From an uncultured Ardenticatenia bacterium (GTDB lineage Bacteria > Chloroflexota > Anaerolineae > 4572-78 > NAK82), in assembly GCA_937127125.1 (NCBI GenBank), contig CAKZLO010000011.1, positions 62,001 to 126,000 on the forward strand: a stretch of 64,000 nt of DNA, written 5' to 3'. A program made the translations under genes and the position numbers. Under the pieces are notes generated by a model. The model worked only from the letters and a program-made list of their open reading frames with translations, made no database searches and was not told the DNA's origin. Positions 1 through 64,000 of the stretch are shown here, piece by piece (position 1 is the stretch's first letter; every line of letters begins with the position of its first letter).

Positions 1-2
1 AT

Positions 3-155
3 GGGGCAAAGGGTGCTGGTGAGCTGCCATGTATTCCGACTGCCCCGGCCATAGCCAACGCGGTTTACCGTGCCGTGGGTGTACGTGCTTTCCGCCTGCC
101 TATTGATGCACACACCTTGCGTGAGGCACTTGCTGCCGGTCGCCGTGAGATGTGA
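3..155 (+). CDS. Xanthine dehydrogenase-family molybdopterin-binding subunit, C-terminal fragment
   Basis: Only the last 50 codons lie in the window; the gene begins upstream. The frame starting at base 3 reads a Gly-rich stretch, then GELPCIPTAPAIANAV, then a short tail ending in TGA at 153. The run of Pro/Thr/Ala followed by IANAV and a GVR-LP motif is typical of the C-terminus of large subunits of the xanthine dehydrogenase/aldehyde oxidase family, where a nearby glutamate (here in GAGE) is the catalytic base at the Mo cofactor. Substrate cannot be told from this piece. The PIG-L gene follows 21 bases later on the same strand, so cotranscription is likely. Confidence 0.8.
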   Translation, partial: GAKGAGELPCIPTAPAIANAVYRAVGVRAFRLPIDAHTLREALAAGRREM

Positions 156-176
156 GGCAAATCATACTGCAATTGT

Positions 177-1073
177 ATGGGACGGTCCGCATCTAAGATG
201 ATCCCTGCTGCTGGTCGCCGCTTGCTTGGTATTTTTGCTCACCCTGACGACGAATCGTTCGGAACAGGTGGCACGCTGGCAAAATATGCCCGCGGCGGTG
301 TCGAGGTGCATGTGTGTACCGTCACTGACGGCGCCAGCGGCACCTATGATCCCCTCGAGCTCCAAGCAAGCGGTGCGCGCACACTCGCCGACCTGCGTCG
401 TCAAGAGCTCGAGTGCGCTTGCCACGTACTCGGAGCACATCTTTGGACGCTCAATTATCGCGATAGTGGTATGCCTGGCAGTCCAGACAACCTACATCCT
501 GAAAGCTTGCTTCAATCTCCAATGGACAAAGTAGTGGTTGATTTGGTACGCGTGATCCGCCTGGTGCGGCCACACGTTATCATCACCCACGAGGTCTCCG
601 GCGGTTACAACCATCCGGATCACGTTAAGACCAGCCAAGCTGTGCAACAAGCTTTCTATGCGGCGGGCGACGAAACTTCTCTTCCAACCTCGTCAGCCCA
701 AAGCCTGACAGCTTGGCAACCGATGCGCCTTTATCATCTGGTGGTACCGCGTTCAAGCATCCGCTGGTTTATTTTCCTTTTATGGCTGCGTGGTAAGGAT
801 GCACGCCACTTTGGCAACAATCGCGATATTGACCTGACTCGTGTCGGAGTACCAGACCACCAGATTCACGTGCGCCTGCATTTGCAGGCATATTTGAAGG
901 TCAAAGAGCAGGCCAGCGCGTGTCATCGCAGTCAAGGTGGCCACGGCACCATCATGCACTGGCCTGCGTTTCTGGGCCGACGCGCAATGGCATACGAGCA
1001 CTTTATCCAAGTGTTACCGCCTGGAGCGCGTCGGCATCGCGATCTCTTCGAAGGGTTGGAGGAGATATTATGA
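177..1073 (+). CDS. PIG-L/LmbE family zinc deacetylase (MshB/Mca-like)
   Basis: A 298-residue protein of the PIG-L family, Zn-dependent enzymes that remove acetyl from N-acetylglucosamine-type substrates. The zinc motif AHPDDE is at residues 21-26 and the second metal motif NHPDH is in the GGYNHPDH segment near residue 145. Length and the HPDH context resemble mycothiol-pathway MshB/Mca, but the true substrate (GlcNAc-inositol, bacillithiol precursor, glycolipid or xenobiotic conjugate) cannot be read from sequence. The first ATG has no obvious ribosome binding site; an internal ATG at 198 is a possible alternative start. Its stop overlaps the start of the macro-domain gene (ATGA), so the two are translationally coupled. 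Confidence 0.85.
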   Translation: MGRSASKMIPAAGRRLLGIFAHPDDESFGTGGTLAKYARGGVEVHVCTVTDGASGTYDPLELQASGARTLADLRRQELECACHVLGAHLWTLNYRDSGMPGSPDNLHPESLLQSPMDKVVVDLVRVIRLVRPHVIITHEVSGGYNHPDHVKTSQAVQQAFYAAGDETSLPTSSAQSLTAWQPMRLYHLVVPRSSIRWFIFLLWLRGKDARHFGNNRDIDLTRVGVPDHQIHVRLHLQAYLKVKEQASACHRSQGGHGTIMHWPAFLGRRAMAYEHFIQVLPPGARRHRDLFEGLEEIL

Positions 1074-1660
1074 AGCGCGAAGTCCTGTTTGAACAGCGTG
1101 TGGGAGAAGACCGGGTGATTCGAATCGTGCAGGGTGACCTAACTGAAGAACAGGTGGATGCCATCGTCAATGCTGCTAACGAGCATTTGCAGCATGGCGG
1201 AGGTGTGGCTGGAGCTATCGTGCGTAAAGGCGGTCGTGTGATCCAGGAGGAAAGCGATCGCTGGGTACGCGAACACGGCCTCGTGCGTACGGGCACCGCT
1301 GCCATCACCAGCGCTGGGATGTTACCATGTCGCTATGTAATACACACTGTCGGGCCAGTCTGGCGCGGAGGTGGACAGGGTGAGGATGCTCTTCTAGCCA
1401 GTGCTGTGCGCAGCGCGCTTGACATGGCAGTGCGCCATCAGTTGCGCAGCGTGTCATTGCCTGCCATTTCTTCTGGGATCTTTGGGTTCCCTAAGCCCCG
1501 ATGTGCTGCCATCATTCTTAAAGAAGTGTTTGAGCACCTCACCGGGCATCCTGACAGCACCTTGCGCGAGGTCAACCTGTGCAACATCGACAGCGAGACC
1601 AGCCAAATCTTCTTGGAGGAGGCACGACAGCGATTCGGCCACAAGAAGGATGTGAGCTAG
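1070..1660 (+). CDS. Macro domain (ADP-ribose-binding) protein
   Basis: A single macro domain of 196 residues, close to the O-acetyl-ADP-ribose deacetylase (YmdB) type. Visible family motifs are GDLTEEQVDAIVNAAN near the N-terminus, the phosphate loop HGGGVAGAI, and the second loop PAISSGIFGFP. Such proteins bind ADP-ribose or hydrolyse O-acetyl-ADP-ribose and ADP-ribosylated groups in the cytoplasm. The start at 1070 is chosen because it overlaps the upstream TGA as ATGA and is preceded by GGAGGAG at 1058; the longer upstream open frame is not needed. The stop is only 15 bases from the convergent ABC ATPase gene. Coupling with a PIG-L deacetylase suggests processing of related acetylated or ribosylated metabolites, which is inference. 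Confidence 0.88.
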   Translation: MKREVLFEQRVGEDRVIRIVQGDLTEEQVDAIVNAANEHLQHGGGVAGAIVRKGGRVIQEESDRWVREHGLVRTGTAAITSAGMLPCRYVIHTVGPVWRGGGQGEDALLASAVRSALDMAVRHQLRSVSLPAISSGIFGFPKPRCAAIILKEVFEHLTGHPDSTLREVNLCNIDSETSQIFLEEARQRFGHKKDVS

Positions 1661-1675
1661 AAGACAATCCTCGGG

Positions 1676-2809
1676 CTAACTTGGGCTGCTGGGGCTCTCA
1701 TCTCCAGAAGTTGAGTGGCTGGCAGCTGCAGGAGGTAATAACACCACACCAAGAGGATTGATGGCCAAGGTGATGGGCTCACCCGGTTGCGCCTGAAGTG
1801 CCTCTACCGCACTCAGGTGAAATGTGAGCGGTGGCCCTTGTTCTGGTTGCAATTTAATACGATAGTGTTCACCGCGAAACAGGCGGGAGACCAGCTGACC
1901 CCGAATAATGGCATGGTCTGGCGGAATATAGCTGTTGTCCGCAGGGTACCCGATTAGCACAGCTGCTTCCGGGCGGATCAGCACTGTCACCGGGCCGTTG
2001 GAACGAAAACCATCAATCGCAATGTGTAACGTGCCCCAAGGACTTGCCACTGTGTCAGGCGACAACTTCCGACCGGGAGCGAGGTTGGTCATGCCCAGAA
2101 AACGCGCCACGAACTCGTTCGCTGGTTGACGGTAAATTGCCTCAGGCGTGCCAATCTGCTCAATTTGGCCAAAATTCATGATGATCGCGCGGTCGGCGAC
2201 CGAAAACGCTTCGAGCTGGTCGTGCGTGACGTAAAGCGCTGTCATGTGCACCCTGGTCAAAATGTCGCGCAATTCGATCATCAGACGTTCCCGGGTGATG
2301 CGGTCGAGCGATCCCAAGGGTTCATCGAGCATCAACAAGCGTGGGCGAGGCGCCAGGCTACGTGCCAAGGCCACGCGCTGTGCCTCACCACCCGAAATCT
2401 CGTAAACACTGCGCCGTTCGAAACCACTCAGCCCTACCAACGCGAGCACCTCATACACTTGCTGGGCAATGTGCTCATCTGTGTCCTCTGTGCGCGAGCG
2501 ATGCATGCGCAAACCGAATGCCACATTCTCAAACACGTTGCGGTGAGGGAACAAAGCGTAGTCCTGGAACATCAGCCCAAAGTCACGCAGGTGTGGAGGC
2601 ACCGCGCCGATATCACGTCCTTCAAATAAAACGCGGCCGCGATCGGGTGTCTCTAAACCAGCAATAATACGCAATAACGTGGTCTTGCCGCACCCAGAGG
2701 GGCCCAGCAGACACACGATCTCACCTTTGTCTATCGCGAAGCTCACCGCACGCAAGGCAGGTGTGTCGCCAAACGTCTTCCAGATGTCAATAACTTCGAG
2801 TGCTGCCAT
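1676..2809 (-). CDS. ABC transporter ATP-binding protein with TOBE domain (PotA/ThiQ/CysA-like)
   Basis: A 377-residue ABC ATPase of the polyamine/iron/sulfate/thiamine importer class. Walker A GPSGCGKT is at 36-43, the Q-loop at FQDYALFPH (81-89), the signature SGGEAQR at 139-145, Walker B LLMLDEP at 158-164 and the switch histidine in YVTHDQ near 196. Residues after about 240 form a TOBE-like beta domain. No permease or substrate-binding protein gene lies beside it in this window, so it is an orphan ATPase here and its substrate is unknown; partners must be encoded elsewhere. It lies just downstream of the cytidylate-kinase-like gene (19-base gap, same strand). Confidence 0.9.
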   Translation of the reverse strand: MAALEVIDIWKTFGDTPALRAVSFAIDKGEIVCLLGPSGCGKTTLLRIIAGLETPDRGRVLFEGRDIGAVPPHLRDFGLMFQDYALFPHRNVFENVAFGLRMHRSRTEDTDEHIAQQVYEVLALVGLSGFERRSVYEISGGEAQRVALARSLAPRPRLLMLDEPLGSLDRITRERLMIELRDILTRVHMTALYVTHDQLEAFSVADRAIIMNFGQIEQIGTPEAIYRQPANEFVARFLGMTNLAPGRKLSPDTVASPWGTLHIAIDGFRSNGPVTVLIRPEAAVLIGYPADNSYIPPDHAIIRGQLVSRLFRGEHYRIKLQPEQGPPLTFHLSAVEALQAQPGEPITLAINPLGVVLLPPAAASHSTSGDESPSSPS

Positions 2810-2828
2810 TCCCGAGCTGCAGATATCC

Positions 2829-3461
2829 TCACAGGCGGTGCACCGCGTCTACAATCAACTGAGCTGCACGCATAGCGCTCCACTTGCCTGTGTTGAGAAC
2901 CAAATGGTATAGAGTTGGGTCATCCCAAGCTATGCCGTGGAAACGCCTCAGATATTCTGCTGCGGCGCGATCACGCTCGTTGATCAACGTGACAGCATTG
3001 GCACGGGTGATATTCAATGTATGATGAGTGCGCCGCACGCGCTCCACCAATGGCGCCACAATGCGCACATGCAACACATTCGGAAAGTCTTTCAAGATAG
3101 CTTGTCCTCCGCGTCCCACGATCACCACATTGTCACGGCGATGCGCCGCGCGCACCAGGAAGCGCACCAGCTCAATACTTTCGTGCTCGTAGAGCTCGCG
3201 TAGCTCACTTCGACCGCTAGGCCAGCGCACCAATGCATGACCCACCAGACGCCGCACCTGAAGCATGCGTTCCAGCACGTTCTGCACACGGTAGTCGTAT
3301 TCCGTGTAGTCGATGGGCTCGGCGAGAGGCAACTCGCTCTCTGCGGCAACCTGCTTCATCAGATCGCGGTCGAAATAGGCATAACGGAGCATTTGGCAGA
3401 CCAGTTTGGCAATTTGCTCGGCACCACTACCCAGCTGACGCGAAACGGTAACGACAGCCAT
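2829..3461 (-). CDS. Cytidylate kinase-like family protein
   Basis: About 210 residues from an ATG at 3461, which has a purine-rich GGGGGGAAG just upstream; the open frame extends further to 3506 but without a better site. The N-terminus VTVSRQLGSGAEQIAKLV is the P-loop-like start seen in the cytidylate-kinase-like family (distinct from Cmk), followed by YFDRDLM and, later, VVIVGRGGQAIL and RVRR. These proteins have a nucleoside-monophosphate kinase fold but mostly no proven substrate. The gene is upstream of the ABC ATPase and probably cotranscribed with it; no functional link is evident. Confidence 0.8.
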   Translation of the reverse strand: MAVVTVSRQLGSGAEQIAKLVCQMLRYAYFDRDLMKQVAAESELPLAEPIDYTEYDYRVQNVLERMLQVRRLVGHALVRWPSGRSELRELYEHESIELVRFLVRAAHRRDNVVIVGRGGQAILKDFPNVLHVRIVAPLVERVRRTHHTLNITRANAVTLINERDRAAAEYLRRFHGIAWDDPTLYHLVLNTGKWSAMRAAQLIVDAVHRL

Positions 3462-3738
3462 TGCTCTTCCCCCCACTCCAGTGTGTTGGTGAACTTGTCC
3501 TGACATGAAGCTTTACCACAACATTGCGTCGCATTCCATAGGATACCACCAACCATTACGCTGCGCCACGAAGCCGAGCAAAGGGCAAACAGAAAGATGC
3601 AGTGCTCCTTGTTTCATCAGGCGATCAAACGACAAACCCAACTGGCACACGAGGCAGCCGTCATATCGCACCGGATGCTCGCTTCGGGCAACCACAAACC
3701 GTCCCCGAGCTGAAACACACGCGCGAGTAAACAGGCTC
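3462..3738. other. Intergenic stretch, no gene seen
   Basis: Divergent region between the cytidylate-kinase-like gene (left, minus) and the LysM gene (right, plus). Short open frames here lack ribosome binding sites and recognisable protein features. The right part holds the LysM promoter and structured leader, listed separately. I see no RNA gene or mobile element. Confidence 0.5.
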
Positions 3739-3767
3739 TTGACATATGTGACAAATTGATGTATTAT
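3739..3767 (+). promoter_or_regulatory. Sigma70-like promoter of the LysM gene
   Basis: TTGACA at 3739-3744, a 17-base spacer and TATTAT at 3762-3767: a perfect -35 and a 5/6 -10. Transcription would start near 3774, giving a leader of about 100 bases before the ATG at 3876. Confidence 0.75.
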
Positions 3768-3801
3768 GTAAACGACAAGCATTGAACTCTGCAATCGAGA
3801 C

Positions 3802-3854
3802 GTACCCGCAAGCATACTATTTGGCAAAGGGTACAGCATCTCTACACTGTACCC
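3802..3854 (+). promoter_or_regulatory. Three-arm leader structure (GTACCC / GGGTACAG / CTGTACCC)
   Basis: GTACCC at 3802-3807, GGGTACAG at 3829-3836 and CTGTACCC at 3847-3854 lie in the leader of the LysM mRNA. The middle arm can pair with the first (6 bp) or the third (8 bp, 10-base loop), and the third arm sits about 8 bases before the ribosome binding site GGGAGG (3863-3868). The arrangement allows mutually exclusive hairpins. A regulatory role is inference. Confidence 0.45.
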
Positions 3855-3875
3855 AGGATAAAGGGAGGCAAAGAT

Positions 3876-5456
3876 ATGTCCATCAAGGTACTTGGTTTGA
3901 TTGTACTGGCGACCGTGCTATGCATCGCGCTATTACCGCCAAGCGTGTTAGCTGCTCCCAGGGACCAGCAAGGCACCTATCATGTGGTGGCACCCGGTGA
4001 AACGCTGGCCGCCATCGCAGCTCGTTATGGGGTAACCATCAGCGAGATTATGCTAGCCAATGGGATCAGCAATGCCAACCTAATCTATGCTGGTCAGCGC
4101 CTGTTTATTCCAAAGTCCGACGGACCTGCCAGTGTACCCCAAGAGCATATTGTGAGTCCTGGAGAGTCACTGACCTCCATCGCTTCCCTCTACGGTGTCA
4201 CCGTGGCTCAGCTGGCCGCCGCGAACGGTCTAGGCATCGATGATTTCATTTTTGCGGGTCAGGTTCTGGCTATTCCGTCCAGTCAACGGGACACATCTAG
4301 TGCTGCCTACGGCTGCGCGACACATCACACTGTGCAGCCTGGCGAGACCCTATTTTCCATCGCTACACGCTATCAGGTAACAGTGGCTGCACTGATCGAG
4401 ACGAATGCCATTGCGAACGCCAATCTGATCTACGCTGGTCAGAGACTGTGCGTACCCCCCAAAGTTGTAGACACTGTGCCAGTGGCGGGACCAGTGGCAG
4501 AGGTGCCAACTTATCCGGAAACAATGGCACCACCCGAATATCCCACATATCCCCACGAAGCACTGGCGCCGTACACACCACCCAGCTATCAACCGCCAGC
4601 ACCTTCGACGGGTATGGTACTTGTCCCGCCGGAATACAATCCTAACCCACTGGGAATGTATGCAACTCCCACTCCGGTCAGCCAGCCACCAACCTATCAA
4701 CCGCCCAGCTATGCCCTCTGTGCAATACCTCCCTGCCCTCCTACGACAGGAGGCATAACACCCATCGTCCAGACCGCCAGCTATGCCCAGAGTTCCGAGC
4801 CGGGGGTGACGATTGTGCGCGCTGAGGAAGTATGGGTGGGCAATCAGACGGCTGATCCAGAAGACCCTCAGCAAAGGACCACGCTTATGGTGATGGTATG
4901 GGACGGCAAGGGGGTACCAGTCATTATGCGCGACGCCAGCGGAGCGGTGAAGCGTCGTGTTGCCAGCGTCAACTTTGAGTTTAGCTGGGTGCCAACCGCT
5001 GTCTTTCGTGATATCGCTCCCGGTTTTTACGATGTGTTCATCGAAGGTGAGCCCACACGCATTGTTCGAGCACAAGTGCATCCTGGGCATCGGCCCCTGG
5101 TTGAATTTCGTAAGAGAGCGATGACCCCAGAAATGGGTGTCGCGGTAGCTACAGCCAGCGGAACGCGTTGGGTGGCCAATGTGGTTGAAAACACCAGTGG
5201 CAACAAGCCACTCGGTCCAGCTTCCATTCTCGTCGTACGCACCGGAATGAATGACCAGACGATCCGTATCAAGGCACCACCCGGTTTTGAGACCACTTGC
5301 ATCACGGGTACCAAGCCCGAACATGGCCCTGGTGCCTGCGACGTTGGCGGCCTGAACGCGGGCACGTACCAAGTGATCCTCGAAGGTGCCGGTGTGGGTA
5401 TTGAGCTCTTCCTCGATGGAGTTGGAACTGCCACCGTCGAGTTTCATCCTGAGTAA
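3876..5456 (+). CDS. Secreted protein with three LysM domains
   Basis: A 526-residue protein with a Sec signal peptide (hydrophobic 4-26, cleavage likely after LA at 26-27) and three LysM repeats at about 35-79, 90-134 and 150-194, each with the YHVVAPGETL/IAARYGVT/NLIYAGQRL pattern. LysM binds peptidoglycan or chitin-like glycans, so it is probably wall-attached. Residues 200-290 are rich in Pro, Tyr and Thr (a linker), and the last 230 residues form two beta-rich, Ig-like stretches of unknown function. The start has GGGAGG seven bases upstream. It is monocistronic, with its own promoter and a strong terminator at 5476. A second, much shorter LysM protein is at 32834. Confidence 0.88.
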   Translation: MSIKVLGLIVLATVLCIALLPPSVLAAPRDQQGTYHVVAPGETLAAIAARYGVTISEIMLANGISNANLIYAGQRLFIPKSDGPASVPQEHIVSPGESLTSIASLYGVTVAQLAAANGLGIDDFIFAGQVLAIPSSQRDTSSAAYGCATHHTVQPGETLFSIATRYQVTVAALIETNAIANANLIYAGQRLCVPPKVVDTVPVAGPVAEVPTYPETMAPPEYPTYPHEALAPYTPPSYQPPAPSTGMVLVPPEYNPNPLGMYATPTPVSQPPTYQPPSYALCAIPPCPPTTGGITPIVQTASYAQSSEPGVTIVRAEEVWVGNQTADPEDPQQRTTLMVMVWDGKGVPVIMRDASGAVKRRVASVNFEFSWVPTAVFRDIAPGFYDVFIEGEPTRIVRAQVHPGHRPLVEFRKRAMTPEMGVAVATASGTRWVANVVENTSGNKPLGPASILVVRTGMNDQTIRIKAPPGFETTCITGTKPEHGPGACDVGGLNAGTYQVILEGAGVGIELFLDGVGTATVEFHPE

Positions 5457-5475
5457 GCGTGTTCTCCTCCTTCAG

Positions 5476-5518
5476 AGAGGCGGCTCCATTGCCAGCACTG
5501 GAGCCGCCTCTTGCTATT
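5476..5518 (+). terminator. Intrinsic terminator after the LysM gene
   Basis: A perfect 13-bp stem (5476-5488 with 5499-5511; AGAGGCGGCTCCA and its complement) with a 10-base loop, followed by a T-containing tail. Confidence 0.85.
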
Positions 5519-5593
5519 TACAAGTGTGCAGCCATTGCCAGTAGCAGGGACGAATACAGCACACAGCAGCGAAGTTGCCTACTGGAGTGCACA

Positions 5594-5622
5594 TTGACGG
5601 CATAGGCAGGCAACTGTATACT
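5594..5622 (+). promoter_or_regulatory. Sigma70-like promoter of the AI-2E family gene
   Basis: TTGACG at 5594-5599, a 17-base spacer and TATACT at 5617-5622. The expected start of transcription (about 5629) is only some 11 bases before the ATG at 5640, so the mRNA would have a very short leader. Confidence 0.7.
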
Positions 5623-5639
5623 AGATATTGATATTGCCT

Positions 5640-6947
5640 ATGAAGCCAAACATTCAAAGTCGCATCTTCTTTTATATTCTATTCGCTTTCTCGGCCTATC
5701 TGGCCTACTTGCTGATCGGGCCCTACATAGGCACCGTTGTGCTAGCTGTGGTCACTGCGACCGTCTTCCAGCCGGTGTACGAGCTGTTCGTGCGGCTGGT
5801 GGGCAAATGGCGTGGCGCGCCGGTTACCCTCACCATCATCACGATCTTCGTTGTTGTGTTAGTGCCAGTAGGAGGGATACTCAGCCTGGCTGTACAGCAA
5901 GCTCTGGAGTTTAGCGCCGATGTATCGCGCCTTGTCGCCGGTGTGGTCGAGTATCCTTCGCTGGACGACATGCTGGCGCGCGTCAATCAGCTGCTGGCAG
6001 GCCTGCCCTTTGCACAGGGATTCCAATTGACGCCGCAGGGCGTTTACCAAGCGCTCGAAACCGCAGCACGTGCCGTGGCCACCTTTCTAGCCGAGACAGC
6101 TATCTCCTTGAGCAGCGCCTCGGTGGACGTGATCATAGGCTTGGTACTGTATGTATCACTGCTAGCAGCACTGTTCCCCAATTATCCACGTCTCATTGAC
6201 ATGCTGCGCAAAATGAGCCCGCTCAGCGACGAGATGGACGAGAAGTACATCCGCCGTATTACCGTTATCACCAAATCTATGGCGCGCGGCATGCTGGTGT
6301 TGGCCCTAGTCCAAGGTCTGGTGATGGGGCTGTTCTTCTGGGCAGCAGGGGTGAAATATGCCTTGTTCTGGGCGCTGGCTTCAGTTTTTATGGCGATGTT
6401 GCCTCTGGGGTGTGGTGTAGTGGCTGTGCCGATCGGCATCGTGCACATCGCCTTGGGCAACCTGTGGGAGGGCCTGCTCATCCTGGTGGGTTATGCCGTA
6501 GTAGTGAGTGGCATGCAGTATTATCTGACGCCACGGCTGGTATCACGTGAGGCCCGATTGAACCCAGCGCTCGTGCTGCTCAGCGTCTTTGGCGGGCTCA
6601 AAATGTTCGGCTTTATGGGGCTGGTCTACGGGCCGGTTATCATGATTTTCGTAGTCACCACGATTGAGATATACCTGGACTATTACCGCATTGCGAAATC
6701 GGCCACCCTGTTGGAGGAGATGGCACCACCTCTGACAGCACCCGAAGAAGTGGCGCTGATGTCGCCGTACGACACAGATACATCTCCGCCGGAGGCGCTA
6801 CCAGCGGTGCAACCAGTCGAAGAAGTATCCGCCGCGGCAAACACGGAAGTGCTCCGACCTCGCAACCTCTGGTCGACCGTGCGACGCCTGCCTCAGATCG
6901 CTAACTGGCGGCCGCCAGGCCCATGGGTGCGTCAGCAGCGCAATTGA
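5640..6947 (+). CDS. AI-2E family transporter (PerM/YdiK-like membrane protein)
   Basis: A 435-residue polytopic membrane protein. Paired N-terminal helices (about 5-45), a third near 60-85, a long periplasmic or cytoplasmic segment with amphipathic helix, and a C-terminal group of four to five helices follow the AI-2E/PerM layout, including the late GYAVVVSGMQYYLTPRLV and LVYGPVIMIF motifs. The family exports small molecules or ions; the autoinducer-2 link is proven only for a few members. The last 80 residues are a hydrophilic Pro/Glu tail. ATG 5640 is preferred over TTG 5628 because the promoter ends just upstream. No ribosome binding site is evident, consistent with a near-leaderless mRNA. 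Confidence 0.85.
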   Translation: MKPNIQSRIFFYILFAFSAYLAYLLIGPYIGTVVLAVVTATVFQPVYELFVRLVGKWRGAPVTLTIITIFVVVLVPVGGILSLAVQQALEFSADVSRLVAGVVEYPSLDDMLARVNQLLAGLPFAQGFQLTPQGVYQALETAARAVATFLAETAISLSSASVDVIIGLVLYVSLLAALFPNYPRLIDMLRKMSPLSDEMDEKYIRRITVITKSMARGMLVLALVQGLVMGLFFWAAGVKYALFWALASVFMAMLPLGCGVVAVPIGIVHIALGNLWEGLLILVGYAVVVSGMQYYLTPRLVSREARLNPALVLLSVFGGLKMFGFMGLVYGPVIMIFVVTTIEIYLDYYRIAKSATLLEEMAPPLTAPEEVALMSPYDTDTSPPEALPAVQPVEEVSAAANTEVLRPRNLWSTVRRLPQIANWRPPGPWVRQQRN

Positions 6948-6970
6948 TCAATCGCGCATAACCACCATAT

Positions 6971-6984
6971 TCCGGTATACCGGA
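6971..6984. promoter_or_regulatory. 14-bp perfect palindrome upstream of glnA promoter
   Basis: TCCGGTATACCGGA at 6971-6984 is its own reverse complement and lies 24 bases before the distal glnA -35. Its size and position fit a dimeric activator or repressor site. It could also belong to the 3' end of the preceding transcript, but it has no T-tract. Confidence 0.45.
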
Positions 6985-7008
6985 CACAGAAATGCCCCAA
7001 ATGGGTAC

Positions 7009-7037
7009 TTTACGCTCGCCTGTCGTCCCTCTATAAT
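7009..7037 (+). promoter_or_regulatory. glnA distal promoter P1
   Basis: TTTACG at 7009-7014, a 17-base spacer and a consensus TATAAT at 7032-7037. Confidence 0.6.
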
Positions 7038-7048
7038 GAAAGACGTTA

Positions 7049-7057
7049 TGCTATAAT
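7049..7057 (+). promoter_or_regulatory. glnA proximal promoter P2 (extended -10)
   Basis: TGC directly before a consensus TATAAT (7052-7057) makes an extended -10 element; no good -35 is needed. Transcription would start near 7064, just ahead of the purine-rich GAAGGGAAAG ribosome binding site. Confidence 0.6.
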
Positions 7058-7082
7058 CTAATTAAAGAAGGGAAAGTGTGCT

Positions 7083-8498
7083 ATGTCCAAGACAGTTGCA
7101 GATGTACTTGCCATGGCCAAACAGGTCAGTATGGTGGATTTGCGTTTCACCGATCTTCCGGGCACTTGGCAGCATTTCAGCATACCAGCCCATGAGCTTA
7201 ACGAGGCCCTCTTCGAAGATGGCATCGGCTTTGATGGTTCATCGATTCGGGGCTTCCGCGAGATACACGAATCAGACATGCTGCTGATACCGGATGCAGA
7301 CAGCGCCTTTGTGGATCCTGTTTTGCAAGTGCCCACTCTCGTGCTAATTTGCGACGTGTACGATCCGATCACCCACCAGCCTTACACACGCGATCCACGC
7401 TATGTGGCACGCAAGGCAGAAGCCTATCTACAGCAGACCGGCTTGGCGGATGTGAGCTACTGGGGACCTGAGGCCGAGTTCTTCATCTTCAACGATGTGC
7501 GGTATGGCGGTGGCACCAACCAAGGTTTCTACTACATCGACAGCCAAGAAGGCTGGTGGAATAGCGGAAAAGAGCTCAACCCCAACCTGGGAGGACAAAT
7601 ACCACCCAAGCGCGGTTACTTCCCTGTTCCACCTGCTGACACATTGCAGGATCTGCGCAGCAAGATGGTGATGGCATTGGAGAGCGTAGGTGTGCCCGTT
7701 GAGGTACACCATCATGAGGTGGCTACTGCCGGCCAGGCAGAGATCGACATGCGCTTCGCGACACTGACGCGCATGGCTGATCAGGTGATGATCTACAAGT
7801 ATGTCGTTAAGAATGTAGCGCGTCAGAACAACATGACAGCCACCTTCATGCCCAAGCCCCTCTTCGAAGATAATGGCAGTGGTATGCACGTGCACATCAG
7901 CCTGTGGAAGGATGAGCGCAACATCTTCTTCGACGAAGCAGGCTATGCACAATTATCCGACACAGCGCGTTTCTTTATAGGTGGTTTACTCCATCACGCG
8001 CCAGCATTGCTTGCTCTGGCAGCGCCAACCACGAACTCCTATCGCCGTTTGGTGCCCGGCTTCGAGGCGCCAGTAAACTTGGCCTACTCGCAGCGCAACC
8101 GTTCAGCCATCTGCCGCATTCCGATGTACTCGCGCAGCCCACGCGCCAAGCGCATCGAGTTCCGCGCGCCTGATCCAAGCTGCAACCCCTATTTCTGTTT
8201 TGCAGCGTTGCTGATGGCTGGACTGGATGGCATCCAGAGTCGCATTGATCCCGGTCAGCCAATGGACAAGGATCTTTATGATCTTCCGCCAGAGGAGGCG
8301 CGTCAGGTCAAACAAGTGCCCGGTTCACTGGACAAGGTGCTGGATGCATTGGAAGCAGACCACGAGTTCCTGTTGCGGGGTGATGTGTTCACCGAGGACG
8401 CACTGGAAGCATACATTGATTATAAACGACGCTTCGAGGTAGATCCAGTGCGCATGCGCCCTCATCCCCACGAGTTTGTGCTATATTATGATATATAA
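7083..8498 (+). CDS. glnA: Glutamine synthetase type I (beta-like)
   Basis: A 471-residue GSI enzyme making glutamine from glutamate, ammonia and ATP, normally as a cytoplasmic dodecamer. Family motifs seen are DGSSIRGF (about 56-63), the metal and substrate segment [31 protein letters not shown] and [11 protein letters not shown]. The segment DLYDLPPEE carries Tyr399 at the position adenylylated in the GSI-beta class, so control by covalent adenylylation is possible; no glnE or glnB is in the window. Two tandem promoters and a palindrome precede it, and a hairpin at 8641 ends the transcript. GAAGGGAAAG supports the start. Confidence 0.95.
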
Positions 8499-8640
8499 TA
8501 CGCATGCCCCGCTACACAGCTATAAGATCAACTAAGAGGAAAAGCGTGTGAGCCTGTGGAGTGCAACGCAGGATTTGAATTGCGGGAAGATTTGAGTAAA
8601 TTCGTGTAGAGCCCTCTTGATCACTACACATCCTGAGCAT

Positions 8641-8673
8641 CAGGGCAAGCTTCCATGCTTGCCCTGAGCGTTT
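8641..8673 (+). terminator. Intrinsic terminator after glnA
   Basis: A 10-bp perfect stem (CAGGGCAAGC, 8641-8650, with 8657-8666) and a 6-base loop, followed by a short T run. It falls just before the histidine kinase gene, separating it from glnA. Confidence 0.7.
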
Positions 8674-8724
8674 CGACGCATGCTCCAGCTTGGGCTTTGC
8701 ACTGTAGGTGGGTATGTCACCTGT

Positions 8725-10965
8725 ATGACGCTCGAGAATGACCTGCGCTTACTGAAGGTACTATCCAGCTTGAATCGCATCGGAGCTGCTGTAAACCGTA
8801 TTGGGTCAAGCGATGCGACTGATATAGGCACAGCATTGCGCTTGATCGCTGAGAGTGCCATCAAAGTTATCCCTGGCTCTTCGGCGGTCATTTACACCTG
8901 CCGTGCGGATCAGCTCACCTTTGACCCAGGATCACGCGTTGCAGCTGGTGAGCGTGTGTCAGTACACGACGATATACCACGTCCAAACGGTTTAGGGATC
9001 CGCGCTCTGCGCGAACAACGCCCTGTCCTTTCATATGAAGAATACAACCTGAGCCTGCATCCAGCCCACGTGCGTGCTGGCGCAAAGGTGGCTGCCTGCT
9101 TTCCACTCGTGGTAGCGGAGCAACCACTAGGTGCATTGTACGTGTACCGTCGTCGTGAGCAGCACTTCACCCCTCTCGAGTTGCTGATGCTGCAAAACTT
9201 CGTCAACCAAGCCGCTATGGCCATCTATCATGCTCGCCATGTGGCGCAGCACGCTGCCCAGCTGGCACGCCGTGACGAAGAAGTGACACGTCTGCGCCGC
9301 GCCGGTCTGCTCATTTCTTCACGCCTAGGACTGGAGCAAACACTGCAAGCCATCCTACAGATGGCGTTAGAGGTGATCAACGCGCAATACGGCATCATTC
9401 GCCTCGTAGACCGAGAAGGCAAGCGTCTGATCACAAGTGCAGTAGCGGGCAAGGGCTTGCACCAGCCATGGACCGAAGCACTGCCCCTCGAAGCAGCCAG
9501 CATTATGAGCTGGGTAGCGCGTCACCGCGAGCCAGTGGTCATCCCCGATCTGAGTCAACCGCCGTGGGTGGATCTTTATTATCCGCTTGACCCTACGTTG
9601 CAGATGCGTTCTGAAATTGCTGTGCCTCTATTGGGAGCTGGCAACCGCCTGGAAGGTGTGCTCAACTTAGAGAGCCCAGCGGTGAATGCTTTCAGCCAGG
9701 AAGACAGCCTTCTCCTCCAATCCTTAGCAGTGCCTGCTGTCATTGCCATTCAGGAGGCACGGTTGCTGGATGCGTTGCGCCAAGCTGCTGAATGGTTGTT
9801 GCTCTTGCCTGCACAAAAGGTGCTGGAACGTCTCACAGAGCAAGCTTGTGATCTGCTGAATGCGGCAACCAGTGCCATCTGGCTGGTTTCGGGAGAACAG
9901 CTAGTGTTGCAAGCAACAAGTACAACATCTCATCAAATATCAGGGCGAGATACACTCCCACTGTATGGCAGCCTGACCGGGCAGGCAGTGCTGAGTGGTC
10001 GACCTGTCATCGCCGAAGATGTGCGCAGCGATCCCCATTTTGCGCGTACTGACCTGGCGCAGATGCTCAACTGGCAACGCGCCTTGATTGTGCCGATCTC
10101 TTCAGGGGAGAAAGGCGAAGCGGTGGGCAGCTTCAGCGTCTATCGAACCGCTCCAGATGCCGAGCGCTTCAGCGAGTCAGGTTGGGACGAAAAGGTGCTT
10201 AGCTGTCTGGCACACTACGCAGCGCTGGCGTTACAAAATGCAGCACGTCAAAACGCATTGCAAGCGGCAAAGGAACAACGCGCTATTGCTGAAACATTTG
10301 CCGCTGTAGGCGACATCGCAGCAAACTTGTTACACCAGCTGAACAATCAGCTGGGAACCATTCCTGTGCGTGTGCAGGGGATTCAGGACAAATGCCACTA
10401 TGCACTGGAGAAAGACGCCTATCTGGCAAGCAACCTAGCTGAGATCGAACGCAGCGCAAGCCAGGCAATGGCCACCTTGCGTGCGAACCTGACACATCTG
10501 CACCCCATCTCACTGGTACCGGTGAAGGTACTGGAATGTGTACAGGAAGCATTGGCTGTGTTGCCGGCTGAAGTGACTGTGCGGCTGGAAGGGCTGGAAG
10601 CTCTGCCACCCGCTTTGGCCAGCCGGCGCAGCCTGACAATGATCTTCACCAATTTGCTGGAGAATGCAATCGATGCAATGGAGGGACACGGAAGCATTGT
10701 AATAAGTGGAGTGACGGAGCCGGATGGCCATATGACCATCGCTGTGCGCGACGACGGCCCGGGCATCCCTCCAGAGTGGCACGAGCACATCTTCGAGCTC
10801 GAGTTTTCCCGCCGACTGCGCCAGGACAAGGACGTCGGACGGCTTGGTTTTGGCCTGTGGTGGGTGAAGACGTGGGCGCAACGCCTCGGAGGTAGTATCA
10901 GGGTCGAGAGTGACGGTCACCGCGGAACCACCTTTTTTCTGAGATTGCCATGCGCAACAGAATGA
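8725..10965 (+). CDS. GAF-domain sensor histidine kinase
   Basis: A cytosolic sensor kinase of about 746 residues (the open frame begins at 8680; ATG 8725 is the more protein-like start, neither has a strong site). It has three GAF domains in tandem (roughly 30-180, 210-370 and 385-530), a short coiled segment, then a kinase core: H-box LLHQLNNQLG with His552 (numbering from 8680), N-box TNLLENAIDAM, G1 DDGPGI and G2 GLWWVK. No membrane segments, so it senses an internal signal. It overlaps the response regulator gene by ATGA, a classic two-component pair. The H-box lacks the usual HE-x-x-x-P form and may be a HisKA_3/HWE-like variant. Confidence 0.88.
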   Translation: MTLENDLRLLKVLSSLNRIGAAVNRIGSSDATDIGTALRLIAESAIKVIPGSSAVIYTCRADQLTFDPGSRVAAGERVSVHDDIPRPNGLGIRALREQRPVLSYEEYNLSLHPAHVRAGAKVAACFPLVVAEQPLGALYVYRRREQHFTPLELLMLQNFVNQAAMAIYHARHVAQHAAQLARRDEEVTRLRRAGLLISSRLGLEQTLQAILQMALEVINAQYGIIRLVDREGKRLITSAVAGKGLHQPWTEALPLEAASIMSWVARHREPVVIPDLSQPPWVDLYYPLDPTLQMRSEIAVPLLGAGNRLEGVLNLESPAVNAFSQEDSLLLQSLAVPAVIAIQEARLLDALRQAAEWLLLLPAQKVLERLTEQACDLLNAATSAIWLVSGEQLVLQATSTTSHQISGRDTLPLYGSLTGQAVLSGRPVIAEDVRSDPHFARTDLAQMLNWQRALIVPISSGEKGEAVGSFSVYRTAPDAERFSESGWDEKVLSCLAHYAALALQNAARQNALQAAKEQRAIAETFAAVGDIAANLLHQLNNQLGTIPVRVQGIQDKCHYALEKDAYLASNLAEIERSASQAMATLRANLTHLHPISLVPVKVLECVQEALAVLPAEVTVRLEGLEALPPALASRRSLTMIFTNLLENAIDAMEGHGSIVISGVTEPDGHMTIAVRDDGPGIPPEWHEHIFELEFSRRLRQDKDVGRLGFGLWWVKTWAQRLGGSIRVESDGHRGTTFFLRLPCATE

Positions 10966-12062
10966 TAAGTCGCTCAAATGATAAAGAAGCGCGGATGCAG
11001 GTTGTCTCAGCTCTGGTGGTCGAGGACGATCCTGCATGGCAGGAAGTGCTGTGTGAACTGCTGAACGATGTTGGATTACACGTAGAGGTAGCCACCGATC
11101 TAGAGTCCGCAGTGGAGCTTATCCGGTCACGAGCGCATCGGTTGGCGATCGTAGATCTTTCACTGGGCCCGGGTGGACATCGCAACCAGGATGGGCTACA
11201 GGTACTGGAAACCCTGCGCCGGTGCGATCCAGGCTGTGTGAACATTCTGATCAGCGGCTTCGCTACAGTCGAGATTGCTGTGGCAGCACTTAAAGAGTAC
11301 GGCGCGTTCAGTTGCCTGCGCAAGGAAGCCTTCCGCCGAGGCGAGTTTCGCGACTTGGTGCGACGAGCTCTGGCCAGTTCCCCCGTGTTCTCACCGACGG
11401 ACACCGCATATGCAGTTGTACCCACAGCATTAGCAGCGAACGTGCTGGTGGTTGAAGATGACCCCGGTTGGCGTAACATCCTGGCCGAACTTCTCAGCGA
11501 CGTAGGACACACGGTGCAAACTGCCAGCGGCTTTGGCGAAGCGCTAGGATATCTGCGACGCGGAGCATATCAGCTGGCAGTTGTCGACCTGTCTCTGGCC
11601 CATGCAAGTCCACTTTCTCATAACCTAGAGGGCATGCGGTTGCTTGAGAGTATGAAAGCGGCGGGCATTCCTACCATTGTTGTGAGTGGTGTGGCAACCC
11701 CCGAGGATATAGAACATGCCTACGCTGAGTATCACATCATCGCTTGTCTGGAAAAGCAAACTTTCGATCGGCGCGTTTTCATGGAAACAGTGGCCGAGGC
11801 ATTGCAGCTCGCCTATAATGCCAGAAGGAGTCCATCTCCCTTGACAGCGCGTGAATGGGAAGTGCTGCAGCTATTGGCTCAGGGACTGAGCAACAAAGAG
11901 ATTGCGCAGGCGCTGGTGATCACTCCCAACACGGTGAAGCGCCATCTAAAGTCTATCTTCGCCAAACTGGATGTACATACGCGTGCTGGGGCTGCCGCCT
12001 GGGCGACCCAGAAGCAGAGATTGAACGAGCTTGCCTTGCCCCTATCACCCCCTTCCGCTTAA
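10962..12062 (+). CDS. Response regulator with two receiver domains and LuxR-type HTH
   Basis: Two receiver domains in series: the first at about 15-125 (acidic LVVEDDP, phospho-Asp in LAIVDLSLG, Lys in LRKEAF), the second at about 165-285 (LVVEDDP, LAVVDLSL, LEKQTF). A C-terminal LuxR/FixJ helix-turn-helix follows (LTAREWEVLQLLAQGLSNKE, then ITPNTVKRHLKSIFAKL). Both phosphoacceptor aspartates are present. The start at 10962 overlaps the kinase stop; an internal ATG at 10995 is possible. Likely a DNA-binding transcription factor controlled by the adjacent GAF kinase, perhaps integrating two phosphoryl inputs. Target genes are unknown; the next gene downstream is the DUF89 protein. Confidence 0.9.
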   Translation: MISRSNDKEARMQVVSALVVEDDPAWQEVLCELLNDVGLHVEVATDLESAVELIRSRAHRLAIVDLSLGPGGHRNQDGLQVLETLRRCDPGCVNILISGFATVEIAVAALKEYGAFSCLRKEAFRRGEFRDLVRRALASSPVFSPTDTAYAVVPTALAANVLVVEDDPGWRNILAELLSDVGHTVQTASGFGEALGYLRRGAYQLAVVDLSLAHASPLSHNLEGMRLLESMKAAGIPTIVVSGVATPEDIEHAYAEYHIIACLEKQTFDRRVFMETVAEALQLAYNARRSPSPLTAREWEVLQLLAQGLSNKEIAQALVITPNTVKRHLKSIFAKLDVHTRAGAAAWATQKQRLNELALPLSPPSA

Positions 12063-12175
12063 AATTAAAATTCAGTAAAAAAGGTGAGACCCCTATTGTG
12101 CTGTTCACTTTGATTGTGACTAATTCGTCTGTTCCTGCAACTCGCTATGTATGCAAGTAGTGAAAGGGGAGCAAA

Positions 12176-13384
12176 GTGTCCCTTAATGTAACGTCTTTGC
12201 ATCCGAACATCAAGACTCTGCCGCCCCTGATCATGACCTCTGATCCGGATTCGTTCGCCTGGCGCACTTTCAAATATCGAATTCCCGCCATCGTCGAAGA
12301 GATCATCGCTCTCAACCAGTTTCCAGCAGAAATCAATCGGGGTCTGGAGGAGCTTCGACAGGAAATAATTAACGGGCGGATTCGAAACCTGCAGGAAGCA
12401 GCACCAGATGCTGGCTTCTGGAAGCAGGTATCCTCCCCTTACGTAGGACGCTCTTGGCTGGATGTACCATGGTATTGGGCGGAGGCTTTCTTCTATCGTC
12501 GTGTGCTGGAAGCGACGCGCTACTTTCAAGCGGGCAAGTGGCATCTCTTTGACCCGTACGCCGCAAAGAAGGAGACAGAGTGGCAACCTGAAGCGGCACC
12601 AGCCCTGGTAGCGGCAACGCTCGAACATCTGCCTTTCGACGAGTACGCCTGCTTTGCAACCCTGCTCCATCACAGCCTATGGGGCAATCGCGTTGACCTG
12701 AGCTACAACGTTGCGGGTGACCTGACACGCGCATTGCGACTGGAGGAAGAGCATGCTAATTTGCTGATAGACGATACGCCGCGCATCTGGGAATATCTGA
12801 CTCAGCGACCACGCGATACGCTGATACTTATCACCGATAATGCTGGTACAGAATTGCTGATGGATCTGGCGTTGGTGGACTTTCTTCTGAGTCGCTACCG
12901 GGTGCGCCAAGTTGTTATGCACCTTAAGCCTCAGCCATTCTTCGTCTCTGATGCGATGATAGCTGACGTGAGAGCTGGCCTCGAGGCACTATGCCATGGT
13001 AATGAGCGAACCAAGGCATTGCGCCTCCGGTTGCTCGAGTATTTGGGCAGTGGCCGTCTTGTGCTGACCACCCATTGGTTCTACGCGAGCAGTCTCTTCT
13101 ATTTTGAGGCACCGGAAGACCTGCGAGCACAGCTGGCCGTAGCAGACCTTGTGATCTTGAAAGGCGACGTGAATTATCGTCGTGTTCTAGGAGATGCCCA
13201 TTGGCCCTTCAGCACCCCTTTTGAGCACATCACTGCCTATTTCCCCGCCCCTTTTGCCAATCTGCGCACCCTCAAAGGAGAACTAATCGTGGGCATATCC
13301 GAAGAGTACGCAGAGCAACTGTCTCAGATTGATCCGGATTGGCTGACCAACGGCCGGCGCGGGGTTATCCAGGCCCGCCTGTAG
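12176..13384 (+). CDS. DUF89/ARMT1-family damage-control phosphatase
   Basis: A 402-residue member of the DUF89 family, metal-dependent phosphatases that hydrolyse unwanted sugar- or cofactor-phosphates. The diagnostic ITDNAGTELLMDL motif has Asp221-Asn222 and Asp230, and a later KGDVNYRRVLGD matches the family's KGxxNYR segment. The start is GTG at 12176, decided by AAAGGGGAGC just upstream with ideal spacing. It is convergent with pncB (10-base gap). Family work links DUF89 proteins to phosphopantetheine, fructose-phosphate and damaged-metabolite repair; which substrate applies here is open. Confidence 0.85.
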   Translation: MSLNVTSLHPNIKTLPPLIMTSDPDSFAWRTFKYRIPAIVEEIIALNQFPAEINRGLEELRQEIINGRIRNLQEAAPDAGFWKQVSSPYVGRSWLDVPWYWAEAFFYRRVLEATRYFQAGKWHLFDPYAAKKETEWQPEAAPALVAATLEHLPFDEYACFATLLHHSLWGNRVDLSYNVAGDLTRALRLEEEHANLLIDDTPRIWEYLTQRPRDTLILITDNAGTELLMDLALVDFLLSRYRVRQVVMHLKPQPFFVSDAMIADVRAGLEALCHGNERTKALRLRLLEYLGSGRLVLTTHWFYASSLFYFEAPEDLRAQLAVADLVILKGDVNYRRVLGDAHWPFSTPFEHITAYFPAPFANLRTLKGELIVGISEEYAEQLSQIDPDWLTNGRRGVIQARL

Positions 13385-13394
13385 GATGTTAACT

Positions 13395-14945
13395 CTACGG
13401 TTTGTTCTTGGCTGCGTGGATCATCTGCTGCTTCAATTCCCACAGCTTCTGACTCAGCGAGACGTGGTACATATGAGGATTAACCAGTCGCCGTACCCCA
13501 GGATCAAGACGTGCGACGTCAGCTTGGCGCATCTCACGAATGCGATTGATTGGCGGTAGATCATACACCAATTTGCCTTCCCGAAGCACTTCCACCAACA
13601 GGGTCTCGGCTGATTGGATCTCACTCTGACTAAGGACACGATACTTAGCAGGCTCGGTAGGATGACGCAACACAACCTCTTTCATCGCCCGTGGATCTTC
13701 GTCCTCGAGGCATAGCAAGTCAGCAGTCGCTTTACCACGCATGTCGTAAATGCGCCATACCTGTTTATGGCCTGGATTGAGCGTCTTCTCTGGTGTTTCG
13801 GAAACCTTAAGGGTTGGGATAAAGCGGTTGTGATCCCACAGGGCCACCAACTTGTAAACACCATCAAGTGCTGGATGGCCTGCTGAGGTGATCAGGCGTG
13901 TCCCGACACCGAACACGAGTCGCCGGATAATGTGGTCGGGCTCCAAGCCATAGCGCGGCGCTTCCTCTTGTATCTGTGTGATAATCTGCCAAATCACAAT
14001 CTCGTCGAGGTTGTTAGAGAGCACCACCACAGTGTCTGGGAAACCTGCCGCATCGAGCATTTTAACTGCTTGGATGCTCAAGTAAGCGAGATCGCCTGAG
14101 TCGAGACGGATGCCAAGTGGACGGTGTCCCTTGCGGCGGAGTTCTTCGAAAACTTTGATAGCGTTAGGCAACCCACTTTGTAGAGTATCAATCGTATCCA
14201 CCAGCAGCAGGCAGTCATCAGGATATAACTCGGCATAGGCACGGAATGCGCCCAGCTCCCCTTCACCCAACGCGATAAAAGCTTGTACCATGCTGTGGGC
14301 ATGGGTGCCCTTCGGAGGGAAGCCCAATACATGGGATATCCCCGCGTTAGAGGTGAAGTCTGCGCCCCCAATCAGCGCCGCTCTTGCCCCAGCAATAGCG
14401 CCACGTTCCTGCGCACGGCGTACCCCGAACTCGAGCAATAGCTGCCCGCGTCCGCTTTCCCGAATGCGGTTAGCTTTGGTAGCTATCAGGATCTGATAGT
14501 TCAGTTGGTTGAGTAGAGGGGTTTCAAGAACTTGGGCCATAGCCAATGGGCCACGTACCACGACCAACGGCACATTCGGGTGCACCACGCGTCCCTCCGG
14601 GATAGCATACATAGAGATACCATCGAAATTACCATGTGTGCGCAACCATTTTAGAAAGTCGTCCTGAAAGAGACGCTGCCCAGTCTGACCACGGTGATGT
14701 CGCATATACTCCAGATCTTCTTCCCGGAAGCGTGCTTCCTTCATCCAGTCCAATAACCAAGCTAGCCCGGCGTTGATACAGTATCCTGCTTGATGCGACC
14801 CATAATCTGGATAACTGCGGAAGAAGTGTTCGAATTCAGCTTGGCGCTCGTGCAACCCGTGGCGAAAGTAGAGCTGAGCCATCGTCAGCTGATATTGATC
14901 AGTGTAGAGAATACCCTCTGCTACCAGTCTGTCCGAGAGTTTCAT
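13395..14945 (-). CDS. pncB: Nicotinate phosphoribosyltransferase
   Basis: About 516 residues from ATG 14945 (the open frame reaches 14981). It joins nicotinate and PRPP to nicotinate mononucleotide in NAD salvage, in the cytoplasm. The N-terminal [15 protein letters not shown], the loop [18 protein letters not shown], and the substrate loop [13 protein letters not shown] are clear PncB signatures. It is longer than E. coli PncB and fits the class found in Gram-positives and Chloroflexota. Convergent with the DUF89 gene. A poor TTGGGG motif lies upstream of the chosen start. NAD/NMN recycling also appears at 49510-51290 (pncC, cinA). Confidence 0.93.
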
Positions 14946-15114
14946 ATACCAGACCCCAAGTGTTCGCGAAAACTTGTACAAAGCTTCAATAAATATAACA
15001 CCAGTGCAGCTGACACAGTAATGCGACCACAGCTGAGATGGCCCACGCGCTTACTGACAGACGAGATTCTGGAGACCAGACTCAGTCACGGGTGTTTTGT
15101 AAAGTCAGAAACGG

Positions 15115-15924
15115 TCAAGGCCCTCGGTGGAGGTACCAGGACAGTATCTCCGGCCCGTAGACCATCATGATGAAACCGCCCAACGCCAGGAACGGACCAT
15201 AGGGGATGGTGGCGAGAGGTCTGTACCGTCGTCGCGCCAACTGCACCAGGATGATACAGGCAGCTGCTAAACCAGCAGAGACGATTGTGATCATCAGGGC
15301 TAACAGCACACCAGGCAACCCCGTAGTCAGACCAATAAATGTACCCAATGTTACATCACCAAATCCAAAGGGTACCTCCTCGCTCGGACGGCCAGCTAAT
15401 CGTCCCATCAAGCGGCTGACCGGAATAGCCAACAAGTACATCAAATAGAGCAGCAACAAGCCCACAGCGCCGCCTAAGACAGCCTGTCGCGCAGTCATGT
15501 TGCGACTGAAGAAAGCACCCACCAGCGCGATAAGTAATGCAGGCACCATCACAGCGTGCTGGATAAGGCGATGTTCCAGATCGGTAATGGTCACCAGTAT
15601 GAGCACAGCACTATATAAGGATACCAGTCCCAACTCAGCTGACAGGCCATAACGCCAGAGCAGGCCCACAAACAACAGTGGAGTTGCCAGCTCAACCAGA
15701 ACAGAACGCAAGGGTAAGGGACGACCACAACCCAAACAGATATGATACCCACTCAGGTAGCTGATTACGCCGCTCCAAGCCAATGGTGCGCGCAGCATAC
15801 CACAACGAGGGCACACTGGAGCCGAGTTCAGAGTTTTATGCCTCGGCAACACATCAGCAGCATGGTTGATCAACACTCCGATCACCCAACCAAACACAGC
15901 ATAGAACAAGGTCTCAAGACTCAT
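15115..15924 (-). CDS. Type IV prepilin peptidase (A24 family)
   Basis: A 269-residue polytopic membrane aspartyl protease/N-methyltransferase of the PilD family. The cytosolic zinc knot has Cys38, Cys41, Cys63 and Cys66 (CPRC...CLGC). The catalytic aspartates are in ITDLEHRLI (Asp115) and GFGDVTLG (Asp190). Around seven membrane helices follow. It processes the leader of type IV pilins or pseudopilins, but no pilin or secretion ATPase gene is in the window. It is transcribed divergently from the membrane protein at 15971, with only 46 bases between. Confidence 0.92.
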   Translation of the reverse strand: MSLETLFYAVFGWVIGVLINHAADVLPRHKTLNSAPVCPRCGMLRAPLAWSGVISYLSGYHICLGCGRPLPLRSVLVELATPLLFVGLLWRYGLSAELGLVSLYSAVLILVTITDLEHRLIQHAVMVPALLIALVGAFFSRNMTARQAVLGGAVGLLLLYLMYLLAIPVSRLMGRLAGRPSEEVPFGFGDVTLGTFIGLTTGLPGVLLALMITIVSAGLAAACIILVQLARRRYRPLATIPYGPFLALGGFIMMVYGPEILSWYLHRGP

Positions 15925-15933
15925 AACTTGTGC

Positions 15934-15962
15934 TTGACTTGCACCACACCCCTACGTAGAAT
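15934..15962 (+). promoter_or_regulatory. Promoter predicting a leaderless mRNA
   Basis: TTGACT at 15934-15939, 17-base spacer, TAGAAT at 15957-15962. Transcription should begin about 15969, two bases before the ATG at 15971, so no ribosome binding site would be carried on the mRNA. Confidence 0.6.
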
Positions 15963-15970
15963 ATTTAATT

Positions 15971-16783
15971 ATGGCCCTGTACGAACGTATCAGCCAAGTT
16001 GTTAGCTTCACCCTTCTGGGCTTGGTGGCTTCTTCCCTTATCGAACTGCCGACACGCACGATAGAGCTGATCTTCTTAGGAACGCCCCTAACACTGGTGA
16101 TCTCGCAACGTTGGCTTATGGCACTGCTGGTGGGTGGATTAGCCGGTACTGGCAGCGCTATAGTAACTGGTGCACACCCACTTATGCCACGCCACCGCTC
16201 GGGCTACCTCCAGACTTTTATGTTGTTGCCTGCACTATTGATCATCCTAGTTATCTTCGTGTTACCCTTGTTGGTCGTGGACGTGCTCTGGTGGATACTG
16301 GGAATCTTTGTTACTGGTTGTCTGTTATGGGCCACAGTCCTCGCCGAATATCACACCATCGATCCGCGCGATCGCTGGTACGAGATCTCCCACTTCTGGC
16401 TCAATCTCATAGGATTCGGGGTGGCTTTCGGATTCTTTGTGCTCATTTACCAGACGCGAGCGCGCAGCATCGTCACAGGTACAGGGACAGCACTGATAGG
16501 AGGACTGCTAGCGGCTTCACTTCTGCGCGCCGGGCCGGAGCAGACGGGCCGTACATGGCTATATGCTGGTGTCAATGCACTGGTGATGGCCCAAGCCACA
16601 TGGGCTTTCAATTATTGGCGTATCCCCCCTCTCGCAGCAGGCTTCTGGCTGCTGTTGATTTTCTACTTCTTCGTTGGTCTTGCACAACAACAGATACTGG
16701 GGCGATTGACACGCCGGGCGCTTGTTGAATTTGCAAGCGTAGTCGCCATTGGCCTCGCTGCAATACTGATTCTTGCCTCTTAA
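15971..16783 (+). CDS. Polytopic membrane protein of unknown function
   Basis: A 270-residue protein made almost entirely of hydrophobic helices, eight or nine by eye (for example about 10-25, 33-45, 48-60, 80-125 as two to three, 140-160, 168-185, 195-215, 220-240, 248-268). I do not recognise the family; it may belong to one of the unnamed membrane families common in Chloroflexota. No Shine-Dalgarno motif lies upstream and the promoter is immediately adjacent, so the mRNA may be leaderless. It is divergent from the prepilin peptidase and convergent with the phosphohexomutase gene. Confidence 0.75.
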   Translation: MALYERISQVVSFTLLGLVASSLIELPTRTIELIFLGTPLTLVISQRWLMALLVGGLAGTGSAIVTGAHPLMPRHRSGYLQTFMLLPALLIILVIFVLPLLVVDVLWWILGIFVTGCLLWATVLAEYHTIDPRDRWYEISHFWLNLIGFGVAFGFFVLIYQTRARSIVTGTGTALIGGLLAASLLRAGPEQTGRTWLYAGVNALVMAQATWAFNYWRIPPLAAGFWLLLIFYFFVGLAQQQILGRLTRRALVEFASVVAIGLAAILILAS

Positions 16784-16789
16784 TCCGAA

Positions 16790-18136
16790 TTATGCCTCCG
16801 TGATGATGCGCAGCACCTCGTCACGCTTCCGCTCCATCAGCTCTGCCGATCTGGCCTCCAAGTTCAGACGCAACAGCGGCTCGGTATTGGACGGTCGTAC
16901 ATTAAAGTGCCAGTCCAGATAAACTACCGATATCCCATCCAGCCAGTAGACCTCCGCGTCCTGGTAGGTCTCTGCCAGCCGACGCATTATCGCCATAGGA
17001 TCTCCAGCAATACGCGTATTAATTTCACCCGAGATATGATATTTTGCCTCCAGCTCCTGCAACCATTGAGATAGTCGTACTCCCTCTCGGGATAACATTT
17101 CCAGCACAACGAGTGAAGGCACAATACCTGAATCGGCACAGAAGAAGTCGCGGAAATAGTAATGACCGGTTACCTCGCCAGCAAAGACTGCCCCTTCATC
17201 GGCCATGCGTCGCTTGATGAAAGCGTGTCCCACTCTCTCCATCAGGGGGATACCACCTGCGGCTCGGATGGTCTCTGGCACCGCCCACGAGGCACGCACA
17301 TCGTAGATTATTTTGGCGCCGGGGTGCCTGGCAAGGAAATAGCGTGCCATCAGAGCCGTAAGGAAATCACCCGGCACAAATTTCCCCCTGTCATCGATGG
17401 TGAAAAAGCGATCACCATCACCATCAAAGGCAAAACCGATGTCTGCGCCTTCGTCCACCACACGCTGCTGAAGCTCGGCACGATTTTCGGGTTGCAAAGG
17501 ATCCAGCCCATGGTTGGGCAGATTGCCATCGGGTTCCAGATACAGGCCCGTCAAACGGACAGGTAAGCGAGCATAAACACGCTGCAGTATTGGGCCTACC
17601 ATTCCGTTGCACGTGTCTGCGATCACATGCAGGGGCTTCAAGGCAGATACATCGATTAAACTGAGCACTTTCTCCACGAACTGTTCACTTAAGTCCAGCA
17701 CAGTGAGGCTGCCGCGACGGTGGGCGGGAGCATATGCGTCCTGCTCGATAATGCGTCGCAAATCCTGGATGCCCTGATCTCCACTCAAGAGATAGGGCAT
17801 ACAGCGCACCATTTTGAAGCCGTTGTATTGCTTGGGGTTGTGCGAGGCCGTGATCATGATCCCTGCCTTCTCCAGGATCGCGCACGCGTAATAGTACTGA
17901 TCGGTGCTGACCATACCGATGTCTATCACATCTGCTCCCTGGTCCATAAGCCCCCTAGTAAGCGCCTCAAACAACGAAGGACCAGAGAGACGCATATCGC
18001 GCCCCACGATCACCACGTCTGTTTGCAGAAAGGTCACATAAGCACGTCCCAGGGCATAAGCAACCTGTTCGTTTAGCTCCTCCGGATAGACACCCCGGAT
18101 GTCATATGCCTTAAATATAGCCGGATTAATCTGCAT
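16790..18136 (-). CDS. Phosphomannomutase/phosphoglucomutase
   Basis: About 448 residues of the alpha-D-phosphohexomutase family, interconverting hexose 1- and 6-phosphates for glycan and nucleotide-sugar synthesis. The four functional loops are visible: TASHNPKQYNGFK (catalytic Ser), DGDGDR (Mg), GEVTGHYYF (sugar) and RPSNTEP (phosphate). The GEVTGHYY loop fits the PMM/PGM (AlgC-like, ManB) group rather than GlmM. ATG 18136 is preferred over GTG 18145 because AAGGTGA is spaced correctly for it. It is the last gene before the small 81-residue gene on the same strand. Confidence 0.92.
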   Translation of the reverse strand: MQINPAIFKAYDIRGVYPEELNEQVAYALGRAYVTFLQTDVVIVGRDMRLSGPSLFEALTRGLMDQGADVIDIGMVSTDQYYYACAILEKAGIMITASHNPKQYNGFKMVRCMPYLLSGDQGIQDLRRIIEQDAYAPAHRRGSLTVLDLSEQFVEKVLSLIDVSALKPLHVIADTCNGMVGPILQRVYARLPVRLTGLYLEPDGNLPNHGLDPLQPENRAELQQRVVDEGADIGFAFDGDGDRFFTIDDRGKFVPGDFLTALMARYFLARHPGAKIIYDVRASWAVPETIRAAGGIPLMERVGHAFIKRRMADEGAVFAGEVTGHYYFRDFFCADSGIVPSLVVLEMLSREGVRLSQWLQELEAKYHISGEINTRIAGDPMAIMRRLAETYQDAEVYWLDGISVVYLDWHFNVRPSNTEPLLRLNLEARSAELMERKRDEVLRIITEA

Positions 18137-18214
18137 CCTAGTCACCTTCTTTGCACAATTCTATGCAAACCAGTTTCTCGCCTGATCAGGTCTAACACAT
18201 TTCCAGCGTTGGCA

Positions 18215-18460
18215 TCACTCGCGGAAGAAGGTTTCGATCCGCGTTTGGTCCTCTTCAGAGGGAAACGCCTCGATGAAGTTGATGCGATGCCACGGGAACA
18301 TAAAACGTGTACAGCCAGGTTCGATAAAAACCAGATTCTTGCCGTCGCGCGCGCGAGGGTTAGTGCACAGAATATAATTGGCGTGGGGATCAGGTAGTTC
18401 ATCCATCTCAGCCATAATCGGATCGGTGCCTTGCAAGTGAATCAAAACTGTGAACGCCAT
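18215..18460 (-). CDS. Small conserved-looking protein, 81 residues
   Basis: A compact acidic protein with no membrane segment or signal peptide. Features: MAFTVLIHLQG start, DELPDPHANYILCTNPRARD in the middle, and FPWHRINFIEAFP near the end. The late part, with Trp-His-Arg, looks like a beta-strand protein that could bind metal or nucleic acid, but I do not recognise a family. It sits between the FHA gene and the phosphohexomutase, same strand, 35 bases after the FHA stop, so it is likely in the signalling operon. Confidence 0.65.
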   Translation of the reverse strand: MAFTVLIHLQGTDPIMAEMDELPDPHANYILCTNPRARDGKNLVFIEPGCTRFMFPWHRINFIEAFPSEEDQTRIETFFRE

Positions 18461-18495
18461 AGCACAATCTCCATCATCTGGAAGATCTTGCCCAT

Positions 18496-18978
18496 TCAGA
18501 GCACCTCAACTTGGAGAGATAGGCTGCCAATCTGAAGCTGATCGCCATCCCGAACGACTTCAGGCAGATAAGGGATCAGGCGTTTGCCATTTAGAAATGT
18601 ACCGTTAATGCTGGCAAGGTCCTCTATCATAACTATCCCTCGGCGCGACAAAAGGCGAGCATGGCGTCTCGACACGCCTTTCTCCAGAGCGCCGAAAGGA
18701 GCGAGATCTATTTCAGGAAACACCTGGCTGGTTGGATCAGAGCGTCCCACTACCAGTTTCTTGTCGACGGTGACCTCAATACCTTGGTCAGGTGCCTCGC
18801 TAACATATAAGCGCACAGTCGGGGGGTGTTCTTCCTGCTCCGTCAAGTCAGTCTGCTCTGCCACCCCAAGCTGGACCCCATCGGCGGTCCACTCCTCAGG
18901 GGGTAGCAACGTACCACACTCGCTACACACCAATGTGTTTGCAACAAACCGACTGTGGCAATTTGGACACTCAACCAT
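18496..18978 (-). CDS. Zinc-ribbon FHA domain protein
   Basis: A 160-residue protein with an N-terminal zinc ribbon (CPNC at 4-7, CSEC at 18-21), a charged linker, then an FHA domain: GRSDPTSQVFPEIDL, GVSRRHARLL and ASINGTFLNG. FHA domains bind phosphothreonine peptides, so it is a probable reader of the kinase encoded at 21494. Its start overlaps the end of the VWA gene by 8 bases. Cytoplasmic; no membrane segment. Confidence 0.9.
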   Translation of the reverse strand: MVECPNCHSRFVANTLVCSECGTLLPPEEWTADGVQLGVAEQTDLTEQEEHPPTVRLYVSEAPDQGIEVTVDKKLVVGRSDPTSQVFPEIDLAPFGALEKGVSRRHARLLSRRGIVMIEDLASINGTFLNGKRLIPYLPEVVRDGDQLQIGSLSLQVEVL

Positions 18979-20308
18979 GGTCTTTGCCTCGTGGATCTAA
19001 CGAGAGCGCCCGGGTGCCATAGTGGATCTTCTTGCGACCCTCAGGCGACAGTGCACCCGTGCGCGCCAATTGGCCTGCTTCCAACATGGCTGCACGAGCC
19101 AATTCTACCTCGCCGATTGCGGCTAGTCGGCTGGCCATTGCTTCCAACCGCTGGGTGGCAGCCTCTACCCGCCCCGCCTCCAGATCAGCAATTGCTCTCT
19201 CGTGCATCTTAAACAATACAACTCGCGTAAGGGCACGGGGAATCGCTGCCGGGATCCTGGCGCTTGAAATGCGCGGCGCGTCGGGATCAGTTAATGAAAT
19301 CCCCTCAACATTTAGCATGATCTCTTCAAAAAACGCCCCGTGTGCATTCACACCTTCCGGCGCTGCGAGTTCCACACCCACGGAAGCGATCAACCGGACA
19401 CCGGGCGTTAGATTGCGCACGCGAAATTCCATCAAGACTTCGCGATCGGAGACCTTGCTGAGCAACCCTAGTGCGACTGTGTAACCTTGGTCGGAGGCAA
19501 CAGCTTTCAGCCGCTGAATCTCAGGCTTGACCTGAAATATCTCTTGCAGAGCAACTGAAGGCCCAGGTGTGATATGCAATGTCGTCTGATTTGCAACCAC
19601 CCCGGATAGATGCTCGATAACTTGCTCGAACATCTGCACTACTTTACGTGGTGAATCAATGTAAACCGATCGCCCTCCAGACAGAGCAGCCACCTGATCG
19701 AGCAAAGTCTCATTCCAATCCTCCCCGATTCCCATCAAGCTCATGCTGATCCGGTTTTGACCCGCCCACTTGGCCATCTCCAGACAACCTTGTTCGTCAC
19801 CATACGTATGGCCGTCGGTCAAGAGGATCAGGTGATTGAGCGAGCCCTTGTTCTTGGAGCGCATTACCTCCCGAATGCCAGTTCCTAGGCCTTGCAACAG
19901 CTCTGTGCCCCCGGATGGCCGGATGGTGCTTATCATTGCCTTGACCCTGGCGCGATCTATGTTCCGCTGCGGCGGCACCAACACCTCTGCACGATCGTGA
20001 AACACCACCACACTTAGAGTGTCCTCAGGATAGAGACGGTCAATGATGCGTTGAATCGCCTCTTGCGCCGCCAGAATCCGAGCGCCGCTCATCGAGGTGC
20101 TACGATCCAGCACGACGCAAAGATTCAAGGGCATACGCTCGTGTGAAAGCTCACGCCGCAGTACTATGCTCAACAGCGCATAATATGCTTGTTCTTCTGA
20201 TCGCGCCGGCAGATACTCGTGACCCCTTATCGCGCGGAGGCAAAGCACAGATCCTTGTCGCTCGATAGGATGAGTTCCGAAATCGTCTCCCCTCAGGGTG
20301 TATGACAT
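18971..20308 (-). CDS. von Willebrand factor A domain protein
   Basis: About 445 residues from ATG 20308 (the open frame continues to a TTG at 20338 without good spacing). The VWA domain has a MIDAS metal site: LDRSTSMSG (DxSxS), a later Thr in PSGGTELLQG and LLTDGHTYGD. The N-terminal part resembles the YfbK/VIT-like bacterial VWA proteins; the C-terminus is helical and rich in Ala, Arg and Glu, perhaps a protein-interaction region. No signal peptide. It is followed by FHA and preceded by PP2C and kinase genes on the same strand, a grouping seen in bacterial phospho-signalling modules. Confidence 0.88.
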   Translation of the reverse strand: MSYTLRGDDFGTHPIERQGSVLCLRAIRGHEYLPARSEEQAYYALLSIVLRRELSHERMPLNLCVVLDRSTSMSGARILAAQEAIQRIIDRLYPEDTLSVVVFHDRAEVLVPPQRNIDRARVKAMISTIRPSGGTELLQGLGTGIREVMRSKNKGSLNHLILLTDGHTYGDEQGCLEMAKWAGQNRISMSLMGIGEDWNETLLDQVAALSGGRSVYIDSPRKVVQMFEQVIEHLSGVVANQTTLHITPGPSVALQEIFQVKPEIQRLKAVASDQGYTVALGLLSKVSDREVLMEFRVRNLTPGVRLIASVGVELAAPEGVNAHGAFFEEIMLNVEGISLTDPDAPRISSARIPAAIPRALTRVVLFKMHERAIADLEAGRVEAATQRLEAMASRLAAIGEVELARAAMLEAGQLARTGALSPEGRKKIHYGTRALSLDPRGKDHG

Positions 20309-20395
20309 ACTAACACCTATTCCGTTTCTCTCTGGCAACTCCCCCGTCTGCTTGGGAGCTAACTGTTTCCCCTAGCAACCGTCTCACCCGGGCTG

Positions 20396-20411
20396 CACCT
20401 GCAAGCAGGTG
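20396..20411. repeat. Inverted repeat CACCTGC-AA-GCAGGTG
   Basis: Seven-base arms separated by AA, in the 190-base gap between the PP2C stop and the VWA start. It could be an operator or a small hairpin in the polycistronic message. Confidence 0.35.
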
Positions 20412-20498
20412 AGGGAGATCAACCTCGCCCGATAATCGTACAGCCCAGCTTGCGCTGCCATTTCAGTGTCCCAGCCCCAAACAGAAAACCTCCTTGGA

Positions 20499-21389
20499 TC
20501 ATGCCTCGTTGCGCACAGCAAGGATCAACGTGACATTGTCGTCGCCACCACGCTCGTTAGCCAGAGCAATAAATTTGTCCACAGCAGCTTGCGCATTGGG
20601 TTCGTTCATCAGCACCTCTGCGATCTCTGCATCCGAAACCTTTGCCCATAAGCCATCGCTGCACAACAACAAACAGCTGCCATCGGGAAACGACTCGGTG
20701 TGTGTATCCACCTCTATCGTAGCCCTTTGACCCACCGCGCGGTACAAGATGTTGCGATGAGCTGAGGTTTCCTCAGGGATAGTCTGCCCAGTCTCGATCA
20801 ACCTGGCTGCAAGCGAGTGGTCATGGGTGATACGCCGCAAGCTACCCTTACCAAGCAAATAGGCCCGACTGTCGCCCACGTGGGCTATGTATACCCTCTG
20901 GCCGAGGATTAATGCCATTGTCAGCGTGGTGCCCGCCTGAGGAACATTGTGACGCACAACCGCATTAGCGGTTTCTACCGAGCGCACCAGCGTCTCGTGG
21001 AGAGCATAATGTTGAGTACCCGCTACTTCAGAGGAAAGGAAAGGCAACACGACATCCTGCATCACACGAACAGCTGCAGCACGCACCGCCAGCGCGCTTG
21101 CCATATCTCCACTTGTGTGTCCGCCCATCCCATCAGCCAAGAGCAATAGAGCAACATCTGTCTGATTGCCACTTGCTTCGTTGCTCAGACTAAGCGCCAT
21201 CCACGCATCTTCGTTATGTTCTCGCACACGTCCAATGTGGGAACCGCCGAAAATGGTCAATCCACGGGGTGCATTTCGCACAAGAGAAGGCTTCAATGTA
21301 TCCGACATTCCATGGGGGATTTTTCGATGAACTTGGATAGCATCATGTTCAACGTGAGGAGTGATAGCATCCGGAGAAGAGCCCATCAT
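20499..21389 (-). CDS. PP2C-family protein phosphatase (Stp/PphA-like)
   Basis: A 296-residue Mn/Mg-dependent Ser/Thr phosphatase. Motifs in order: RVREHNEDAW (metal Asp), LLADGMGGH, AGTTLTMALI, AHVGDSRAYLL, ITHDHS and CSDGLWAKV...GGDDNVTLIL. All metal-binding aspartates appear present. About 40 residues precede the domain. It probably reverses phosphorylation by the kinase encoded just upstream (21494-23449, 104-base gap, same strand). Start uncertain: there are two neighbouring ATGs and a third at codon 28. Confidence 0.92.
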   Translation of the reverse strand: MMGSSPDAITPHVEHDAIQVHRKIPHGMSDTLKPSLVRNAPRGLTIFGGSHIGRVREHNEDAWMALSLSNEASGNQTDVALLLLADGMGGHTSGDMASALAVRAAAVRVMQDVVLPFLSSEVAGTQHYALHETLVRSVETANAVVRHNVPQAGTTLTMALILGQRVYIAHVGDSRAYLLGKGSLRRITHDHSLAARLIETGQTIPEETSAHRNILYRAVGQRATIEVDTHTESFPDGSCLLLCSDGLWAKVSDAEIAEVLMNEPNAQAAVDKFIALANERGGDDNVTLILAVRNEA

Positions 21390-21493
21390 ATTAGAAGACC
21401 TCTAAACCGTGCCTCGGACAGGTACTCGTAAGACCACGCTGAAGAACAAGGGATGAGATAGTAATGATACTGGCCCTCGCACTGAACAGCAGC

Positions 21494-23449
21494 TCAAGCA
21501 GGAAGCGCGTAAACGTGATGATCGTTGGATCCCATGTAGACAGTCGCATCGCACACACATGGTGACGAGGGAACAGGTCCTCCCGTGCTGAAGCGCCATC
21601 GTTCTTTGCCTGTCTTTCGATCTATGCTGATAATGTCCCCACCCAGAGTGCTAACATATACACCCTGTTCTGTCACAGCTGGTGTAGAGACAACCTGGCT
21701 CCCAGTGTTGAACTTCCATATCAGACGACCATTGCCAAGCTCCAACGCATAGAGGTAGCCATCCGCTGAACCAATGTACACCACCCCATCCAAAGCTCGG
21801 GGTGAACCAACCACTACATGGCCGGCACGGAAGCGCCACACAGACCAGCCAGAGCGTTCATCCAACGCGTAGACGTTCCAATCCATCGATCCGAAGATGA
21901 CCAGGCCATCGCACAAGAGCGGACTAGAAATGACATTGCGATTTGTGCGAAATTTCCAGCGTTGACGACCTGTCTGCAGGTCGATAGCGTACAAGTGATA
22001 ATCTTCACTACCGACGTATACCATCTCATCCCCTATCGCCGGCGAAGAACGGATCGCTTCAAGCGCCTCAAACTGCCATACCACCTGACCATTGTTGGCG
22101 TTTACTGCATAAAGACGTCGGTCGTCAGAGCCAAAAAAGGCATGTTCCAGCTCCACCCGAGCTGAGGAACGGATGCGCCCCCCTGTAGGACAAGTCCACA
22201 GAATACGCCCGGTACGTACTGAAACGGCATAGAAGAAACGATCTTCGGAACCAAACAGGACACGATCTTTCCAGATGCATGGAGTGGCTGCGATGCCACC
22301 TTCAGTGGCATATTTCCAGAGAAACTTCCCTGTCTTCGCATCTAAAGCATACAAGTTGTGATCGTAGCATCCCACATATAGGACTCCGTCCACGACCACC
22401 GGGGAAGAACGCACCTCATCCTCACAGCGGAATCGCCATATGGGCATAATGCCCTGTTCCATCGCAACAGGTGCCTCGCGGCCAGCCTGCACTTGGCTGG
22501 AGCTCGCCACCGTTTCTGAATGATCACTCACGGATGCGGGAGCACGGACGGGAACCGAGCTTGGCGCTAGAGTCTCAGAAACGACACAACAGCGTAGCAA
22601 GGCTTCCTTCATTTCCTCAGCACTGGCATAGCGCGCTGTCGGGTCATATTCCAGTGCTTTCATAATTGCAGCTTCCAGATCCTTGGATACCGAAGGATTC
22701 ACGCGGCTGGGCAGCTCTTCAGCAAAGCTGAACGGCGGGTGCAAGCGTGGATCACGACACGTGAGCAAGTGATGCATAGTGGCACCCAATGCATATATGT
22801 CTCCCTGCGGGCTGGCGACGCCCCGGTACTGTTCGGGCGGAGAATATCCTTCTGTACCGATCATAGTGCCCTTGCTGCCCACATTGATGGTTCGCGCGAT
22901 GCCAAAATCAACCAGCGCAACACGGTTCGAAGGACGTACCATAATGTTGGAAGGCTTCAGGTCGCGAAACACAATGGGGGGATCATGGTGATGAAGATAG
23001 GTCAGCACATCGCATATCTGAACCGCCCAATCCACGACGCGCTCGGCTGGTAGTGGGGTGCGGACCGCTCGTAGTACCGCCTCAAGATCCATCCCCTCCA
23101 CAAACTCCAATACAAGATAATAGCGATCTTCTTGTGTGAAGTAATCATGGATCTTGGGGATGGAGGGATGGCTTAGCGTGGCAAGGATATTTGCTTCTCG
23201 TTCGAAAATCTGAGCGGCGAGGCGACGTTTGGAAAGATCATTCGTGTTGATGATCATTTCCTTCAAAGCACACAAACGCTGAGCAGCTTGGAAGTGCTTG
23301 TCACGCACTTGGTAGACTGCCCCCATACCCCCCAAGCCAATCACCTTTATGATCTGGTAACGTCCTTGCAGAACGGTACCCAGTGGCAAGGTGTTGTTTG
23401 CCAACTTGCCTCGCTCGTTTTGCTCGGATTGCAGCTTGAGGGTCTCCAT
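21494..23449 (-). CDS. Ser/Thr protein kinase with C-terminal PQQ-like beta-propeller
   Basis: A 651-residue kinase. The Hanks domain is at about 30-290: Gly loop GLGGMG (38-43), Lys63 in ALKEM, FRD-LKPSN with catalytic Asp163 (Phe replaces the usual His), DFG at 181-183 and GTEGYSPPEQY. A Ser/Ala/Pro linker (about 290-345) leads into eight tandem PQQ/WD-like blades of about 40 residues, each with a GS-D--LYAL core and a G---W-F turn. No membrane helix separates the parts, so the propeller is cytosolic, probably a target- or ligand-binding module. It has its own promoter (23493-23521) and heads the kinase-PP2C-VWA-FHA cluster. Confidence 0.92.
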   Translation of the reverse strand: METLKLQSEQNERGKLANNTLPLGTVLQGRYQIIKVIGLGGMGAVYQVRDKHFQAAQRLCALKEMIINTNDLSKRRLAAQIFEREANILATLSHPSIPKIHDYFTQEDRYYLVLEFVEGMDLEAVLRAVRTPLPAERVVDWAVQICDVLTYLHHHDPPIVFRDLKPSNIMVRPSNRVALVDFGIARTINVGSKGTMIGTEGYSPPEQYRGVASPQGDIYALGATMHHLLTCRDPRLHPPFSFAEELPSRVNPSVSKDLEAAIMKALEYDPTARYASAEEMKEALLRCCVVSETLAPSSVPVRAPASVSDHSETVASSSQVQAGREAPVAMEQGIMPIWRFRCEDEVRSSPVVVDGVLYVGCYDHNLYALDAKTGKFLWKYATEGGIAATPCIWKDRVLFGSEDRFFYAVSVRTGRILWTCPTGGRIRSSARVELEHAFFGSDDRRLYAVNANNGQVVWQFEALEAIRSSPAIGDEMVYVGSEDYHLYAIDLQTGRQRWKFRTNRNVISSPLLCDGLVIFGSMDWNVYALDERSGWSVWRFRAGHVVVGSPRALDGVVYIGSADGYLYALELGNGRLIWKFNTGSQVVSTPAVTEQGVYVSTLGGDIISIDRKTGKERWRFSTGGPVPSSPCVCDATVYMGSNDHHVYALPA

Positions 23450-23492
23450 AAAAACTTACCTATCCACGCTGTGGGCCAGTCATTACATAAAC

Positions 23493-23521
23493 ATTATACT
23501 ATCACCCTTTGAGTGCGTCAA
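23493..23521 (-). promoter_or_regulatory. Sigma70-like promoter of the kinase gene
   Basis: On the minus strand, TTGACG (23521-23516), a 17-base spacer and consensus TATAAT (23498-23493). Predicted leader about 37 bases to the ATG at 23449. Confidence 0.75.
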
Positions 23522-23830
23522 TGCATATCGCAAGAGTTTTCAGGGATTGCCAAAGGGGCTGTTCCGTAGTGAAAGCATTCTTACAGGGATACAGTATCAA
23601 ACGCTGTGTCTTAGTGCACTCCCCCAATCTGGCGTGCACACACTGCAGGGCATACAATAGACTTGGGCACACCGCTCGGATATGTTTACTTAGGAAATGT
23701 CGGGACATAGCAAACTCTCAGAAATAGAGAGTGTTGAAAAAGGTCCTATGTCACACAAATTTTTGTATGAAGATAAGCTCATAAAGCGGATAACCTGGAA
23801 GTTTCTCAATGCTCTCACAGAAATATGGAA
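23522..23830. other. Intergenic stretch upstream of recA, no gene seen
   Basis: Divergent region between the kinase promoter and the recA control region. Short open frames here lack ribosome binding sites and family features. AT-rich towards the right, with a small ACAAA-TT-TTTGT inverted repeat near 23755. No RNA gene recognised. Confidence 0.45.
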
Positions 23831-23859
23831 TTGACTTTTCAGAACAAATGTGCTAACCT
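23831..23859 (+). promoter_or_regulatory. Candidate recA promoter
   Basis: TTGACT at 23831-23836 and TAACCT at 23854-23859 with a 17-base spacer. The -10 is weak (4/6), as expected for an activated or repressed promoter. It overlaps the dyad at 23835-23865. Confidence 0.45.
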
Positions 23860-23865
23860 GAAAAG
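23835..23865. promoter_or_regulatory. Dyad operator over the recA promoter, with SOS-box-like core
   Basis: CTTTTCAG (23835-23842) and CTGAAAAG (23858-23865) are perfect 8-base inverted arms, 15 bases apart. Overlapping the left arm, GAAC-AAAT-GTGC (23842-23853) differs by one base from the GAAC-N4-GTTC LexA box of Gram-positive bacteria. Binding by LexA is inference. Confidence 0.45.
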
Positions 23866-23910
23866 TGATCACAATGAAAAACTGGTATTTCCCAGAAGGA
23901 GTATGCCCCT

Positions 23911-24999
23911 ATGGACAAGAATTTAGAAGGACGCCGGAAGGCGCTGGAAATTGTGTTAGGTAATCTGCACAAGCGCTTTGGTGACGGGGCGATTATGAAG
24001 CTGGGCGAAAGGCCTCACACAGTAGTAGAAGTAATCCCCACTGGATCGCTTTCGTTGGACATCGCGTTGGGAGTAGGGGGTATACCACGAGGGCGTATTA
24101 CAGAGATATACGGACCAGAAGCCTCGGGCAAGACCACCCTTTGCCAGCATATCATTGCTGAGGCACAGAAGCGCGGCGGCAACGCAGTATTTATCGACGT
24201 GGAACATGCCTTCGATCCGGCTTACGCAGCGCGCTGCGGGGTGGATGTGAACAACCTGTACATTGCGCAACCGGATACAGGGGAGCAAGCGCTGGAGATC
24301 GCTGAGGCATTAGTGCGCAGTAATGCCATTGATGTCGTGGTGGTGGACTCAGTTGCCGCACTAGTACCACGGGCGGAAATAGAAGGCGAGATGGGCGATG
24401 CCCATGTGGGCTTACAGGCGCGTCTGATGAGCCAGGCGCTGCGCAAGTTGGCAGGCGCGGTGAAACAAAGCAACACTGCTTTCATCTTCACCAATCAGCT
24501 GCGCCAAAAGATTGGGGTGATGTTCGGCAACCCAGAGACCACAACAGGGGGCATGGCGTTGCGTTTCTATGCCTCTGTGCGATTAGATATGCGGCGCGTA
24601 GAAGCAATCAAGGATGGCAACGAGATCATCGGCAATCGCACACGCGTGACGGTGACTAAGAACAAAGTAGCACCCCCATTCCGCAAGGCCGAGTTTGATA
24701 TTATGTATAATGAGGGCATTTCGAAGGCTGGTGACGTGCTGGACATTGCAGTGGCACAGAACATCGTAGAAAAGCGGGGCGCGTTTTACCTTTATGGTGA
24801 AACACGCTTAGGGCAAGGACGTGAAAATGCCAAGCAATTCCTGCGCGAAAACCCACAATTGATGACAGAACTTGAGGAGCAAATTCGGCGAGCACTGGAC
24901 ATCGGCAGTGTGGCAAGCATGGGCTTTATGATCGGAGGCGCGACCTCTCTCGACGAGGACAATGAGCACCCCGAAGAAACGGCTGAAGCAGATCTGTGA
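23911..24999 (+). CDS. recA: Recombinase A
   Basis: A 362-residue RecA, the ATP-dependent strand-exchange protein for homologous recombination and SOS induction. Walker A is GPEASGKTT (68-76; the usual second Ser is Ala), Walker B is [12 protein letters not shown], and loop L2 is [17 protein letters not shown]. The C-terminus is short and acidic, as is common. AGAAGGAG at 23894 supports the start (9-base spacing). It lies behind a dyad operator, and the acetyltransferase gene begins 3 bases after its stop, so the two form an operon. Confidence 0.98.
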
Positions 25000-25002
25000 G
25001 CT

Positions 25003-26016
25003 ATGCAAGCCGAGCTACTTGCCGATGCCTCCGCCTTTGATCGATTGGCTGCAGAATGGGATGATCTGCTGGAGCGCGCCGTCGTACCTTCCATCTTTCT
25101 CTCTCACCGTTGGCAGAGCATTTGGTGGCAATACCTGGGCAATGGCCGCCCATTGGTGATCACTGTCCGCGACGAAGAGAATCGCCTAATGGGGATCGCC
25201 CCGTTTTTCTGTTCTCACGGAGAGGCTGATTGCATTTCTTTCATAGGCTGCGTGGACGTCTCCGACTACCTCGATGTCATCGTGGATCGTTCATGTTCTG
25301 GGGCAGTATATCAGGCCTTGTGGGAGTTTCTGTCCAGCCCACGCATGCCAGCATGGGAAGTGCTCAATCTTTGTAACATCCCATCGATCTCACCCACGCT
25401 GAAGCAGCTGGCAGCCCTGGCGCAAGCAGCCGGTTTCGCCAGCAGTGTGACACAGGAGAATGTATGTCCAGTCATTACTCTGCCTGATTCATGGGAGACC
25501 TATCTAGCACACCTTGACAAGAAGCAGCGGCACGAAATACGCCGCAAATTGCGTCGCGCCGAGGAGTCAGCCAGAGTGCGTTGGTATGTGCTGGAAAGCC
25601 CTGCGGATGTGGCTGCGAACTTAGAATCCTTTATCGATCTCCACCAGAAAAGCACCACCGAGAAACGGGATTTCTGGGATGAAAGAATGATCGAGTTCTT
25701 CCGTGCCATATCTATGAGCTTCGCTGAGGCTGGTTGGCTGAAACTGTATTTCATCGAATTCAACGAGGATCGTGCCGCTGCATTTATGTGCTTCGATTAT
25801 CACAACGAGATACTGGTCTACAACTCTGGCTACGATCCGGCACGTTTCGCCTGGCTGAGTCCAGGGATCGTCCTGAATGCGCGCATCATTGAACATGCCA
25901 TTCAGCTAAGACGCTCCAGATTGGATTTCCTGCGCGGCGACGAAGAGTACAAATTTCGTTTTGGCGCAGTACCGGAACCAATATACCGCCTGCGCATTGA
26001 GCGCCTGGACATATAG
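25003..26016 (+). CDS. CelD/BcsL-type GNAT acetyltransferase
   Basis: A 337-residue protein of the Acetyltransf_6 (CelD/FemAB-like GNAT) family. Features: WDDLLERAVVPSIFLSHRW near the N-terminus, the helix KKQRHEIRRKLRRAEE (about 167-182), and the C-terminal FDYHNEILVYNSGYDP and FLRGDEEYKFRFGA, which are hallmark family segments. Relatives act in polysaccharide or peptidoglycan-type acyl transfer; the acceptor is unknown. The gene starts 3 bases after recA, an unexpected partnership. An imperfect 8-bp dyad after the stop may end the transcript. Confidence 0.85.
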   Translation: MQAELLADASAFDRLAAEWDDLLERAVVPSIFLSHRWQSIWWQYLGNGRPLVITVRDEENRLMGIAPFFCSHGEADCISFIGCVDVSDYLDVIVDRSCSGAVYQALWEFLSSPRMPAWEVLNLCNIPSISPTLKQLAALAQAAGFASSVTQENVCPVITLPDSWETYLAHLDKKQRHEIRRKLRRAEESARVRWYVLESPADVAANLESFIDLHQKSTTEKRDFWDERMIEFFRAISMSFAEAGWLKLYFIEFNEDRAAAFMCFDYHNEILVYNSGYDPARFAWLSPGIVLNARIIEHAIQLRRSRLDFLRGDEEYKFRFGAVPEPIYRLRIERLDI

Positions 26017-26017
26017 C

Positions 26018-26069
26018 CGGTGACCATACCAAGACCGGGCTCAGATTCACCAGATCAAGGGGGTCACCG
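26018..26069 (+). terminator. Possible hairpin downstream of the recA operon
   Basis: CGGTGACC (26018-26025) and GGTCACCG (26062-26069) can pair across a 36-base loop, and TTT follows. The long loop makes this a weak terminator candidate. Confidence 0.3.
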
Positions 26070-26251
26070 TTTCAAAGAGAGCATCCTTTGAGCGGAGATA
26101 ACTTAGCCAAAGAGGAAGAGAACAGCCCACTAGGATACGGTAATTACAGCACAGGCACCCCTCGCGACAAGATTGCTAAACGATCCGCGTAAGCAGAGAG
26201 GGGACAACGTGATGCACAAACACAGATTCTGGCCTGCACAACAGATGACAG

Positions 26252-26929
26252 CTACTCACGCCGTGCAGGCAGCTTAGGCAAAAGCCAGGCCAGAAAGGCG
26301 TCGATGGAACGCGTCTGTACAAACACTGGCCCAGGACCTGTCAGATCCACTACCAGCCCTTCCTTGCTCAGGAAGGTCGATTTGACGCTTCCCACAGGCC
26401 GCACCCTGAAGCGAATACTCTCAGGAAACGCCACAAGATGTCCACTGTCAACCGTATAGCGTTCTCCAGACGACAGGTCCTTGCGGTGGATCGCCCCATA
26501 GGCCGAGACAATCACTTTGCCGCTTCCCGACACGCGCAACATAATCAGTCCTTCCGAGCCGAAGAAAGCTCGCGCCCCACCCCATGTCGTGTCGACGCGC
26601 AAGCCTGTCTCTGCAGCGACAAAGGAACCGGACTGGATCAACATGGATTGATTATCCAGCTCGAGTACTGCTAAATCACCCGGCAACGCCGGGGCCAAGG
26701 TGATTTCTCCACCTTCCGCTGGGGCCCGAAAGACGTTCTGAAAAAAGCTCTCACCCCCTGCGATCGAGCGCGCTAGCGACTTGAGTAAACCGCCGGTGGC
26801 CTGAGTTTGAATAGTCACCCCATCAGACATGCTCACCATGGAACCGGTTTCGACGCGAATTTCTTCGTTTGGAGCAAGCCGCACCAGCGCCAAAGAATAT
26901 GAAGGCCGATAAAGTATCTCAGCTTCCAT
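26252..26929 (-). CDS. AIM24/TIGR00266-family protein
   Basis: About 225 residues of all-beta protein related to mitochondrial AIM24 and bacterial TIGR00266. Typical features are GSMVSMSDGVTIQTQATGGLL, GGESFFQNVF, and LVAFPESIRFRV. Molecular function is not established in the family. ATG 26929 is chosen because AAGGAAAG is correctly spaced; it overlaps the end of the PadR gene by about 11 bases, so the two are coupled. Pairing with a PadR regulator suggests that this protein is the regulated product, perhaps in membrane stress. Confidence 0.85.
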   Translation of the reverse strand: MEAEILYRPSYSLALVRLAPNEEIRVETGSMVSMSDGVTIQTQATGGLLKSLARSIAGGESFFQNVFRAPAEGGEITLAPALPGDLAVLELDNQSMLIQSGSFVAAETGLRVDTTWGGARAFFGSEGLIMLRVSGSGKVIVSAYGAIHRKDLSSGERYTVDSGHLVAFPESIRFRVRPVGSVKSTFLSKEGLVVDLTGPGPVFVQTRSIDAFLAWLLPKLPARRE

Positions 26930-27530
26930 TGAGGCTTTCCTTGTCATTTACCACTTGTTTAGCACCAGAAGATGCTACATCTCGTTCGCGGTCATCAGGA
27001 TGATAGATACAACTCTCCAGCCATTTTAGCTGGGCTTCGATCTGGCTGATTCTAAACTGCCATACCAGGCGCTCAAACGGGCAGGTATCACGACAAGCCT
27101 CCGAGCGCTTCGTGTAGTTCGCCAACCATTCCAGGCAACGTACACGCTGAGCACGCACTAACTGAAAGACGGCTTCTGGCCCTTCGCGGCGCGCAAAGTA
27201 CAACTTAAGCAAGAATTCGAGGCGAATGTCCCGAGGGCGCTCTACTGGCTCAGCCACCCATGAGGCAAAAGCATCGCGACCCCGCTTTGTCAAGTGGAAG
27301 ACACGGCGTGTTGGACGATTTTCCTGCATTTCCAGCGAAGCCGCGATGTAGTCCCGTTCCTCGAGCTTGGCTAACAAGGCATACAATTGGCTGCGTCTGA
27401 CACGCCATACAGTTCCCAATCCGTCAGGCCTGAGCATTTCACGGTAGATGTCATAGCCATGCATCGGCCGCTCATTGAGGAAACCGAGGAGTGCATGCTC
27501 GATGGTGAGTAAAGGAGGTGTTGAAGCCAT
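26919..27530 (-). CDS. PadR-family transcriptional regulator
   Basis: About 203 residues from ATG 27530 (an upstream TTG extends to 27563). The N-terminal winged helix LLTIEHALLGFLNERPMHGYDIY, then RRSQLYALLAKLEERDYI and RVFHLTKRGRDAF, is diagnostic of PadR. A C-terminal helical dimerisation domain follows, with a Cys pair (EACRDTCPFE) that might be redox- or metal-sensitive. It is cotranscribed with the AIM24-like gene, overlapping its start. Confidence 0.88.
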   Translation of the reverse strand: MASTPPLLTIEHALLGFLNERPMHGYDIYREMLRPDGLGTVWRVRRSQLYALLAKLEERDYIAASLEMQENRPTRRVFHLTKRGRDAFASWVAEPVERPRDIRLEFLLKLYFARREGPEAVFQLVRAQRVRCLEWLANYTKRSEACRDTCPFERLVWQFRISQIEAQLKWLESCIYHPDDRERDVASSGAKQVVNDKESLNGS

Positions 27531-27654
27531 ACTATGCACCGTCCCATCACCTGGACCTTCCAAGGTGCAGGTTGATTGTAATCCGGCCAGTATGGCGTGT
27601 CAAACGTTCCTAGCAGTCGGCTCGCGTTTTTTCACTTGGGAACGCAGGCGGTCA

Positions 27655-28599
27655 CTACGTGGTCGCACGCGAGGCACCGCCAAACACGCGACGGAGAAAG
27701 GCCCCGATCTCGCCGTTATTCCACACGACCAGCAAGGGCACTGCATTGAAGATTGATGAGTAAGTGCCACTGATCATACCCACCAGCAATACAACAATGA
27801 ATTGCTTGATGGTGGCACCCCCGAACAATAGGATGGCAATCAACACAAAGATAGCGTTCAACTGGGTCGCCAGGGAGCGGTGCAGTGTTTCCAACAAACT
27901 ACGGTTGACAATTGTCTCGTAGTCCTCTCCTCGCCGCTTCGGCACATTTTCGCGGATGCGATCATACACGACGATGGTATCCTGCACCGAGAAACCGATC
28001 ACAGTGAGCAGTGCAGTCAAGAAAAGCGCATCCACCTCCCACCCGAAGAACAACCCTGCCAACGAGAAGAGGCCGGTAGCTACCAGCACGTCGTGTGCCA
28101 TCGCGCTGATCGCGCATATGCCATAACGGAATGAATTGGGCACTTTGCGAAAAGCCCACCAGATGAAAAAGACAATCACTGCAGAGGCAGCTATCACGGC
28201 AACCGTCGCCGCGCGTGTCACCTCCTCACCGACGGTTGGGCCTACCATCTCGTAGCGCAACTCCTCGAACTGGCCTACGCGCTGTCGCAACTCTTCCTGG
28301 AGTTTAACTTTTTGCTCCTCTTCTAGCACTTTACACCGTATCACTGCGGTCCGATCGTCACCGGCGGTTGTCACCACGGTGTCCCCGAGGCCGTTGTCTA
28401 CGAAAACCTCTCGCACGGCACCAGGGACGACTGGATTCTCGAAACGCAGCTCCATCATGCTGCCACCAGTGAAATCGATGCTCAGACGTAGTGGCGCACC
28501 GAAGCGTGCGATCGAGACGAGCATAGCTATAACCCCAGGCACGATGATCGCCGCCGAGAGGGCAAAATACAGGTAACGCCGTTGAATAATGTTGAACAT
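27655..28599 (-). CDS. secF: Protein translocase subunit SecF
   Basis: About 314 residues from ATG 28599, supported by CCGGAGGATTT. A six-helix RND-type membrane protein that, with SecD, uses the proton motive force to help pull proteins out of the SecYEG channel. Visible motifs: SIDFTGGSMMELRF (conserved P4 start), the TM4-5 segment TVIGFSVQDTIVVYDRIREN and the late GMISGTYSSIFNAVPLLV. It lies 88 bases after secD on the same strand. Confidence 0.95.
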   Translation of the reverse strand: MFNIIQRRYLYFALSAAIIVPGVIAMLVSIARFGAPLRLSIDFTGGSMMELRFENPVVPGAVREVFVDNGLGDTVVTTAGDDRTAVIRCKVLEEEQKVKLQEELRQRVGQFEELRYEMVGPTVGEEVTRAATVAVIAASAVIVFFIWWAFRKVPNSFRYGICAISAMAHDVLVATGLFSLAGLFFGWEVDALFLTALLTVIGFSVQDTIVVYDRIRENVPKRRGEDYETIVNRSLLETLHRSLATQLNAIFVLIAILLFGGATIKQFIVVLLVGMISGTYSSIFNAVPLLVVWNNGEIGAFLRRVFGGASRATT

Positions 28600-28686
28600 A
28601 AATCCTCCGGAATCTTTCAGCAATCGGGTAAAGGCACCGCGCTTATCCTAGTTCCCCCATATTCCGTCCACAGGTTGAGAGGCGCC

Positions 28687-30195
28687 TCACGTTCCTAAGA
28701 GCCAGCGCCTTTTCTCTAAAACTTCCCCCTTCAGGTGAAAGACAAAACGAAGGAACGTCCGAGTCACAGTGATCGCAGTAAACAGGTTAATAAGGACGCC
28801 CAAAGCTAAGGTGATGGCGAAGCCTTTCACTGTACTTGCACCATAGTTGGAACCAAACCAGTATAGAATGGCACATGTGAGCAAAGTACTCAGGTTCGAA
28901 TCGCGAATAGAGGTCCACGCGCGGTTAAAACCAGCCTCCATCGCCACCCTGAGCGGTTTGCCAGCGCGCAATTCTTCCTTCATACGTTCGAAAACCAGGA
29001 TGTTAGCATCCACTGCCATCCCGGTTGAGAGGATGAACCCGGTGATAGCTGGCAGTGTCAGTGTGACAGGGATAAGTTTGTATAATGCGACGTTGGTCAT
29101 GGCATAAATGACAAGCGCTATGTCAGCCAACACGCCGGGCACCCGATAGTAAGTGAACATGAACAATAACACTACAATCAAACCGATTATGCCTGCGCGG
29201 AGGCTGCGCTGCACGGAGTCCTGTCCCAATGTAGGGCCTACGGTGCGATTCTCTATCACTTTGAGAGGCACCGGCAATGCACCGTATTTCATTTGGATGG
29301 CCAGCTTGCGTGCCTCTTCAAGTGGGAAGCCACCCTGTTGACCACTGCTGATGATACCCTTGCCCGACGTAATCGCTTCTCTGATCACCGGCGCTGACAG
29401 AACCCGCTTGTCGAGCACGATTGCCACGATGTCGCCCACATGCTTTAGCGTATACTCACGGAAGATTTGCGTGCCCTCCTCTGTGAGCTCAAAGGCGATC
29501 ACCACCTGTCCCATATTATCCGTGCTGACGTCGGCATCTTTGAGGTGACGACCCGTCATCAGCGTCGGGAACACCCTGCCGCCGTAGGCATATTCAGTCG
29601 CACTGATCGTCTCCGTGCCAGTTACGCTCTGCGTCTCCGTAAGCGCTGTGCTACTTGTGACGGTGGGAGTTAGAGCAATTGTCTCAGCGGGCGCAGCAGT
29701 GGTTGGTGTCAGCGTCTGGGTGACGGTGAACACCTGGCTGGGATTCACGTCCAGGCTGGTGCGAATCAGCTGACCCTCGCGCAGTGGGGTACGTCCTGCC
29801 TCCACAAACTCGAGCAGGCCGGTTTCGCGCAATGTGGCGATAGCTTGGTCAGGGTTCTCGATGCCAGGGAGCTCGACAATGATGCGTCGGGTGCCTTGAA
29901 GCTGCACCAGCGGTTCGGTGACGCCCAAACCGTTCACGCGGTTTTCCACAATCACCCGCGCTGCTTCCATAGTGCGCGCATCAAAGTTAGCTTCCTGATC
30001 AGCCGGCACATCAGCTTCGAGCAACACCTGCAGACCACCTTGCAGGTCAAGTCCCAGCAAGAGGCGAAGATCACGGTCAATGCGCAAGCCGCCGATGTCG
30101 AGATGGATACCTGGATTGACCGGCGAAGCAACCCAAGCCATTGCAACCGTCAAAAGGATAATAAATACCAGGAGATTAATATCGCGTTGGCGCAT
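28687..30195 (-). CDS. secD: Protein translocase subunit SecD
   Basis: About 502 residues from ATG 30195, which has AGAGGC upstream; the promoter at 30248-30277 lies inside the longer open frame, arguing against a start at 30270. TM1 is at the N-terminus, followed by LLLGLDLQGGLQVLLE, the P1 head, then TM2-6 with TGFILSTGMAVDANILVFERMKEELR. A Thr/Ser/Ala low-complexity stretch of about 45 residues (T-P-T-T, V-T-S-S-T) interrupts the P1 region around residue 185; standard SecD has a shorter loop. With secF it forms the SecDF pair. Confidence 0.95.
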   Translation of the reverse strand: MRQRDINLLVFIILLTVAMAWVASPVNPGIHLDIGGLRIDRDLRLLLGLDLQGGLQVLLEADVPADQEANFDARTMEAARVIVENRVNGLGVTEPLVQLQGTRRIIVELPGIENPDQAIATLRETGLLEFVEAGRTPLREGQLIRTSLDVNPSQVFTVTQTLTPTTAAPAETIALTPTVTSSTALTETQSVTGTETISATEYAYGGRVFPTLMTGRHLKDADVSTDNMGQVVIAFELTEEGTQIFREYTLKHVGDIVAIVLDKRVLSAPVIREAITSGKGIISSGQQGGFPLEEARKLAIQMKYGALPVPLKVIENRTVGPTLGQDSVQRSLRAGIIGLIVVLLFMFTYYRVPGVLADIALVIYAMTNVALYKLIPVTLTLPAITGFILSTGMAVDANILVFERMKEELRAGKPLRVAMEAGFNRAWTSIRDSNLSTLLTCAILYWFGSNYGASTVKGFAITLALGVLINLFTAITVTRTFLRFVFHLKGEVLEKRRWLLGT

Positions 30196-30247
30196 AATTG
30201 CCTCTGTTCGGTGGGATTGAGTGGCGCTATCATCGAAAGTGCCTCGC

Positions 30248-30277
30248 ATTATAGCGCGCCATAAAATCATGTGTCAA
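30248..30277 (-). promoter_or_regulatory. Consensus sigma70 promoter of secDF
   Basis: On the minus strand, TTGACA (30277-30272), an 18-base spacer and TATAAT (30253-30248): both hexamers perfect. Predicted leader about 46 bases to secD ATG 30195. Confidence 0.8.
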
Positions 30278-30368
30278 GTTTTCGTAGACATTCAAGACAT
30301 CAGAACATCACCAGGCTGACCCATATAAGGAGAGAGCTCCTGTTACTCTCCGAAATGCCCCCGTCTCA

Positions 30369-31328
30369 CTAGGCTGCAACCAGGACAAGGGCACGTTCAA
30401 GTCCAGCATAGTCGCGCTGGATGCTGACCTGAGCGCGGGGGAAGAGCGTGTATGCCATCTCTAGCACGGTTTCGGCCTGCGCAGCACCAATTTCCATGAT
30501 GAAAAGCCCCCCTGGACATAGATGTTGTGGCATCTGCGTGAGCAACCGGCCAATGACATGCAAACCGTCTACACCACCATCCAGCGCAATACGCGGTTCC
30601 CATGCCAGAGCCAGTCTCGCCTCTAACATCTCCTCTCGAAGACGCCCCCTCATTACCCGACAACGCACTGACGATCCGTTCTCTCCCTCCAGATCACCGA
30701 CATTGATGGCACTTTGAGTCGTGGGGAGCTCATCCTTGCACAAATAGGGAGGGTTGGCAAGCACTAGATCAAAGCTAGCTTGCAAGGGTGACAACAGATC
30801 TGTTTGCACAAACATCACCCGATCACTCACTCCGTGACGGTGGGCATTGTGTCGCGCCAGTTGCAAAGCCTGGGCTGAGATATCGGTGGCGACGACACGC
30901 GCACGCGGCAGATGCACTGCCAAACTGATAGCCAACACACCACTTCCTGTGCCCACATCGGCAATCCACAGCGATTTGTTCCTGTCTGCCACGTGTTCCA
31001 GAGCCAGTTCGACCAATAGTTCCGTCTCCGGACGCGGTACAAGGACAGCCGGGGTGACCGCGAAATCCAACCCGAAGAATTCTTTGTGACCTACTAGATA
31101 GGCTACCGGCTCATGAGAGCAGCGCCGATTTACCAGAGCTATGAAGCTTTCGAGCTGGCAGTCTTGGAGATGGTATTCCGGGTGGGCCAGCAGCCAGGCG
31201 CGCTCTCGCCCCAACACATGCGCTAACATCACCTGGGCATCCAGTGTTGGCGTAGCACAGCCAACAGTGCTCAGCCGGGTATATGCCCAGGCAAGTGCTC
31301 TTGCTACCGTGGAACATTTGCCCGGCAT
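30369..31328 (-). CDS. prmC: Release factor glutamine methyltransferase
   Basis: About 319 residues from ATG 31328. PrmC methylates the Gln of the GGQ motif in peptide-chain release factors, and here it follows prfA by 10 bases. SAM-binding motif is ADVGTGSGVLAISLA, and the catalytic NPPY is at 192-195. An N-terminal helical domain and YLVGHKEFFGLDF, VLVPRPETE are typical. Unusually, about 48 residues separate NPPY from EPRIALDGG, roughly twice the usual length, with an Arg/Glu-rich insert. Confidence 0.92.
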   Translation of the reverse strand: MPGKCSTVARALAWAYTRLSTVGCATPTLDAQVMLAHVLGRERAWLLAHPEYHLQDCQLESFIALVNRRCSHEPVAYLVGHKEFFGLDFAVTPAVLVPRPETELLVELALEHVADRNKSLWIADVGTGSGVLAISLAVHLPRARVVATDISAQALQLARHNAHRHGVSDRVMFVQTDLLSPLQASFDLVLANPPYLCKDELPTTQSAINVGDLEGENGSSVRCRVMRGRLREEMLEARLALAWEPRIALDGGVDGLHVIGRLLTQMPQHLCPGGLFIMEIGAAQAETVLEMAYTLFPRAQVSIQRDYAGLERALVLVAA

Positions 31329-31338
31329 GAGACTCGGC

Positions 31339-32439
31339 TTATGCAACCTTTTGCTCGGCAACAATCTGCTCGAGTTTGGCGGCCTGATCCGCTAGGACAA
31401 GCGCTTCGAGCAGCTCGTCCAGATCGCCGTCCAGGATTTCCTGCAAGCGATAGCTGGTGAACCCGATGCGATGGTCGGTGACCCGATTTTGAGGAAAGTT
31501 GTACGTGCGAATCTTCTCGCTACGTTCGCCGGTGCCGATTTGAGAACGGCGCACGGCACCTTGCTCCGCGGCTAGACGCTGCTGCTCCATCTCATACAGG
31601 CGCGCTCGTAGGATGGCCATGGCACGCAACCTGTTCTGCAATTGGGAACGCTCATCCTGGCATGTCACCACGATGCCCGTAGGCAGATGGGTGATGCGAA
31701 TGGCCGAGTCCGTTGTGTTAACGGACTGCCCGCCAGCGCCCTGAGAGCGGAATACATCCACACGCAGATCGTCGGGATTGATCTGGACCTCTACCTCTTC
31801 CATCTCTGGCAATACGGCTACAGTTGCCGTGGAAGTATGAATGCGGCCACTCGCTTCTGTCTCAGGAACACGCTGTACGCGATGCACCCCGCTTTCATAC
31901 TTGAGCCACGAGTAAGCACCTCGCCCCTGCACCTCGAGAATGATTTCCTTGAAGCCGCCGATTCCGGTGGGGTGACTGCTCAGGACCTGCGTCTTCCAAC
32001 GACGCCTTTCGGCGTAACGGCTGTACATGCGGTACAAATCCGCAGCGAATAGTGCTGCCTCCTCGCCCCCGGTGCCGGCACGGATCTCGATGATGACATC
32101 CTTTTCATCGTTGGGATCCTTTGGTATCAACAGACGGCGCAACCGAGCCATGGTCATTTCTTCTTCGCCGCTCAGCCGCTCAATCTCTTCCTGAGCCAAC
32201 GCCGCCATCTCCTCGTCCGGATGGTCATCCAGTAGCGCACGCGCTTCTTCCAGCTGTGCGTCGATGCAACGATAATGACGATAGAGCTGCACTAGCTCCT
32301 CGATCTCGGCCATCTCCTGGCTGTAGCGGCGCAACAATTCAGGATCGGTTGCCACCTGAGGGTCTGCCATTAGGTTGTTCAACTCTTCGTAGCGAGCTTC
32401 GACCGCTGCCAAGCGATCACGCAATGATTTATCCAACAT
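31339..32439 (-). CDS. prfA: Peptide chain release factor 1
   Basis: A 366-residue RF1, which reads UAA/UAG and releases the finished chain. The GGQ peptidyl-hydrolysis motif is at 236-238 and the RF1-type codon reader PxT is PET at 192-194. AAAGGCG is 8 bases before the ATG. It heads a prfA-prmC operon with a promoter just upstream. The Gln of GGQ is the target of the downstream methyltransferase. Confidence 0.97.
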
Positions 32440-32470
32440 TTATCAAACGCCTTTATCACGGTAGTGATTC

Positions 32471-32500
32471 TATCATAATACTCCGGCTGCCTTTCCGTCA
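32471..32500 (-). promoter_or_regulatory. Promoter of prfA-prmC
   Basis: On the minus strand, TTGACG (32500-32495), an 18-base spacer and TATGAT (32476-32471). The leader would be about 25 bases. Confidence 0.55.
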
Positions 32501-32693
32501 AAAGCGCCCGCTTCATGAGAAAACAGTTGCCGCGCTAGCATCCACATCCCCCGGCGAAATGGATTCGCTCATCCCGTGCTGACGCAACGATAGCGGTGCC
32601 AGCAACCGGTTTGGCAGACAATCCTGCACAAGATATATAAGCAAGTTGCTCAAGTTATGACAATAATTCTTCTCATGTTATGTCCATTTTGTA

Positions 32694-32721
32694 TTGCAAA
32701 ATTAAGTTACTGTAGTATAAT
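32694..32721 (+). promoter_or_regulatory. Promoter of the small LysM gene
   Basis: TTGCAA at 32694-32699, a 16-base spacer and consensus TATAAT at 32716-32721. It implies a leader of about 105 bases, which carries a short TCGGC-ACA-GCCGA hairpin. Confidence 0.65.
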
Positions 32722-32833
32722 AGAGTCACAATCTATGGAAATGGGCGATCGGCACAGCCGAGAAGGCCTCTGGATTATCGGGTTGCGCACTGTTGACACT
32801 GCAGAGTGACACAAAGACAAGGAGGGTGTTCCT

Positions 32834-33268
32834 ATGCGGGGAAAGTGGCTGCTTATCATAGGATTGGTCCTGTTGTTACAGGCGTTGTGGGTACCAGCCT
32901 CACAAGCAGCGCCGCCGATATCGGGATGGGGCTGGGATGATGGCTTTTGGCATCGCGTGAGGTGGGGTGAAACCTTGTCCTCCATTGGATGGCTCTACGG
33001 CGTCAACCCCTACACTATTTGTGCAGTCAATGGATTGGCCAATTGCAACTTCGTCTACGCCGGACAGCTTCTGTGGATTCCCGGTGGCAGGGGCTATTAT
33101 GCCAGACCGTGGCCTTGTGCTGCATATTATGTAGCGCGTTGGGGTGACACGCTGACCGGCATTGCCAGATGGTACGGGGTGAACCCCTGGAGCATCGCGC
33201 GCGCCAACCATATTTACGATCTCAACCGAATATATGCTGGTCAGAGGTTGTGCATCCCCTCCTGGTGA
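32834..33268 (+). CDS. Small secreted protein with two LysM domains
   Basis: A 144-residue protein: signal peptide (hydrophobic 6-25, Ala-x-Ala near 24-26), then two LysM motifs at about 40-84 and 98-142 (HRVRWGETLSSIGWLYGVN and YYVARWGDTLTGIARWYGVN, each closing with FVYAGQLLWIP or RIYAGQRLCIP). Four Trp in GWGWDDGFW and Cys residues in the domains are unusual for LysM and suggest an extracellular, possibly disulfide-linked form. The ribosome binding site AAGGAGGGTG at 32819 is strong. Together with the gene at 3876 it shows duplication of a LysM theme. Confidence 0.88.
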   Translation: MRGKWLLIIGLVLLLQALWVPASQAAPPISGWGWDDGFWHRVRWGETLSSIGWLYGVNPYTICAVNGLANCNFVYAGQLLWIPGGRGYYARPWPCAAYYVARWGDTLTGIARWYGVNPWSIARANHIYDLNRIYAGQRLCIPSW

Positions 33269-33492
33269 GGTCGAGCGCAACTTGCCAAGCGAACAGAGCC
33301 GAAAGCTCTCCTTGTTCTGACCGCACGTTATCTTGAGTCGCAAGCCGGAGAATCTCATCCTGGCGATCTCACGCCGTGGAAGGCCTCCAGCTTGCTTATT
33401 CCCTGAATCCCCAAAAATCAAAATTTATCCCTTTCTCACGCTCCACCAGCGCATCGGGCATAGTTTCGTGGCCCGCAATGGCGAATATCCCC
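33269..33492. other. Intergenic stretch, no gene seen
   Basis: Between the small LysM gene and the radical SAM gene (319 bases to the next start). I see no convincing terminator, RNA or open frame with a ribosome binding site. A candidate promoter at 33493 is listed separately. Confidence 0.4.
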
Positions 33493-33521
33493 TTGTCAGT
33501 CTCATGTCCTCCGTGTAGCAT
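33493..33521 (+). promoter_or_regulatory. Candidate promoter of the radical SAM gene
   Basis: TTGTCA (33493-33498), 17-base spacer, TAGCAT (33516-33521): 5/6 and 4/6 matches, with a leader of about 60 bases. Confidence 0.4.
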
Positions 33522-33587
33522 ATTATTCGTACAGTGCCCTGTGGATCTCATTTGCGACACAGTTTAGTAGAGTAGAGGGTCGATACA

Positions 33588-35078
33588 ATGAGAGTCCTTC
33601 TGATCTATCCCGAATTTCCGGATACCTTCTGGAGCTTCAAGCATGCGCTGCGTTTTGTGCGCAAGAAAGCCAGTGCTCCCCCCTTGGGATTGATCACGGT
33701 GGCTGCTATGTTGCCTCGTGATTGGGAACTGCGCTTGGTGGACATGAACGTCCGGTCATTGACGGCTGATGACCTCGCCTGGGCCGATATGGTTTTCATC
33801 AGTGCTATGACGGTACAGCGTGAAGCGGCACGCACAGTCATTGGTCGCTGCAAAGAGGCTGGCATCCGCGTAGTGGCTGGTGGTCCGCTCTTCACGGGCG
33901 AGTATGAGGATTTCCCTGAGGTGGACCATTTTGTGCTCAACGAGGCAGAGTTGACCCTGCCACCATTTCTGGAGGACTTGGCCAGGGGGACGCCCCAGCG
34001 CCTGTACCGTACTGAGGCATTTGCTGACATGCATCAGACGCCGGTGCCGCGTTGGGATCTGCTCGACCTGAAGCGTTATGCCACGATGAGCGTGCAATTC
34101 TCTCGTGGATGCCCCTTTAACTGCGATTTCTGCAACGTGACAGCGTTATTGGGACACAAAGTGCGCACCAAGACGGCAAAGCAAATTATCGCCGAGCTGG
34201 ATGCCCTCTACGCGCTGGGGTGGCGTGATGGTGTCTTCTTCGTGGACGACAATTTCATCGGCAATAAGCGGCAACTCAAGCAAGAAATTCTGCCGGCTCT
34301 CATTGATTGGCGCAAGGACAAGGTGGGTTTGCCCTTCACCACTGAGGTTTCCATCAACCTGGCAGACGATGAAGAGCTGGTACGTTTGATGACCGAGGCA
34401 GGCTTTGAAACTGTCTTTGTAGGCATCGAGACACCTAACGAGGAGAGCTTGAGTGAATGTGGCAAGAATCAAAACCGCCATCGAGATTTGCTCGCCTCCG
34501 TAAAGCGCCTGCAGCGGGCCGGCTTGGCAGTTATGGGTGGTTTCATCATCGGGTTTGACAGCGACACCCCTTCAGTTTTTCAACAGCAAATTGAATTTAT
34601 TCAACAGAGTGGCATTGTCGCTGCAATGGTTGGTCTGTTACAGGCTCCAGTGGGCACACGTTTGTATGAACGCCTGAAACAAGAAGGACGCCTGCTATCG
34701 AAAATGTCTGGTGACAATGTGGATGGTTCTATCAATTTCATTCCACGTATGAACCTGGAGGTATTGCGCGAGGGATACCGCTTCATCCTGGCCCACATCT
34801 ACGCGCCAGAGCACTACTATACGCGTGTGCGCACTTTTCTAAGTGAATACCAGCCTCCGCGTGTGAGGAGTCGCATCGGCTTAGAACACGTTTTGGGGTT
34901 CTTGCGCACAATCTATCACCTGGGCATTCGCGAAGCGGAGCGTGTCTATTACTGGCGTCTCTTTTTCTGGACGTTATTGCATCGCCCTCGCCTATTCCCT
35001 ACTGCAATAACGCTTGCAGTCTACGGTTATCACTTCCGGCGTGTCTGTCAGGCGGTCACCGGATTGGGCTGCCGATGA
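33588..35078 (+). CDS. B12-binding radical SAM protein (HpnP-like family, DUF4070-type C-terminus)
   Basis: A 496-residue protein with an N-terminal cobalamin-binding fold (MRVLLIYPEFP to about 150), a radical SAM domain with the CPFNCDFC cluster motif, and DDNFIG. The C-terminal third (from about 390) resembles the DUF4070 tail of hopanoid C2-methylase HpnP and relatives. Such enzymes use methylcobalamin and SAM to methylate unactivated carbons. HpnP identity is not proven; the substrate is unknown. The B12 lower-ligand gene cobT and a second B12/radical SAM enzyme (38906) are nearby, and all could draw on the same cofactor. Confidence 0.85.
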   Translation: MRVLLIYPEFPDTFWSFKHALRFVRKKASAPPLGLITVAAMLPRDWELRLVDMNVRSLTADDLAWADMVFISAMTVQREAARTVIGRCKEAGIRVVAGGPLFTGEYEDFPEVDHFVLNEAELTLPPFLEDLARGTPQRLYRTEAFADMHQTPVPRWDLLDLKRYATMSVQFSRGCPFNCDFCNVTALLGHKVRTKTAKQIIAELDALYALGWRDGVFFVDDNFIGNKRQLKQEILPALIDWRKDKVGLPFTTEVSINLADDEELVRLMTEAGFETVFVGIETPNEESLSECGKNQNRHRDLLASVKRLQRAGLAVMGGFIIGFDSDTPSVFQQQIEFIQQSGIVAAMVGLLQAPVGTRLYERLKQEGRLLSKMSGDNVDGSINFIPRMNLEVLREGYRFILAHIYAPEHYYTRVRTFLSEYQPPRVRSRIGLEHVLGFLRTIYHLGIREAERVYYWRLFFWTLLHRPRLFPTAITLAVYGYHFRRVCQAVTGLGCR

Positions 35079-35103
35079 GGAGGGAACTCCCTACACGAGG
35101 TGA

Positions 35104-35589
35104 TCATAGGTAGGCACAACGGATAGGGCCCGGCACGGCCAGAAAATCACCGATGCGTTGCAAGAACTGCGCATAGCCATGGCCAAGCAGGCCGCCGAAG
35201 GCGTAGGTTGAGGCTGCCACGCACCAGCACACAATGGTGCAATCAGGGCCGCTTGTGTCTCAAGCCCACCACCTCTTTGGAGCGCTGCCGGCAATGCATG
35301 GACCTTCGTTCTCTGAAAGAGCAAGTCAACCTGGTCGCGCTGGTGGGCCAGGGCAAGCGTCTGCGCTGTGGTGTCGCTTCAAGGACATAGTCCCATCTTC
35401 CTCAATAATTCATGCCGGGTTGATGAGACCCATGCGCTTGACGCCACTCTAGCCCGTTACTGCAGGGAGTCCATATTACTGTGCGGTAGAGAAGCCATTA
35501 CAGCGTCGCAGGAGTTACCGGCTAGCGGCCCGATGATACTCGTTCATTGCGGCCAGTTTTTGCAACCGTTCCACTGTTCTGTTGCCCAT
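35104..35589 (-). pseudogene. Apparent remnant of a gene coupled to cobT
   Basis: One base after the cobT stop an ATG (35589) opens a 24-residue frame, MGNRTVERLQKLAAMNEYHR plus four residues, that stops at once. Further along, plausible protein fragments appear in shifting frames: IIEEDGTMSLKRH, LALAHQRDQVDLLFQRTK, and at the end TYAFGGLLGHGYAQFLQRIG ending at a TGA at 35104. The last segment is strongly protein-like. The pattern fits a gene broken by several frameshifts. I do not recognise the family; sequencing errors in a draft could also explain it. Confidence 0.4.
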
Positions 35590-35590
35590 T

Positions 35591-36643
35591 CTACTGCCTG
35601 TCCGAAACCCCTGCCTCGGCGAAAGTGGCCATCTCGCTGAGAATCTTGCAGGCAGCTTCGACTAAGAAAATCCCTATCGCTGCACCAGTGCCCTCGCCCA
35701 GCCGCATATCCAAATCTACCAACGGCACCAGGCCTAGCCAGGTGAGCATTGCCTGGTGGCCGGGTTCCTGCGAACGGTGAGCGGCGATAAGATAGGGTCG
35801 CACCTGTGGCGCAATGGCAACAGCGATCATAGCCGCCGCGGTTGAGATAAAGCCATCTACCATCACCGGACGACGATGAGCGGCAGCCCCGAGCATAACA
35901 CCAGCCATTCCGCCGATCTCAAAGCCACCCAGCTTAGCCAGTACATCCAGGCCATCAAAGGGATCGACGCGGTTGACCGAGAGGGCACGTTGCACAGCCA
36001 AGATTTTGCGCGCCAAGCCTGCCTCGTCCGCACCACTGCCACGCCCTACCACTTCGGTTGCCGAGCGGCCGGTGAGCGCTGCAGCGATAGCAGCTGCAGG
36101 TGTGGAGTTTCCAATGCCCATCTCGCCAACTCCGACAACGTCTAGTCCGCGTGCGATCTCTGACTCGACCACTTCGATGCCGGCTTCAATCGACTGGACT
36201 GCCTGCTGACGCGTCATAGCCGCACCGCGTGCGATGTTCGCAGTGCCAGGCGCGATTTTCTTGACCACCAACTCCGGATGCCGCTCCAAGTTGGTCGCCA
36301 CACCCATGTCTACCACCACGACACGCGCTCCAACATGGTGTGCTAGCACGTTGATGCCGGCACCACCGCGCAAGAAGTTATACACCATTTGGGCAGTAAC
36401 TTCCTGCGGATAGACATTGACTCCTTCCGTCACAACTCCATGGTCACCCGCCATCGTGACGATCACTTTGTGCTCGATGCGAGGTTGTGCCTTGCCAGTA
36501 ATCCCAGCCACATGGATAGAAAGAGCCTCTAAGCGCCCCAAGCTACCTCGCGGTTTGGTCAGGTTGTCTTGGCGCGTACGTGCCGTTGCCATAGCTGCTT
36601 CGTCTAGAGGACCAATCTGCGCGATGGTATGCTCTAATGACAT
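35591..36643 (-). CDS. cobT: Nicotinate-nucleotide--dimethylbenzimidazole phosphoribosyltransferase
   Basis: About 350 residues. It activates the cobalamin lower ligand base as its riboside phosphate from nicotinate mononucleotide. Typical motifs: NLTKPRGSLGRLE, VTMAGDHGVVTEGVNVYPQEVT, FLRGGAGINVLA, GVGEMGIGNSTPAAAI (active site region, with Glu) and late VPLVDLDMRLGEGTGAA. GAGGAGG upstream is somewhat far (13 bases) from ATG 36643. No other cobalamin synthesis genes are in the window and no B12 riboswitch is evident. Two B12-dependent-looking radical SAM enzymes flank it. Confidence 0.95.
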   Translation of the reverse strand: MSLEHTIAQIGPLDEAAMATARTRQDNLTKPRGSLGRLEALSIHVAGITGKAQPRIEHKVIVTMAGDHGVVTEGVNVYPQEVTAQMVYNFLRGGAGINVLAHHVGARVVVVDMGVATNLERHPELVVKKIAPGTANIARGAAMTRQQAVQSIEAGIEVVESEIARGLDVVGVGEMGIGNSTPAAAIAAALTGRSATEVVGRGSGADEAGLARKILAVQRALSVNRVDPFDGLDVLAKLGGFEIGGMAGVMLGAAAHRRPVMVDGFISTAAAMIAVAIAPQVRPYLIAAHRSQEPGHQAMLTWLGLVPLVDLDMRLGEGTGAAIGIFLVEAACKILSEMATFAEAGVSDRQ

Positions 36644-37057
36644 CGTAATGAACAAGCCTCCTCATCTATGATGGTGATACAGATTCCGGTTCACTCTATT
36701 GGCTGATTCCAGAGAGTGTGTCTATGAGCATGCGTCGACACACGCAATACACCAATGATTTTTGCCCTTTCCATCACGGTCTCGACGACAACTAAACTCT
36801 GCAATTGTGCATTGAGTCACCCATGCTTTTCCAAGATAGCTGTAGGCCGAAGCAAGGGGACATTCGGCGACAAGGCAACCTCACCAGACGTGGCAGCCAG
36901 ACAGGACGCATAATGTACTGAAAATGTGCTGACAAATCAAGTTAGTGAGGGAGATGCCTACGCGACATCGCTTACTCTATCCTCAAGAGGTTATGTCATA
37001 CACGCATCCAGTCCTCGCCAGAAATCCGATGACGGCAGTCGCTTTATATGATACTAT
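36644..37057. other. Divergent intergenic region, cobT and BNR-protein genes
   Basis: About 410 bases. On the minus strand it holds two hairpin-capable inverted repeats, GTGTGTC/GACACAC (36716-36722 and 36737-36743) and GCCGAA/TTCGGC (36846-36851 and 36863-36868), which would lie in the long cobT leader if the candidate promoter at 36912 is real. I do not see the conserved boxes of a cobalamin riboswitch. Confidence 0.4.
36912..36940 (-). promoter_or_regulatory. Candidate cobT promoter
   Basis: On the minus strand, TTGATT (36940-36935), 17-base spacer and TACATT (36917-36912); both hexamers are imperfect. It implies a leader of about 260 bases. Confidence 0.3.
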
Positions 37058-37108
37058 GTGAAGTGTAGTGAGGGGAATATTGAGATAGCATCACTGCAGA
37101 AAGGTGGG

Positions 37109-38332
37109 ATGAAGATGATGATCAAGGGAATGCAGATCGCTATCCGGGTTTTCCTGTTTATACTGATATTGATCGCTGGCACTGCGAGTGCTCTTGTGGT
37201 TGGTGAGAGTGCTGGAACAGCGATGGCGAATCTATCCAATGTCTCGGTTCAGGCAATGGCGCGTGTCGCAGCAAGCGATGTTATGTACGCTGCGCTGACA
37301 GGTGGCAATCAACCGACCGGCGTCTACCGATCAACCGACAACGGCATCACCTGGCAGCTGGTCAGCTCCGGGCCAGGCGCTGTGATCAATGCGTTGGCAG
37401 TACATCCGCTGCAGCACGAAATCGTCTACGCAGGCACTACCGGAGGAGCCCTTGAGGTTGCAGCAAGTCTGTGGTACAGCAATGACGGCGGCTCCACCTG
37501 GCGACAATTTGAGCTTGGATTGCCAGCCAATGCATATGGTATTGTGCCAGCCGTGACATCTCTCGTGGTGGATCGTGCTCAGCCCCATATCCTGTATGTG
37601 GGCACTGATGGTCAAGGGGTCTATCGTTTCGAGGTAGGACGCAATTACTACGAACTGATCGGCGGCTTGTCGCTCTACAATGCCTATGTGCGCAGCCTGG
37701 TGCTGGCATCCGATGGCAAGCTCTATGCGGTGACCAATGAGGGTGTGTTCGTGAGCAGCGGTGGCGATTGGCAGCGTCTGAACAACTTGCCAGAGTTGCC
37801 GGTGAGCTTGGCTGTATCGCCTACCAATCCACAAGTTCTATATGCCGGTGGCAGCTCCATGGGCATCAGTCGGAGCACAGATGGTGGGCAGAGCTGGCAG
37901 TTGGTGAATTCGGGGATGCTTATGGTGCCGGGTGCTGCGTTGCGCGTGACTGCCTTGGCCGTAGACGAGAACAATCCCAATCGCGTGGTTGCGGCAACTG
38001 TGTTCGGCTTGGGCGGGCGTTTGGTGGGCAGCACCTTGTATGAGAGCTACGATGGAGGCCTTAACTGGGTCAAGGCTGCCGATGTCCAAGGCGTGGTCAA
38101 TCAGCTGACGATAAACCAGGGCGTTTTGTATGCTGCTGCTGCGAATGGGTTGACACGCCTAGGCGAAGCGCCTCAGTCAGCGCAAGTGCCTCTCTGGTCT
38201 GAATGGGCGAAGTTGCGCAACCCAACTGGAGTGCAGATCCTGATCCTGATCCTGACACTTGCGTTCGCCAGTTTGGTGCTGGCTTGGCGTCGGGAGTGGT
38301 TTCAGCGTCGTGCGTCCTGTTCCGCGTGCTAA
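37109..38332 (+). CDS. Membrane-anchored BNR/YCF48-like beta-propeller protein
   Basis: About 407 residues from ATG 37109 (GAAAGGTGGG just upstream; the open frame starts at GTG 37058, and ATGs at 37115 and 37118 are also possible). It has a signal or N-terminal anchor (VFLFILILIAGTASALVV), then five or six repeats of the Asp-box/sialidase-like type (YRSTDNGITWQLV, YSNDGGSTWRQF, SRSTDGGQSWQLV, YESYDGGLNWVK). A C-terminal helix ILILILTLAFASLVLAW and a basic tail follow. It is an extracytoplasmic propeller with no known catalytic residues; related propellers act in photosystem assembly or sialidase-like binding. Confidence 0.82.
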   Translation: MKMMIKGMQIAIRVFLFILILIAGTASALVVGESAGTAMANLSNVSVQAMARVAASDVMYAALTGGNQPTGVYRSTDNGITWQLVSSGPGAVINALAVHPLQHEIVYAGTTGGALEVAASLWYSNDGGSTWRQFELGLPANAYGIVPAVTSLVVDRAQPHILYVGTDGQGVYRFEVGRNYYELIGGLSLYNAYVRSLVLASDGKLYAVTNEGVFVSSGGDWQRLNNLPELPVSLAVSPTNPQVLYAGGSSMGISRSTDGGQSWQLVNSGMLMVPGAALRVTALAVDENNPNRVVAATVFGLGGRLVGSTLYESYDGGLNWVKAADVQGVVNQLTINQGVLYAAAANGLTRLGEAPQSAQVPLWSEWAKLRNPTGVQILILILTLAFASLVLAWRREWFQRRASCSAC

Positions 38333-38567
38333 GTGACTGCCTGGCAGGGAGTGATTGAGCGAAGTCCTTACTGCTCGGCAAGCCGACAATCGAATTGGTA
38401 AGAAGACATGAATAAGAGGGAGCCTCCCACAGTTATGTGGGGGGCTTCCGACTCTCTGTCCTTGCGCTCGTCTTGTGCTGGATTGAGCCGCGAAGAAGGC
38501 ATCATCCTACTAGGCTCACTTCACCCCTCTATGAATGCGCGGATCAGTTCCCCATATTGTGCTCAAG
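38333..38567. other. Intergenic stretch before tRNA-Arg, no gene seen
   Basis: Between the BNR-protein gene and the tRNA. It contains one hairpin (38418-38449), read as the terminator of the minus-strand tRNA. A short open frame here overlaps the tRNA and is not credible. Confidence 0.4.
38418..38449 (-). terminator. Terminator of tRNA-Arg on the minus strand
   Basis: A 13-base stem (38418-38430 with 38437-38449, two G-T pairs) with a 6-base loop; on the minus strand the stem is followed by a pyrimidine-rich, T-rich tail. It also could end the plus-strand message of the preceding gene. Confidence 0.6.
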
Positions 38568-38641
38568 CGCCCCTGGCGGGATTCGAACCCACGACACGCG
38601 GTTTAGGAAACCGCTGCTCTATCCTTCTGAGCTACAGGGGC
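38568..38641 (-). tRNA. tRNA-Arg (anticodon CCU)
   Basis: On the minus strand, the acceptor arm GCCCCTG pairs with CAGGGGC, the D arm is GCTC/GAGC, the anticodon stem GCGGT/ACCGC encloses TTCCTAA (anticodon CCT), and the T arm GTGGG-TTCGAAT-CCCGC follows. Total 74 bases including the discriminator; the CCA end is not encoded. It reads AGG. Confidence 0.95.
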
Positions 38642-38905
38642 ATATGCGAGGATGATTGTATGTTTCCTCAGGCCGCTTGTCAACCGCACCCTAGCCCTGG
38701 CAGCTGATCACACAACGTGCATCTCATCAGGCATCCATAGTGTTATACCAAATGGGTGACAACACATTCTTGTGAGAACGCCGATAGCGTCGACACCATT
38801 GTCTGTCGCTGAAGGCTTCCACCAAAGTAGTGTGCTTTTGATACTTTCTGGCGCTTTTATGCTTCATAATCAGAATCAGAACGCAGGAGGGCCAGAAGAG
38901 CCATT

Positions 38906-40297
38906 ATGCGCGTCTTGTTGATACAACCGATGCAGCATCAAGGGATAGGATTAGAACGACTGGATTTGATTGAGCCCTTGGGGCTTGAGATGATCGCTGG
39001 TGCACTCTGGGATAGGCATGAGGTTGCATTGTTGGACTTGCGTCTGAATCCCGAAGCCCTGCTGGCAACGCTGAGCGATTTTAGGCCCCACGTGGTGGGG
39101 ATCAGCTCCACCTTCACAGTGAAGCTGTACCAAACATTGCGTATTGCGGAAACAGCCAAAACGGTGAATCCTCAGATTTTCGTCGTGGTGGGTGGTCATC
39201 ATCCTTCTTTGTACCCGGCTGACTTTCACCACCCCGCTGTAGACGCCATTGTGGTAGGAGAAGGTGAGATCAGCATGCGGGAGCTGATAGACTGTCTTGC
39301 TGCTGGAGATGATCCCTCTCGTGTCCCTGGCCTGGTGCTTAACCAAGGCCAAACACAGGTGCCCACTGGGCAGCGGACATTGGTGCACGACCTGGATCTC
39401 CTACCTCATCCACAGCGCACATTAACGCAACCCTTCCGCCACTATTACCACTTGTTCTTTGAGCAGCCGATAGCCGCCCTAGAGACGACACGAGGCTGTC
39501 CCTATCAATGCAACTTCTGTGCTGTGTGGCACTTCTACCAAGGACAGGTGCGCTTCAAAAGCCCTCAGCGCGTCGTGACTGAGCTGGAAGCTATTGCGGA
39601 GCCTAAGGTATTCTTTACCGACGACAACTTCCTGGTCAGCGCTCGCCGCAGCAAGGAGCTCGCCCATCTGATTCGCGAGCGTGGCATCCGCAAGCACTAC
39701 TACGTCCAGGCACGCAGCGATGTGATCGTGCGTCATCCCGAGCTGATCGCTCAATGGCGCGAGGTGGGGTTGCGAGGCGTCTTCATCGGTTTTGAGAAAC
39801 CCGATCAAGCGGGATTGGATGCTGTCAACAAGAACAACTCGATCGAGAACAACGAAAGAGCCTTAGCAATCCTGCGCCAACACGGGATCGAGCCTGATGC
39901 TTCGTTCATTGTCGATCCAACTTACGATCCCAGCGATTTCGCGACTCTGCGTCGCTATGTTCGCCGTCTGAGATTACGACTACCGTTTTTCACTGTGCTC
40001 ACGCCACTTCCTGGCACCACGTTTTTCGACGCTGTGAAGGAACAGCTTACGACGCACAACTATGAGCAGTTTGATATGCTCCATGCCGTACTGCCGACAC
40101 GCCTGCCGCTGGCTGAATTCTACGCTGAGCTGGCCAAGCTCTACCGTGAGGCCTATCCACTCTGGAAGCTGCGGTTGGCTAAGCTCTACCTGGCGTTCCT
40201 AGACAGGTGGCAGCACGGCGCGCGTGCCACCTCTTGGCGACAAATTCTGGATGAGATCGCGCGTGTTGGCGAGGCGCGCACGTACCAGGTAAACTGA
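38906..40297 (+). CDS. B12-binding radical SAM protein (HpnR/BchE-like)
   Basis: A 463-residue enzyme with N-terminal B12 domain (VLLIQPMQHQGIG to about 135, with VVGGHHPSL and VGEGEISMREL) and radical SAM domain with the CPYQCNFC cluster and FFTDDNFLVS. The N-terminus LEPLGLEMIAG-like pattern (IEPLGLEMIAGAL) resembles hopanoid C3-methylase HpnR and bacteriochlorophyll BchE-type enzymes. The substrate is not determined. GGAGGG at 38886 is too distant; GAAGAG may serve as ribosome site. It is separated from the other B12/radical SAM gene by cobT, the BNR gene and the tRNA. Confidence 0.85.
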   Translation: MRVLLIQPMQHQGIGLERLDLIEPLGLEMIAGALWDRHEVALLDLRLNPEALLATLSDFRPHVVGISSTFTVKLYQTLRIAETAKTVNPQIFVVVGGHHPSLYPADFHHPAVDAIVVGEGEISMRELIDCLAAGDDPSRVPGLVLNQGQTQVPTGQRTLVHDLDLLPHPQRTLTQPFRHYYHLFFEQPIAALETTRGCPYQCNFCAVWHFYQGQVRFKSPQRVVTELEAIAEPKVFFTDDNFLVSARRSKELAHLIRERGIRKHYYVQARSDVIVRHPELIAQWREVGLRGVFIGFEKPDQAGLDAVNKNNSIENNERALAILRQHGIEPDASFIVDPTYDPSDFATLRRYVRRLRLRLPFFTVLTPLPGTTFFDAVKEQLTTHNYEQFDMLHAVLPTRLPLAEFYAELAKLYREAYPLWKLRLAKLYLAFLDRWQHGARATSWRQILDEIARVGEARTYQVN

Positions 40298-40323
40298 GAG
40301 GACGTTCGCCGGGGCTATTCCCT

Positions 40324-40342
40324 CCGCTGCGAAGCACAGCGG
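40324..40342 (+). terminator. Weak hairpin after the radical SAM gene
   Basis: CCGCTG and CAGCGG pair across a 7-base loop, followed by CTCCTTGTTG. Short stem and poor T-tract. Confidence 0.3.
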
Positions 40343-40480
40343 CTCCTTGTTGAATTGGCCTCAGCCTTCAAGAGCGTTGCCATAGAACGGCCGATTGCTC
40401 ACGACACGCCTTCCGTTGACGTCTGAAGCTACCTTTGTGAGTCAGCGCGCAAGGCCCAAGGCGTTACCCGGACTCAGAGC

Positions 40481-40508
40481 TTGACATTATTCTATTTTAT
40501 GTTATGCT
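40481..40508 (+). promoter_or_regulatory. Promoter of the 86-residue membrane protein gene
   Basis: TTGACA at 40481-40486, 16-base spacer, TATGCT at 40503-40508. Confidence 0.65.
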
Positions 40509-40560
40509 GAAATAGCCACGTTAATAGAATCTCTGTATTGCTAGCAGGAGGTGAGACAAA

Positions 40561-40821
40561 GTGAAAGACGAGCCCCAAAACCGACCTCCCTGGCTGCGCA
40601 ATCTGCGACCACGTCACGAGGTAGAGAGCATGTCCTCTGCCGTTCTCTCCGAAGAGCTCAGCCTGCCAGCTAGCGTAGCTGAGACACCCATAGAAGCTTC
40701 GCCGGCAATGGGGAAATCTTCCACCCGCCAGCACGTGTTGCTGCTGGCGATCCTTCTATGGATGAACATCGCAGTGCTCGGCTGTTTATGTCTGTTAGCC
40801 ACCCAGCGCGTTGTTCCTTAG
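40561..40821 (+). CDS. Small single-helix membrane protein
   Basis: An 86-residue protein starting with GTG at 40561, decided by a near-perfect AGGAGGTGAG (40546-40555) and a good promoter. About 58 charged, Pro/Ser/Glu-rich cytoplasmic residues precede one hydrophobic helix (HVLLLAILLWMNIAVLGCLC), then a short tail. Not recognised. The strong expression signals argue it is real. It is convergent with the HEAT-repeat gene. Confidence 0.7.
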   Translation: MKDEPQNRPPWLRNLRPRHEVESMSSAVLSEELSLPASVAETPIEASPAMGKSSTRQHVLLLAILLWMNIAVLGCLCLLATQRVVP

Positions 40822-40898
40822 AGAGGGCGGGTAATTACTCTCAAAGGATAATCTACAGTCTGTCGTCTCCTCGTTCTTGCCCTGTTTCCAGTTCCAGC

Positions 40899-41861
40899 TC
40901 ACTTTTCATCTTCGTAGTCTTGATCGTCTTCCAAATCTTCATAGAGGGGTATTGAAAACATCCCGTCCCATACATCCATTTCGTCCAGCGCATCTGCCGC
41001 CGCGTCGCGCAGTGCCTCGTCGTGGCTTGCGTAGCATATTTCTAGTACACGGCGTGCCTCTTTGCCACCAATCGCACCCAATGCCCATACTGCAGCCTGC
41101 TGCACTTCCGGATCTGGGTCGTGCAGGGCAAGTTCAGAAAGGCGTGGCACAGCACTTGAGAGCTCCAGCTCACCACAAGCACGGGCAGCCTCATAACGCA
41201 GTTCAGGATTGCGACTCTCCAGCTCGGTCAATAACAGATGGCGCCAGTATGGATCAGCACTGCGCCCCATAGCGAAAAGAGCGCTACTTTGCATTTTTTC
41301 GTCATCGCTATCGTACGCCTCTTGGATAATCTTACGCACCCCATCTTTGCCCGAATAGGCGATCGACTCAATCGCACGGCGACGAACTTCCACCGTTTCA
41401 GCGTGATTAGCGATGGTGGCACGCAGCGCTTCCTCAATGCGTGCACCGATAGCGCTGTCCAGCTTCTCCAGCTCAGCCAGCAGCACGAAGCGACCCAACG
41501 CAGCAGCAGCTGCTGCTCTTACGATCTCTGCCTCGTCCGACTGCATAAGACGAATGAGAGGTGCAATCAGGGAGCGATCCTCATTTTCCCAAAGGCCTTC
41601 GATAGCAGCCGCACGCACCTGACTGTCCTCATCCTCCAGCGCCATGAGAAATATCGAGTCGAAATTGACCTCGAAGCTTTGTTCTGTGATTTCCGCCAAT
41701 CGCCGGACGATAAGCCGTCGTCGTTCCGTTGCAATCGCAGGCCATGCTGCGCGAAATGCTTCGAACTGGTCTCTGCTCATGCTTGAGAGTGCATACAAAT
41801 AGCGAATGCGCAGCCTCTCCTCGTTGTTACTAATGTGTCTCAATACTTCCTCATATTTCAT
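40899..41861 (-). CDS. HEAT-repeat protein
   Basis: A 320-residue all-helical protein. From about residue 70, repeated pairs of helices with VRAAAIEGL, VRAAAAAALGR, LRYEAARACGEL and VQQAAVWALG form about six HEAT/PBS-lyase-like repeats; the last 20 residues are very acidic. HEAT stacks bind proteins. It is the last gene of the RseP operon, 25 bases after the preceding gene, suggesting a partner in envelope regulation. No catalytic residues seen. TGAGG precedes the ATG. Confidence 0.88.
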   Translation of the reverse strand: MKYEEVLRHISNNEERLRIRYLYALSSMSRDQFEAFRAAWPAIATERRRLIVRRLAEITEQSFEVNFDSIFLMALEDEDSQVRAAAIEGLWENEDRSLIAPLIRLMQSDEAEIVRAAAAAALGRFVLLAELEKLDSAIGARIEEALRATIANHAETVEVRRRAIESIAYSGKDGVRKIIQEAYDSDDEKMQSSALFAMGRSADPYWRHLLLTELESRNPELRYEAARACGELELSSAVPRLSELALHDPDPEVQQAAVWALGAIGGKEARRVLEICYASHDEALRDAAADALDEMDVWDGMFSIPLYEDLEDDQDYEDEK

Positions 41862-41885
41862 ACCAGCCTCAATTCCAGGGCCATA

Positions 41886-42770
41886 TCACTGCCAGTAGAA
41901 TGTGCGTTTCTCACTGGGCGGGCTGAGCGGCTCACCCACCCTTTCTCCGTCAGGACCCTCTATTACCCGTTCGACATAGACATACCATTCATACGCTCGA
42001 CCGGTCTCTTGATCGGCTTTGAGGTAGAATATATCGGCAGGCACAAGCCAAGCGGTCTCTTTAACGTTGTTACCACCGCGTTGTGCAAACACTCCATTTT
42101 CAGACCACGACAACCGCACAGCGTACCATTCATCTGCTCGTAACTCACCCGCAGGTTCCCACGCCAGTACCACGAACTGGTTGCGTCCGATGAAGATCTG
42201 CCCATCTGGCGGACCCAGAAGCACTGGTGCGCGAAACCGCGGTGTGGGAGTAGGGCTCGGGGTCATCGTTGCCGTGGGTGTAGTGGTCGGAGTAGCGGTC
42301 GCCGGCAAGACAACCAATGGGGTATTGGTCACCGTCGGGGTGTTGGTAGGCGTAGCGGTGGGCGTGCTGGTCGAGGTTGGCGTTGGTGTCGACGTTGCTG
42401 TGGGAGTTAACGTGGGGGTATGGGTCGGAGTGACGGTGGGCGTTGGGGTGGGCATAAAGAAGCTCACTACCTCGACCGTCTTCTGCTCCAATTCACCCCG
42501 GATATGAAAAAGTCCTGCACCGGCCAGCACTACAACCAGTGCTACAAAGCTCCATTTCATATAGGGCCACAAAGGGATCAGGAAAGCGGACCAACGTGGT
42601 CGTAAACCTGCCCCGCAAGCAGCACATACGCGATGCCCCCCCAAGTTCAAGTGTCCACACACTCCACAACGGATGTTCCCACGCCCCGCCGGGTGCAGCT
42701 GACCACAAGCGGGACAGATGACCCACTCTCTCTCAACCTCGGCATGACACCTGCGACAGTAGTACACCAT
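41886..42770 (-). CDS. Zinc-ribbon membrane protein with Thr-Pro linker
   Basis: About 294 residues from ATG 42770 (5 bases after the RseP stop; a TTG at 42794 is also open). Two zinc ribbons are visible: CRRCHAEVEREWVICPAC and CGVCGHLNL...CAAC. A membrane helix (MKWSFVALVVVLAGAGLF) follows, then an external linker of about 70 residues made of Thr-Pro, Ser-Pro and Val-Thr repeats, and a C-terminal beta domain with PVLLGPPDGQIF and LAWEPAG (fibronectin-like). So a cytosolic zinc-ribbon head is joined to an outer domain. It sits between RseP and HEAT genes. Confidence 0.85.
   Translation of the reverse strand: MVYYCRRCHAEVEREWVICPACGQLHPAGRGNIRCGVCGHLNLGGHRVCAACGAGLRPRWSAFLIPLWPYMKWSFVALVVVLAGAGLFHIRGELEQKTVEVVSFFMPTPTPTVTPTHTPTLTPTATSTPTPTSTSTPTATPTNTPTVTNTPLVVLPATATPTTTPTATMTPSPTPTPRFRAPVLLGPPDGQIFIGRNQFVVLAWEPAGELRADEWYAVRLSWSENGVFAQRGGNNVKETAWLVPADIFYLKADQETGRAYEWYVYVERVIEGPDGERVGEPLSPPSEKRTFYWQ
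42241..42455. repeat. Low-complexity tandem DNA coding Thr-Pro linker
   Basis: G/T-rich imperfect repeats (GGTGTGGG, GTCGGGGT patterns) in the plus strand, which code the Thr-Pro-rich segment of the zinc-ribbon protein on the minus strand. Such DNA is prone to length variation. Confidence 0.7.
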
Positions 42771-42775
42771 AGAAT

Positions 42776-44083
42776 TCAGAACAGACTCGTCCAATCTATG
42801 GCGGTCACTGGCTGAATGATGTCAAAATAGCTGATGATCATCATCAAGGCTATCAGCAACGCCAGCCCGATAAAGTGCACAAAGCCCTCGCGTGCTGGAT
42901 CTACTCGCCTTCCGCGTATCGCCTCAATCACGATGAACAGGATTCGCCCCCCATCCAGAGCGGGCAAAGGCAATAGATTGGTGATCGCCAGTGCAGTGCT
43001 GATCAGGCCCAGCAAGCTGAGAATCGGATACCACCAACCCATTTGCACAGTGGCTTGCACCGCCGAAGCGGTCTGCTGGTATATCCCATATGGCCCGATC
43101 GGCCGCACCGCTTCAGCAGGCAGAATGCCCCGCAGAATCAACAAGGGTACGCTGATCGTCAACGCCACCGTATTGAATACCTGCTCCACCCCCTTTATCA
43201 GCGCCTCACCCAAGGGATAATACACGATATCCACCTTAGAAACGGCAGCTTGAATGCTGACTCCCATAGCCCCTTCACCTGCAGGTGGATTGGGACGCGG
43301 CACCAGCAGCACTTGGAGCGTCTCTTCTCCGCGTCGAACTACCAGGCGTACCTCTTTGCCCAATCGCTCTTGAGTTAGTGCCACCAGCTCTTCCGGAGAA
43401 CGTACTGCCATCCCATCAAGCGATTCGATGATATCTCCAATGCGCAGTCCTGCACGCTGGGCTGGTGAGCCGTCCGCCACCCCCAACACCATCACATTCT
43501 CCATAGCTATCGGCTCCGGCGCGCCCAGCATAAACGTGGCGGTGAATACCACGATCGCTAGCAGAATGTTCATCGCAGCTCCAGCCACGAGCACAGCAAT
43601 GCGCACACGCTTGCTCTTGCTGGCAAAGCTGCGCGGTGCGCTGGGATCCTCTTCACCCAGCATGCGTACATAACCACCGAAGGGGATCAAATTGAGAGTA
43701 TACTCCGTGCCTCGCTCAAGCTGTTCCACCACATATACAGGCTGGCCATATTTCTGTGAGGCTTCCTCGTCCGACATATTCTCAGGCACTAGCTCAAGCC
43801 GTGTAACCACTTCTTCGCCGCTAGTTTCCTGGTAACTGGTGTAAACAACCCGCTTTCCTGCCTCAAGCTGACGTGGCACCTGGGTCCGACGTCCAATTGT
43901 CAGAGTCTTGCCGCCCAGCACGATCTTCCCGCGCTCTTGCCATAGCTTGAGCAAGCGAGGAGGATAACCGAAGGCGAACTCGTCCACCTGGATGCCGAAA
44001 CGCTTTGCCAGGATGAAATGACCTAGCTCGTGCACGAATATCAGCACACCCAACACGATCACAAACGCGACCAAAGTTATCAT
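42776..44083 (-). CDS. rseP: RIP metalloprotease (site-2 protease)
   Basis: About 435 residues from ATG 44083 (GAGAGG upstream). An intramembrane zinc protease that cleaves anti-sigma factors or signal-peptide remnants. The active site is HELGH at 18-22 and the third ligand is in LLPLPALDGG near the C-terminus. A PDZ domain with APEPIAMENVMVLGVADGSPAQRAGLRIGD lies between, and a long insertion of about 80 residues precedes it. No sigma-anti-sigma pair is adjacent. It follows the SecD-P1-like gene by 20 bases in one operon. Confidence 0.93.
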   Translation of the reverse strand: MITLVAFVIVLGVLIFVHELGHFILAKRFGIQVDEFAFGYPPRLLKLWQERGKIVLGGKTLTIGRRTQVPRQLEAGKRVVYTSYQETSGEEVVTRLELVPENMSDEEASQKYGQPVYVVEQLERGTEYTLNLIPFGGYVRMLGEEDPSAPRSFASKSKRVRIAVLVAGAAMNILLAIVVFTATFMLGAPEPIAMENVMVLGVADGSPAQRAGLRIGDIIESLDGMAVRSPEELVALTQERLGKEVRLVVRRGEETLQVLLVPRPNPPAGEGAMGVSIQAAVSKVDIVYYPLGEALIKGVEQVFNTVALTISVPLLILRGILPAEAVRPIGPYGIYQQTASAVQATVQMGWWYPILSLLGLISTALAITNLLPLPALDGGRILFIVIEAIRGRRVDPAREGFVHFIGLALLIALMMIISYFDIIQPVTAIDWTSLF

Positions 44084-44103
44084 ACTCTGCAATATCCTCT
44101 CAA

Positions 44104-44877
44104 CTAATGCATCCCAGCTGTTTCGAAACCGCACCGAGAGCCACTCTCAGTCGCAGTGGCGGCGCGCATTTCTACCGTCCTAAGGGTAACCGGCAGTGGC
44201 CCACTGTGAAGCAATGCAGCCCACATATGCGCCTGCGCCAGCGTCGCACTGCCAGTCAACTCCATCACTCCACTTCGATCAACCAGAGGGGTACGCAGGA
44301 TAGGACAATTCACCACCTGCCCGTCTACCAGCAAGCACAGATAATAGCCACTTTGCTCCTTGGTATGCGCCCTGAGGCGGACGTCCCCTTCTGGAGTGAG
44401 ACGGAATTCAATCACTGGCCTGTTATATCGCCAATGTGCTTCCACAGCTACAAAATGAGGAGCAGCCAGAACCACCTCGTAGACGTTCAACTCTGGCCTA
44501 GCCACGTCGCCTGTAATCACACGTTTTCCGATGGGGAGGAACTCGGTACCACCTTCCACCAGCTCAATCACCCCCCGTCGCGTCGCCTCATTAGCCACCC
44601 AGACCGGTGACACGCCGGGCGCTACACGAACCTCCAGCCGATCACCTCGCACGCTCCAACCTTCGAGACCGCGCGTGTGCGGATAACACATCCGGGTGCG
44701 TCCTTGCAGAACCGCCCCAGCATGCAGCAGTTGATACCAACGGGACGGCCCGTTTGCCTCGAAAAGCAGTGTGCTCGCTTCCCCGCTCACCGCCGCAGGC
44801 ACTTGTTGGTTGGCCAAGATTACCACAAATACTGCCAGTGCGATGATCACCAATCCAGCCAATCCCCAGATTCGCAA
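44104..44877 (-). CDS. SecD P1-domain-like membrane protein
   Basis: A 257-residue protein with an N-terminal anchor (LAGLVIIALAVFVVILA). The C-terminal half follows the SecD P1 head order: RGVIELVEGG, VITGDVARP, VIEFRLTPEGDVRLRAHTKE, YYLCLLVDGQVVNCPIL, GVMELTGSATLAQAHMWAALL and GPLPVTLRTVE, which match SecD segments such as IAIVLDGRVISAP and GALPVPL. No SecD membrane bundle is present. The TTG start (44877) is supported by GGAGGAG. It is the first gene of the RseP operon behind promoter 44943. True SecD is at 28687. Confidence 0.75.
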   Translation of the reverse strand: MRIWGLAGLVIIALAVFVVILANQQVPAAVSGEASTLLFEANGPSRWYQLLHAGAVLQGRTRMCYPHTRGLEGWSVRGDRLEVRVAPGVSPVWVANEATRRGVIELVEGGTEFLPIGKRVITGDVARPELNVYEVVLAAPHFVAVEAHWRYNRPVIEFRLTPEGDVRLRAHTKEQSGYYLCLLVDGQVVNCPILRTPLVDRSGVMELTGSATLAQAHMWAALLHSGPLPVTLRTVEMRAATATESGSRCGFETAGMH

Positions 44878-44942
44878 CTACTCCTCCGGCGGTGCCGTCA
44901 GCCGAGCTCCTTGCCCCTGCTAGACAACCTCATTCTAAAAGG

Positions 44943-44971
44943 ATTATACACCAACTCACGAGCGGCGTAAA
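44943..44971 (-). promoter_or_regulatory. Promoter of the RseP operon
   Basis: On the minus strand, TTTACG (44971-44966), 17-base spacer and consensus TATAAT (44948-44943). Leader about 60 bases to the TTG start at 44877. Confidence 0.6.
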
Positions 44972-45050
44972 TCGAGATTGAGCGCTGATAGACCCGTCGC
45001 TGGGTCGTACCGGGGTCTGATGGCCTCTGTCCGCAAAGTCCCTGGCTCTT

Positions 45051-45080
45051 TTGTGCTTAGGCAAACTTCACTGGTAGAAT
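45051..45080 (+). promoter_or_regulatory. Promoter of the MFS gene (extended -10)
   Basis: TGG-TAGAAT (-10 at 45075-45080) with TTGTGC at 45051-45056 and 18-base spacer. Confidence 0.5.
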
Positions 45081-45108
45081 TAACGGACTACTCAGGAGGT
45101 CTATCTAA

Positions 45109-46290
45109 ATGAGCCGTTATTTCAACGTCGCCCTCATTGCAGCTGTTGGCTTCCTGTACTGGGTGGGACTATATCTCTACGTGCCCACTCTACCCAATTA
45201 CATTCAGACGAAGACCAATGACCTGGCGATGGTGGGCACGATCCTCTCCATGTATGGCTTGTGGCAAGGGATCATCCGACTGCCGCTGGGCATCGCCGCG
45301 GACTGGTGCGGTCGCCGCAAACCCTTCGTGGCGAGTTGTCTGGTACTCCTGGCGATAGGGGCTTTCGTACTAGGTAGCGCACAAAATGCGAGCGGTCTGC
45401 TTATTGGCCGTATCATCACTGGCTTGGCAGCGGGTACTTGGGTGCCCCTGGTGGTCCTGTTCAATTCTTTCTTTCCGCCTGAAGATTCAGTGCGTGCTAC
45501 GGCTTTGCTCAACTTTGCTGCCTTCGCCGGCCGCATGCTAGCAACCAGCTTGAACGGCTGGCTAAATGAGCTGGGAGGCTACACTCTAGCCTTTTACCTT
45601 GCCGCAGGCGTGTCTGTGTTGGCTACGTTGGTGACATTGACGACAAAGGAAAAAGCACGCCCCCCAAGACCACCCTCTGTCGCCAGCCTGGGTAATCTTG
45701 TCACACGGCGTGATGTATTGTTGCCCTCTCTTTTATCCATAATTATTCACTATATTGCCTTTGGCACCACCTTTGGCTTTCTGCCTATCCTAGCGAAAGA
45801 GATGGGTGCCAGCGACGTAACACAAAGTATGCTGGTAACATTGAACGTCGCTCTGACAATCGTCAGCAGTATACTGGTGACATCGCTGGCCAAGCGGGTG
45901 AGCAACCGTCTGCTAGTCTATGTCAGCTGCGTGTCTGCTGCATTAGGGATAGTTTTGGCAGCATATGCTCCTTCGCTGCCACTCCTGTATGTAGCGCAAG
46001 CTTTTCTGGGCATTGGGTTTGGCATTGGCTACTCAGTCACCATGGGTATGAGCATCCAATATGTAGAAGATCGCGAGCGCACAACGGCAATGGGGCTCTA
46101 CCAAGCTCTCTACTCCATCGGGATGTTCGCTGGGCCTTGGATCAGTGGTATGGTGGCCGGCACAGTGGGTATCCGCACGATGTTGATCATTACAGCCCTT
46201 GCGACATTGTTGCCCAGTCTGTTTCTCACCAGCCTGTTGAGGACACGGGCGCACCCCGCAAGCAGAGCCGCTGCTGCCTCAAATCGCTGA
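45109..46290 (+). CDS. MFS transporter
   Basis: A 393-residue, 12-helix major facilitator protein. Motif A-like segment IIRLPLGIAADWCGRRKP lies between helices 2 and 3, and a central loop splits two six-helix halves. No substrate motif is recognised; similar proteins export drugs or sugars. AGGAGGT at 45094 is 8 bases before the ATG. It has its own promoter and shares a bidirectional terminator with the convergent groEL. Confidence 0.93.
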   Translation: MSRYFNVALIAAVGFLYWVGLYLYVPTLPNYIQTKTNDLAMVGTILSMYGLWQGIIRLPLGIAADWCGRRKPFVASCLVLLAIGAFVLGSAQNASGLLIGRIITGLAAGTWVPLVVLFNSFFPPEDSVRATALLNFAAFAGRMLATSLNGWLNELGGYTLAFYLAAGVSVLATLVTLTTKEKARPPRPPSVASLGNLVTRRDVLLPSLLSIIIHYIAFGTTFGFLPILAKEMGASDVTQSMLVTLNVALTIVSSILVTSLAKRVSNRLLVYVSCVSAALGIVLAAYAPSLPLLYVAQAFLGIGFGIGYSVTMGMSIQYVEDRERTTAMGLYQALYSIGMFAGPWISGMVAGTVGIRTMLIITALATLLPSLFLTSLLRTRAHPASRAAAASNR

Positions 46291-46320
46291 GGTCAACCCA
46301 ACAGCCGGGATATTCTCCAA

Positions 46321-46358
46321 GCAAAAGCCTCTCCTGACAAACTAGGAGAGGCTTTTGC
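46321..46358. terminator. Bidirectional terminator between MFS and groEL
   Basis: A perfect 15-bp stem (GCAAAAGCCTCTCCT, 46321-46335, with 46344-46358) and an 8-base loop. The stem ends in A and T runs, so both strands can form a stem plus T-tract. Confidence 0.9.
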
Positions 46359-46391
46359 TGCGTCACTCTGAAGTGTATCAGGGATGCTCTG

Positions 46392-48032
46392 TCACATCAT
46401 GCCACCCATACCACCTGGGCCACCGGGGGCTGGTTGCTCCTTTTCGGGGATGTCGGTGATGAGCGCTTCGGTGGTCAGAATCATCGCCGCAATCGAAGCC
46501 GCATTCTCCAACGCCCCACGCGTCACCTTGGCCGGGTCGATGATCCCCGCCTTCACCATGTCCACATAGTCCCCTGCCATCACATCATACCCAATGTTCT
46601 TGTTCCCTTGCTCACGCTGCCGCCGACGCACTTCCTCCACTACTACCGCACCGTCCAACCCCGCATTGCGCACTATCCCTCGCATCGGCTCCTCCAGCGC
46701 CCGACGCACCATACTCACCGCCGTCGCTTCATCCGGATACTCCGTCTTCACCTTCTCCAAGGCAGGGATGGCATTGATCAACGCCACACCGCCCCCAGGC
46801 ACAATCCCTTCCTCTACCGCCGCTCGCGTCGCACTCAACGCATCCTCCACCCGATGCTTCTTCTCCTTCAACTCCACCTCCGTCGCCGCGCCTACCCGAA
46901 TCACCGCTACCCCACCTGCCAACTTCGCCAATCGCTCCTGCAACTTCTCCTTGTCATAGTCACTCGTCGACGCCTCGATCTCCGCCTTGATCTGGTTGAT
47001 CCGCCCCTTGATCGCCGCCTCACTCCCAGCTCCACCAACTATCGTCGTCTCTTCCTTCGTCACCACTACCTTGCTGCAGCGACCCAGGTCCGCCAGCGTC
47101 GCCGTCTCCAACTTCCGCCCCGTCTCCTCACTGATCACCGTGCCACCCGTCAAGATCGCAATGTCCTGCAACATCGCCTTGCGCCGATCCCCAAATCCAG
47201 GCGCCTTCACCGCCACCACGTTGAACGTCCCGCGCAACTTGTTCAACACCAGCGTCGCCAACGCCTCACCATCCACATCCTCCGCGATCACCAACAAGTC
47301 CCGCTTCCCCGTCTGCACCAACTTCTCCAAAATCGGCACAATGTCACTCGCCGCACTAATCTTCTTCTCGTGAATCAGCACATACGGCTCCTCAATCACC
47401 GCCTCCATCGCATCCGGATTGGTGATAAAGTACGGCGATATGTACCCCCGATCAAATTGCATCCCTTCTACATACTCCGTCTCAAACGCCAACCCCTTGC
47501 TCTCCTCGACCGTGATCACCCCATCCTTGCCTACCTTGTCCATCACCTCCGCAATCAACTCCCCGATCTCCCGATCCTGCGCCGAAATCGACGCCACATT
47601 CGCGATCTCTTCCTTCGAGTTGATCTCAATCGCCATCTCCTTGATCGCCTGCGCTACCGCCTCCGTCGCCTTCTCAATCCCTCGCTTCAGCAACATCGGG
47701 TTCGCTCCAGCCGCCACATTCTTCAACCCCTCCGTCACCAACATGTGCGCCAACACCGTCGCCGTCGTCGTCCCATCTCCCGCTATGTCGTTCGTCTTCG
47801 TCGCCGCTTCCTTCAACAACTGGGCCCCCATGTTCTCAAACGGATCCTCCAACTGAATCTCCTTCGCCACCGTCACCCCATCGTGCGTCACCGTCGGAGC
47901 TCCCCACTTCTTGTCCAACGCCACGTTCCGCCCTTTCGGCCCCAGCGTCGTGGCCACCGCCTGCGCCATCATGTCAATCCCATTCTTCAACCGCCGTCGG
48001 GCATCTTCTTGAAAGATCAGCTGTTTAGCCAT
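46392..48032 (-). CDS. groEL: Chaperonin GroEL
   Basis: A 546-residue Hsp60, the ATP-dependent folding cage that acts with GroES. Typical segments are [38 protein letters not shown] and the C-terminal GGMGGMM tail. Codon choice is strongly biased (C or G in third positions), as for a highly expressed gene; this alone produces a long open frame on the opposite strand. It follows groES by 46 bases and is controlled by the CIRCE operator. Confidence 0.98.
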
Positions 48033-48078
48033 TTGTATTTCTCAACTTCCTTTCCGTAGGATAGCAATGAACCTTGCG

Positions 48079-48372
48079 CTACTCGATGACGGCCAGAATA
48101 TCATTTTCGCGCAGAATCAAGTATTTCTTGTCCTTGATTTTCACCTCAGTGCCACTGTAACGACCATACAGCACTGTATCACCCACTTTGACTTCGATGG
48201 GGATGCGCTTGCCCTGATCGTCACGGGAGCCGGGCCCAATGGCCAGTACCTTGCCCCTTTGCGGTCTTTCCTTAGCTGTCTCGGGCAAGATAATACCGCC
48301 TGGAGTTACTTCTTCACTCTCAAGCGGCTCTACAATGACGCGATCCCCTAGAGGGGTAAGACTGAGGGACAT
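48079..48372 (-). CDS. groES: Co-chaperonin GroES
   Basis: A 97-residue Hsp10 lid. [14 protein letters not shown] at the start, [16 protein letters not shown] (mobile loop), [13 protein letters not shown] and DILAVIE at the end are standard. AAGGAGGT, a full Shine-Dalgarno match, lies 8 bases before the ATG. The CIRCE element is 54-80 bases upstream. Confidence 0.98.
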
Positions 48373-48425
48373 AACGAGACCTCCTTGTAGTGTAAAAAAT
48401 AGTTAAAAGACGCTGCACAAAAGTG

Positions 48426-48452
48426 CTAGCACTCTTGAGACCAGAGTGCCAA
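48426..48452 (-). promoter_or_regulatory. CIRCE operator of groESL
   Basis: CTAGCACTC (48426-48434), nine bases, then GAGTGCCAA (48444-48452): one mismatch per arm from TTAGCACTC-N9-GAGTGCTAA. It is the binding site of HrcA, the heat-shock repressor; no hrcA is in the window. Confidence 0.9.
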
Positions 48453-48561
48453 AGTGGATGGATGATACTGTCTCGAGGGGGATTTGTCAAATATTCTAGG
48501 CAGGAAGGTCAGGAAGATGGAAGGCCTTTCCAGTTTTCTTATACCTATTGCACCCGGCTAC

Positions 48562-49500
48562 CTAGTTCCGAACTGCAGCCAATGCTCCACGCTGCTCGCT
48601 TTCGAGCCCACTCAAGTGGATCAGAGATGCTCCATGGGGATCGTGGCAGGCACGGTTGAACCTCGCACGCGCGAGAGAGGAAGTGGCATAGCAATAGATG
48701 CAACCCAACGTGCAGGTATCGTATGCGCCGATATCCTTGCTCACGACACAACCACACGCCGCCCGCTGACCAGGATCTTTGCGCGAGGTCACCTCAATAC
48801 TAAATGTCTGCCGAATGTACTCGTCATCAACACACTTGCCCGGACGGACGCCATATGGTCGCAGGTCTGCCTCTTCGGCACAACTTACAATGTCGATTCC
48901 ATGATCGCGAGCAACTGTTGCCAAGCTGCTCACCAGATTCAGAAAGCGTGCATCGGAAGCTTCTGGGGCGACAACGGATGCCCTACGAGCAGCCAACTCG
49001 CGCATATGTCGCACCGTCTTGCGGTACATCGTACAACGACTGACCACACAACGGCTAGTATATCCTTGCAACGCCCTCGCGATGTGCACAAAGTTGTGAT
49101 AATGGAAATTGACATCACACAGCGAGCCAAGAAGGATTGGATCATAGCGCCAGAACACCCTTGCAGCCCCAACTCGGCGTGATAGCTCCTGGAAAGTTTT
49201 CAGCGCTACCTCCAGCGGCGGGGTGAATGGATCGATCTCACGCGGATAGCCTAGCAGTGTGTAATGGAAGTAGTATCGGTAACCACGCCGGTCCAGTTCA
49301 TCCAGATAAGCGAAAAGTGGGCGCGGATGGCGCGTCCAGAAGACAATCACGTCGACGTCCTCCGTTCGGAGCGAGACCGTACTAACCTGGCGCGGGTTGA
49401 ACGGATTGGGCACAAGACAATAACCGGCACGGATACGCCGGATAAACCATTCCGCATACAACGCGGGAATATCTGTACGGCGGCTGGCACTGATAATCAT
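48562..49500 (-). CDS. DUF1848 protein (Fe-S/radical SAM-like)
   Basis: A 312-residue member of DUF1848. The N-terminus IISASRRTDIPALYAEWF and VDVIVFWTRHPRPL are family signatures, and the C-terminal CGCVVSKDIGAYDTCTLGCIYCYA carries five Cys, a probable Fe-S site close to radical SAM in spacing (C-x3-C-x2-C: CTLGCIYC). Function unproven. The ATG lies 9 bases after the pncC stop, so it is the last gene of the Suf/ATPase/cinA row. A typical ribosome site is lacking. Confidence 0.88.
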   Translation of the reverse strand: MIISASRRTDIPALYAEWFIRRIRAGYCLVPNPFNPRQVSTVSLRTEDVDVIVFWTRHPRPLFAYLDELDRRGYRYYFHYTLLGYPREIDPFTPPLEVALKTFQELSRRVGAARVFWRYDPILLGSLCDVNFHYHNFVHIARALQGYTSRCVVSRCTMYRKTVRHMRELAARRASVVAPEASDARFLNLVSSLATVARDHGIDIVSCAEEADLRPYGVRPGKCVDDEYIRQTFSIEVTSRKDPGQRAACGCVVSKDIGAYDTCTLGCIYCYATSSLARARFNRACHDPHGASLIHLSGLESEQRGALAAVRN

Positions 49501-49509
49501 GAGAGAGGC

Positions 49510-49992
49510 TTATGGATGGAAAAGATAGTCGTACAGCAACAACAATGCTGCACGAGCCGAAGATGATTTATTAGCAGCTCGATCACCACGCCATACATAG
49601 CGGCGGCACCATTGCTGATCCGGTGCATCCAATGCTATATATACCAACCCCACTGGCTTATCCGGTGTACCTCCTCCCGGGCCCGCAATGCCTGTCACTG
49701 CAAGCGCCACATGAGCACCCAGCAGCCGCCGTGCCCCCGCTGCCATCTCGCGCGCGGTAGCCTCACTAACCGCACCGTGCTCAAGCAATGTGGCATTCCG
49801 AACACCCAGCAGCTGTTCCTTAGCTTCGTTCGAATAGGCGATCACACCACCGAGGAAGTAATCTGAGCTACCCGGCACATCAGTGATCAAGTGGCCCAAC
49901 AAGCCACCCGTGCACGACTCGGCCAGTGCCAGAGTCCAGCGGCGGGTGCGCAACAGATCTCCTATTGCAGCAGATAGTTGGGCAGAGTCCAT
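49510..49992 (-). CDS. pncC: Nicotinamide-nucleotide amidohydrolase
   Basis: About 160 residues from ATG 49992 (GTG 50022 is also open). This stand-alone CinA C-terminal domain deamidates NMN to nicotinate mononucleotide, recycling NMN left by DNA ligase. Catalytic segments are intact: LAESCTGGLLGHLIT, GGVIAYSNEAKEQLLGV and TGIAGPGGGTPDKPVGLVYIA. It lies directly downstream of the cinA gene, whose own amidase domain looks degenerate. Confidence 0.93.
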   Translation of the reverse strand: MDSAQLSAAIGDLLRTRRWTLALAESCTGGLLGHLITDVPGSSDYFLGGVIAYSNEAKEQLLGVRNATLLEHGAVSEATAREMAAGARRLLGAHVALAVTGIAGPGGGTPDKPVGLVYIALDAPDQQWCRRYVWRGDRAANKSSSARAALLLLYDYLFHP

Positions 49993-50060
49993 TTCACCAG
50001 AATTCTCACCAGGATCAGGCACAGGTGGCTTACTTCAGACCTGCGCCGTATGGCCATCTG

Positions 50061-51290
50061 TCAGGGGTCAAGGGGAGCGATGCCCAGCAAGTAGCGCCGC
50101 AACATATCCAGTGCACGGACAGTGATCCAACGACGCGTCAGGTCATTTTCGCTTCCAAAACGATAAGCCCGGGTGATACTCGTTTCCCCGTCTGACAGGG
50201 ATATGTATGCCATTGGGGGCACATTGTCTGAATCCGCCAACATGCCGAGTAATGCCAAAGCCAGCTGACTGCCGCTTTCAGCTCGGAGTCGCGCAGCAGC
50301 CTCCTCAGCAACTTGTTTGGCGCCAGCACGGCGCCAGACGTCTTCCAGGCGCAACCCAGTCAGCAACGCAGCTGCATCAGGATAACGTTGGTCAGCGATC
50401 AATATCCTTTGGCGTTCGACACCACGCAACAGATCAGCTACTTGTCCACCCGTCACACTATCCGCTAGTGCAATAGTACGCTCTCGCTGTTCCAGCAGGT
50501 CGTACACCACACCCTCTAACGTCTGCTCATCCGTGCCGAAGATCACATCACCCAGCCGCCGACGTATTTCTGCCTCGATTGGTGCAATGAGCTGAGCAGC
50601 TTCTTCACGTGTGGAAGATTTCGCAGTGATGCGGATGTCTACCTGACCGAGATGAGCTGCTAACCCCACAGTAGGGTTACTGCCGTGCATCAGATCGCCG
50701 ATCAATGCGTCGATCTGGCTCTCGCCGATATTACATGTGCGCAGTACGCGCGGAAAGATGATCGTCTCGTACCCAAGGCGTCGTTTGAGGTAAGGAATAA
50801 CATGGGTGCGCATGAGATGTTCCAGCTCACGCGGCACACCCGGCAAACAGATGATAGTACCACGCATATCCTCGACGATGAAACCAGGTGCAGTTCCCTC
50901 ACTGTTTTCTAGGATGATAGCACCCTCAGGCACATGCGCTTGCCGACGATTATTCTCGCTCATCGGCCGTCCAAAGCGGGCAAACCGTGCTGCGATCTGA
51001 TCCAACAGATGCTGATGAAAGACCAGTGGACGGCCCGTGACATCTGCCACCGCCTCGCGCGTCACGTCGTCTACGGTAGGGCCCAATCCACCGGAGGTTA
51101 GCACGATGTCGGAACGCTCCAAGGCCAGCCGCAACACAGCTGCGATACGAGCACGGTTGTCCCCCACTACCGTCTTGTAGTACAGATCTAACCCGATGTC
51201 ACGCAGCATGCGCGCCAGCATTGTGGAGTTCGTGTCCACTATCTCGCCAAGCAGCAATTCACTGCCCGTCACTACAATCTCTGCGTGCAC
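50061..51290 (-). CDS. cinA: CinA with degenerate amidase domain
   Basis: A 409-residue competence/damage-inducible CinA. The N-terminal MoCF-like domain (VVTGSELLLGEIVDTNS, TSGGLGPTVDD) is the ADP-ribose pyrophosphatase part. The C-terminal half aligns with PncC but has ADSVTGGQV in place of AESCTGGLL, lacks the GGVIAYSNEAK segment and TGIAGPGG. The amidase is therefore probably inactive and the function covered by pncC downstream. GTG start with GAGAGGTAG upstream. Not far from the NAD-related pncB of the window. Confidence 0.9.
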   Translation of the reverse strand: MHAEIVVTGSELLLGEIVDTNSTMLARMLRDIGLDLYYKTVVGDNRARIAAVLRLALERSDIVLTSGGLGPTVDDVTREAVADVTGRPLVFHQHLLDQIAARFARFGRPMSENNRRQAHVPEGAIILENSEGTAPGFIVEDMRGTIICLPGVPRELEHLMRTHVIPYLKRRLGYETIIFPRVLRTCNIGESQIDALIGDLMHGSNPTVGLAAHLGQVDIRITAKSSTREEAAQLIAPIEAEIRRRLGDVIFGTDEQTLEGVVYDLLEQRERTIALADSVTGGQVADLLRGVERQRILIADQRYPDAAALLTGLRLEDVWRRAGAKQVAEEAAARLRAESGSQLALALLGMLADSDNVPPMAYISLSDGETSITRAYRFGSENDLTRRWITVRALDMLRRYLLGIAPLDP

Positions 51291-51362
51291 AGCCTACCTC
51301 TCTCATTCCACAGCAGAAAGTTGCATTTGCTCATCATCAGCTAGCCACCACCTCAAACACTT

Positions 51363-53579
51363 TCAGACTGCTGGACTCGGTGAGCGCAGAAGGCGCATGC
51401 CGTTCAATGTCACTAATAGTGAAGTACCCATATCAGCGGCCACCGCCATCCACATAGTGCCCATACCCAGTGCCACCAACACCACGAACAATAACTTAAG
51501 GCCCAAGCTCAATGCTAGATTCACCTGGACGGTGCGCATAGCAGCACGCGCAAGGGCAAAGACAAAAGGCAGGCGGCGTAGATCGTCGCTCATGAACACC
51601 ACATCAGCAGTCTCCATTGCCTGCGCCGTACCACCTACTGCGGCACCAATGGCGATGCCCACATCAGCAGCAGCCAAGGCAGGTGCATCGTTAATACCAT
51701 CACCGACCATAGCGACGCCGCCATACCGCGAGCGTAACGCCTGTACAGCAGTAGCTTTTTCTTCGGGTAACAGCTCCGCACGCGTGTCCTTAATACCCAG
51801 CTGATAACCCACCTGGGTGCCGACCGCGGCATCATCTCCACTGAGCATCACCAGTTTAGAGAAGCCCATTCCCTTCAGCATGTCCAATGCCTCACGGCTG
51901 GTCGGCCGTACCGCGTCCGCCACAGTGATGGTGCCGACATATTCACCGTCTGCAGCCACCATCAACGGCGTACGACCCAACTGGGCGTCGCGTTCGGCGG
52001 CGACGCAATGTTCTTCTGGATGGGGCACCTTCTGGCCAAAATAGGTGTGGCTGCCAATCATTACCTCGCGATCTTCCACTCGGCCCGTAACGCCACGGCC
52101 AGGTAGTGCTGTGACCGTCTCCGCAGCAGGATAGCGTGTGTGTAGGCTGTAACGAGTGGCCTCATCGACTACAGCACGTGCCAAAGGATGTTCACTATGT
52201 CGTTCGACAGCGCTGGCCAAGGCTAACAGCTCTGCACAATCCGTACAGTGCTGCGCGGTACCATCTGCATCGGCATGATTAGCGGGGCGCACAGAGACAA
52301 CGACAGGACGACCATAGGTTAACGTGCCCGTCTTGTCAAAGGCGACAGTGCGCACCTGGGCCAACATTTCCAAATAAGCGCCCCCCTTAATCAGCACACC
52401 GTGCCGAGCTGCATTGCTGATTGCACTAATAATGGTGACCGGCGTGCTAATGACAAGTGCGCACGGGCAGGCCACCACAAGCAATGCCAAACCGCGATAT
52501 AACCATCCAGCACTAGGAACAGCCAGATCCACAAACGGTTGTCCTAAGAGGATGGGCGGTAACGTCATCACCAGTCCTGCTAATGCAACGACGGCCGGAG
52601 TATAATAGCGAGCGAAACGATCCACGAAGCGCTGTGTTGCAGCACGTCTCGCCTGAGCTTCTTGTACCAGCTGGATCAGACGGCTGAGCACTGTGTCAGA
52701 GGCCAAACGTGTCACTTCCACCTCTATGGCGCCTTCACCATTGATGCTCCCAGCCAACACCTCGCTGCCGGGTTCCTTGTCTATTGGGCGGCTTTCGCCT
52801 GTGATGGGTGCCTGGTTCACTGTCGAGAGGCCGGCAATGACGCGCCCATCAACTGGGATGCGTTCACCGGGTCTGACCAGAATGACATCACCAGGGCGAA
52901 GCACTGTCACTGTCACCTCTTCAGATTCAGATGTCAGTTCGCCGCCACGATGGGAACGCAACAATGTAGCTCTCTCAGGCATCAGCTCAACCAGGCTGCG
53001 AATAGCGTGACGTGCTCGTTCGCTCGTGTAGCTCTCCAGAGCCTCCCCAATGGCGAAAAGCACCATAACCATCCCAGCCTCAGTAAAAGCACCGATAGCA
53101 ACTGCACCAAAGCCGGCAATGCTCATTAGCACATTGATATTGATGTCACGATTAACGCGAACAGCCTGCCACGCGCTGCGCGCAATCGGAAAACCGGCTG
53201 CCAGCCAGGCACCCAACGATGCAATCGTGACAAGTGAGTGGTGTATGCCCAGCAGCTCCTCGAGAATCACACCAGGCAGTATGAGCACCAAGCCCAGTAA
53301 CGCCAAGCGTGTGTCACTGCGCTGCCACATGAAGCGCAGCAAACTGATTGAGCTCGCTGAAGCATCCTTTCGCTCTTCCACGGCTTCTATGAGATTGTAA
53401 CCCAGCTCATGCACACGAGCTGCTAGTGTGGCTGGGGATACGTCCCCCACAACGTCCAACCTGCCGGATGCAAAGTCTACCTGACACTCCTGCACACCGG
53501 GCAGGCGCTTTACGCCATCCTCAATCGTTCGTGCGCAACTGGGGCAGTCTAGACCGGTGACACAAAATGTCTGTCGCAT
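51363..53579 (-). CDS. Zn/Cd/Pb-type heavy-metal P1B ATPase
   Basis: A 738-residue copper-family-like pump. The N-terminal HMA domain has GLDCPSCA. The transmembrane metal site is CPCALVIS; DKTGTLT (phospho-Asp), SEHPLA and GDGINDAPALAAADVGIA follow. The C-terminal helices have GLKLLF and AVAADMGTSLLV, whose Lys and Asp match the P1B-2 (ZntA-type) Zn/Cd site rather than the Cu type. It exports Zn, Cd or Pb from the cytoplasm. Start 30 bases after the sufB-like stop, same strand; no metal-responsive regulator is adjacent. Confidence 0.93.
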   Translation of the reverse strand: MRQTFCVTGLDCPSCARTIEDGVKRLPGVQECQVDFASGRLDVVGDVSPATLAARVHELGYNLIEAVEERKDASASSISLLRFMWQRSDTRLALLGLVLILPGVILEELLGIHHSLVTIASLGAWLAAGFPIARSAWQAVRVNRDININVLMSIAGFGAVAIGAFTEAGMVMVLFAIGEALESYTSERARHAIRSLVELMPERATLLRSHRGGELTSESEEVTVTVLRPGDVILVRPGERIPVDGRVIAGLSTVNQAPITGESRPIDKEPGSEVLAGSINGEGAIEVEVTRLASDTVLSRLIQLVQEAQARRAATQRFVDRFARYYTPAVVALAGLVMTLPPILLGQPFVDLAVPSAGWLYRGLALLVVACPCALVISTPVTIISAISNAARHGVLIKGGAYLEMLAQVRTVAFDKTGTLTYGRPVVVSVRPANHADADGTAQHCTDCAELLALASAVERHSEHPLARAVVDEATRYSLHTRYPAAETVTALPGRGVTGRVEDREVMIGSHTYFGQKVPHPEEHCVAAERDAQLGRTPLMVAADGEYVGTITVADAVRPTSREALDMLKGMGFSKLVMLSGDDAAVGTQVGYQLGIKDTRAELLPEEKATAVQALRSRYGGVAMVGDGINDAPALAAADVGIAIGAAVGGTAQAMETADVVFMSDDLRRLPFVFALARAAMRTVQVNLALSLGLKLLFVVLVALGMGTMWMAVAADMGTSLLVTLNGMRLLRSPSPAV

Positions 53580-53608
53580 TTCCCGTAATCAGAGGATTTT
53601 CCACGCAG

Positions 53609-54748
53609 CTATTTGCGTTCCCCGTGTCCTGCCAGAGCAGCGATCTCCCCGATACGCGCGTCCAGCTCAGCGCTCAGACCTTCAATATCGGCATCCAGGA
53701 AGCCGCGGATGATCATTGAGATGGCTTCGTGTTCTTCCATGCCCCGTGACATCAGGTACTCCACCTGTTCCGGTGCCACCTTGCCTACACTTGCTTCGTG
53801 GCTCATCTGAGCCTCAGGATGGAAGGAACGCAAACCAGGCACTGATTCGATGAATCCATCTTCACCCGGGTCAAGTAACATGCCGGCACAATCCACGTGC
53901 GCCCTGCAGCGCGCATTGCCCACCAGGAAGCCGCGCTGGTACATCTTGCCGCCTGTGCAGACCCCACGGTGCACGAGCTCGGCGCCGCTATCTTCTCCAT
54001 TTAACCACACTTCCCCGCCAGTATCGATGATAGATCCTCGGGAACCCAAGATGACGGTCATATATTTGGCAGTGGCACGGACACCGTTCAGGTACGTGCG
54101 TGGATTGCTCTGGATGTCCAACGCGGGTCGCAGCGAGACATAATTGTTGATGTAATGGCTATGATCACCCACAGCAACAGCAGCACGCGGCCGCACGATC
54201 ACCTCAGGCCCCCAACTGTGCACCATAGTGAAAGTCAGTGTAGCATTCGCACCCACGTAAGCTTCATTGACCGCCAGGTGATAACCGCTGCGCACGGCAC
54301 GACCAGTGGTACAACCGGTGATCAGGTGGAGCTCTGTGTCGTCCTCTAGTACCACCACATTATGCAGCTTCTGTGACAGCCCTTCGTGTGAGATGAACAA
54401 ACCAGCTTGTGCTGGCCGGGTGATCCGCGTCCCCTGGCGCACCCAGATGAAATAACCCTGTGGCTCTGCCTCAGCTGCTACTTGGCGTGTGACCTCATCC
54501 TGATCGGGAGAGATTAGCTTCCAATAGTAGCGCTCACGTAGCCAATCGTAGCGGCGTAAGGCTTCTGCAATGGGCATCATCTCCAGCCCCTCACGGTAAG
54601 TCTGCACGCACAGAGGCAAATGATCTCGCAGCACATAAGTGCCAGCGCGCACTTGTGGCTCATCAGGGCGGATCTGAACCCCAACGTCAGCCAGTGTCTG
54701 CACTTCATCCGGCGCGACAACGTCTACGGTGTTGAGTGACTTCGCCAT
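53609..54748 (-). CDS. SufB/SufD-like Fe-S scaffold protein
   Basis: A 379-residue beta-helix protein of the SufB/SufD family. Segments seen: VRQGTRITRPAQAGLFIS, VVVLEDDTELHLITGCTTG, HSWGPEV, YMTVILGSRGSIIDTGGEVW, AHVDCAGMLLDP and the C-terminal HEASVGKVAPEQVEYLMSRG, in which Glu and His fit a SufB-type site. It is shorter than canonical SufB (about 470) and is alone. GAGGGAG lies inside the end of the sufC-like gene, whose stop is 1 base away. It likely scaffolds Fe-S assembly with that ATPase. Confidence 0.88.
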   Translation of the reverse strand: MAKSLNTVDVVAPDEVQTLADVGVQIRPDEPQVRAGTYVLRDHLPLCVQTYREGLEMMPIAEALRRYDWLRERYYWKLISPDQDEVTRQVAAEAEPQGYFIWVRQGTRITRPAQAGLFISHEGLSQKLHNVVVLEDDTELHLITGCTTGRAVRSGYHLAVNEAYVGANATLTFTMVHSWGPEVIVRPRAAVAVGDHSHYINNYVSLRPALDIQSNPRTYLNGVRATAKYMTVILGSRGSIIDTGGEVWLNGEDSGAELVHRGVCTGGKMYQRGFLVGNARCRAHVDCAGMLLDPGEDGFIESVPGLRSFHPEAQMSHEASVGKVAPEQVEYLMSRGMEEHEAISMIIRGFLDADIEGLSAELDARIGEIAALAGHGERK

Positions 54749-54749
54749 A

Positions 54750-55517
54750 CTAAGCTCCCTCGTTCATGCAACACACACACTCCGCATACCCACGTTCGGC
54801 GATCGTCTGCAATACCAGGTGGGGATTCCCCGAACACCCGATGCGACCGTCCAACATAATGTGTGCACGGTCCGCCTCGATGTATTTCAGAATATGACCA
54901 GTATGGGTAACGATCAAGCCAGAGCGGCGACGTACAGGCCGACACGAGTCGCGAACGAAAAGTCGGTTGACCAGGCTGCCAACTAACGCCAACGAGTCAA
55001 GGTCAACGCCGGACTCCGGCTCGTCCATCATACTGAAGCGCGGACAAGTGGCCAGCAGTTGCACCAGCTCGGCGCGTTTGATTTCACCCCCGGAGAGACC
55101 AGCGTTGATATCGCGATCCAGAAAGTTTTCAACGCGTGCTTGCCGCACCAGCTGAGTCACCTCTTCCGCACTAATCGAATCGTGCGCCACAATATAGTCC
55201 AGCACAGCGCGCAGCTTGACACCAACGATAGTGGGAGGACGCTGCTGAGCAATGGCAATGCCCAGCCGTGCACGCTCGGTGACGCTCAGCCCAGTGATGT
55301 CACGACCATCAAAGATGATCTGACCGCGCGTCACCTTGTAGGCCGAGAAACCCATAATGGTCATCATCAGGGAGGTTTTGCCGCTCCCGTTGGGACCCAT
55401 CAAGGCATGCACCTGTCCCTCAGGGATAGCTAGATTGATCCCGTGCAACAGTTCTTTCCCTTCTACCTCTACGTGAAGATCGTGGATCTCCAAAATGTTA
55501 CCTGTAGAGGAGCTCAT
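54750..55517 (-). CDS. sufC: SufC-like Fe-S assembly ATPase
   Basis: About 255 residues from ATG 55517, fixed by GGAGGTG at 5-base spacing. A soluble ABC ATPase: LMGPNGSGKTSLMM (Walker A), GLSGGEIKRAELVQLL (signature), MMDEPESGVD (Walker B) and VTHTG (switch). The C-terminus ends with ECVCCMNEG, three Cys in five residues, not usual in SufC. Only sufB-like follows; no sufS, sufE or sufU, or second sufB/D, is visible. The pair is therefore a minimal SUF-type module. Confidence 0.9.
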   Translation of the reverse strand: MSSSTGNILEIHDLHVEVEGKELLHGINLAIPEGQVHALMGPNGSGKTSLMMTIMGFSAYKVTRGQIIFDGRDITGLSVTERARLGIAIAQQRPPTIVGVKLRAVLDYIVAHDSISAEEVTQLVRQARVENFLDRDINAGLSGGEIKRAELVQLLATCPRFSMMDEPESGVDLDSLALVGSLVNRLFVRDSCRPVRRRSGLIVTHTGHILKYIEADRAHIMLDGRIGCSGNPHLVLQTIAERGYAECVCCMNEGA

Positions 55518-55550
55518 AGACACCTCCATGTCCCTAATAATCATACACAT

Positions 55551-55580
55551 ATTATAGCGTAAACGTATCGTCTCTGTCAT
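55551..55580 (-). promoter_or_regulatory. Promoter of the sufC-like operon
   Basis: On the minus strand, ATGACA (55580-55575), 18-base spacer and consensus TATAAT (55556-55551). Leader about 28 bases. It lies inside the longer open frame, which argues against a start at 55580. Confidence 0.65.
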
Positions 55581-55643
55581 AAGAACAGGTGGCTTGAAAC
55601 CTTGCAGAGATTCTGGTTGAGATGGATCGCTGTTCCGTCGCCA

Positions 55644-58600
55644 TTACTTCACGCCCAGTTCTAAGCTGTCCAGCACCCGTTGCAGAATCTCTTTCTCTGC
55701 AGGTGTCAACAAGACAGGAATCAGCATATTCAGCGAATAGAGCGCGCCACCGTCATCGCGTAGTACCATACAGCGTACCCGCACTAAGTCGCTGCCAAGA
55801 TATGCGGCCAAAAAAGTTACCTCGCGCCCACGCAATCCGGCCAGCTGGGTATCCGCCGGCTCCCCGATATCTCTTAGTGGACGCAATGCCCCCTGTTCTA
55901 CTTCCTGCAATTCCTCAATGAGCTGTCCCAGCATAATGTCCATCTCTTCAGTGGTCGGGGGCATCTCCTCTTCCAGCAGGCGTATTTCTATCCGGTAGCC
56001 AGGGACAGGTCGCCCGACACTATCCGTTCCAATCCAAACGACTCGGTCTCTTTCCTCAACTAACCGCCAAGCACGTGGTACTGTCAAGCGGACACCTAAT
56101 CGCTCATTGAGGTAGAAACGCAACAATTGACCCGCTGCGCTGACCTGTTCGACCGGCTGCAAGCCCTCTAGCAGGGGGGTAAAGGTGTCAAGGAGGTGAG
56201 GTACTATCCCGACATCAACTGGTATATCGCCCGCGAGAGAGGTGGGCAGATAGACGTTGACTACGTAAGCGAAGCCATAGGGAGTGGGAGCTGCCAGCAC
56301 ACTGCCCTCCATCTCCATCTCTTCATCCTGATCCTCAGTTGCTGGCTCATACCATCCGTAGCTGACGCCACGTGCTGGGATGCCAGCCAGTTCCATATCG
56401 GCTAGGGTACCGGTTTGCAGGTCGGGATGCATTGCGCGCACTCGTTCAATGCCCTGCCGCACCAACTGGTCTGCCGTGCCAGAGCTGGGCAAGGCACCAG
56501 ACGGGAGCGGCACAACAGCAATCTCGATGCCTAGTGATCCCTCTGGGCCCTGATAGTAGAACTTCACCACCTGAAACTCAGGATCACTAAAGTCCTCCTC
56601 GACATCGAGGAATTTGAGGTAGGCCACCCCGAAATGGAGCTCTTTGTTCTCGTAGATGACCCAATCTTCTCCAGGCAGTGGCACCGGGCTGGCGTCTGGA
56701 GCTACAATAGTGAAGCTGTTCAGCATGGCCTGCAGATCATCCCGCAACAGGTCGATTTCTGGTGATGATTTATCCAGTTCACTGTTCAGAACGTACGTGC
56801 GCCCATCCCGGGTGGTAACGGCTATGACACCACCCTCAAACGTTTTGCCCTCTTCGTCTTCAAAGGAGTAAGTGAGATGTCGTCCTTGCAGACCAGCCAG
56901 CTCGACATCTTCCGGCCGGGTGAGTTCCAACCCTGGTTGCTGTCTTAGCCAATCTTCCACATAAATAAACAGCTGTGCATCATTATCCTGCGGCGATGGC
57001 TGTCGCTTGCCCACACGTTCTTGAACGCGCAATGCAGCGTCACCGGCTGGGGCATAGAAAAAGACATCTCCGCCAGCCGGCTGTTCGATCACTTGCCAGT
57101 AGTCGTTATAGGACAAGCTAAAGCCCATAGTCTGATTGCTGTAGAGACGGCTTAGAAACATTGTCGGCAACAGCTTAAGATTATCGCGCACCAGCTCGAG
57201 AGACGCCCGCTCTTTGGACAAAGTGCTGATCGGTGCTTCCGAAGTGAAGACAAACAGCTGCTCACGCGCTGGATCGATAAATGCCACGAGTGAGCCAGCG
57301 ATCTCACCATGGTTCGCCAGATCATATGTGTAATCCAGTCTGCGCGCTGCACGACCAGCTAGTGTGGTCTCGCTGATTCGACCACGTTGCACATTGCTGA
57401 CCTGGATATCTGCGGAAAGCTCGTCGAGCAGAACCGACAAGAGTTGATCGAGAGATTGGCGACCTACAGCGCCCAACCGAACCAGCGGGATCACTTCCAC
57501 TTGCGCCCTTACTGCCGAGAGATCATCAGGTGTGAAGGTAACAGTGCCCACCGTCTCCTCAACCAGCCATCCAGCCGGCTGCAACGTTACAAAAGAGAGC
57601 GCGCGGCTGCGATAAGGCTGTGGCTGCACATCACCGATATCAACGTGCAGCTCAGCCAGCTGCATCGCACTATCCCCTGCAAGGTTTATGGCACGAAGAC
57701 CAAATTGATATACGCCGGCTGGCACGGGTGCGCTCATCAGCTGCGGTGGAGATTGTCCTATAATTAGTGTACCGCCTCTAACATACTCCGCCGTCCCATC
57801 TACGACACGGATCACCTGGCGCTTTACGGTAAAGGAATCTCCCGCTTCGAAGAAGTAAGGGCCAAGCAATCCATTCTTCTGCCGCGCAAAAGCTCCAACG
57901 TAGGTGGCTTCGCTACTCTCCGCATCGACATTGTATCGAATCTCTCCCTCTAACTCGATACCGCTGGTCACACCCCGGAAGTAGCCTGGCACAGCAAAGA
58001 CGTCACTACCAGGAGCAGTCGCATAAATCGAGACACGCACATCCTGTTCTCCATTACTGAGCACCCAGCCATTTCCTTTCCATTGCGCCTGCACAGGATT
58101 GCTTCGAGCGTCCCATACCGGCACCTTGAGACCTTCTTCGATCTCTCGCTCCCGCAAAACCAGACGGTTAGAGTCGACGGTAATCAGGACGTCTCCTTCA
58201 GCTCGCCCTACCACTAGCTCCACTTCTCGCAGGCCGATGCCGCCGACTTCAGAGGCCACCTCAGCCTGTTCGCCCCTGGCAATGGCCTCACGCTCCAGCT
58301 CGAGGGGAGCCACTGTAGGCTTCTCGACCACACGGTTAAGCGCCTCGGGATAGAGGTTAAGAAATTGCACCCAAGGACTCTGCTTTGCGCCAGGCATAGG
58401 TTCAAGTACACCCAGATACCCATAGGTATAGATCTGCACCAACTTGGGCAGGATAGGAAAGAAGAAAGACAACCCTCCCACTGAAGGTATATCCTGACCC
58501 GCGTACTGTGCTAGCACCGCTTCCGCTAATATCTCGCGCACTTGTTGCGCCGCTTCTGCCAGCTGGGGTACTTGAGCCAACTCCTCGACAATTAAGAGGA

Positions 58601-59585
58601 AGCTGCGCAAGTCGATCATGCCGAAAAACGCACGGTCCGTGTCGGCGAAGGCGGGAGAATGAGCGAGGCCGTATGCTACGGCCAGAATCGCTTCAGGAGT
58701 GTCAAGATAGGCGTTCAGCATCTGCGCTAGGGTATTCATTGCCCGTTGGAGTCTGGGCATATGGTCCAGATCCACTTCTGACATAGTCAGAGTGTCACCG
58801 GTTTCATCACCTATGTAGCTTTCTTCAAAGTATTGTACTATCCGTGCGCCCAGATCCTCTGCCTCCATCGTTGGGTCATCCACCAGGTCACGCATTGCGC
58901 GATCAAGGCCCTTTAGACCATACGTGATTTCTTCGGAAGCCACTCCATAATGCACATAAGGCGCCAGCAATGACCATACTTCCAGCTCGGCCATCAGACA
59001 CGCATCGAAGATCAACAAGTCAAGGCGATCGACCCCGGCCGTGCGCAAGCCCGTTTCTAACGCTCGCATTAGCCCAGCTGGGCTGATCATTTGACCTTCG
59101 GATGTCTCATCGGAGGCAACGCCTTGCCACCCACCTCCATGGTCTGAGATGATCAGCGCGTAGTGCCTTGCGGGATAGGTGGTGATTCCCCAGGCAATGA
59201 AACGCCCAAGCGTCTCAGCAGAACCCGTATTCACCTCGCCCAGCTTACGGATTACCGGCGATGTAACAGTAAAAAGGTTGCCATCCTTCTCGATGCGCAA
59301 CAAGCGTGTATCGCTCCAGTTATCGCTGCCCGTCCAGTAACGTGGATGGCGGTCGATCAACGCGACGAATTGGACCTCAGATGTCGATCCGATCATTTCC
59401 ATGCGATTCAGCTCGCGCAAGATAACCGGCTCCAGATTATTGTCAGCTGCGTAGTAGATCAAAACTGTCCACTGGGCTTCCTCCACCTGGCCGTGGGCCG
59501 GCAACGGCCAGAAACCCAATATCATCCCGATAACTATGAGCACTTCCCAGAGGCGTGGCCTGATTCGGGGCGAATGGGTTGTCAT
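55644..59585 (-). CDS. Giant clostripain-family cysteine protease with four C-terminal repeats
   Basis: About 1313 residues from ATG 59585 (GAGGGAAAAAT upstream), signal peptide LIVIGMILGFWPLPAHG. The C11/clostripain domain has the His-Gly pair in ISDHGGGWQG (His149) and DACLMAELEV (Cys196), the catalytic dyad. The central part is beta-rich (about 440-660). The last ~650 residues hold four diverged repeats of a PsbP/DcrB-like alpha/beta domain, each starting with a Y--R--GF-L or FYLNERLGV strand and carrying an LAG--(A/G)R motif. Extracellular; target unknown. Confidence 0.88.
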   Translation of the reverse strand: MTTHSPRIRPRLWEVLIVIGMILGFWPLPAHGQVEEAQWTVLIYYAADNNLEPVILRELNRMEMIGSTSEVQFVALIDRHPRYWTGSDNWSDTRLLRIEKDGNLFTVTSPVIRKLGEVNTGSAETLGRFIAWGITTYPARHYALIISDHGGGWQGVASDETSEGQMISPAGLMRALETGLRTAGVDRLDLLIFDACLMAELEVWSLLAPYVHYGVASEEITYGLKGLDRAMRDLVDDPTMEAEDLGARIVQYFEESYIGDETGDTLTMSEVDLDHMPRLQRAMNTLAQMLNAYLDTPEAILAVAYGLAHSPAFADTDRAFFGMIDLRSFLLIVEELAQVPQLAEAAQQVREILAEAVLAQYAGQDIPSVGGLSFFFPILPKLVQIYTYGYLGVLEPMPGAKQSPWVQFLNLYPEALNRVVEKPTVAPLELEREAIARGEQAEVASEVGGIGLREVELVVGRAEGDVLITVDSNRLVLREREIEEGLKVPVWDARSNPVQAQWKGNGWVLSNGEQDVRVSIYATAPGSDVFAVPGYFRGVTSGIELEGEIRYNVDAESSEATYVGAFARQKNGLLGPYFFEAGDSFTVKRQVIRVVDGTAEYVRGGTLIIGQSPPQLMSAPVPAGVYQFGLRAINLAGDSAMQLAELHVDIGDVQPQPYRSRALSFVTLQPAGWLVEETVGTVTFTPDDLSAVRAQVEVIPLVRLGAVGRQSLDQLLSVLLDELSADIQVSNVQRGRISETTLAGRAARRLDYTYDLANHGEIAGSLVAFIDPAREQLFVFTSEAPISTLSKERASLELVRDNLKLLPTMFLSRLYSNQTMGFSLSYNDYWQVIEQPAGGDVFFYAPAGDAALRVQERVGKRQPSPQDNDAQLFIYVEDWLRQQPGLELTRPEDVELAGLQGRHLTYSFEDEEGKTFEGGVIAVTTRDGRTYVLNSELDKSSPEIDLLRDDLQAMLNSFTIVAPDASPVPLPGEDWVIYENKELHFGVAYLKFLDVEEDFSDPEFQVVKFYYQGPEGSLGIEIAVVPLPSGALPSSGTADQLVRQGIERVRAMHPDLQTGTLADMELAGIPARGVSYGWYEPATEDQDEEMEMEGSVLAAPTPYGFAYVVNVYLPTSLAGDIPVDVGIVPHLLDTFTPLLEGLQPVEQVSAAGQLLRFYLNERLGVRLTVPRAWRLVEERDRVVWIGTDSVGRPVPGYRIEIRLLEEEMPPTTEEMDIMLGQLIEELQEVEQGALRPLRDIGEPADTQLAGLRGREVTFLAAYLGSDLVRVRCMVLRDDGGALYSLNMLIPVLLTPAEKEILQRVLDSLELGVK

Positions 59586-59648
59586 ATTTTTCCCTCGCTC
59601 TATGACCGATGGCTGACTTTCCGAACTCTTCATACCTGAATAGTGTAC

Positions 59649-59676
59649 ATCATAACCTTTCCTGTACAGGTGTCAA
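59649..59676 (-). promoter_or_regulatory. Promoter of the clostripain gene
   Basis: On the minus strand, TTGACA (59676-59671), 16-base spacer and TATGAT (59654-59649). Predicted leader about 57 bases. Confidence 0.65.
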
Positions 59677-59794
59677 ACAAGCCCAATAGAGGTCATGGAC
59701 TTGCCAGAGTGCTCGAGCGATAAGACAAGAGACTTCATCGTAAGAAAAAGAGCCCATATTGCCGACAAAGGGCCAAGAGTCTCAAGATTTCTGA

Positions 59795-59823
59795 TTGACA
59801 AATGTAGTATAAAGGTATACATT
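59795..59823 (+). promoter_or_regulatory. Promoter of the ScyD/ScyE-like gene
   Basis: TTGACA at 59795-59800, 17-base spacer and TACATT at 59818-59823 (4/6). Confidence 0.5.
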
Positions 59824-59904
59824 ATCAACTAATGGCTGCGCGCCATTCGGTTCGGCGGTTCCAGACCAGTTCAGATGGTTGCCCTGGAGGGGCAAGGGGA
59901 TCTG

Positions 59905-61044
59905 ATGAATATTCGAATTGCTTTGGCAGTTAGTATCGTGGTGATGTCTCTGCTCGGGAGTGCGTCCAGCGCTGTCGCTGCAGCACCAGGAGAGGGCATC
60001 ATAGTCGCAAAGGGATTTAACGGTCCGCAGGGTGTTTTGGTAGCCACTGACGGCGGACTGTATGTGGTGGACTCAGGCATCGGTGGCGACATGGTCGTTT
60101 CAGTGACCAACCCCGAAACTGGGAAACCGGAAGAAGTAAAGATCGGTGACAGCGCCAGAGTGGTGCACATCGCCTCAGACGGGCAGCAGTATGTGATGGC
60201 TATGCTCCCGTCCGTGTTGATGGAAAGGGATACTTCTGGTGGAAACCGGCTAGCAGAACTTGATGGGACGGTATACGTCACCAGCGGTGGCTGGGAGGGT
60301 GAGTTCGGTGATACGCCAATGCCTAATATGGCAAGAGTGCTCGCCCTCAAAGACAACCAGCTCACTGAGCTGGTTAACACCTGGGATGTGGAGAAGGCTA
60401 ACAACCCAGATGGATACATCCTCGAGAGCCACCCATACGACCTGACCTTTGGGCCAGATGGGCGACTGTGGATTGCGGATGCGGGGGCCAATGATCTCCT
60501 TGCGGTAGATCTGACCTCGAAAAAGACTGAGGTTGTGAGCGTCTTCCCCGGGGTGCCAAGCCCACTGCCCAATCCGGCGCGTGGCAATGCAAAAGAATCC
60601 GATCCCGTGCCCACCGGGGTAGCTTTTGATAAAGCTGGCAATCTCTACGTATCATTACTGCCTGGTGCTCCGTTCCTGCCCGGCTCAGCCAAAGTGGTTA
60701 AAGTCGCCCCAGATGGTAGCGTCACGGATTATGCAACCAATCTCACAGCGATCACTGACCTCCAAAGTGCACCGGATGGCAATTTGTATGCCGTGCAATT
60801 TGCGCAGTTCACTCAGGAAGGTCCACTTCCGGATACTGGAGCACTGATTCGCATCCGGGAGGGGAACGCTTCAGAGGTGGTGGTCAGTGGTCTTTCCTTC
60901 CCAACTTCGCTTGACTTTGACGCTGCCGGCGACGCGTTCGTGACGATCAACGGTGTGGGTGCTCCAGGTTCGGGCGCCGTGCTAAAATTCGCACAGCTCA
61001 TCACTATGGCTGGTACCTCTCTGTCTGAGATACCAGCACAGTAG
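59905..61044 (+). CDS. Secreted ScyD/ScyE-family beta-propeller
   Basis: About 379 residues from ATG 59905 (AAGGGGATCTG upstream). The signal peptide is LAVSIVVMSLLGSASSAVAAAP. NHL/SMP-30-like strands follow: GPQGVLVATDGGLYVVDSG, HPYDLTFGPDGRLWIADAG, GVAFDKAGNLYVSLLPG and DLQSAPDGNLYAVQF. The family is named after cyanobacterial scytonemin genes, but relatives of unknown function are widespread. No catalytic residues can be read with confidence. Strong terminator at 61119. Confidence 0.85.
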   Translation: MNIRIALAVSIVVMSLLGSASSAVAAAPGEGIIVAKGFNGPQGVLVATDGGLYVVDSGIGGDMVVSVTNPETGKPEEVKIGDSARVVHIASDGQQYVMAMLPSVLMERDTSGGNRLAELDGTVYVTSGGWEGEFGDTPMPNMARVLALKDNQLTELVNTWDVEKANNPDGYILESHPYDLTFGPDGRLWIADAGANDLLAVDLTSKKTEVVSVFPGVPSPLPNPARGNAKESDPVPTGVAFDKAGNLYVSLLPGAPFLPGSAKVVKVAPDGSVTDYATNLTAITDLQSAPDGNLYAVQFAQFTQEGPLPDTGALIRIREGNASEVVVSGLSFPTSLDFDAAGDAFVTINGVGAPGSGAVLKFAQLITMAGTSLSEIPAQ

Positions 61045-61118
61045 GAGAGACCATGCATTGACAGCTGCGATGACTTATCGCATCCTGACAGGTTTATGAT
61101 AACCGGCGCGCGTGCCAT

Positions 61119-61152
61119 AGTGCCCTGACGGATCAACGTCAGGGCACTTTTT
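61119..61152 (+). terminator. Intrinsic terminator after the ScyD/ScyE-like gene
   Basis: An 11-bp perfect stem (AGTGCCCTGAC, 61119-61129, with 61138-61148), 8-base loop and TTTTT. Confidence 0.9.
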
Positions 61153-61174
61153 GTGTCTCAAACTGGACAGGGTA

Positions 61175-61183
61175 TGCTATAAT
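61175..61183 (+). promoter_or_regulatory. Extended -10 promoter of the amidohydrolase-comEC genes
   Basis: TGC before consensus TATAAT (61178-61183); no good -35. The leader would be about 90 bases. Confidence 0.5.
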
Positions 61184-61280
61184 TGCACATGCATAGGTAT
61201 CTCGCAGCTGGAGAGTTTCCTGGTCGTTTTGTGTCATTAGCTATGTTCACTTCTTCCAGTCGCTCGCGCAGGCCAGGTGT

Positions 61281-62210
61281 ATGCACTATGTGACCAACGC
61301 GCACACCCACCTCGAACTGACCGCCCTCACTCATTTATGCCCGGCTCAACCAACCAGCTTCTTGCCATGGTTGGCCCGTGTCGGTTGGAAGATCAGCCGC
61401 CTGTCGCGCGAAGAAATCTTGTCTGCCATTGCGCAAGGCATTGCTGAACTAAAAACATATGGCACAACCCACGTCGGAGACATTACGCACAGCTGGCTGA
61501 GTGTTGAGCCACTACTTGCCAGCGGGTTAAATGGCATTGTCTACTTAGAAGTGTTGGGATTGGAGAGGGAGAGCGCTATGGAACGGTTGCAGGAAGCTCA
61601 GAAAGCGATAGAGAGTGCGCGCCATCACCCCAACTATGGGCGCATGCAAGTTGGACTTTCCCTCCATGCTCCCTACTCGTGCCACCCTGATTTGCTGCGT
61701 GCCGGTGCCCGCTGGTGCCGCGCCGAAAACGTGCCACTGTGCGTGCACGTAGCAGAGTCGGAGGTTGAAACGGAATGGTTGCTCCGCGGTAGACTTCCAG
61801 GGCAGGCCCGCGTTCTCAGTCCCCTAGTGCGTGCCACAGGCTACCTGCCTACCTCTGTTCCCCGGCAAAGGCCAGTCCCATATCTGGCTGCGTTGGGGGT
61901 GCTTGATGCCCATCCCCTGCTGGTGCACGGGGTATACGTGTCGGATGAGGAGATCGCACTTATAGCGGCAACGCATTGCGCCGTGGTCCACTGTCCGCGC
62001 TCTAATCACCTTCTTGGAAGCGGTAGAATGCCACTGGAGCGTTACCTGCGCGCCAATGTACCTATCTATCTGGGTACTGATAGCCGGGCAAGCAGCCCAG
62101 ATCTTAATGTATACGCTGAGGCACAGTTTGCCTGTCAGCTGCACCATAGATATGTGCCAGAGGAACAGATCATGGCTTTGCTGCACCAACCGTTGGAGCA
62201 TAGCCTATGA
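61281..62210 (+). CDS. Amidohydrolase family protein
   Basis: A 309-residue metal-dependent hydrolase in the SAH/aminofutalosine deaminase-like group. Metal and catalytic segments: NAHTHLEL, HAPYSCHP, HVAESEVETEW, LLVHGVYVSD, VHCPRSNHLL and LGTDSRASSPDLN. It starts directly at the barrel and ends early, so it lacks the N- and C-terminal beta sandwich of full-length relatives (usually over 400 residues). Substrate unknown. Its stop overlaps the comEC start as ATGA. Confidence 0.85.
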   Translation: MHYVTNAHTHLELTALTHLCPAQPTSFLPWLARVGWKISRLSREEILSAIAQGIAELKTYGTTHVGDITHSWLSVEPLLASGLNGIVYLEVLGLERESAMERLQEAQKAIESARHHPNYGRMQVGLSLHAPYSCHPDLLRAGARWCRAENVPLCVHVAESEVETEWLLRGRLPGQARVLSPLVRATGYLPTSVPRQRPVPYLAALGVLDAHPLLVHGVYVSDEEIALIAATHCAVVHCPRSNHLLGSGRMPLERYLRANVPIYLGTDSRASSPDLNVYAEAQFACQLHHRYVPEEQIMALLHQPLEHSL

Positions 62211-64000
62211 CTCTTTTCTATCTGGGCCTCGCCTGGCTGTTGGGCATTGCCGGGGCATCGTTGCTGACACCCCCTATATCAGTGTTGGCTGCCATGGCAA
62301 TTCCGTGCGTAGGAACGCTTCTAATGTGGCCACGCGACCGAATACCGAGACTGGCAGCCCTTTGCTCTTTGGCGCTGCTGGCCGGATTGACACGTGCCAC
62401 CCTGATCGGTCCGCCACGTGACCCCAACCATGTGATGGCTTTCAAGGACACAGGCACCCCTGTCACGATCACTGGGATTGTGGACAGCGAGCCCGAACTT
62501 CGCGACACTTTCCAACAGCTGCGCATTCGGGCAAAATCTATCACAATTGACGCTGAAACCTCATTTCAGCCCAGAGAAGCGCGTGGATTACTGCTAGCTC
62601 GCGTCGCTCGCTACCCTGCCCATCATTATGGCGAGCGACTGAGCTTGACCGGTCAGCTCGTCACGCCACCAGTGTTCGAAAACTTCGATTATCGTGACTA
62701 CCTTGCACGCCAGGACATATATGTGGTGATGAATTACCCTCGCGTCAGAGTTTTGTCCACAGATGAGGGAAGTCCTTTCTGGCAGACCCTTTATGCGCTC
62801 AGGCAGCATCTGAGCTCCATCATTGAGCATCTTATATCTGAACCATATGCTTCCTTGCTAAAGGCGATCCTGCTCGGTGACAGAAACGGTATACCAGCAC
62901 CTTTGTATGCACAATTTAGGTCTACTGGCACCAGCCATGTCATCGTGATCAGCGGCTCGAACATTGCGGTGTTGTGTGGTTTCTTGCTGGCAGCAACCAC
63001 TCGCCTCGCAGGGCGACGCATCGCACTATATGTATCTCTTCTCGGTATTGCCGCCTACGTTATGTTGGCAGGAGCTGACGCGCCTGTGATTCGCGCTGCG
63101 ATTATGGGCGGATTGTATGTAATCGCGCTGCGCTTTGGGCGGCGGGCAGAAGTGCGCACGTCGTTGATAATGGCAGCGGTTTTGATGACGATGGTCAACC
63201 CTGCCTGGTTCCGCGATCCTGGCTTTCAATTGAGCTTTAGCGCCACCGCTGGCCTGATCTGGCTGGCACCACTCTTGGAGAACATCCTGACAGCCTGGCT
63301 CAGCCGAGTGCGAGGTATCGCCGGTCTAATCAGTGGACTACTGGGGGATGGATTGACGGTCACGTTTGCTGCTCAGCTGGCTACTCTGCCAGTGGTCGTA
63401 TACCACTTCGGACGTATTTCATTGGTGAGCTTATTTACCAACATTTTGATTGTGCCTGTGCAACCATTGATTATGCTGAGCGGCGCATTGGCGCTCCTGT
63501 TCGGGACGATATGGCTGCCAGTTGGCCAGGTGATCGGATGGTTCGTGTGGCTGCCTCTCGCGTGGATGGTCATGTGCGTTGAGTCCACGGCGCATATCTC
63601 TAGCCGGCTGGAGATCGGCGTCCGGGATGCTTTAGACGTGGCAGGCATTGCATTGGGAGCAATGCTCATAGTCGCGATTCTATATCTTGTGTTGCACAAC
63701 AGGTCCCAGAGTACACTCACAAACGTGTCGGGCACCTTGAAGCGCTTGCGTACATCCACGCAGATGTCCTTGACAACGGCAGTCATGCTTGTGCTGCCGG
63801 CGTTGGCAGCTAATATCAACTTGCCTGATGGGCGGCTCCACATAGCCTTCCTGAACGTAGGTCAGGGAGACGCTATTTTCATCACCACCCCGCATGGTTG
63901 CCAGATCCTGGTGGACGGTGGCCCTGCCCCATCCGTTGTGCTGGCTGCACTGGGCCAACATATGCCCTTTTGGGATCGCACCCTTGATATGGTCGTCAAT
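62207..64000 (+). CDS. comEC: ComEC/Rec2-family DNA uptake protein (3' end beyond the window)
   Basis: The first 598 codons of comEC, which forms the inner membrane channel for transforming DNA. ATG 62207 overlaps the amidohydrolase stop. N-terminal helices precede a DUF4131/OB-like region (VTITGIVDSEPELRD). The Competence domain has the SHVIVISGSNIAVLCGFLLA helix and many more helices. Near the window edge the metallo-beta-lactamase domain begins (LNVGQGDAIFITTPHG, VDGGPAPS). The gene continues past 64000. No other competence genes are in view except the cinA and prepilin peptidase genes. Confidence 0.93.
   Translation, partial: MTLFYLGLAWLLGIAGASLLTPPISVLAAMAIPCVGTLLMWPRDRIPRLAALCSLALLAGLTRATLIGPPRDPNHVMAFKDTGTPVTITGIVDSEPELRDTFQQLRIRAKSITIDAETSFQPREARGLLLARVARYPAHHYGERLSLTGQLVTPPVFENFDYRDYLARQDIYVVMNYPRVRVLSTDEGSPFWQTLYALRQHLSSIIEHLISEPYASLLKAILLGDRNGIPAPLYAQFRSTGTSHVIVISGSNIAVLCGFLLAATTRLAGRRIALYVSLLGIAAYVMLAGADAPVIRAAIMGGLYVIALRFGRRAEVRTSLIMAAVLMTMVNPAWFRDPGFQLSFSATAGLIWLAPLLENILTAWLSRVRGIAGLISGLLGDGLTVTFAAQLATLPVVVYHFGRISLVSLFTNILIVPVQPLIMLSGALALLFGTIWLPVGQVIGWFVWLPLAWMVMCVESTAHISSRLEIGVRDALDVAGIALGAMLIVAILYLVLHNRSQSTLTNVSGTLKRLRTSTQMSLTTAVMLVLPALAANINLPDGRLHIAFLNVGQGDAIFITTPHGCQILVDGGPAPSVVLAALGQHMPFWDRTLDMVVN

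Follow-up and report, generated by a model that had tools for sequence, protein, structure and literature searches.

Introduction

The TerY-P triad is one set of genes that combines a kinase, a PP2C phosphatase and a vWA protein. Another is found in GAP1-N2 systems, for which adjacent genes for an active kinase, PP2C and standalone vWA proteins have been described (PMC7159879). GarA and OdhI are small FHA proteins in which a Thr motif precedes the FHA domain, and the PknG kinase carries a disordered segment (PMC8546545, PMC6733907). AfsK, a kinase of Streptomyces, is reported to be membrane associated and to act on AfsR (PMC1262709).

The window analyzed here is a 64,000-nucleotide stretch of a contig from an uncultured Ardenticatenia bacterium (Chloroflexota; Anaerolineae). 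Its minus strand holds, at positions 18215-23449, a set of five genes for a propeller kinase, a PP2C phosphatase, a VWA protein, a zinc-ribbon FHA protein and an 81-residue protein, ORF81. A first-pass annotation had reported the first four as lying in one direction with the small gene following, and all are present as described, ORF81 being located at 18215-18460, just beyond the interval 18496-23449 that the annotation delimited. The kinase shares with AfsK-type kinases the layout of an N-terminal kinase and a C-terminal PQQ-like propeller, and the AfsK model NF053615 is its top NCBIfam match (223.7 bits, far under the cut-off of 1300); unlike AfsK, it belongs to a five-gene set with PP2C, VWA, FHA and ORF81. 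Adjacent kinase, PP2C and vWA genes are shared with GAP1-N2-type sets, and the residues of the module proteins are consistent with activity. The module differs from the GAP1-N2 and TerY-P sets in placing its zinc ribbon on the FHA protein, with none among the Pfam matches of the kinase, and in having a propeller kinase and ORF81, with no GTPase recognised at the window locus. Its likeness to GarA/OdhI and PknG would lie in a small FHA protein, preceded in many relatives by a candidate Thr motif before the domain, and in the disordered segment of the kinase, whereas its FHA protein has an N-terminal zinc ribbon, lacks the exact Thr motif in the window copy and reaches 32 bits against the OdhI model NF041660 (cut-off 200). 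The best reading is that the set is a variant of known kinase/PP2C/VWA/FHA gene sets, with a mechanism that we infer. No account of this gene set in Chloroflexota was found among the titles and abstract openings listed in searches of the open-access literature.

Materials and methods

A total of 165 loci were scanned; identical ORF81 cores were merged and one locus without an anchor (L227) was dropped, giving 148 distinct loci. Within the class, 80 of 84 matches were fetched in addition to the window, and G190, G009 and G186 were left out. Outside the class, 40 of 95 phylum matches were fetched, picked to cover families. Many of the relatives are metagenome-assembled genomes. Genes were called from six-frame open reading frames with HMMs built for this analysis, so starts and gaps are approximate. 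Counts of residue conservation omit short proteins (3 of 111 kinases, 3 of 103 PP2C, 2 of 112 VWA and 7 of 125 FHA proteins).

Results

Conservation of the gene set

All five genes were found in 87 of the 148 distinct ORF81 loci, counted in the fetched stretches on either strand and either side. Conservation of gene order in relatives had been set beforehand as a test, and the same order on one strand is kept in all 87 of these loci. Scattering of the genes, the outcome that the first-pass annotation had set against its proposal, is seen in none of the 87. In families f63, f87 and f89 the module is split into two blocks, one with the kinase and PP2C (in some cases also VWA) and a separate one with FHA and ORF81. 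Of the 11 genomes in which FHA and ORF81 are the only genes joined, 10 have a kinase-propeller gene (33-53% identity) at another location, and PP2C lies downstream of the kinase-propeller in 9 of 9 loci fetched from split-form genomes. Reduced forms consist of kinase and ORF81 (8 loci) or kinase, PP2C and ORF81 (3 loci). Among the 113 distinct ORF81 loci having at least 6 kb upstream, the kinase-propeller is found in 97 and the FHA gene in 95. Conversely, of the 47 class genomes in which the kinase matches strongly (E<=1e-130), 46 have ORF81; in the sole remaining genome the contig stops after kinase and PP2C. The cultivated relative Chloroflexus islandicus (L174) carries all five genes.

Intergenic medians across relatives are 25, 7, -4 and 20 bp, and the catalytic and ligand-binding residues of the module proteins are nearly invariant. 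A promoter-like site (TTGACG-17-TATAAT, 11/12 consensus match) lies at 23493-23521 on the minus strand, 43 nt before the kinase ATG, and is a consensus match only. Scans of the stretch returned 4 promoter-like sites against 6.0 expected and 3 terminators against 6.0 expected; with both under chance counts, the case for an operon depends on spacing and conservation. The 190 nt separating PP2C from VWA were considered as a site of structured RNA, which was rejected (z -0.64), and Rfam at gathering thresholds gave only a tRNA over the window.

These data strongly support the five genes as one module, and their identical order in distant members of the Chloroflexota indicates that they probably form one protein-phosphorylation switch. 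Preservation of a probable five-gene phospho-switch in one order, in families far apart within a phylum that is abundant yet little studied, suggests a core function. The genes could instead be a generic housekeeping kinase/phosphatase cluster in which ORF81 and FHA are co-transcribed and functionally loose, with the order kept by vertical descent alone. The domains are ordinary, the 44 loci retrieved with two strict peptide patterns, in a search open beyond the phylum, are all Chloroflexota by title, and clusters of kinase, FHA, PP2C and VWA genes without ORF81 exist in the class, where none of 20 VWA-anchored loci has ORF81. The kinase-propeller reading frame is likewise missing from 18 of these 20 loci; of the others, L244 has one 8.8 kb from VWA and in L258 the module is cut by the contig end. 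Vertical descent alone is nevertheless unlikely to account for the set: the module genes persist across 81 loci in which five tested non-module neighbours of the window (RecA, GNAT, PMM, DUF5656 and NAPRT) are shared by the sister genome at most, ORF81 is retained beside just the kinase or just FHA where other genes are missing, and split genomes hold the remaining genes as a second block. The recA gene was considered as a member of the module and rejected, being found among the 81 loci at the window only.

Kinase, phosphatase and VWA protein

The kinase gene (21494-23449, minus strand) encodes a cytosolic Ser/Thr kinase of 651 aa, characterized through Pfam and NCBIfam searches, alignment, AlphaFold2, Foldseek and residue conservation. 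Its kinase domain covers residues of about 26-290 (Pkinase 31-278) and is followed by a disordered linker (293-331) and a PQQ/BamB-like propeller (338-651). The eight PQQ-like blades proposed in the first-pass annotation are borne out by tryptophans at 338, 378, 418, 458, 498, 538, 578 and 618, exactly 40 residues apart and unchanged in all 60 aligned sequences, that of the window among them. The AlphaFold2 model has a pLDDT of 89, or about 98 in the propeller, and a pTM of 0.55, which leaves the relative placement of the domains uncertain. The N-terminal strand (338-341) seems to complete blade eight in the model. Superposition of the propeller on Cake8, a designed eight-blade structure, gives 1.1 A across 326 columns. 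The reported lack of a membrane helix agrees with a highest 19-residue hydropathy of 1.23, which falls inside the propeller. The Phe noted in place of the His of HRD is real and is a trait of the subfamily (104 Phe and 4 Tyr among 108 proteins), and FRD was rejected as the mark of a dead or odd kinase. Aromatic residues at this position are usual in AGC kinases too. The propeller may plausibly recognise the target, and the module offers a handle on the wiring of soluble propeller kinases with AfsK-like architecture.

The PP2C gene (20499-21389, minus strand) encodes a Stp1-type phosphatase that scores 56.5 bits against Pfam PP2C (cut-off 20.3) and 201 bits against NCBIfam NF033484, under the cut-off of 230. 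Its metal-binding Asp residues are present, and all five are kept in 100 of 100 PP2C proteins. The VWA protein (18971-20308, minus strand; Pfam VWA_3 8.3e-18) has an intact MIDAS whose residues are conserved in 110 of 110 proteins; its reading frame is open from 20338 (TTG), although translation more likely begins with the ATG at 20308.

An anti-phage defence kinase system resembling PD-T4-6 is suggested by the scores of the kinase domain against the PADLOC PD-T4-6 and mad6 models (213 bits at best) and by a weak match of PP2C to PDC-M21C (52 bits). Such a role is highly improbable, since in each of the 25 kinase matches listed, out of 34, the best-matching stretch is confined to residues 11-327, where the general kinase domain lies, and thus does not cover the propeller, while VWA, FHA and ORF81 match nothing in PADLOC. 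Moreover, the single ORF81 per genome and the fixed order throughout the phylum are unlike defence genes.

FHA adaptor and proposed switch

The FHA gene (18496-18978, minus strand; Pfam FHA 3.6e-14) overlaps the VWA stop by 8 nt and encodes a C4 zinc ribbon, a linker and an FHA domain. Residues R79, S103, H106 and N125, which we take to form the phosphothreonine pocket, are kept in 118 of 118 proteins, and the zinc-binding Cys residues in 117 of 118, with seven shorter proteins uncounted. Adaptors without the ribbon occur in family f63 and comprise four of these seven short proteins together with that of L203.

Of 117 FHA proteins, 86 have a Thr-x-x-[LIVFM] motif 9-13 residues past the zinc ribbon, against a shuffle mean of 11.4, and 31 do not; the motif was defined only after the sequences had been inspected. 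As the shuffles ignore common descent, the fairer comparison is that of 44 representatives below 55% identity, of which 22 have the motif (shuffle mean 4.3; highest of 500 shuffles, 10). The motif goes with the presence of PP2C in the locus (73:3 versus 15:6, p 0.003), also among representatives (20:0 versus 11:4, p 0.026). The linker of the window's protein is degenerate (WTADG, EQTDLTE) and lacks the canonical motif. Among the 11 adaptors of the split form, the motif is missing from the six tested, and the remaining five, from f63, have no zinc ribbon.

We give roughly even weight to the proposal that the module is a cytosolic operon for Ser/Thr phospho-signalling, inherited vertically and working as an FHA switch. 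In this proposed mechanism, the kinase would phosphorylate itself and also a linker Thr of the zinc-ribbon adaptor. The FHA domain would then bind the phosphorylated linker, its own or a neighbour's, or a phosphothreonine on the disordered linker of the kinase, and binding would switch the partners of the adaptor as in GarA/OdhI, with PP2C resetting the switch. The propeller might serve as a docking platform and the VWA domain might use its metal site to bind another peptide, while the predicted Sm-like barrel ORF81 could be an obligatory subunit that couples kinase to adaptor or carries the output. The module offers a compact set for reconstitution, with a kinase, a phosphatase, an adaptor with a predicted phospho-Thr switch and a predicted small barrel of an undescribed family, joined in some members of the phylum by a neighbouring gene for a candidate target.

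ORF81

The genome survey, structural model and fold search describe ORF81 (18215-18460, minus strand) as an 81-aa orphan with a predicted Sm/LSm-like small beta barrel. It is present in 84 of 199 class genomes and 131 of 400 phylum genomes and is the most constant member of the module, kept with the kinase alone in some families and with FHA in others. In comparison with the sister genome, in which dS is saturated for VWA and ORF81, its dN is the lowest of eight genes. No Pfam or NCBIfam family fits ORF81, which represents a protein family absent from both. MJ1316/DUF504 was rejected as its family: 5 of 27 members match (best E 0.038), and 41 class genomes gave no match over the cut-off, the match in G010 (E 0.17) lying inside its ORF81. 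A search of phage records for ORF81 gave no match. All seven genomes of family f74 encode an ORF81-like protein and have no kinase-propeller match at E<=1e-50, which indicates that ORF81 can act without the kinase-propeller. The ORF81-like gene of f74 is located upstream of topA, and in six loci belonging to another group the gene follows a recN-type gene.

The model of ORF81 begins with a strand and forms a barrel of five strands, the last of them preceded by a short helical turn, a predicted likeness to Hfq and Sm/LSm proteins. Fold-search lists obtained with the model are full of Sm/LSm-type chains, with a best Z of 7.7, although Z below 8 can reflect a common arrangement. In Foldseek against the PDB, 48 of the 50 matches listed are Sm/LSm-type, partly by entry title (2rd1 and 2rb6 have non-Sm titles), with probabilities up to 1.00 and a best E of 0.016; against viral models it matched small barrels (best E 0.011), with an Sm-like name on two of the 50 entries listed. 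These lists, the failure to find Hfq in any of 123 good-quality phylum genomes and the topA and recN-type neighbours would suit an Sm-type RNA/DNA-binding barrel, making the module a phospho-controlled nucleic-acid regulator under the kinase set. That role is quite unlikely in view of the opposing evidence: the family is acidic (median net charge -6, n=108), no Hfq or LSM Pfam match occurs among 27 members, and Foldseek returned nothing at E<=0.001. Sm proteins also have an N-terminal helix, which the ORF81 model lacks. Homology to Hfq was rejected (an Hfq alignment of four rows gave an hhalign probability of 0.4%), and Hfq sought on plasmids as a source of sequence gave no match. FlgV was once called an Hfq homologue. 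It was looked up as such and set aside as an unrelated protein with two membrane helices (PMC11607428). The narrower idea of ORF81 as a phylum-specific Sm-like ring that stands in for the absent Hfq, with RNA/DNA binding gated by the kinase-propeller/PP2C/FHA switch, is very unlikely; if true, it would be a bacterial Sm protein under phosphorylation control.

Response regulator as candidate target

The first-pass annotation had called the target of the module unknown; a candidate is now available. A gene for an OmpR-type response regulator comes next after the module in 42 of 135 loci and was not found adjoining in 93, its likely orthologue in the window's genome being located elsewhere. From this gene neighbourhood, the output of the phospho-switch in part of the phylum is probably the regulator encoded next door. 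A search for a Ras-like GTPase in a 24 kb stretch of the window gave no match at E<=1e-10; in a dozen relatives, an unclassified GTPase of this kind lies near the regulator.

Composition and conservation of the module

The window comes from a genome of 3.7 Mb (G000, contig C11). The five genes of the module all lie on the minus strand, in the single direction that the first-pass annotation had described. The order is kinase-propeller (21494-23449), PP2C (20499-21389), VWA (18971-20308, in an ORF open to 20338), zinc-ribbon FHA (18496-18978, overlapping the VWA gene by 8 nt) and a gene for an 81-residue protein, ORF81 (18215-18460). A promoter-like site (11/12) lies 43 nt upstream of the kinase ATG; such sites are fewer across the stretch than expected by chance.

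ORF81 was matched in 84 of 199 genomes from the class and in 131 of 400 from the phylum, each with a single match. The nearest named locus (L148, from an 'Ardenticatenia bacterium' assembly) has an ORF81 98% identical to that of the window, and other named carriers include members of Anaerolineae and Chloroflexales, one being Chloroflexus islandicus (L174). A total of 165 loci were scanned, one of them without an anchor, and merging of identical ORF81 cores left 148 distinct loci. Gene content was counted in the 113 of these with at least 6 kb of upstream sequence: ORF81 is accompanied by all four partners in 80, by the same set lacking PP2C in six, by kinase and PP2C only in three, by the kinase only in eight, by FHA only in nine and by none of the four in seven.

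When genes on both strands and to both sides of ORF81 are counted, 87 distinct loci contain all five, and in all 87 they share the same order on one strand, with median intergenic gaps of 25, 7, -4 and 20 bp. Five other window neighbours were followed through 81 loci: recA and the GNAT gene were found in the window only, and PMM, DUF5656 and NAPRT in the window and its sister genome only. Given this constant order and the narrow occurrence of these neighbours, the genes are not scattered in relatives, and the module is real and conserved. It is a variant of known kinase/PP2C/vWA/FHA sets, to which ORF81 is added as a new constant member and for which an FHA self-switch is predicted; no description of it was found in the open-access papers searched. 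Its mechanism is one that we infer.

In the window alone among 81 loci, recA (23911-24999) is divergent to the kinase gene. Clusters of kinase, PP2C, VWA and FHA genes without ORF81 occur at L239-L257; in some of them as many as six ORFs within ~19 kb match kinases. At L070, L071, L150, L151, L157 and L158 the module is followed by an FHA gene in antisense orientation and a further kinase, and in the first four a CpXC-like protein bearing CxxC lies between.

Split and reduced forms

In 11 loci (families f63, f87 and f89) FHA and ORF81 occur with no kinase nearby. In ten of these 11 genomes a kinase-propeller with 33-53% identity is encoded elsewhere; one of the ten sits at the start of a contig and is incomplete. 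Nine of these kinase loci were fetched: PP2C lies downstream of the kinase in 9/9, three of the nine PP2C ORFs being matched by the kinase HMM as well, and VWA does so in five. A strong kinase match (E<=1e-130) occurs in 47 genomes of the class, 46 of which also have ORF81; in the remaining one, G012, the contig stops after kinase and PP2C. The converse is looser: family f74 has no kinase-propeller match at E<=1e-50 in 7/7 genomes, though an ORF81-like protein is present, and ORF81 is also alone in genome G074.

In 10/10 f74 loci (L206, L215-L217, L233-L238) the ORF81-like protein is encoded ahead of a topA-type gene, often in a longer frame and in several with a EIDEDFLRRIRE-like tail; at L234, the only f74 locus run through Pfam, dprA is two genes upstream. 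NAD-kinase-type and recN-type genes precede the FHA and ORF81 pair in six loci (L209, L210, L222-L225; Pfam on L209 only).

Kinase, phosphatase and VWA proteins

In the kinase protein, a disordered linker (residues 293-331, with pLDDT under 50) joins a Hanks kinase domain to an eight-bladed propeller; because pTM is 0.55, the relative placement of kinase and propeller is uncertain. The eight blades noted at first pass are borne out by eight Trp spaced exactly 40 residues apart, invariant in 60/60 aligned sequences, and by superposition on Cake8, a designed protein with eight blades (1.1 A over 326 columns). Structure comparison gives BamB and YxaL as natural look-alikes. The proposed lack of a membrane helix agrees with hydropathy, by which none was seen in the window kinase; four of 108 relatives' kinases exceed the threshold of 1.6.

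Conservation was assessed in 108 aligned module kinases, with three shorter ones left out. Lys, Glu, Asp and Asn of the catalytic site and the Asp of DFG are retained in 106-108 of them, activation-loop T195 in 106 and T199 in 108; the kinase is therefore expected to be active. The Phe noted in place of the HRD His is present but subfamily-wide (Phe in 104, Tyr in four), and is thus a subfamily trait; five of the six other kinases of the same genome have His, and in the sixth no such motif was located. One own-genome kinase (L001, contig C4) reads VHGDLKP, with Gly for the HRD Arg.

Five metal-binding Asp positions are retained in 100/100 PP2C proteins, with a sixth tested position varying, and five MIDAS residues in 110/110 VWA proteins; both roles are assumed from the respective families.

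FHA adaptor

Conservation was counted in 118 FHA proteins no shorter than 130 aa: the zinc Cys are retained in 117 and pocket residues R79, S103, H106 and N125 in all; five f63 adaptors (one of the 118, four shorter) have no zinc ribbon. A T-x-x-[LIVFM] motif (RGTDPL, LRTEPL, LTTQNI, RQTTASL), defined after the sequences had been viewed, lies 9-13 residues past the last ribbon Cys and before the FHA domain in 86/117 proteins (shuffled mean 11.4, maximum 21) and in 22/44 representatives below 55% identity (mean 4.3, maximum 10). The window linker has a degenerate copy (WTADG, EQTDLTE). With shared descent handled only in part, the motif tends to co-occur with PP2C: kinase-bearing loci with the motif number 73 with and three without PP2C, against 15 and six for those lacking it (p 0.003); in representatives the ratios are 20:0 and 11:4 (p 0.026).

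An FHA self-switch is predicted from these sequences. Passages of one paper describe frequent reading of the +3 residue by FHA domains and binding of their own tails by GarA, OdhI and DgcB (PMC6733907), and passages of another the ETTS motif used by OdhI/GarA and their recruitment by a disordered stretch of PknG that is autophosphorylated (PMC8546545).

ORF81

Between the window and its sister genome, ORF81 has a dN of 0.011, compared with 0.10 (kinase), 0.18 (VWA), 0.19 (FHA) and 0.23 (PP2C) for its partners and 0.10 (DUF5656) and 0.055-0.059 (PMM, NAPRT) for neighbours. Fourfold-site divergence is about equal in all compared genes (18/30 sites differ in ORF81). At wider distances its identity is unexceptional: across 94 loci, duplicate genomes among them, median identity to the window is 51.5% for the kinase, 45% for ORF81, 42% for PP2C, 40% for FHA and 37.5% for VWA. 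The best-conserved residues are H8, P23, R36, D39, G40, P56, R59, E64, F78 and R80. Pfam and NCBIfam gave no family match for the window protein, and for 27 members only scattered ones at chance level.

The predicted fold (pLDDT 85.9, pTM 0.70) is five-stranded, and a short helical turn precedes strand 5. Foldseek lists 50 entries, with a best E of 0.016, none reaching 0.001, and probabilities of up to 1.00; 48 of them are of the Sm/LSm type when judged in the same way as for VIA-align, a second look at Foldseek's candidates. Among the best 50 VIA-align entries (Z 7.7 to 6.5 at rank 50), all with a molecule named in the title are Sm/LSm-type, Gemin or Edc3; the others are snRNP/spliceosome chains, taken as Sm/LSm from their length, and TIP60, which is built on Sm-like 3by7. 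With Z below 8, the likeness may reflect merely a common arrangement. No relation to Hfq was detected by hhalign, and Hfq itself matches in 3/151 Chloroflexota genomes sampled and in 0/123 of good quality. ORF81 proteins carry a median net charge of -6 (n=108), an acidity that speaks against plain RNA binding.

A candidate output

Of the distinct loci, 135 extend at least 1.2 kb beyond ORF81, and in 42 of these the gene directly downstream, on the same strand, encodes an OmpR/PhoB-type response regulator. No histidine kinase was seen beside it by eye from ORF starts in nine neighbourhoods, and 'orphan' is provisional. The window genome has a likely orthologue with 77% identity (G000:C5:23257-23946; next best 44-49%), likewise with no obvious histidine kinase adjoining by eye. 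Since OmpR-type regulators are phosphorylated by Ser/Thr kinases, including orphan RitR in vitro, according to passages of PMC4601284, this gene position makes the regulator a testable candidate target of the module, and no more. A Ras-like GTPase is encoded near the regulator in a dozen loci.
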